DNA of 21,976 bases from IMG/VR virus record IMGVR_UViG_3300011118_000038, positions 1 to 21,976 of that record, one strand, 5' to 3'. A program made the position numbers and the translations under genes. Positions 1 through 21,976 of the stretch are shown here, one piece after another. The notes beneath the pieces were generated by a model. That model ran no database searches. It saw only the letters and a list, made by a program, of their open reading frames with translations, and was not told where the DNA came from. Position 1 is the first letter of the stretch; every line of letters starts with the position of its first letter. The stretch comes from a virus.

Positions 1-1462
1 GTTCGGCATAAGTATCAGTGCTCAACGCATCTACGACCTGACTATTGACTTCGGTAGGGGTAGCATGTGATTGTATCTCTTCGCCAAAACTTCCCCCTGC
101 TGTGTGACCAGAGATTGGCTCGTCAAATACTGTATCTGCAATCAATAGACGGTGAGTGGCTTGTGAAAGAATATCAACTGTATCACCAACCGCCATAACA
201 AATACACCGGGGTCTGCTATAAGTGTGATGGTTTTAGAAGACCCAACATAGTTCAAAACGTGACCAGTACAGTATCGAAACACCGTCGTAGTATCGTGTA
301 TGATAATACACATATCATTATATGCGTCATCATCAGATGACCCGTTTGCTAAAGTGAAACTGGTCTGCGAAGCTAATGTAGCGATAGTTGTTGATACCAT
401 GGTGAATGGCACAGACTCAGCTGCCACCCTCCCTTGAGGTATGATAATGAATATACTTGTATCATTAGGATTCGTTGCCCATGCCCTTTGCACCGATACT
501 ACCTTAGTACTCCCAACATAGTTCTTGATTCGCCGAGATTGCCCCGCACCAGTTCCGCCAATGATGCAAATTATAGCATCAATGTAGAGGTCATCAACTG
601 CAGATGCGCCAGAGTCAAGTGTGATAGACCGAGCCTCTCCTGCCTGAGCAGTGCCATCCCGTATCAAGTGAGCAAAGCGACCAAAGGAGCCCGCTGCTAC
701 GTGGTCTGCTCGTGGCTCGTCCATGACTGCATCTGCTATTGCGGCAGCCGTCGGATCATTTAGTCCGGCAATCGAATCGTCAACTTCGGATTCAACTTCT
801 GCTTTCATACCATCAGACATACCGCCCAAGTCACTCAATCCAGCACCAGCCGTACCAATCTCACCTGTATCAGTGCGTATCTCGTCCACCTGGTTCGCCA
901 TTTTGCCAACGGTCCCTGCATCAAGTTCACTCAAGCGTGCAGCAGTAACTTCGTGAGTATTCGCTAGTTTAGTATCCAGGTCAAGCTCGCCAGCGTCACT
1001 AATCGGAAGACCCCCAGCTGCGTCTGCTGCCGCCGCAGGAAGTGCGGTTCCAGTAAGTCCGCGCGTCGCAGAATATGCCAAATCAATCAAAACATTATTC
1101 AGTCCAGCAGCCCGGAACCCAACAACTGGTCCACGCCAAGGCAAAACGCCAGTGGCAAAACCAGTGAACCATCCAAATCCCTCAGTGTCATTATCAATCG
1201 TTCCACCACTAGCCGGTATCTCTAGCGTATACATACCATCGCCCTGATGTGCCCAGTCATGAATACCGCTGGTTGTTGGGGTTACAGCAGTCTGTGTAAA
1301 TGCGCCTGCCGTGGTGACAAAGTTCCACACCAGGTCCATACCAGCCTGGTCATAGGTAATAGCAACTTCCCTGGTTTTAAAGTCAGTATCATCGGTAAGA
1401 GCCAAAACATTCACTGGCACCTCGGCCAGTGCCGCATCTACATCATACCAAATATCAGGCAT
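1..1462 (-). CDS. Partial tail fibre/appendage structural protein (at least 487 codons, C-terminus beyond left edge)
   Basis: I read this frame by hand. It starts at the ATG at 1462-1460, behind a good Shine-Dalgarno site (GAGGTGAG) that contains the stop of the upstream gene, and it stays open to position 2. The protein begins MPDIWYDVDAALAEVPVN and has an N-terminal beta-rich domain of about 130 residues. An acidic, Ala/Gly-rich helical stretch follows (about residues 150-230), then repeated beta units. Two copies of a block containing DEP...H..(A/G)GSFG lie about 200 residues apart. A motif with NYVGS.K also occurs twice (IKNYVGSTK and LNYVGSSK). This is the architecture of a trimeric fibre or tip protein. 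There are no enzymatic motifs and no signal peptide. It is probably exposed on the virion and translated together with the GC-rich gene before it. The family assignment is inference from architecture; coding status is secure. Confidence 0.88.
   Translation of the reverse strand, partial: MPDIWYDVDAALAEVPVNVLALTDDTDFKTREVAITYDQAGMDLVWNFVTTAGAFTQTAVTPTTSGIHDWAHQGDGMYTLEIPASGGTIDNDTEGFGWFTGFATGVLPWRGPVVGFRAAGLNNVLIDLAYSATRGLTGTALPAAAADAAGGLPISDAGELDLDTKLANTHEVTAARLSELDAGTVGKMANQVDEIRTDTGEIGTAGAGLSDLGGMSDGMKAEVESEVDDSIAGLNDPTAAAIADAVMDEPRADHVAAGSFGRFAHLIRDGTAQAGEARSITLDSGASAVDDLYIDAIICIIGGTGAGQSRRIKNYVGSTKVVSVQRAWATNPNDTSIFIIIPQGRVAAESVPFTMVSTTIATLASQTSFTLANGSSDDDAYNDMCIIIHDTTTVFRYCTGHVLNYVGSSKTITLIADPGVFVMAVGDTVDILSQATHRLLIADTVFDEPISGHTAGGSFGEEIQSHATPTEVNSQVVDALSTDTYAE
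78..141 (-). repeat. Second copy of the DEP..H..GSFG block inside the partial fibre gene
   Basis: The translation reads VFDEPISGHTAGGSFGEEI. It matches VMDEPRADHVAAGSFGRFA encoded at 682-740. The similarity is at protein level and imperfect, as expected of an old intragenic duplication. Confidence 0.6.
682..740 (-). repeat. First copy of the DEP..H..GSFG block inside the partial fibre gene
   Basis: The translation reads VMDEPRADHVAAGSFGRFA, the partner of the copy at 78-141. A beta segment with IKNYVGSTK follows it. A related LNYVGSSK segment precedes the other copy. Confidence 0.6.
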
Positions 1463-1470
1463 AACTCACC

Positions 1471-2718
1471 TCATTGTTGCTGTGCATAGTAGTACCAGGG
1501 ATTACCTTCCGCTGCCGCCTCTCCCTCTATCGCCACAGCCCACATATACTTGGCCGCAGGTTTGACCGCCGTGTAGTTGAGCGTCCAGCCATTCGCGTCG
1601 AGCGACACAAAGCTAGCCGTCAGCCCCGCGCTGCCGTCGTCGTCGGGCAACTGAACAGGCACATCATCGCTCAGTGACTGGGTGTCCGTGGTCGCTGCGC
1701 CATCATCAGCGCATCCAGACGTGGCGTAGGCATCGTCCTCATCAAACGCGCTCACCATCAGGGAGCCACCCAGAGCATCGGTATAGACCGTGTTCACCGC
1801 CTCGGCCATTGTACCGTGCAGAATCACCGCTTGGGGCGTGAAACTTGGTCCGATCTCTGCATCATTGCCTGTCTCGGTGGGAGTCGTGTGATCGCCTACC
1901 CAAGAGGCGACCGCCGGACCCGAACCGAAACGCAGGGCCAAATAGGCCCAAACCTTCGTAGTTTCTTCGCTTGCCGTGGCCGTAAATCCGTTAGCATCAA
2001 AAGTCCCCAAGGACACAGAGAGCCCTATCGCATCATAAATGAAGGCGCCTGTGACATAGGCATTCGAGTAGTAAACCGTCGTCTGCGCATCTGCACGGTT
2101 GTCCCGGTTGAATCCCAAAACACACCGTTGCGTGATACCGCTGGCCCTGTCGTTATGACAGACCCCGAAGCCCCACTTCATGTTGCTGCTCGAAATAGGC
2201 CAGGAGTTGTGATCATTGCCCAAGACGAATACCAAGTCTGGCTCAAATCCTGGCGCAGTAACGTCCACGGTATCGGTGCCAGGGAACTTGATTATGTCCA
2301 CGTCGGCGGAAACATCCGTGCCTGCGAAGAACGTCACGGTTAGAAGCAACGCGCTGGTCGGGGCATCAGTGATGTTGATTGTGACGCCATTCGTAATCCA
2401 AGCGGAGAACGCCGCCTGACAGTCCACTGACCCCGTGGCTGGATCAACGACGTAGATAGGCACATCCTGGTTGCTGTAGCCAGTATTCGAAGTGGCGAGG
2501 TTATGTTGGTCCCAGCCGTTATGACACTTGCTGACTACGCCATCGGTGATTCCTACCATGAGCGAGAGACCGTCTGCGGCTACGCCGTCGGTAACGGCCC
2601 AAGACAGAAAGAGCATCGCCGCCTTGGGGGTCAAGCCACCCAAGTCGTCCGTGGTGATATTCTGTTCCCCTGTGTCCGTGTTCAGAGCGACACGGGTCGT
2701 GGCAACCGTCACACCCAC
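1471..2718 (-). CDS. Beta-rich tail appendage protein with about three internal repeats (415 aa)
   Basis: The start is a GTG at 2718, six bases after a TAGGAG Shine-Dalgarno that overlaps the stop of the 111-aa gene. The protein is rich in Thr, Ala, Asp and Gly and has three related units, each opening with a hydrophobic strand: TPKAAMLFLSW, EPDLVFVLG and TPQAVILHG. The last two units end in similar pairs, FDANGFTATAS with WAYLALRFG and LDANGWTLNYTAV with MWAVAIEG. This suggests a triplicated jelly-roll or beta-sandwich fold. There is no signal peptide, TM segment or catalytic motif. Between two other structural genes, it is most likely a tail fibre or decoration protein that binds the host surface. 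Its G+C is clearly higher than the surrounding genes (35 of 60 bases in 1561-1620), which suggests acquisition by exchange. The function is inferred. Confidence 0.87.
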   Translation of the reverse strand: MGVTVATTRVALNTDTGEQNITTDDLGGLTPKAAMLFLSWAVTDGVAADGLSLMVGITDGVVSKCHNGWDQHNLATSNTGYSNQDVPIYVVDPATGSVDCQAAFSAWITNGVTINITDAPTSALLLTVTFFAGTDVSADVDIIKFPGTDTVDVTAPGFEPDLVFVLGNDHNSWPISSSNMKWGFGVCHNDRASGITQRCVLGFNRDNRADAQTTVYYSNAYVTGAFIYDAIGLSVSLGTFDANGFTATASEETTKVWAYLALRFGSGPAVASWVGDHTTPTETGNDAEIGPSFTPQAVILHGTMAEAVNTVYTDALGGSLMVSAFDEDDAYATSGCADDGAATTDTQSLSDDVPVQLPDDDGSAGLTASFVSLDANGWTLNYTAVKPAAKYMWAVAIEGEAAAEGNPWYYYAQQQ

Positions 2719-2727
2719 CCTGAACTC

Positions 2728-3063
2728 CTAGATCGCATTGAGCTGCGCCCGAATCTCTGCGGCAGACATATAGCTGGGCACATCGCCCTGCTCCCAGAAG
2801 GTCAGGATGCTGCGGATACGATGCACGGCGCGGTCGCGGTGGTAGTCATCTGCATGTGCCGTGACCCGCCCCACTAGCGTGTCAAACTCGGCTTCGTCCT
2901 CGACGGTCATCGCGTAGAACGCCTTGACCTCGGTGACGGTGTGATAGCCGCCCAGCAGGCTGAACATCGCCTCGCAGAAGGGATTGAGCGCGATGTGCCG
3001 CGCGTTTGGCTCCCCTCCAGGATCATCCGATGGTATCTGACACAATCGCTCTACCAACGCCAT
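2728..3063 (-). CDS. Small helical protein of unknown function in fibre module (111 aa)
   Basis: A strong Shine-Dalgarno (GGGAGGAGAG) lies about six bases before the ATG at 3063. The product is predicted helical throughout, with acidic amphipathic stretches (VEDEAEFDTLVGRVTAHAD, AAEIRAQLNAI), and has no TM segment or signal peptide. The stop overlaps the Shine-Dalgarno of the next gene, so the two are co-translated. The high G+C (38 of 60 bases in 2941-3000) matches its downstream neighbour, and both probably arrived together. It may be a fibre assembly chaperone or a small tail-tip component; nothing in the sequence decides this. I do not recognise a named family. Confidence 0.78.
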   Translation of the reverse strand: MALVERLCQIPSDDPGGEPNARHIALNPFCEAMFSLLGGYHTVTEVKAFYAMTVEDEAEFDTLVGRVTAHADDYHRDRAVHRIRSILTFWEQGDVPSYMSAAEIRAQLNAI

Positions 3064-3151
3064 ATGACTCTCCTCCCATAATGGCCGTCGTGCTGATCGT
3101 CTTCTCGTCTACCCGTATATCATCTGGCTTTGTACTGATAATTCTAGGCAT
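3023..3151 (-). CDS. Candidate 42-aa small ORF bridging two fibre-module genes
   Basis: The frame starts with an ATG just after the TAA of the upstream gene (3158-3160) and ends inside the 5' part of the 111-aa gene. It begins MPRIISTKPDDIRVDEKTI and has a protein-like mixture of charged and hydrophobic residues. It fills a gap of 94 bases that otherwise holds only the Shine-Dalgarno of the 111-aa gene. Against it: no Shine-Dalgarno precedes its ATG, and 41 bases overlap the next gene. It could be translated by reinitiation after the upstream stop, or be chance. Confidence 0.3.
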   Translation of the reverse strand: MPRIISTKPDDIRVDEKTISTTAIMGGESYGVGRAIVSDTIG

Positions 3152-3157
3152 TTAGGA

Positions 3158-3736
3158 TTAGCTAGCGCTGGCTGTACAAGTAATTGTCAGAGTGAGAGTA
3201 TCGTCGTCATCAATAGTCTTGTCCCCAGCCGTGAATGCACCGCCACCGTAGAGCGTATCTACAGTTGCACCTTTGACTGATGCGGTACTAAGAAAAGCTC
3301 CACCAATAGTTGTATCGTCGGAAGAGATAGTAAAGACTGCTTTAGACGCTGTATTATCTACCGACTGTCCCGAAACTGCTCCCAGCACCAATGTCTGCCG
3401 AGCTGCCTCATCGTAGGCAGTAACCTCAACCCAACCCGCATGGCCTGATTCTTGGTCGCCCGCTGCAAAGGACGGCGTACCATCAGTCAAACCTATATAC
3501 CAGGCAGCTGTGTAACCGCTACCCTTAAGGTGCTTATCTAAACTATCGTCCAATCCAGCATTCACTACCAGATTAAAGATAAAGTCTGTCCAGATAAGAT
3601 CAAGCATCTCGGACGGAACTGACTGACCAAGTGCGCGAAGCTGACGTACCTGAAGCAGGTACTCCGGCTTAGGTCTATGACACACAACATCATAGCGAGT
3701 GGTCAATTGTCGTGCCAATATCGTTTGTGTATTCAT
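3158..3736 (-). CDS. Putative phage tail fibre/tip structural protein (192 aa)
   Basis: The chosen start is the ATG at 3736 (MNTQTILARQL), with AGAGGA nine bases upstream. An in-frame ATG at 3772 would add 12 residues but has no Shine-Dalgarno and lies deeper inside the holin gene. Residues 1-70 are helical. The rest is beta-rich with the flow ...YIGLTDGTPSFAAGD..., HAGWVEVTAYDE, AVFTISSDDTTIGGAFL, TLYGGGAFTAGD and a Thr-rich final strand. From memory this LTDGT/GW.EVTAY/IGGAFL pattern is frequent in phage tail structural proteins of otherwise unknown role. It stands between the holin candidate and further fibre genes. Role inferred; coding status secure. Confidence 0.85.
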   Translation of the reverse strand: MNTQTILARQLTTRYDVVCHRPKPEYLLQVRQLRALGQSVPSEMLDLIWTDFIFNLVVNAGLDDSLDKHLKGSGYTAAWYIGLTDGTPSFAAGDQESGHAGWVEVTAYDEAARQTLVLGAVSGQSVDNTASKAVFTISSDDTTIGGAFLSTASVKGATVDTLYGGGAFTAGDKTIDDDDTLTLTITCTASAS

Positions 3737-3740
3737 TTCT

Positions 3741-4070
3741 CTAATTCCTCTTTGATAGTACTTTACGTCCATGCAACAACTGACCAGCTATGATAGCACC
3801 AGCAGCAATCTCAAACAATGCCTCCACCCACTCCTGCCAACCACTCGGTATCACGGCTATCTCGACATAGTTGAAGATTGTTACCGCCACTGCGAAAACA
3901 ATACATGCTATAACTGCTGATAGCGCAAATGCAACTATTCGCTTCGCTTCAGCAGCAAGGCCGGCCAGAACACGCCATCTCTCGACAAGTTGGAAAGCGA
4001 GATATGCTGCTCCACCATCACTAATTATCCAGGTAATCGCACTAATCAATGTCACTTTGAGCCTCCTCAT
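3741..4070 (-). CDS. Putative holin, three transmembrane segments, possible dual start
   Basis: This is a small hydrophobic protein (109 aa in the long form) with predicted TM segments at about residues 8-28, 45-67 and 83-100 and a basic C-terminus (GRKVLSKRN). Three TM segments and about 100 residues match class I holins, which permeabilise the inner membrane to time lysis. Coordinates give the long form starting at ATG 4070 (MRRLK...), which has no Shine-Dalgarno of its own. A strong GAGGAGG sits inside that extension, six bases before an in-frame GTG at 4055 (codon 6), so the main product may be 104 aa. The extension carries three basic residues, as in antiholin forms. It overlaps the winged-HTH gene by 29 bases. 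An unrelated small membrane protein cannot be excluded. Confidence 0.72.
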   Translation of the reverse strand: MRRLKVTLISAITWIISDGGAAYLAFQLVERWRVLAGLAAEAKRIVAFALSAVIACIVFAVAVTIFNYVEIAVIPSGWQEWVEALFEIAAGAIIAGQLLHGRKVLSKRN

Positions 4071-4314
4071 TCAGGTTAAATCTATACCCCGTGACTTTAC
4101 AGCGCCGCCCATCTATTCTCTCGCGTTGTAACTGCGCCCTATCTACAACGCCATTATCTAAGCCTTCACGGATTAGAATTCGTGCACTTTTTACACCAAC
4201 ACCAAGCTCTTGCGCCCATTCTCTAGCAGTCTTAAAACCCATTGGCTCAACTTCATCATTCTGATCAATGAATTCTATTAATTCCTCAAGCGTAAAGCTC
4301 GGCCTAGCATTCAT
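4042..4314 (-). CDS. Small winged-helix DNA-binding protein (90 aa)
   Basis: Residues 28-57 read as a helix-turn-helix (KTAREWAQELGVGVKSARIL then an IREGLDNG turn). A basic wing-like segment follows at 58-80 (RERIDGRRCKVTGYRF), and both tails are acidic. This fits a small transcriptional regulator or DNA-binding accessory protein; the exact family is not recognised. AAGGAAG lies about eight bases before the ATG at 4314. The gene overlaps the end of the phosphoesterase gene by 11 bases and the start of the holin gene by 29, so all three are translationally linked. As the second gene after the 5157-5185 promoter and directly before the holin, it is a plausible regulator of lysis or late expression. 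That role is inference. Confidence 0.7.
   Translation of the reverse strand: MNARPSFTLEELIEFIDQNDEVEPMGFKTAREWAQELGVGVKSARILIREGLDNGVVDRAQLQRERIDGRRCKVTGYRFNLNEEAQSDID
4062..4068 (-). promoter_or_regulatory. Internal Shine-Dalgarno within the holin long-form start
   Basis: GAGGAGG is the best Shine-Dalgarno around this gene. It sits just downstream of the first ATG (4070-4068) and, after a CTCAAA spacer, just before the in-frame GTG at 4055-4053. The placement favours the shorter protein and would let two forms be made from one mRNA. Confidence 0.65.
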
Positions 4315-5122
4315 TTGACAACTTCCTTACACTTGGCAACGGCAAGGGGAACTTTTCCTCATCCACTTCAAAGCGCTTGCCATTATGAGTAATCTTAACA
4401 TAGCCAATGTGAGGTAGCATTGAAGTGGCTTTACGGTAACCAAACGCTGTTTTTAATTGCCATGCCGGCGTTACAACTACACCTACATCTTCTCTAACGT
4501 ATACGTGCCGATGCCTGTGCGAACGCACTACCAGTTTAACATTAGGCATTTCGTCCTGATATTCGCGAACCAACTCTGACAAAAGTAAAAGCGTATCACG
4601 TAGAGGTACTGTAGCCTCATACCATGGAACACTAGATGTGCCTATGTGATGTGCGAAATGAATTACATCTGTATTGTCCGCCCACTCTAAAAATAGTTCC
4701 CATTGAGTGTATTGACCAGTAGTTGGATTTTGTACAGCACCAATAGAACGTGCTAGCCGACTAACATCCTCAGAGCAGCGCCCCTCATGCCACTCCGTAC
4801 CTCTAATCACATAGCGCTCACCAACTAATTCCATCAACGGTGCCAGTAGAAGTTCGGCAGCATTAGCCTGAATATCACCTCTATTAGTAATTAATTGACC
4901 GTCCCTCCAGCTTTTCCCCTGAATAATATCACCATTAATAACTAGTGTGGGCTTAGGCGAAATTGTTGCAATGTCCTCACACATCGCCTGCCAACATTCC
5001 ATTAACCACTCTTGATACTTATTGAGTTGATAACGCCCGCCACCCTCCAATATGGCACCCACAGGCCATAGCCCTACAACTGAACCGACATGAAGATCAC
5101 TAATTACAACTACACAAGTCAT
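4304..5122 (-). CDS. Calcineurin-like metallophosphoesterase (272 aa)
   Basis: The metallophosphoesterase motifs appear in order. D9 and H11 are in ISDLHVGS, D65 is in NGDIIQG, a GTEWHEG segment at 108-114 takes the place of the usual GNHD/E, H158-H159 are in FAHHIG, and H202 and H204 are in RSHRHRH. These residues normally bind two metal ions and hydrolyse phosphoester bonds in nucleic acids, nucleotides or proteins. There is no signal peptide, so it should act in the cytoplasm. The substrate cannot be told. The Asn normally in motif III (a metal ligand and transition-state stabiliser) appears replaced by Thr or Glu, so activity or specificity may be altered. It is the first gene after the perfect consensus promoter at 5157-5185, with an AAAGG-type Shine-Dalgarno. 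A phosphoesterase in a lysis and fibre region is out of its usual place among replication or nucleotide genes. Confidence 0.85.
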   Translation of the reverse strand: MTCVVVISDLHVGSVVGLWPVGAILEGGGRYQLNKYQEWLMECWQAMCEDIATISPKPTLVINGDIIQGKSWRDGQLITNRGDIQANAAELLLAPLMELVGERYVIRGTEWHEGRCSEDVSRLARSIGAVQNPTTGQYTQWELFLEWADNTDVIHFAHHIGTSSVPWYEATVPLRDTLLLLSELVREYQDEMPNVKLVVRSHRHRHVYVREDVGVVVTPAWQLKTAFGYRKATSMLPHIGYVKITHNGKRFEVDEEKFPLPLPSVRKLSNEC

Positions 5123-5156
5123 AGATAATCTGCCTTTCTCGGCTAATTGATGCGTG

Positions 5157-5185
5157 ATTATAGCATAGTTTGCTCACGGTGTCAA
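5157..5185 (-). promoter_or_regulatory. Perfect consensus sigma70-type promoter with extended -10
   Basis: Reading leftwards on the minus strand, TTGACA (5185-5180) is followed by a 17-base spacer and TATAAT (5162-5157). The spacer ends in TATGC, giving a TGn extended -10. It lies in the 78-base gap between the coiled-coil membrane gene and the phosphoesterase gene, with the start codon about 35 bases beyond the -10. Spacer bases AGCAAACTATG recur in the same position in the promoter at 20837-20865. Confidence 0.88.
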
Positions 5186-5200
5186 TGTCTGCTTGCGACG

Positions 5201-5455
5201 TTAATTACTGGCATCATCATCACTAACTTGTTCTATAACATAATTTAGCTTGGTTTCAAGGCGCTCCATGCCAACGAGAATCTCTAACCTATCTTTTCTT
5301 GCTTCATCATTGGCAGATTCTAGTGTTGTGATTCGTCGCCTATCATTTTGTATATCGGCTTGCGTTGTACCCCATGCAATGCCCATTGTTACAAATAAAG
5401 CTATGATAGTTATTACAGTAGCCAGCAACTTAACATGACTATGATTGTTTAGCAT
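5201..5455 (-). CDS. Small membrane-anchored coiled-coil protein, spanin-like (84 aa)
   Basis: Residues 9-29 form one strong TM helix (LLATVITIIALFVTMGIAWG). A long charged coiled-coil-prone helix follows at about 35-78 (RRRITTLESANDEARKDRLE, METKL-type heptads). Topology is probably N-terminus in the cytoplasm and helix outside. An inner-membrane anchor with a periplasmic coiled coil is the layout of i-spanins (Rz type), and small TM/coiled-coil proteins also occur beside phage lysins as holin accessories. It follows the lysin gene by six bases, ends just before the 5157-5185 promoter, and lacks a clear Shine-Dalgarno, so it depends on upstream translation. No outer-membrane lipoprotein partner is visible, so the spanin assignment is tentative. 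Confidence 0.68.
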   Translation of the reverse strand: MLNNHSHVKLLATVITIIALFVTMGIAWGTTQADIQNDRRRITTLESANDEARKDRLEILVGMERLETKLNYVIEQVSDDDASN

Positions 5456-5461
5456 ATTGTT

Positions 5462-7009
5462 TTATCCCACTGTGATTTCCGCTACTAGTTTCCACGTATC
5501 AGACTCAATCTTTAGAGCTACAAAACACTTCTCGCTAGGCTTATAAGCAAGACAGTATGCAAAAGCTGCACCCGACACATAGCGTTCCTGAAGCCATATG
5601 TAACCAAGGGCAAGGCATACCTTCCTAGTGGCGGGAAATACATAGTAGTCATTACGCATTAAGGCTGATTCAGTGGCCGTAAATTTTTGCCCGGATTCTT
5701 GACCGTAGTAGTGATTAAGGATTTGACGGTAATTCGCTCCTCGCCTCGCCATTTCCCTAGCACCATACTGGCACATGCGTCCAGGCCATTGCTTATCCAA
5801 GTGCCCATTCTCACCTTTACAGAAAGGACAGTTAGATAAACCACACTTGTTAACGTACATTCCACTACTTAGCCAAAGTTCGCCCGTAGTTTCACGAACG
5901 GCTTGATCGCTGCGGTCGTGAATTGTTGCTACGTTATAAACCTGGCAATGTGTTGTATTACAAAGATGTGCTTCAGTACCATGACGCGGAGATTTCATTG
6001 CACGATCAGCGTAAGTTCGTGCGGCCACAGCTTGGGCCTTTAGGGCTTCCATGTGCCAAGAAGCAGGCATCTCGGCAGGCACAACGGCACGCAGATACTC
6101 CTCTAATCGTATACTTGTAACAATAGACCCTTGTAAGAGCAGAACCTTGTCCTCACGATAAGCGTTACGAACGTACTCAGCTAGTTGGTTCTCGATCCTA
6201 CTCCCTACAATATCAAAGGTTTGCCAGTCCCTCTTTGCTCCAGTCTGGAATATGGCGGCCCACTCAATCTTGCTATCCAACTCAAGTTGACCATCATACT
6301 CTACCAACCAATGAAAGTATGCGCCCTGATCTTCGACACTCCAGAAGCCAGCATTAGAAGCATTTTTCTCAGCCAGAGCTACATCCCAACCAATCTCAGT
6401 TAGAAAGATTGTTGGTATTCTATATCCCAAGTCTTTCAGAATCTCTATATCGCGCCGATAAACAAAAACACACCATGGACTCCACTCCAGCCCCGGCTTT
6501 GCATATTCATGTTTACCTAAGATTGCGTTTGGTTGTGCCAGTGGCTCCTCGTAGAACCGCCATAATTCCGGCAACGGACGTGTAGGGGCAAAGTTGCCAA
6601 TGATAACATCGAACTCCTCACGCGCCATCAATCGGCATAGTTCAGCCTCACATGCTGCCAAGCCCTTCATTTCATCAGCATCGTGAATAATTCTCTCATT
6701 TACACTCTCAAGAGTGTTAACGCCCAGTACATTTCGCCAGTGATTTGCGTCACCAATTAGTGCATCAAAGAGACGACGTGCGCCACTCGTACCATTCCTG
6801 ATACATTCAGAAGCAATATTATCTGTCCAGGTGCGGTGCCAGACAAAGGGTCGGTTAAAGCCAACATCATCATATGCTGAGTAAATGTCATCACGAATAA
6901 ACTCAGGCGAGGTAGTTCCCATACATTTAAGCGCCGGGTATAAAGCATGACGTAGGTGATTCTTGCATTCATCACTAGGCAATTGTATATGTCCCGCTAA
7001 CTTTGTCAC
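5462..7009 (-). CDS. Two-domain phage lysin: glycosidase-like N-terminus plus SpoIID-like domain (515 aa)
   Basis: The start is a GTG at 7009 overlapping the TGA of the HIT gene. Residues about 35-290 resemble a clan-A (TIM-barrel) glycosidase: IIGNFAPTRP near 137-145, LGKHEYAKPG at 164-173 with E168, and IFLTEIGWD at 201-209 with E205 as the likely nucleophile. Residues about 302-435 are a SpoIID-like domain. EEYLRAVVPAEMPASW precedes EALKAQAVAARTYA, with E313 at the position of the catalytic Glu, and CQYGAREMARRG...ILNHYYG matches the end of the family. SpoIID is a lytic transglycosylase acting on peptidoglycan glycan strands. An SNCPFCKG segment (392-399) could bind metal. Residues 440-515 are unassigned and might bind cell wall. 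There is no signal peptide, so export would need the holin or assembly into the virion. The glycosidase call is weaker than the SpoIID call. Confidence 0.85.
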   Translation of the reverse strand: MTKLAGHIQLPSDECKNHLRHALYPALKCMGTTSPEFIRDDIYSAYDDVGFNRPFVWHRTWTDNIASECIRNGTSGARRLFDALIGDANHWRNVLGVNTLESVNERIIHDADEMKGLAACEAELCRLMAREEFDVIIGNFAPTRPLPELWRFYEEPLAQPNAILGKHEYAKPGLEWSPWCVFVYRRDIEILKDLGYRIPTIFLTEIGWDVALAEKNASNAGFWSVEDQGAYFHWLVEYDGQLELDSKIEWAAIFQTGAKRDWQTFDIVGSRIENQLAEYVRNAYREDKVLLLQGSIVTSIRLEEYLRAVVPAEMPASWHMEALKAQAVAARTYADRAMKSPRHGTEAHLCNTTHCQVYNVATIHDRSDQAVRETTGELWLSSGMYVNKCGLSNCPFCKGENGHLDKQWPGRMCQYGAREMARRGANYRQILNHYYGQESGQKFTATESALMRNDYYVFPATRKVCLALGYIWLQERYVSGAAFAYCLAYKPSEKCFVALKIESDTWKLVAEITVG

Positions 7010-7332
7010 TTATCTTCCACCTTTCTTAAACATACTTGCAGGTGCCAATGATTCTGAATTGAATGACGGTTGGTATCAATTTCTACTAATTTATAACCCC
7101 TCTCGCGACATAGTGCACGCGCTACACCCATAGCTATATTTTGCGTATAAAGTACTACACCATCAGAAACTCTATTACAACTCACGTGCTCGTTTGGTAC
7201 AGCCAGTAGGCGCAGATCAAACTCTTTCTTATCTAAATCTACAGCTACGACAATATCAGGTGAAACATATAACCACTCTGTTAAGTGAGCCTCGGGCAAG
7301 TGCGTGGCCAACATACAAAGGGGGCAGTCCAT
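7006..7332 (-). CDS. HIT/GalT-superfamily protein with HxHxQ motif (108 aa)
   Basis: The length and layout match small histidine-triad proteins. CPLC at 3-6 is a zinc-type pair, LLAVPNEHV at 42-50 corresponds to the conserved strand ending in Pro..His, and NHWHLQVCL at 94-102 carries the active-site signature. The motif reads His-Trp-His-Leu-Gln, that is HxHxQ. This is the form used by GalT and diadenosine tetraphosphate phosphorylases, where classical HIT hydrolases have a third His. The expected chemistry is nucleotidyl transfer or hydrolysis through a His-nucleotide intermediate. The substrate is unknown; nucleotide second messengers such as Ap4A are one possibility. The ATG at 7332 follows AAAGG by eight bases. 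It sits four bases after the 83-aa gene and overlaps the lysin start. Confidence 0.75.
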   Translation of the reverse strand: MDCPLCMLATHLPEAHLTEWLYVSPDIVVAVDLDKKEFDLRLLAVPNEHVSCNRVSDGVVLYTQNIAMGVARALCRERGYKLVEIDTNRHSIQNHWHLQVCLRKVEDK

Positions 7333-7336
7333 TATA

Positions 7337-7588
7337 TTAACCTTTCTTTATAGTTTCTATACTTGCTTCTAGTATCTTTATGAAGGCTTCGTTGGTACCA
7401 TTACTTGTTAATATTCTAATGTGGTCATTTACACATAGAATTGTTATCATAATCTCAGCTTCATTTGGTAATATGTGCTGCTTTACTTGCTCGCGCAGCT
7501 GTGAGTTCTCACGCAGCAAACCAATCATTTCCTCATTAGTCGTCTGTAACTCACTAGTTAACAACTCGCATTGTTTACATTCTGGCAT
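7337..7588 (-). CDS. Small CxxC plus coiled-coil protein, unknown function (83 aa)
   Basis: The ATG immediately follows the TAA of the 161-aa gene, with GGAAAGG upstream as Shine-Dalgarno. The protein starts with a CKQC pair (residues 4-7). A leucine-rich coiled-coil-prone helix follows at about 9-38 (ELLTSELQTTNEEMIGLL continuing into RENSQLREQVKQ), then a short mixed alpha/beta C-terminus. There is no TM segment. It may dimerise and perhaps bind metal at the N-terminus. Neighbours give no firm hint: a gene of unknown function before, a HIT protein after. Local A+T is high (20 G/C of 60 bases in 7381-7440). I do not recognise the family. Confidence 0.72.
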   Translation of the reverse strand: MPECKQCELLTSELQTTNEEMIGLLRENSQLREQVKQHILPNEAEIMITILCVNDHIRILTSNGTNEAFIKILEASIETIKKG

Positions 7589-8074
7589 TTAAGTAACCTT
7601 TCCCGCGCAAGCATCAATGAGGTCCATGATCGCTTCCTTCTGTGCCAGATTTAGCGGTACAGGGTTATCCTCACTATCTGGCCCTTCAGTAGCAGACCAG
7701 TCGTGATGTAGCATTAGCCCGTGTGCCCACTTTAGCATGTCATCACTAATGCTATATTCAGTCACTGCAGCACTATTACCAGTATTAAGATCATCCCAAG
7801 TAATACCACGTGGACGACGCGGTGCCTTCTCATCATCCTTGTGCTCATCGCCCCAAACCTTCATGGCGTCTTGCCACTCGCGCATTTCCTCCATTGATTC
7901 CTCGGCCAACTTGTCAAATTCTTCCCAAGCCTGCCGAACCTGGAATCCACGCCGTATAGCACGAATGTTGGAAAGTTCTACACTCGTTAACTTCTCATCA
8001 GTTTTCGCCCCTATTGACATCAAAAAGTTTCGTAACATACAACGTTGTGCGATACTAAGTGAAATTTGCGACAC
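7589..8074 (-). CDS. Acidic helical protein of unknown function (161 aa)
   Basis: The GTG start shares a base with the TAG stop of the 1059-aa fibre gene (TAGTG), and TAGGAG lies upstream as Shine-Dalgarno. The protein is soluble and highly charged. Residues 50-90 form a long acidic helix (EEFDKLAEESMEEMREWQDA and onward), a basic PRRPRG segment follows, and a Trp/His-containing C-terminal half ends in helices. There is no enzymatic motif. Directly after a large fibre gene and tightly coupled to it, it is a reasonable candidate for a fibre assembly chaperone or fibre cap. That rests on position alone. Confidence 0.75.
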   Translation of the reverse strand: MSQISLSIAQRCMLRNFLMSIGAKTDEKLTSVELSNIRAIRRGFQVRQAWEEFDKLAEESMEEMREWQDAMKVWGDEHKDDEKAPRRPRGITWDDLNTGNSAAVTEYSISDDMLKWAHGLMLHHDWSATEGPDSEDNPVPLNLAQKEAIMDLIDACAGKVT

Positions 8075-11000
8075 TATGCTACTCCTAATCTAACTTCATA
8101 AAAATCATCCGACTTCGCCCATAACTCACCTACTGCTGCACCAGCATTTGCTTGACTTGTGCCGGTCTTCATGGCTGGCATTAGGTGGCCACCATCTTTC
8201 AAGATCGTCTCTCGCAGTGTGTTTTCAGTGTAAAGTTCAATTATGCCACCAGCTATGTTTCCTGCTACCAGTCTCACTTTCCCCGGATGTGCACCATGTT
8301 CGTTACCGGAGACGATGATCGAAGCCCCACGAGTCGCGTCGCTGGTGCCACCGCCGGTCAGAGCGGTCTGTTTAGTGTCCGATCCGTCCGCAGTGTCGGC
8401 TTTCATAGAGAAGGTGGCTGCGCTGTAGGAGATGGCTCCTGCAAGGACAAGATTCAGCGCGACGGTCAAACCGTCATCAGTCTTGAGCATGTTCGCTGCG
8501 CTACGGTACAGGTTCACGTCTGACCAGTGAAGATCTTTGCCGTCCGCGATAATGATGTCGTCGCCGACGTCGAGACCACCATCGATCTTTACATTGTCCG
8601 GCGTTCGCATCAGATTAGCCGCAGAACGATACCAAAGCGCGTCTCCACCAAGTAACAGTCCTGCAGTAGATCCTTGTAACGGAAGAGCCAACTGACCAGC
8701 ACGACCTAGACCGAGAATCTCGGAGTCGTCCGCTTTGAGAACCTGAAATCGCGAGGCTGCGAAATCCTCGATTATGTTACTAATCGTGTAGCTATCCAAC
8801 TGGATATAACCAGTTGCATCATTAGGCTCTCTGAAACATTCAATAAAACTCATACCTCCGCCTAGCGAGTGGGCTTCGAGGCGGATGGTGCTCTCATGTG
8901 TGGGATAAGAGTCTGCTTCAATGTAGATATTTGAGTTTGTATCGTGATCAGGATGAAGAACATACAAACTCACGTATGAATCAGTTTCAGTTATCAACCC
9001 CCGGAGCCTCCCAAACACGTCCCCCGTACTATCCCTAAACTTGTAGGCCCTAGTATCACTATAAGTGTCTGAGACTTCGATTCCGATCCCGCCGGAATTG
9101 AGAAAAACCACGCCAGCGCCAGCTTCAATAGCGCCTGTCACTGCATCGAATTTCGCCTGCAATACATCAACGAGCAGACCATACATCCCCGTGCGATCAA
9201 TCCAGATACCCGTACCTGTTGCAGGCAGGCCGTTTGGATCAGCTATAGGTGGCGTCGAGCCGATGCTGATAGCACTGTTCTCACCAGGCATGGTCAACTT
9301 CTTGGTGATCTCGGCCCCTAGGGCGGCGTCGAGTGTGATGACCGCATTTCCGCCGCTATCCTTCACCGTCAGGATGCCAGCCGAGGTAAGCCCTATCCGT
9401 TCTTGCGAATCTGCCCATAGTCCAAGGGAACTGCTCGTGGCTTTGAGGTAATTGTTTGTACTACCTCTGAGATAGACGCTCGTGCCGTCATACAGAAGCT
9501 GAGTACCATTAGCCACACCTACACGGAACTTGTACGTAGCAGGATCTCCATGCCTGCCCATCCAGACACCGTTGCCGCTTTGAATGGCAGTAGCTGAACC
9601 TACCGCCAGATAAGGTGTCGTCGGCTCAAGGTGTATTCGAAGATTAGCCCCGTCGTAGACTTTCACTTGAAGGTTGAATATATCAAAGCCTTCGGAACTA
9701 AGACGCATATACTGGTCGCCACTGGCTTCGTCGTGACCTTCGCCCGCGAAGAGCCCGTATTCATTCGGTGTACCAAAGATGCCATTTAGGTTGCCAGTCC
9801 GAGTCCGTACTATTCGATCATACCAGGGATGCTCGTCCCACGTTACAACCTGCGCATAGGGACTGTTTACACCCATTAACCCATCAATAGCATTGACCTC
9901 GTGGTAGCCCATACCAGTAGTGCCAAAATCAAGTGCCAATGCGCCTCGCTTAACAACGGTGCTTGTGCTCATATAGCCAGCCGCAGGGTGACCATTAACT
10001 GTGCCACTCAGCCTAGTAAAAGTCCATCGTTGTTCGGGCGGATCGCTCTGAGGAGACGGAAAGTACGGGGCACTGACGGTGCCGAAACAATTGGTGATGT
10101 CCAGTCCGCCGCCAGACCGAGAAAAGTTGCGAACCATCACTGTATCCCCGGTTACAAAAACCTCAGCGGCGGGGAATCCTAAGAAACATTCCACCCAGAG
10201 ATATGCTGTGTTACCTGCTGCTGGGGCTGTGAAATCCCGCGAAAGCGGTGCTACGCTCTTGGATATAATCTGCCCACCCGCCAAAGCCTGTTCTAGGTCA
10301 GCGATAAATGCCTTGGCGTGCATCTCGTCCACGTAGAGGTAGCGAAGGTCGGCTGCGCCTCCATAGGTGATGTGCCATCCCGTGGTTTGGCTGGCATAGC
10401 TCTCTGATTGTATCGTTACACTTTCCTGGAACTTAAGGAGATTGCCTGTGGCTGAAATGTTTACATCATCAGTACCTTCGATCTCTATACACAAATACTT
10501 GGCCGCGTCATATCCCAGACGCAACTGCTCGTCAGTCCTAATTACATGTATACCAGCGCTTGGCGATGCAACACCGATGCCAAGTATTGCGCCCATAACG
10601 GCAATGTAACCGGCAGTATAAAACTCTATTCTCTCATCGGAGCTACCAATGCCAATACTCTTGCTATTAGCCAATCGAATTTCACCCGTACCAGAACCGG
10701 TAGCCGTACCCATATTAAGTCCAATAGATATAGTAAGTGAATCATCGGTTTTAAGAATATTCACTGCACCACGATATAGGTTTACATCAGACCATAAAAT
10801 CTTATAAGCATCACCAATTGTTACATCAGCATTAAAAGTCCAAGACCCAGTAATAGTCTCTGTATCACCATAGTTGGGATATACGGCACCGTGATCGTCG
10901 TCGTCTAATGAATCAGAGTTAAGGTTCCCGTGATCTATATTGGCTTCGATAATAGTAAGCTTAAGCTGATTAGTTTCAGCAATAGACGTGAGGATATTAT

Positions 11001-11253
11001 TACCACTATATATCTTAATATAGTCTGTGGCACTAGGCGTGATAGTAGTATCGCTGCCATCGCGTAGCCCAATAAAACCAGTGTGGTGCTGATCGGCACT
11101 GACACTACCTATATTACTGTGAGGAATCTCTCTACCATCCCCACCGCCCCCATGTCTGTGTCCTAAGGTGGAGCTTAGAACGTCATCGCGTAGGTTATTA
11201 TATTGGGCGATAACTGCTTCATCGCCAACGTTAATTGGTGAAGATTGTGCCAT
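8074..11253 (-). CDS. Large tail fibre protein (1059 aa)
   Basis: This is probably the main receptor-binding fibre. The ATG at 11253 overlaps the TAA of the 157-aa gene (TAATG). Residues 9-26 (VGDEAVIAQYNNLRDDVL) resemble the start of the 157-aa protein and are probably the part that docks on the tail. A His/Gly segment follows (GHRHGGGGDG and DQHHTG), of the kind that can bind metal in fibres. The body is a long beta-rich repetitive shaft. The unit WSDVNLYR...N.LKTDD occurs at residues about 154-175 and again near 910-930, with a degenerate WYRSAANLMRT between. The C-terminus ends GELWAKSDDFYEVRLGVA; no peptidase-S74 chaperone domain is seen. Composition changes within the gene: the 5' part is AT-rich (21 of 60 G/C in 10981-11040) and the middle is richer (32 of 60 in 9241-9300), suggesting module exchange. 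Confidence 0.9.
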   Translation of the reverse strand: MAQSSPINVGDEAVIAQYNNLRDDVLSSTLGHRHGGGGDGREIPHSNIGSVSADQHHTGFIGLRDGSDTTITPSATDYIKIYSGNNILTSIAETNQLKLTIIEANIDHGNLNSDSLDDDDHGAVYPNYGDTETITGSWTFNADVTIGDAYKILWSDVNLYRGAVNILKTDDSLTISIGLNMGTATGSGTGEIRLANSKSIGIGSSDERIEFYTAGYIAVMGAILGIGVASPSAGIHVIRTDEQLRLGYDAAKYLCIEIEGTDDVNISATGNLLKFQESVTIQSESYASQTTGWHITYGGAADLRYLYVDEMHAKAFIADLEQALAGGQIISKSVAPLSRDFTAPAAGNTAYLWVECFLGFPAAEVFVTGDTVMVRNFSRSGGGLDITNCFGTVSAPYFPSPQSDPPEQRWTFTRLSGTVNGHPAAGYMSTSTVVKRGALALDFGTTGMGYHEVNAIDGLMGVNSPYAQVVTWDEHPWYDRIVRTRTGNLNGIFGTPNEYGLFAGEGHDEASGDQYMRLSSEGFDIFNLQVKVYDGANLRIHLEPTTPYLAVGSATAIQSGNGVWMGRHGDPATYKFRVGVANGTQLLYDGTSVYLRGSTNNYLKATSSSLGLWADSQERIGLTSAGILTVKDSGGNAVITLDAALGAEITKKLTMPGENSAISIGSTPPIADPNGLPATGTGIWIDRTGMYGLLVDVLQAKFDAVTGAIEAGAGVVFLNSGGIGIEVSDTYSDTRAYKFRDSTGDVFGRLRGLITETDSYVSLYVLHPDHDTNSNIYIEADSYPTHESTIRLEAHSLGGGMSFIECFREPNDATGYIQLDSYTISNIIEDFAASRFQVLKADDSEILGLGRAGQLALPLQGSTAGLLLGGDALWYRSAANLMRTPDNVKIDGGLDVGDDIIIADGKDLHWSDVNLYRSAANMLKTDDGLTVALNLVLAGAISYSAATFSMKADTADGSDTKQTALTGGGTSDATRGASIIVSGNEHGAHPGKVRLVAGNIAGGIIELYTENTLRETILKDGGHLMPAMKTGTSQANAGAAVGELWAKSDDFYEVRLGVA
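8461..8538 (-). repeat. Fibre shaft repeat, C-terminal copy
   Basis: This stretch encodes KDLHWSDVNLYR followed by SAANMLKTDDGLTV. It matches the N-terminal copy at 10729-10803 at protein level, but with GC-richer synonymous codons. A shorter related unit (ALWYRSAANLMRTPDNVKI) lies at about 8580-8645. Confidence 0.75.
10729..10803 (-). repeat. Fibre shaft repeat, N-terminal copy
   Basis: This stretch encodes KILWSDVNLYR followed by GAVNILKTDDSLTI. The partner copy is at 8461-8538. The two share WSDVNLYR and LKTDD but use different codons, so any recent gene conversion between them is unlikely. Confidence 0.75.
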
Positions 11254-11726
11254 TAGGCCCTCGGAAGAACTGTAACTGTCAGTGTTCGCGCTGTAATATA
11301 GCGTGTATTAACACGGTCGGCCGGCCGACGGAATTGTACTTTAACAGTGGCAGTACCAGCAGAAACAGCACTATGAAACCAAGTTGCAGATTTTAGCGGC
11401 ATGTATGTATCGTGTCCGCGCAATTCATAAGTGATACTGCTCGCTGCACCTACTAGAGACTTTAACTCACCAAGATCGCCAGTGCTAAAAAGATCGTCAA
11501 AGTTGAATGAGAAACTCACTATCATATCACAGGTTGCACCTGTTGCTATAGATAGCGACATTCCGCCCACATCATTCCAGTTGGAATTATCGGGCATAGC
11601 CCAGTTATTAACTCCAGTACCACAAGCCGTTCCGGCACTAGCTGCTACATCACGCACGTCAGCACGCAAGTTATTATACTGGCTAGCATATAGATTATTA
11701 CCAACTGCAACATCACTTGATAACAT
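11253..11726 (-). CDS. Small tail-tip or fibre-like beta protein (157 aa)
   Basis: The N-terminus VGNNLYASQYNNLRADVR (residues 7-24) parallels VGDEAVIAQYNNLRDDVL of the next gene, so both proteins may attach to the same site. Residues 45-155 are beta-rich (MSLSIATGATCDMIVSFSFN, SITYELRGHDTYMPL, TATVKVQFRRPAD, TARTLTVTVLPRA) and look like a single beta-sandwich. There are no catalytic motifs. GAGG lies seven bases before the ATG. The stop overlaps the start of the 1059-aa fibre gene (TAATG), so the pair is translationally coupled. A short fibre, collar or adaptor protein is the best guess. Confidence 0.82.
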   Translation of the reverse strand: MLSSDVAVGNNLYASQYNNLRADVRDVAASAGTACGTGVNNWAMPDNSNWNDVGGMSLSIATGATCDMIVSFSFNFDDLFSTGDLGELKSLVGAASSITYELRGHDTYMPLKSATWFHSAVSAGTATVKVQFRRPADRVNTRYITARTLTVTVLPRA

Positions 11727-11730
11727 ATCT

Positions 11731-12036
11731 CTACCTCATATAGGTTACTAAGAGAGATGCGTCACTGCCTACTTTTACGCCACGGAAGTTAATGAGGTTA
11801 TTAACACCATAAACAGTAATCACATCACCAATAGCCAGTAGGTGTCCGACACTTGAAGATGGGTCGCTACCATCAACGCGAAAGCGTACTGTAGCAGTCT
11901 CTACGGAAAACATCGCCGCAGCGCCAGGTAAGCTATCTGTGGGAACGACTACGCTTCTAGTAAAACCTATAGGTGTGCCTGAAACAGTAATAGCTTCATA
12001 AGCAAATGCCTCAAGCGGAACCTCCCAAATTGCCAT
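11731..12036 (-). CDS. Small beta-sandwich phage structural protein (101 aa)
   Basis: AGAAGGAGAA gives a strong Shine-Dalgarno before the ATG at 12036. The protein reads MAIWEVPLEAFAYEAITVSG, then VETATVRFRVDGSDPSSSVGHLLAIGD and a final LLVTYMR strand. It is a compact all-beta protein without TM or signal peptide. I recall similar short proteins with the same VRFRVDG.DP motif beside phage tail genes, of unassigned role. Its place between the tip protein and fibre genes suggests a tail-tip or decoration component. It ends four bases before the 157-aa gene starts. Confidence 0.82.
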   Translation of the reverse strand: MAIWEVPLEAFAYEAITVSGTPIGFTRSVVVPTDSLPGAAAMFSVETATVRFRVDGSDPSSSVGHLLAIGDVITVYGVNNLINFRGVKVGSDASLLVTYMR

Positions 12037-12074
12037 TTCATTCTCCTTCTAATCCCAAAAGTTACAGGGCTATC

Positions 12075-13064
12075 TTAATTAGTATCAAACTGGAGGTACC
12101 AGTAAGACCAACGTACCTCCCCATACTGTTTCTCTATAGTGTGGGTAAAAGCATTGTATTCCCATAGCGTACCATTCTCCTTGAAAATCCTAATTTTGTC
12201 AAGGCATTCTGTAGTAGCAGCTGACTTTGTTACTTGCGCTTGAAAGCTAACAATGTTATTAACATTTGCTACGCCTACTTTGCTGTTATAGGTATTGACC
12301 ACTTTAGAGAACCAGTTCCACCCATCAACTAATGAGCTAATGGGAACATCGTAGCGGTAGCTGTCGCTTGTAGGCGTTGTAGCATTGCTGCTAAAGTAGA
12401 AGCTTATATTAGTACCTGTGAGTCTACTTACATCATCAATGTAGTACCAGAACTGAAACTTATCGGTCTCGGCAAATACATTAGTGTAGGCATCAAAATG
12501 GTTAGTGTTCTTAAAGGATACAGTAGCTGTACCACCATAAGCCGAAACTGAAGCATCGCCCGCACGAACAATAACGGTTTCGGCCTTAACACTTGGTTGC
12601 TCTGATGTCCAGCCAGCCGTACCATCACAATTATCGAGAGTTGATACTATAGCATCATCATAAAACAACCCAATCTCGGTCCAATCACCAACGCCAACCT
12701 TCGTATTGAACTTAGCCGAGTATCGAACTTTAGCTGTACCATATCCCCAGTCATATGTAAAGATTACAGGTACGCGTTCGAGTTCGTCAACAAGCGCTGT
12801 CGGCGTGCCACCAGCCGAACCAAGGCCAACAGCAATGTAAGTGGGCCAAGTCGCGCCCCACTTTCCATACACTGTCCCAGGTGCGCCCCACTTAGTATTC
12901 TTTGTTGCCGTCCAATCACCAGATTCAGCCCACTTATATGGGTAGTCGTATGTTGGCTCATCCGCAACAATAACCCACTTTTGGACGGTACGGTGTGCTG
13001 ATTGTGGTTGTACTCTTTGTGTACGATCATATATCCGAGCTAGAAAATCCTCGATGCCCCGCAT
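12075..13064 (-). CDS. Tail-tip protein with inserted carbohydrate-binding-like jelly-roll domain (329 aa)
   Basis: The ATG overlaps the stop of the hub gene (TAATG at 13064). Residues 1-138 and 299-329 look like two parts of one fibre-attachment domain: TALVDELERVPVIFTYDWG, VRYSAKFNTKVGVGDWTEIG, LFYDD and then, after the gap, LWEYNAFTHTIEKQYGEVRW. Between them, residues about 139-298 form a complete beta domain that begins LDNCDGTAGW and holds VSAYGGTATVSFKN, KFQFWYYIDD, NISFYFSSN and a closing CLDKIRIF. That sequence order is typical of galactose-binding-like or CBM jelly rolls. The protein is rich in Trp and Tyr, common in sugar-binding proteins. It probably contributes to recognition of a host glycan. 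The domain calls are by pattern, not by search. Confidence 0.83.
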   Translation of the reverse strand: MRGIEDFLARIYDRTQRVQPQSAHRTVQKWVIVADEPTYDYPYKWAESGDWTATKNTKWGAPGTVYGKWGATWPTYIAVGLGSAGGTPTALVDELERVPVIFTYDWGYGTAKVRYSAKFNTKVGVGDWTEIGLFYDDAIVSTLDNCDGTAGWTSEQPSVKAETVIVRAGDASVSAYGGTATVSFKNTNHFDAYTNVFAETDKFQFWYYIDDVSRLTGTNISFYFSSNATTPTSDSYRYDVPISSLVDGWNWFSKVVNTYNSKVGVANVNNIVSFQAQVTKSAATTECLDKIRIFKENGTLWEYNAFTHTIEKQYGEVRWSYWYLQFDTN

Positions 13065-14530
13065 TATTCTCGTAGCCTCGTAGAGAACTCTATGTTCGTC
13101 ATAAGAATAGTACCGCCATCAGTAACTTGAATGATCTTCTTAGTAACAGATGTTATAAAAACCGTTACAGCAATTTTATCACCGCTATCCCAGTCGCCAC
13201 GCCCGCTTATCACCCAGTGACGAATATCATAAATGTCGCGGACTTTCGACTTGATCTTAAAGTATTGTCCGCTTCGCCAACCCGTCATAGTAGTAGTGTT
13301 AGAGGGTTCGTAGATGCTAAAGCCCCCTGAAATTAGTGGCCACGCATGAGAATCAAGCAGCATATTGCCATAGAACTCTATGGGGTCATAGCCGGTATCT
13401 GACGGGCTATCTATACGATAATCAGGGAGACTAATCATTACTTGGTGTTCACCGTCAGAGCCTTCACGCCTTGCCATTTCATTAATCGAATCAGGGTCCA
13501 TAAAGACGGCAACACGGTCGGGAATTGCGTAATCGAAGGATACTTTAACGTAGTCACCACTTGCTGGCATATCAGTAGTGGGAAAGCGTACTCCCCAATT
13601 CATCACGCATACATAGGCGTAATTTGCTTGACCCTCAATAGACTCTGCACTTCCATCCAGCGGGTCAAGCGCTAGAGTTTTTGTTACCCATTCATCCTCA
13701 CCATGTTTAGTTTCCACCGTCATATCAACTTCATTCATTGGTGGCATGGGGAGCTTAAAGAATGACTGTGCGCCATCAGCGAGAACATTATGTTCATATG
13801 CATTATCACTCTGTTGCGCATAGTCTTTTATGATTACTACATTAAAGAGACTAGAGACGTCTTCTGTTACCGTTACACCACCTATCTCAAGGTTTGCATC
13901 AAGGTCGAGTATGTTGCTATATGTTCCATTATTCAGCGGCGAAGCATTGGCGGATACATCACTATCAGGAAAGAAATAAATCTTTGGTCGCCCTGCTACA
14001 GATGCGTCGAAACCTACATACCATGCATATCCAGTAGCTTCTGATAAACGGTCAAAGATACCTGACGCGGGCTCGTAGTCATAACCTTCTTTGGGAACGT
14101 CAAGACCAGTTGCAATATTATCATCCCAGTTACTATAGTCTGTAAAGTCCGGTGCAAACTCCTGAAGAATGGTCTTGATTCGCGTGCCGGCTGCACCCTC
14201 AGCATATTCCTGTTTAGCGACGAGTCGGCGATCAAGAAAAGCTGTATAATCCGAAACAATAACATTTACAAGCATAGTCTCGGGATTCTGAAAAGAATCA
14301 TCAGTTGTAGCAACAACACCTTCAAACTCTCGAGTACTATCTATAATCAAAACCACTACATTGCCAGGCTTGGGCTTTGCCACAGTTTCCGCATCCAAAT
14401 CAGCCCAGGGAATATACATATCGAACTCTAGGCTATCCCCCATAGAAGCAGCGCCATCCTGAATAGATATAGTCGGAATGTTAACGTAGGCTGTTACATC
14501 AACGTTATCAAGCTCTATAGCTACACCCAT
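13064..14530 (-). CDS. Baseplate hub / tail-associated structural protein (488 aa)
   Basis: This gene starts immediately after the stop of the tape measure gene, the usual place for distal tail or hub proteins of siphophages. The beta-rich N-terminus (residues 1-100) is followed by GTRIKTILQEFAPDFT (114-130) and a segment at 151-188 containing ASGIFDRLSEATGYAWYVGF and PKIYFFP. This segment resembles hub proteins of the gp27/gpD type, in which a helix precedes a strand reading out a position in the barrel. The C-terminal half carries further beta domains ending in TILMTNIEFSTRLRE. There is no peptidase or lysozyme motif. It likely closes the tube and anchors the fibres encoded next. The hub assignment is moderate; the tail role is strong. 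Confidence 0.85.
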   Translation of the reverse strand: MGVAIELDNVDVTAYVNIPTISIQDGAASMGDSLEFDMYIPWADLDAETVAKPKPGNVVVLIIDSTREFEGVVATTDDSFQNPETMLVNVIVSDYTAFLDRRLVAKQEYAEGAAGTRIKTILQEFAPDFTDYSNWDDNIATGLDVPKEGYDYEPASGIFDRLSEATGYAWYVGFDASVAGRPKIYFFPDSDVSANASPLNNGTYSNILDLDANLEIGGVTVTEDVSSLFNVVIIKDYAQQSDNAYEHNVLADGAQSFFKLPMPPMNEVDMTVETKHGEDEWVTKTLALDPLDGSAESIEGQANYAYVCVMNWGVRFPTTDMPASGDYVKVSFDYAIPDRVAVFMDPDSINEMARREGSDGEHQVMISLPDYRIDSPSDTGYDPIEFYGNMLLDSHAWPLISGGFSIYEPSNTTTMTGWRSGQYFKIKSKVRDIYDIRHWVISGRGDWDSGDKIAVTVFITSVTKKIIQVTDGGTILMTNIEFSTRLRE

Positions 14531-17500
14531 CTACCTAACTCCTGAAACTGCATGTCGTCTGCGCAGCTTACGCATAAGTTCAACTGAGACTAGGTCAGCC
14601 ACTTCACGTATTCCCCCAGCACCTACAATAGTATTTCCAGTTACGAAAACATTAACTTCTTGCCCGGCAGCCCGTGTATTCTGTAGCGGACTAAATGTGA
14701 AGGCCTCCGCACCTCTTTCGCCTGCCAAGAAGAGTGTCGGCTTACGAACAATACCACTGCCACCGCGTTGCATTGGCGTTATAGGGATTACCTCGCCAGT
14801 TGTGTCAATCTTAGCTTTAATAACTATATCACCAATACCTTTTAGGAGAGCTTTTCTAATTTTCTTGCCTACTTCTTCCAAGCTTGTTAGCAAGCTTTCA
14901 AGGTTCGTTTCTATACCGGCTTGAAGCTCAGACATTAGATTCACACCCCATGCATTAGAATCAAGGGCTGTAGTAAATAATCCTATTATGTCATCACGAA
15001 TTCCTGTTAGAACAGGGTATAATGATTGCTCTGCGTAACCAGCTTTGACACCTTTTTCATAGGCATTCATAAGACCCTCGCCCCAAGATGATGCATCTAA
15101 GTCAGAAGATAACGAAGATTCTATTCCATCCTCTACTTTTGCTAAACCGAGTATTTGTCTCACCGCAAGTGTAGGAAGAACACCTAGCGGGAACTCCCAT
15201 ATGAATGCTATGGGAATTTTTAATAGGTTTGCCGGTGTTATTTCACTCAAAAACTCATTCCACGCCTCCTTGACTTTCTCCCAGGTATCCGCAAAATCAG
15301 ATTTAAGTGCTTCACGATAATCCTCGTCAAGGGCGAATCTAATAGTAGCATATATTGTTAGTGCTGCCTCAAGGGTAAGGACGAGGGCAAGGAGGGCAAC
15401 GGGAGCTTTTAGTAGAACGGGAGTTCCAGCAAAGGCTGCTATAAGAGCATCTTTTATACTTGTAAGGAGATTTGCGGTAAGAGCTATTGGGTACGACATA
15501 GCAATTCTAAGTAATATTAACGATAGAACGGTCTCTATAGGGTGCTCGTCAATCCAGGCCCAAATTTCTTCTTCAACAAACTTATTCCAAGTCTCCTGCA
15601 TCTTCTTAGGCGCGAACGCATTAATGAGAACATGAACAACACCAAGGACAATGGCAGCACCTATAGCACCTATAATAGCGGCTTTAATTGCAACACCAGC
15701 AGCATAAATAACAAAGTGTGCAGCACGCATAATAAGGTGAAATGTTCCACTGGCAAGCTTTAAGGACCACTCAAGCCCAGCCTTAGCTAAGGTAATTGCA
15801 GATTGTACAGCCCACCATAGCCCGGCAATTGTTGCAATAGCCGTTGCAGTAATAGCAATTGAGGTTAGAACGGGATGTTCTTCCATCCATGCCTTTGTCT
15901 CGGGAGAGTTTAACCACTCTGAAGCTGAGTTCCAAAGAGATTGTACTAGGCCCTTTAGAAAGTTCCATACGAAAGCAAGAAAAATACCAATAGGGTTTTC
16001 CTCAAAGAACTCTTTAAGCGCTGGCTTTACTGTCTCATTCCACCACTTCTTAATAGCCGGACCAATATTTAAGATAAAGCCCTTGATACTAACCCAGGCA
16101 TTGCGAAAAGCATCTAAAAGTTCTTTAGGGATAAGCTTACGCAACATATCACTGATTGGCTTGAGTAATCTACCGAACCATGCAAAGACCTTGCCAAGAC
16201 TGCGTACTAACCCAAGCATCCATCGCAATCCATGCACACAAAGACGCATGAACTTAAGGAAAAGCCAGAGAGCTGCCACTACACTCTTGCGTATAATGTC
16301 GGCTAGCATTTGAATCTCAGGCGCAAACTCCTTTAGTGTATCATCCATTAACTTAAGGGTGCCGCGCCAGTGCGAAAGTACATCCTCAGACGCCCAAAGA
16401 GCGCGCGCAAGCGTAACTAGTGTTGTTGCAAAGTTAGCCAACTTTACCAGCAGTGGTCCAAAGAACTGCTTCCAAATCGGATAGAGCATGATACGCGTAG
16501 TGGCCAGTAGGCTCTCGCGAATCCTGCGAAGGGAAAATGTTGTACTTTGAGATACATCCTCGTAAACTTTCCCGTAGCGCTGCATAATTTTCATTTGAAT
16601 GAATTGTGCTACGGCAGTACGGTTCGTAGTATCTACCATACTTTTATTAACGTGAATGCCGATACGGTGTAGTGACTTCAGGCTAGCACTCTCAGCGCCC
16701 ACAGCGCCGGTAAAAATCCGCGAAGCCTCCTCAACTTTAACGCCGAGTGCTGTAGCCAAAACTCCCATGGTATCAACAACTTCATTAGAGCCAAGGCCGG
16801 CCTTAGTTAGAATATCCATCGACTTAGTAAGGTCATCAAGCGTTGTTCCGTACTTAATTGCCTTCATCTGCGCATAGACAAACATCTTTCCAGCTTCAGC
16901 TAGATTGGTAGAAAGTCCACGAAGTTTGTTGATTGCCTCCTCTACAGTAGTGCCGGTATCGCGTATAGCTTTACTTAGGCCCAAGAAAGCTTTTGTCAAA
17001 CCACCTACAGTGATAGCGAGTGCTGCTGTAACCAGGGCAATTTTCGGTATGCTAAATCCGAGAAAAGCAAAAGAGTAAAGCAGTCCACGAATATTACCCT
17101 GAAGTGCGTTCATTGACAAGATGAGACCTTGCATAACCGACGACATCGGTCGCAACCTTGCAACTGTTTCCCAAATCTGGTTCTTAATATAACGGAATCC
17201 ACGCGCACTATTACCAACAGCACCACTAAGGTCTGAAGTGGCTTTCGTGCTAGTTACAGCGGCTCTCGTAGATTCGTCTAGTGCCTGTGAGTGTTCAAGG
17301 ATTGTACGTATTGTACCTTGTAGGGACTTACGAAATGCCTCGGTTCGCGTTGCATTCGCTTGTGTGGCTGTCCCCAATTGCATAGTATTGGCCGCCGCAC
17401 CTAATCCCTGTTTTCCCAGGCCCTCCAATTGTGGCAAAAGCGCAGCAATTTCATAAGCCATTTTATTTAGTGCGGCTGGCGTAATTCGCGCTGTAGTGGC

Positions 17501-18274
17501 ACCCATCTTTTCCATAGAACTCGCTACTGCTTCTAATGACGCTTTATACAACTTGCCGGCATCAGTAGCATTTTGCATATTTGCTGCATTTGCCTTAAAG
17601 CCTTCACCGACCTGACTAATGGTTTGGCCAATTCTATGACGAAGCTCAGCAATACCTATCAGTGCATAAGTGGCTTTACCAAGCTGGTCTAAACCTTGTA
17701 TGCTGACTTGCGTAGCTCGGTTAAGACCAAGATATGTTTTTGCCAGTTCTAGGTTGGCACGATTGGCAGCACGCGCAAATAGTGCGTCCTGCTGTTTCTT
17801 CTGTGTAGCTAATTGGGCAATTGGTGCATATTGGCCAAGCACATAAGACATTTTATCTGTCAAGTTCAACCATCGCTCAACAGTCGGTATACCACCCTTT
17901 ACCTGCCCAACAAACCCTTGTCGCCCTCCACCAATCGCCCCACGCATAACCGCATTAGTTTTTATGAGTGTTTGCATTGATGGTATAAGCTTATCAACTT
18001 CCTGCTTTAAGAGTTTGTACTCTACGCCTAAAGTTGTTGCGGGTTTTCGTCGCGATAGCTCAGTGATTTTATCCGCGACCATAGAGATATGAGGCACAGC
18101 CACTCTTGCCTCTTTAGCTGTGTCGGCAAACTGTTTACTTATAGACGTTATACCACCAGTGGGGGCGCGTCCAATAGCAGAATCTATAGTTTCTCTTAGC
18201 TGACTACCAACCCGCTTGAGTACATTTTGGCCGGTTGCAGCTATATCTATGATTAGTCCAAGCCTAGACGCCAT
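14531..18274 (-). CDS. Tail tape measure protein (1247 aa)
   Basis: Its length, position after chaperone-like genes, helical N-terminal half (residues 1-370) and hydrophobic middle identify a tape measure protein. It sets tail length and is thought to help DNA pass the inner membrane. Hydrophobic segments lie at about 397-435, 660-700, 803-825, 852-885, 915-935 and 950-980. Repeat-like motifs occur within it: EENPIGIF (758-765), MEEHPVLT (797-804) and IDEHPIET (908-915), and also WGEGLMNAYEKGVKAG (1064-1079) and WGVNLMSELQAGIET (1109-1123). The C-terminal RKPTLFLAGERGAEAFTFSP (1177-1196) is a common closing motif of the family. No lytic or peptidase domain is seen. At roughly 0.15 nm per residue, the tail would be near 185 nm. 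The start ATG has GAGAGAGAAG upstream and overlaps the preceding gene by 11 bases. Confidence 0.95.
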   Translation of the reverse strand: MASRLGLIIDIAATGQNVLKRVGSQLRETIDSAIGRAPTGGITSISKQFADTAKEARVAVPHISMVADKITELSRRKPATTLGVEYKLLKQEVDKLIPSMQTLIKTNAVMRGAIGGGRQGFVGQVKGGIPTVERWLNLTDKMSYVLGQYAPIAQLATQKKQQDALFARAANRANLELAKTYLGLNRATQVSIQGLDQLGKATYALIGIAELRHRIGQTISQVGEGFKANAANMQNATDAGKLYKASLEAVASSMEKMGATTARITPAALNKMAYEIAALLPQLEGLGKQGLGAAANTMQLGTATQANATRTEAFRKSLQGTIRTILEHSQALDESTRAAVTSTKATSDLSGAVGNSARGFRYIKNQIWETVARLRPMSSVMQGLILSMNALQGNIRGLLYSFAFLGFSIPKIALVTAALAITVGGLTKAFLGLSKAIRDTGTTVEEAINKLRGLSTNLAEAGKMFVYAQMKAIKYGTTLDDLTKSMDILTKAGLGSNEVVDTMGVLATALGVKVEEASRIFTGAVGAESASLKSLHRIGIHVNKSMVDTTNRTAVAQFIQMKIMQRYGKVYEDVSQSTTFSLRRIRESLLATTRIMLYPIWKQFFGPLLVKLANFATTLVTLARALWASEDVLSHWRGTLKLMDDTLKEFAPEIQMLADIIRKSVVAALWLFLKFMRLCVHGLRWMLGLVRSLGKVFAWFGRLLKPISDMLRKLIPKELLDAFRNAWVSIKGFILNIGPAIKKWWNETVKPALKEFFEENPIGIFLAFVWNFLKGLVQSLWNSASEWLNSPETKAWMEEHPVLTSIAITATAIATIAGLWWAVQSAITLAKAGLEWSLKLASGTFHLIMRAAHFVIYAAGVAIKAAIIGAIGAAIVLGVVHVLINAFAPKKMQETWNKFVEEEIWAWIDEHPIETVLSLILLRIAMSYPIALTANLLTSIKDALIAAFAGTPVLLKAPVALLALVLTLEAALTIYATIRFALDEDYREALKSDFADTWEKVKEAWNEFLSEITPANLLKIPIAFIWEFPLGVLPTLAVRQILGLAKVEDGIESSLSSDLDASSWGEGLMNAYEKGVKAGYAEQSLYPVLTGIRDDIIGLFTTALDSNAWGVNLMSELQAGIETNLESLLTSLEEVGKKIRKALLKGIGDIVIKAKIDTTGEVIPITPMQRGGSGIVRKPTLFLAGERGAEAFTFSPLQNTRAAGQEVNVFVTGNTIVGAGGIREVADLVSVELMRKLRRRHAVSGVR

Positions 18275-18878
18275 GCGCTTCTCTCTCTATTCGACTAATA
18301 ATAAGATCGGTAGTGCTATCGGCACTCTGCTGTGCATATAGGATAGCCTCTGTTACTCCACGTTCACTCCAAAAGTAAGCATCAAATCCTTCCTCGCGTA
18401 CATGCTCTAAAAGTAAGTTAAAGTACTTAATATTTCTATCATACGCCCAAACTTTTAAGCGGTATTCGTAAGCATCGTCAATGTCCTCATAACCACCGAA
18501 GTCTAGCCTTTCCGCATAATCAATGGGACTCACGCCCTGTAAACCACTGGCCGGCCCCACCCTTGGGTCTACACGGGTTGTAATCCAAGTTCCCTCGGGA
18601 ATAGACGGCACTCCCTTGGGATGTGGATGTAGCAAGCCTGGACTTATTGTAACTCTAAGAGACGATGCTAGTGCACCTGTGTATTTATTCTTCTCTAAGT
18701 CTTCCCGCCACATATCGCGGCATAGTTCGCCAATGTCTCTGCAGTACTCAAATATATGATCATTTGTAAGTTGGTATCCTCGATCAGATAGGACCTGAGA
18801 CATTCGTCTCCAAATTGGCTGAAACTTAAAGACTACCCTATAATTACCGCTGCGTATGTCTATGTGTTCGCTTCCCAC
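18264..18878 (-). CDS. HK97-gp10-like tail completion protein, displaced next to tape measure gene (204 aa)
   Basis: The GTG start follows AAGGG. The central segment NKYTGALASSLRVTISPG, the later VGPASGLQGVSPIDYAERL and the following DFGG match the sequence order of HK97 gp10-type proteins (a TGxLxxS motif, a VGP strand, YAxxvEfG). Those proteins act at the neck end of the tail. The N-terminal 60 residues are helical and the C-terminal 70 residues extend beyond a usual gp10. In most siphophages this gene lies before the tail tube gene; here it stands between the chaperone pair and the tape measure gene, overlapping both. A distinct minor tail protein is the alternative. The family call is from motifs only. 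Confidence 0.75.
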   Translation of the reverse strand: MGSEHIDIRSGNYRVVFKFQPIWRRMSQVLSDRGYQLTNDHIFEYCRDIGELCRDMWREDLEKNKYTGALASSLRVTISPGLLHPHPKGVPSIPEGTWITTRVDPRVGPASGLQGVSPIDYAERLDFGGYEDIDDAYEYRLKVWAYDRNIKYFNLLLEHVREEGFDAYFWSERGVTEAILYAQQSADSTTDLIISRIEREAHGV

Positions 18879-19056
18879 GTGTTTTCCCTTGCTGCTCTCT
18901 TACCTTATCTACTCGCCCTTTAGCACTAAAGTACTCCTTAATCTGTAGATACCTCTTCAGCGAGACCTCCTCGTAAAGCTGTTTCTCAGTCCAACCAAAA
19001 TGCTCCATAACCTGTATTTCAGAGAACCAAGATGGTACGGTTTCACCCGTTCCCAT
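18844..19056 (-). CDS. Second tail assembly chaperone ORF (T-like, 70 aa)
   Basis: This is a short helical protein: MGTGETVPSWFSEIQVMEHF, then GWTEKQLYEEVSLKRYLQIKE, with a strongly basic tail (KTRGKRTHRHTQR). The aromatic motif around MEHFGWTEKQLYEEV is of the type found in the T part of siphophage G/GT chaperones that load the tube protein on the tape measure. The ATG overlaps the TAA of the preceding gene (TAATG), in the -1 frame relative to it, and there is no Shine-Dalgarno. The -1 frame stays open for 12 codons upstream (CPSRERELLFNA), so a frameshifted fusion is possible, but no canonical slippery heptamer was found. Expression is by reinitiation or frameshift. It overlaps the next gene by 35 bases. 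Confidence 0.75.
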   Translation of the reverse strand: MGTGETVPSWFSEIQVMEHFGWTEKQLYEEVSLKRYLQIKEYFSAKGRVDKVREQQGKTRGKRTHRHTQR

Positions 19057-19445
19057 TAGGGCGTTGAAGAGGAGTTCTCGCTCTCGGGAGGGACATCAAT
19101 AGTCTTTGCCTCCTGCTTAAGCCACTCACTAATCTTGCCAAGAAACTCAGTGGGTAGCTTATCAATTACGCTAGGGTCTTGTGAAGGAAGAGGCATCGGC
19201 TTATCATCGTCCTTTTCAGGATCAGTAATGTTCCAATCTACGATTAGTTGACACATAAGCGCACTGGAAATCTCGAAGGTTTCCTCGTTAGTAAGCTCAT
19301 CCTCATCCATGCCCATTTTTTCTTTGGCCATACCAACACTTATGGTATCTACGGAACGCATGATAATCCAAAAGTCAGGAATACCTAGATCATCAAAGTT
19401 AAACGTTTTAGTCTTATTAGCAAAGTATTTCGCCCACACTCCCAT
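19056..19445 (-). CDS. Tail assembly chaperone (G-like, 129 aa)
   Basis: AGAGGAG lies six bases before the ATG at 19445. The protein starts with a beta/aromatic segment (MGVWAKYFANKTKTFNFDDL), has a helical acidic middle (KEKMGMDEDELTNEETFEI, then LMCQLIVDWNI) and ends in a flexible Pro/Ser-rich tail. Size, acidity, position between tail tube and tape measure genes, and a short ORF at its 3' end in the -1 frame all fit the lambda gpG-type chaperone. In that family it keeps the tape measure soluble and recruits tube subunits. Residues are too divergent to name a family from memory. It is coupled to the MerR-like gene upstream by a TAATG junction. Confidence 0.8.
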   Translation of the reverse strand: MGVWAKYFANKTKTFNFDDLGIPDFWIIMRSVDTISVGMAKEKMGMDEDELTNEETFEISSALMCQLIVDWNITDPEKDDDKPMPLPSQDPSVIDKLPTEFLGKISEWLKQEAKTIDVPPESENSSSTP

Positions 19446-19762
19446 TACTTATCTCCTCTTGGTTTGATATTTAGTATTATTGTATTGCCACTTCTACGCA
19501 TTCTGTAACGATACTTAGATGAGTTCCAAACCTGCTCGGCCACATCTTTCATTTCTGCAATACTCTTTCTCCGCAGCGATTCAATTATACGCAGTCGTTC
19601 TAATAGGCTTACGGGATAATGTGCGCGACGACTAATAATTATCGGCTTGGGAATAAGTCCACGACCAGCCCAAAACTTTAGCGTGCGTTCCGTAATATTC
19701 ATCCCGCTTTGGTTTGCTAGTTCTGCAAGTTGGCCACGACTTACTAATACTGTCTCTGACAC
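19445..19762 (-). CDS. MerR-like winged-HTH protein between tail genes (105 aa)
   Basis: Residues 7-38 (VSRGQLAELANQSG, then NITERTLKFWAGRGLIPKP) follow the MerR pattern of helix-turn-helix plus the Tyr/Phe-W..GL.P turn. RRAHYPVSLLERLRIIESLR (45-64) is the matching wing and next helix. The usual long dimerisation helix is short and the C-terminus is basic (YRYRMRRSG), so it may be a small DNA-binding protein rather than a ligand-sensing regulator. The start is a GTG with no Shine-Dalgarno. The frame remains open upstream through the terminator-like hairpin back to a TAG near 19840, but has no other ATG, GTG or TTG. A regulator between tail tube and chaperone genes is unusual. Candidate targets are the two promoters of this window. 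Confidence 0.78.
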   Translation of the reverse strand: MSETVLVSRGQLAELANQSGMNITERTLKFWAGRGLIPKPIIISRRAHYPVSLLERLRIIESLRRKSIAEMKDVAEQVWNSSKYRYRMRRSGNTIILNIKPRGDK

Positions 19763-19787
19763 ACTACTGTTAGCTTTCGTTGAACTG

Positions 19788-19822
19788 AAAAAGGAACCTT
19801 TAGAGTATTCTTCCAGTTCCTT
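19788..19822 (-). terminator. Terminator-like hairpin after the second tail-tube gene
   Basis: On the minus strand AAGGAAC (19822-19816) pairs with GTTCCTT (19797-19791) across an 18-base loop. The second arm runs into five T residues (19792-19788). The stem is only 7 bp and the loop long, so termination is probably partial. It starts eight bases after the stop of the tube gene. Confidence 0.5.
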
Positions 19823-19829
19823 ATTCAGA

Positions 19830-20777
19830 TTAGGCTACATAACTATCTTCGGCGTTCTTCATGGTAAACTGACAGTTACCAACATCAGTCGTGTTGTAAA
19901 GCGCACGCATAGTGTATGCAAGAGTTAGGTTGGGACCGCTGCGATCAATCTCAGCAGCACCGTCACCAAAGTCCATATTGGTAGCTGTAAATACCATTTC
20001 TTTCTCAGCCGTACCAGAGCCATAGCCCCAAGTCAACCGGAACTGTTCTTGATCCTTATTCAAGTATCTGTTATAGTCGTCATTAGAATCAAAGAGCAAC
20101 GTTACGCGTCCAGTGCACTCAAGCGGACCGGCAACAGCAGTGCCGGGGTCCTGTGTGTCACCATCAACCCAAACTAGGTTAACTTCACGACTTAGCGTCA
20201 ACTCACCTTCAATGATCTTGCCAAAAGCCGCAGTTCCCGAACCCACTATAGCACTAACATGCCAGCCTCGGAACGGAGACGTGGTTGCCTCAGCGTCAAT
20301 TGTACCAGCGCCAGGATCAGTCTTGCTTTTACCCACTACTGACGTTGAATATCGTAGCAATCCTTCAGCAGCATTGAAAGTAAGCGAAAGCTCAGAAACC
20401 ATACAGCCACCATAACGGTAAGTCTGAATAGCATTCTCGTCTTGGAAAGAAAACGAAGGCGGGTATGAGCCAACGCGAAAAGTGTGGCTATACGGCGCGG
20501 CAGTGCCTGAAACTCCGGCGCTACCCATAATGCCATAAAGTAGGTAACCAAACTCTTCGGGATAGACATTACCCTCAAAAGAACCCTCAACATGCGTAAC
20601 ACCCTGATAAGCAGCATAATCAAGGACAGGCGCACCACGCATGTCCTGATCTAGCAACTGCTCATAAGCAACAGTAAAAGAAGGCGGCGCAACGGGCAAT
20701 AGAAAAGATGGCGTAACAGTACCACCCCAACTAGACTCTCGCCCAAAACCAATTTTAGTCAGGTACGAAATTGTCAT
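19830..20777 (-). CDS. Major tail tube protein, probable (315 aa)
   Basis: This protein and the one encoded at 20876-21898 are homologous from end to end. They share LLYGIMGSAGVSG / LVQGIMGSAEVIG, RYLNKDQEQF / RYLNKTQEEF and MDFGDG..EI.R, followed by an L.Y..RALY..TD.G.C.F ending. Size, beta-rich content and placement before the chaperone and tape measure genes indicate tail tube subunits that stack as rings. This copy has its own promoter (20837-20865), a leader hairpin (20793-20818), a strong AAGGGG Shine-Dalgarno seven bases before the ATG and a terminator-like hairpin after it. That fits high expression, so it is the better candidate for the major subunit. Family name (Phage_tube_2-like) is from recollection of the pattern, not a search. 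Confidence 0.87.
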   Translation of the reverse strand: MTISYLTKIGFGRESSWGGTVTPSFLLPVAPPSFTVAYEQLLDQDMRGAPVLDYAAYQGVTHVEGSFEGNVYPEEFGYLLYGIMGSAGVSGTAAPYSHTFRVGSYPPSFSFQDENAIQTYRYGGCMVSELSLTFNAAEGLLRYSTSVVGKSKTDPGAGTIDAEATTSPFRGWHVSAIVGSGTAAFGKIIEGELTLSREVNLVWVDGDTQDPGTAVAGPLECTGRVTLLFDSNDDYNRYLNKDQEQFRLTWGYGSGTAEKEMVFTATNMDFGDGAAEIDRSGPNLTLAYTMRALYNTTDVGNCQFTMKNAEDSYVA

Positions 20778-20792
20778 TTCATTACCCCTTCT

Positions 20793-20818
20793 AGGAAACC
20801 GCTAAAGAGTAGTTTCCT
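20793..20818 (-). other. Leader stem-loop of the tail-tube mRNA
   Basis: AGGAAAC (20818-20812 read on the minus strand) pairs with GTTTCCT (20799-20793) across a 12-base loop. It starts about a dozen bases downstream of the predicted transcription start and ends just before the Shine-Dalgarno. No T run follows, so it is not a terminator; a 5' stabilising hairpin or a target of a regulator is more likely. Confidence 0.6.
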
Positions 20819-20836
20819 CATTTCCCCGGTTGTAAT

Positions 20837-20865
20837 ATAATATCATAGTTTGCTAGTGAAGTCAA
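20837..20865 (-). promoter_or_regulatory. Sigma70-type promoter with extended -10 before the major tail-tube gene
   Basis: On the minus strand TTGACT (20865-20860), a 17-base spacer and TATTAT (20842-20837). The spacer ends in TATGA, giving a TGn extended -10. It begins about ten bases after the stop of the first tube gene, within a 98-base gap. Spacer bases AGCAAACTATG are identical in sequence and position to the promoter at 5157-5185. GTCAGTTGAC, a short inverted repeat, overlaps the -35 and could be an operator. Confidence 0.82.
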
Positions 20866-20875
20866 CTGACCACTG

Positions 20876-21898
20876 TTAACTAGCGGTTACTTCAAAAATA
20901 CAGGGGCCAGCATCATCGGCATCATAAAGTGCACGCGCGCTATAAGTAAGACGTATTTCTGTACTTGTTCGTTCTATCTCAACGGGACCATCACCGAAGT
21001 CCATATTTTTCGCTTGGAAGTATAGGGTATGCACACCCCTTGTCCACGTAACCTCAAACTCTTCTTGAGTTTTATTAAGGTAACGATTTAGATCAGAATC
21101 ACTATCCCAAAGAATAGTGATAAGACAAGTAATGCCTAATAGTCCTGAGTGAATAGTTGATGGTGCATCATAAAGGTTACCGAACTGTAACGCTGACTCA
21201 CGTGTAAGAACTATTTCAACGTCAGTTACTTTATTAAGAGTGGCTGGGTCACCAAACTTTGCTGCTGCTGACCAGCCCAAAAATGGACTACCAAGGTCAG
21301 GCATTGCCCCCCAACCACCACCACTACCACCGCCACCGGTAGCCGGTCCCCACCGCGCACCATCACTCCACTTAAAGTGGCCTTCTTCAGCATCCCACTC
21401 TTCGACGCTACTAGCCCACTTTATTACGTCAACGGCTATCGCCCCCCAAGTCATATCTTGACCCAAAAGCCCAGCACTCCAAACAAGTACGCCGCTCTCA
21501 GATGAGTAAGATAACTGGAGTTCATTTACTAAGCAACCACGATACCGCTGAATATCATCGCCCGCGGTAATATCTAAGTCCTGAACTTGGAAGGATAATG
21601 AAGGTACAGAGGTGCTAAGTCCATACCGAGTTCCACCGCCAATAACTTCTGCTGACCCCATAATACCTTGAACAAGAGAGTCAATAGATGTTGGATATAC
21701 CATACCGCCAACTTCTATGGCTGCGTGCTGTGGTCCGGCATAAGACGCAAAATCGAAAGCCGCAATTCCTCTTACGCCTTGATCTAGCTCAACACTCTTC
21801 TGAATATATAAATTAGCACTAGATACAGGCGTTCTTGCCGATGGTGGATTGAAGATGCCAAAGTCATCTTCTATCTTCCAGCCCACAATTGACCGCAT
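20876..21898 (-). CDS. Tail tube paralogue with Trp/Gly-rich insertion (340 aa)
   Basis: It is homologous to the 315-aa tube protein along its whole length. Near the middle it carries about 40-50 extra residues (about 151-200): WGAIAVDVIKWASSVEEW, then a charged FKWSDGARWGP segment and a glycine run (GGGGSGGGW), before the two proteins align again at SPFLGW / SPFRGW. The insert lies between strands and may form a surface projection or a small module on a flexible linker. The start ATG has no Shine-Dalgarno and overlaps a TAA (TAATG), so it probably depends on translation from upstream. It could be a minor tube subunit, an end ring near the neck or tip, or an alternative tube protein. Confidence 0.85.
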   Translation of the reverse strand: MRSIVGWKIEDDFGIFNPPSARTPVSSANLYIQKSVELDQGVRGIAAFDFASYAGPQHAAIEVGGMVYPTSIDSLVQGIMGSAEVIGGGTRYGLSTSVPSLSFQVQDLDITAGDDIQRYRGCLVNELQLSYSSESGVLVWSAGLLGQDMTWGAIAVDVIKWASSVEEWDAEEGHFKWSDGARWGPATGGGGSGGGWGAMPDLGSPFLGWSAAAKFGDPATLNKVTDVEIVLTRESALQFGNLYDAPSTIHSGLLGITCLITILWDSDSDLNRYLNKTQEEFEVTWTRGVHTLYFQAKNMDFGDGPVEIERTSTEIRLTYSARALYDADDAGPCIFEVTAS

Positions 21899-21976
21899 TA
21901 TGCTAAGTATGTTACGCTATCATGGCGGCGAACAGTTATGCGAATACGGCAGAAGTGACAGAGAATACCAAACCAA
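21898..21976 (-). CDS. C-terminal end of an upstream gene (25 codons, uncertain)
   Basis: A minus-strand frame is open from the right edge to a TAA that shares its last base with the ATG of the first tube gene. This TAATG arrangement is found at several other junctions of this operon. The end reads ...CRIRITVRRHDSVTYLA. The missing Shine-Dalgarno of the first tube gene also implies an upstream translated gene. A head-tail connector or tail terminator gene would be expected here. The fragment is too short to name, and a plus-strand frame at 21921 is also open. Confidence 0.4.
   Translation of the reverse strand, partial: WFGILCHFCRIRITVRRHDSVTYLA

Follow-up and report, generated by a model that had tools for sequence, protein, structure and literature searches.

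A tail-tube gene with a predicted host-type promoter and a 3' hairpin in the late region of a phage with two tube paralogues

Background

The stretch of virus DNA considered here raises the question of how one of two neighbouring tail-tube genes, embedded in a long cluster of late genes, might be expressed above the other. A start signal of its own inside such a cluster would allow more of the downstream tube protein to be made than of the neighbouring products. A preliminary description had portrayed the second tube gene as a self-contained expression cassette, with promoter, leader hairpin, strong Shine-Dalgarno sequence and terminator-like hairpin, inside an otherwise continuous operon. In phage T7, gene 10A is preceded by phi10 and followed by Tphi (PMC6068830), and SPP1 has predicted terminator hairpins after its capsid gene 13 (stop at 8777, hairpin at 8775-8815) and its tube gene 17.1* (stop at 11,279, hairpin at 11,255-11,304), with no late promoters found besides PL1 and PL2 (PMC6316719).

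Results and discussion

The phage, its relatives and the two tube genes

The analysed DNA, hereafter the window, is a virus record of 21,976 nt, in which all elements of the proposed cassette lie on the minus strand. The phage is also represented by a record of 109,319 nt (G002); the window, a circularly permuted portion of that phage, matches this record over 12,693 nt with two mismatches and over 9,319 plus 108 nt with none. The ends of G002 overlap by 144 nt within the window, an overlap suggesting that the full genome measures about 109.2 kb; its minus strand carries the late genes and its plus strand most other genes. Sequence searches of IMG/VR recovered three records nearly identical to the window and four distinct related phages, whose tube protein B is 68% (L006), 59% (L007), 39-40% (L026) and 34-35% (L027, whose contig is L033) identical to that of the window phage; L048 is a distant relative by its capsid protein, and two scans of genome_contigs found no relatives. 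We term the downstream tube gene B and its upstream paralogue A. The features around B, in the order of transcription, are as follows:

20876..21898, minus strand: paralogue A, 340 aa (PF18906, 53.9 bits), without a Shine-Dalgarno sequence, its start overlapping the stop of the preceding gene
20837..20865, minus strand: predicted sigma70-type promoter of B, TTGACT, 17 nt, TATTAT, with extended -10 (10 of 12 consensus positions)
20793..20818, minus strand: leader hairpin between promoter and Shine-Dalgarno sequence (-9.8 kcal/mol, z 0.19)
20785..20790, minus strand: Shine-Dalgarno sequence AAGGGG of B, 7 nt before the ATG (-8.1 kcal/mol with the anti-Shine-Dalgarno sequence)
19830..20777, minus strand: tube gene B, 315 aa (PF18906 Phage_tube_2, 100.7 bits, E 1.4e-28; phrog_290, E 8.8e-31)
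19785..19828, minus strand: 3' hairpin directly after the B stop, a putative boundary or stabilising element or leaky terminator (-17.6 kcal/mol, z -3.5 to -3.75)
19445..19762, minus strand: MerR-like HTH gene following B (PF13411, 32 bits, cut-off 21.6), aligned with its counterparts in L006, L026 and L027

Both tube proteins exceed the curated Phage_tube_2 threshold of 27 bits in Pfam, in agreement with the earlier designation of B as a second tail-tube gene, and B is probably the main tail-tube protein. The predicted structures (mean pLDDT 40.7 for B and 43.0 for A) are of too low a confidence to bear on the fold. Among the four relatives, A is present in L006 and L007 only. The A-B pair is accordingly known from just three phages, and no further ones were found with B, A or capsid-protein queries and alignments, or with a DNA pattern for a promoter within codons; the pattern recovered 16 stretches, two of them in tube genes, both already known. 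The overlap of the start of A with the end of the preceding gene is seen in the window phage, on the ORF map of G002, and in L006. In all three phages (window 20876-21898, minus strand; L006 4943-5983; L007 2141-3109) A also carries a Trp-rich mid-protein insertion of some 30-60 residues that B lacks.

A promoter-like site ahead of B, and others in the late region

The predicted promoter of B lies within the 98-nt gap between A and B and has a TG ahead of its -10 hexamer. A bare match to the consensus means little: in 20 kb, a simple consensus search yields 31 sites where 34.2 would be expected from shuffled sequence, so that such matches are not enriched as a class. A graded score based on E. 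coli frequencies, which may not be those of the host, gives this site 13.84, a value reached in two of 5000 dinucleotide shuffles of the gap and ranking second on the coding strand of the 22-kb window and seventh on both strands of the 109-kb genome. Its near-consensus hexamers are spaced within the 16-18 nt of sigma70/sigmaA promoters and, as far as the sequence alone can tell, it stands directly upstream of its gene, as in a T7-like unit. With counterparts at the same place in L006 and L007, described below, the site is very probably a real promoter, and this part of the preliminary description holds.

On the graded score, 17 sites in the 109-kb genome reach at least 12 and eight reach at least 13.8. 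Seven of these eight are intergenic on a crude ORF map, among them those ahead of B and of a 718-aa gene which, read from its sequence without a family search, appears to encode a fused protease-capsid protein. Five strong intergenic sites lie on the late strand (positions in G002):

23923, late strand: near the start of the late operon
21454, late strand: ahead of a 199-aa gene
16476, late strand: 20 nt ahead of the 718-aa protease-capsid gene
11582, late strand: ahead of B
105077, late strand: ahead of a 272-aa phosphoesterase gene

The operon around B had been taken to be otherwise continuous, but other strong promoter-like sites are present in it, one of them just before the capsid gene, and the fused protease-capsid gene appears to have a promoter of its own too. 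In the L006 contig, the third-best site lies ahead of the capsid gene. In the window, the best site on the coding strand is a perfect TTGACA-17-TATAAT with extended -10 (5185-5157, minus strand); it lies in the late region, 35 nt ahead of a gene for a metallophosphoesterase-like protein of 272 aa, and no promoter-like site in the 109-kb genome is stronger, although it shares the top rank.

Counterparts in two relatives lie within the codons of A

In both L006 and L007 (contigs of 17,957 and 11,999 nt scanned), the best coding-strand site of the whole contig stands just upstream of B. That of L006, TTGACT-18-TATAAT, matches 11 of 12 consensus positions and ends 56 nt before the B start codon, and that of L007, TTGACA-18-TATAAT, matches all 12 and ends 289 nt before it, both distances being obtained by arithmetic. 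The second-best site of L026, TTGACG-17-TATCAT, lies 199 nt before B; a scan of the L027 contig revealed no strong site there. The L006 and L007 sites fall within the last codons of A, at a motif, L-T-Y-x-x-R-x-L-Y-N, that is common to the tube proteins. The last 54 codons of A were resampled synonymously 3000 times, with codons drawn at the frequencies seen in the main genes of the contig, and a site as good as the observed one arose in 11 resamples for L006 and in seven for L007. The final codons of A in the window phage, whose promoter is in the gap, hold no such site, and 1726 of 3000 resamples were equally good.

These observations are compatible with a more specific scenario, namely that the promoter setting the ratio of the two tube paralogues is written in conserved codons at the C-terminal end of the minor paralogue (TTGACW-18-TATAAT), this DNA being selected at once for the tube protein it encodes and as promoter of the next tube gene, that the window phage has replaced it with a free-standing promoter in the gap, and that the MerR-like regulator, whose near-unique palindrome lies behind the unit, may switch it. 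We regard this composite picture as possible, and advance it tentatively. If the embedded promoter were confirmed, codons in paralogous structural genes would be under regulatory and coding constraint at once. A literature search, with most subscription papers outside its reach, found no description of a tube-gene promoter inside a tube gene or inside the codons of the gene's own paralogue.

The leader of B in L007 consists of 289 nt of degenerate repeats. More generally, degenerate tandem repeats with units of 14-50 nt, differing from gap to gap, occupy most of the spaces that separate the structural genes of L007 (1302-1350, 1415-1508, 2059-2160, 3098-3143, 3190-3302, 4291-4397 and 8645-8916); none of this kind were seen in the corresponding region of the window.

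Translation signals and codon usage

The Shine-Dalgarno sequence of B had been called strong; it is good, ranking fourth among 23 genes of the window, but not exceptional, as that of the capsid gene reaches -15.6 kcal/mol. The corresponding value for A is +0.4 kcal/mol, 22nd of the 23. With the capsid gene as reference, the codon index of B exceeds that of A in the window phage (0.706 vs 0.641, permutation P 0.0086) and in L006 (0.703 vs 0.579, 0 of 10,000 permutations). In L007, where the reference is a gene of only 134 codons, the direction is the opposite (0.515 for B vs 0.544 for A, P 0.80). Promoter, ribosome-binding site and codon usage together suggest that more B than A is made, with the codon usage of L007 dissenting, and B is likely to be the major and A the minor tube protein. 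The proposal that B is raised over its neighbours, A included, gains from the conserved position of the promoter, from the promoter-like site at the capsid gene, from the missing Shine-Dalgarno sequence of A and the overlap of A with the stop before it, and from codon usage in two phages, but not from that of L007. On this reading, the bulk of the tail would consist of B.

Hairpins before and after B

The leader hairpin is present as described, but its energy is average for its composition and an equally long perfect stem occurs in 173 of 5000 shuffles. No such hairpin was seen in L006 or L007, and we rejected it as a regulatory element, since it is not above chance. An Rfam search of positions 19600-21000 gave no match up to an E value of 1.

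The 3' hairpin of B, by comparison, has the lowest z among 23 gene ends in the window. It has TTTTT in its 3' arm, with the U-run mostly within the stem, and thus departs from the G+C-rich stem followed by a U-tract of an intrinsic (Rho-independent) terminator; a terminator scan of the window did not list it. By a terminator formula, its score is -3.5 or -26.6 according to which pairs are included, and the hairpins after the tube genes of L006, L027, Thermoanaerobacterium phage THSA-485A and Arthrobacter phage Mufasa8 score -17.9, -11.0, -40.8 and +6.2, compared with +15.0 for an SPP1 terminator. A clear hairpin stands right after the tube gene in five of seven phages (the window phage, L006, L027, THSA-485A and Mufasa8), a count for which THSA-485A and Mufasa8 have no z and L006 has a z of -1.9 from a 60-nt stretch that cuts the stem; in L026 the hairpin is weak (z -0.9), and in L007 it is absent (z -0.7). 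The gene of about 136 aa behind the capsid gene is likewise followed by a strong hairpin in all four phages open to this comparison (z -5.46 in L006, -4.28 in L007 and -5.84 in L027; -23.7 kcal/mol in the window phage). Most hairpins at these two places lack a U-tract, including those after the tube genes of L006 and L027, and the terminator scores are low; we therefore read the hairpin of B as a boundary or mRNA-stabilising element, perhaps a leaky stop, which fits better than a terminator. The terminator-like hairpin of the preliminary description is thus real as a hairpin and weak as a terminator; it is the terminator reading that the relatives without a U-tract and its own score below zero weaken. 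In THSA-485A, the hairpin after the tube gene (L011, about 5935-5982) base-pairs with the ribosome-binding site of the gene that follows and has a GGTATAAT stretch in its upper part.

A model for the expression of B, and its alternatives

Taken together, we consider it probable that B, like the protease-capsid gene upstream in the operon, is served by a host-type (sigma70/sigmaA) promoter of its own in addition to the long late transcript, and that this is combined with a good Shine-Dalgarno sequence, capsid-like codons and a 3' hairpin, A being a minor component made at a low level. Host RNA polymerase would initiate about 50 nt upstream of B, and the Shine-Dalgarno sequence and codons would favour high translation of the message. 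The hairpin after the stop would protect the 3' end of the B message, halt part of the transcripts, or both, with the remainder running on into the chaperone and tape-measure genes. A, without a Shine-Dalgarno sequence, would be coupled to the preceding gene and thereby be kept low.

A true self-contained cassette would require the 3' hairpin to act as an efficient intrinsic terminator, so that the B message is mostly monocistronic, at about 1.05 kb. The low z of the hairpin and its TTTTT are in keeping with this, as are the terminator-like score in Mufasa8 and the predicted terminators right behind the capsid and tube genes of SPP1 (PMC6316719). However, the U-run lies mostly in the stem, the score falls far short of that of the SPP1 terminator, hairpins without a U-tract occupy the same place in L006 and L027, and the chaperone and tape-measure genes come next on the same strand; these would have to be reached by read-through or from other promoters. 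We consider such a cassette unlikely, and the preliminary description of one only partly right: its promoter and 3' hairpin stand, but self-containment is not supported, the leader hairpin being no better than chance and the terminator doubtful. Even less support attaches to a scheme in which B is transcribed only with the late operon, flanking hairpins guide RNase cleavage to yield a stable B message and the promoter match is incidental. The hairpins without a U-tract behind B in several phages, and those behind the gene of about 136 aa, would suit it, but one of the flanking hairpins is the leader hairpin, at chance level and unseen in L006 and L007, and both of these relatives have a counterpart of the promoter at that position; we hold processing of this kind to be very unlikely.

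The promoter of the favoured model might itself be questioned, if the L006 and L007 sites were by-products of the L-T-Y-x-x-R-x-L-Y-N motif and the window site an AT-rich chance match. The motif fixes part of both hexamers as well as the 18-nt spacing, and its occurrence at the end of B in L007 yields the third-best site of that contig. Still, with the amino acids held fixed, very few resamples reach the observed sites, and TTG is a minor leucine codon in L007 (6.6%); the window site lies outside codons and is rarely matched by shuffles, and all three sites stand just before B, which makes coincidence improbable.

Comparison with known systems

The favoured arrangement, a promoter superimposed on a late transcript, would be ordinary in kind and already known from other phages, the twist being a promoter written into the conserved codons of A. 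The likeness to phi10-gene 10A-Tphi of T7 lies in a promoter before and a stop signal after a gene whose product is required in hundreds of copies, within a longer transcribed region; T7, however, uses its own RNA polymerase, a proven terminator and a capsid gene, whereas the window phage has a host-type promoter, a doubtful terminator and a tail-tube gene. The SPP1 late region resembles the window phage in the hairpins directly behind the capsid and tube genes and in having two tube proteins, but these are made from one gene by frameshifting rather than from paralogues, and the hairpins have long U-tracts. THSA-485A (29% identity) and Mufasa8 (26%) are the nearest named phages by tube protein. 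Both have a hairpin behind the tube gene, that of Mufasa8 scoring as a terminator and that of THSA-485A not; in contrast to the window phage, no second tube gene was seen in either by a protein search that reports one place per record. The window phage would offer a testable example of how a phage with one long late operon on host-type promoters overproduces its two most abundant proteins.

The MerR-like gene and other features of the neighbourhood

The MerR-like gene is lodged between the tube and chaperone genes. It occupies the same place in L006, L026 and L027, was not seen there in L007, and its product gave no match in the phage records searched. A TGACA-N6-TGTCA palindrome lies at the start of the gene in all four phages that have it (window 19757..19772, minus strand; L006 7011-7026; L026 2815-2830; L033 5999-6014). 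It is exact in L006 and L026 and has one mismatch in the window and in L027, and the surrounding reading frame differs. At up to one mismatch it is the sole match in the six pieces of G002, in the L006 contig and in L026, L033 having one further match. The simplest reading of the palindrome is as a candidate DNA operator at which a phage regulator encoded within the tail operon would act.

The G and T frames of the tail chaperone overlap in the -1 frame in five of five phages (window about 19056-19095, minus strand; L006 7680-7710; L007 4860-4890; L026 3408-3453; L027 5565-5691). Ahead of any ATG, the T frame already encodes a similar peptide, whose beginning lies near a shared NTCCC[TA] (CCCAAAA in L026), and a programmed -1 frameshift is likely, in four of the phages without a canonical XXXYYYZ heptamer. 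The late region of the window also encodes a 515-aa protein with a SpoIID domain (PF08486, 92.5 bits; 5462-7009, minus strand), perhaps a lytic or cell-wall enzyme.
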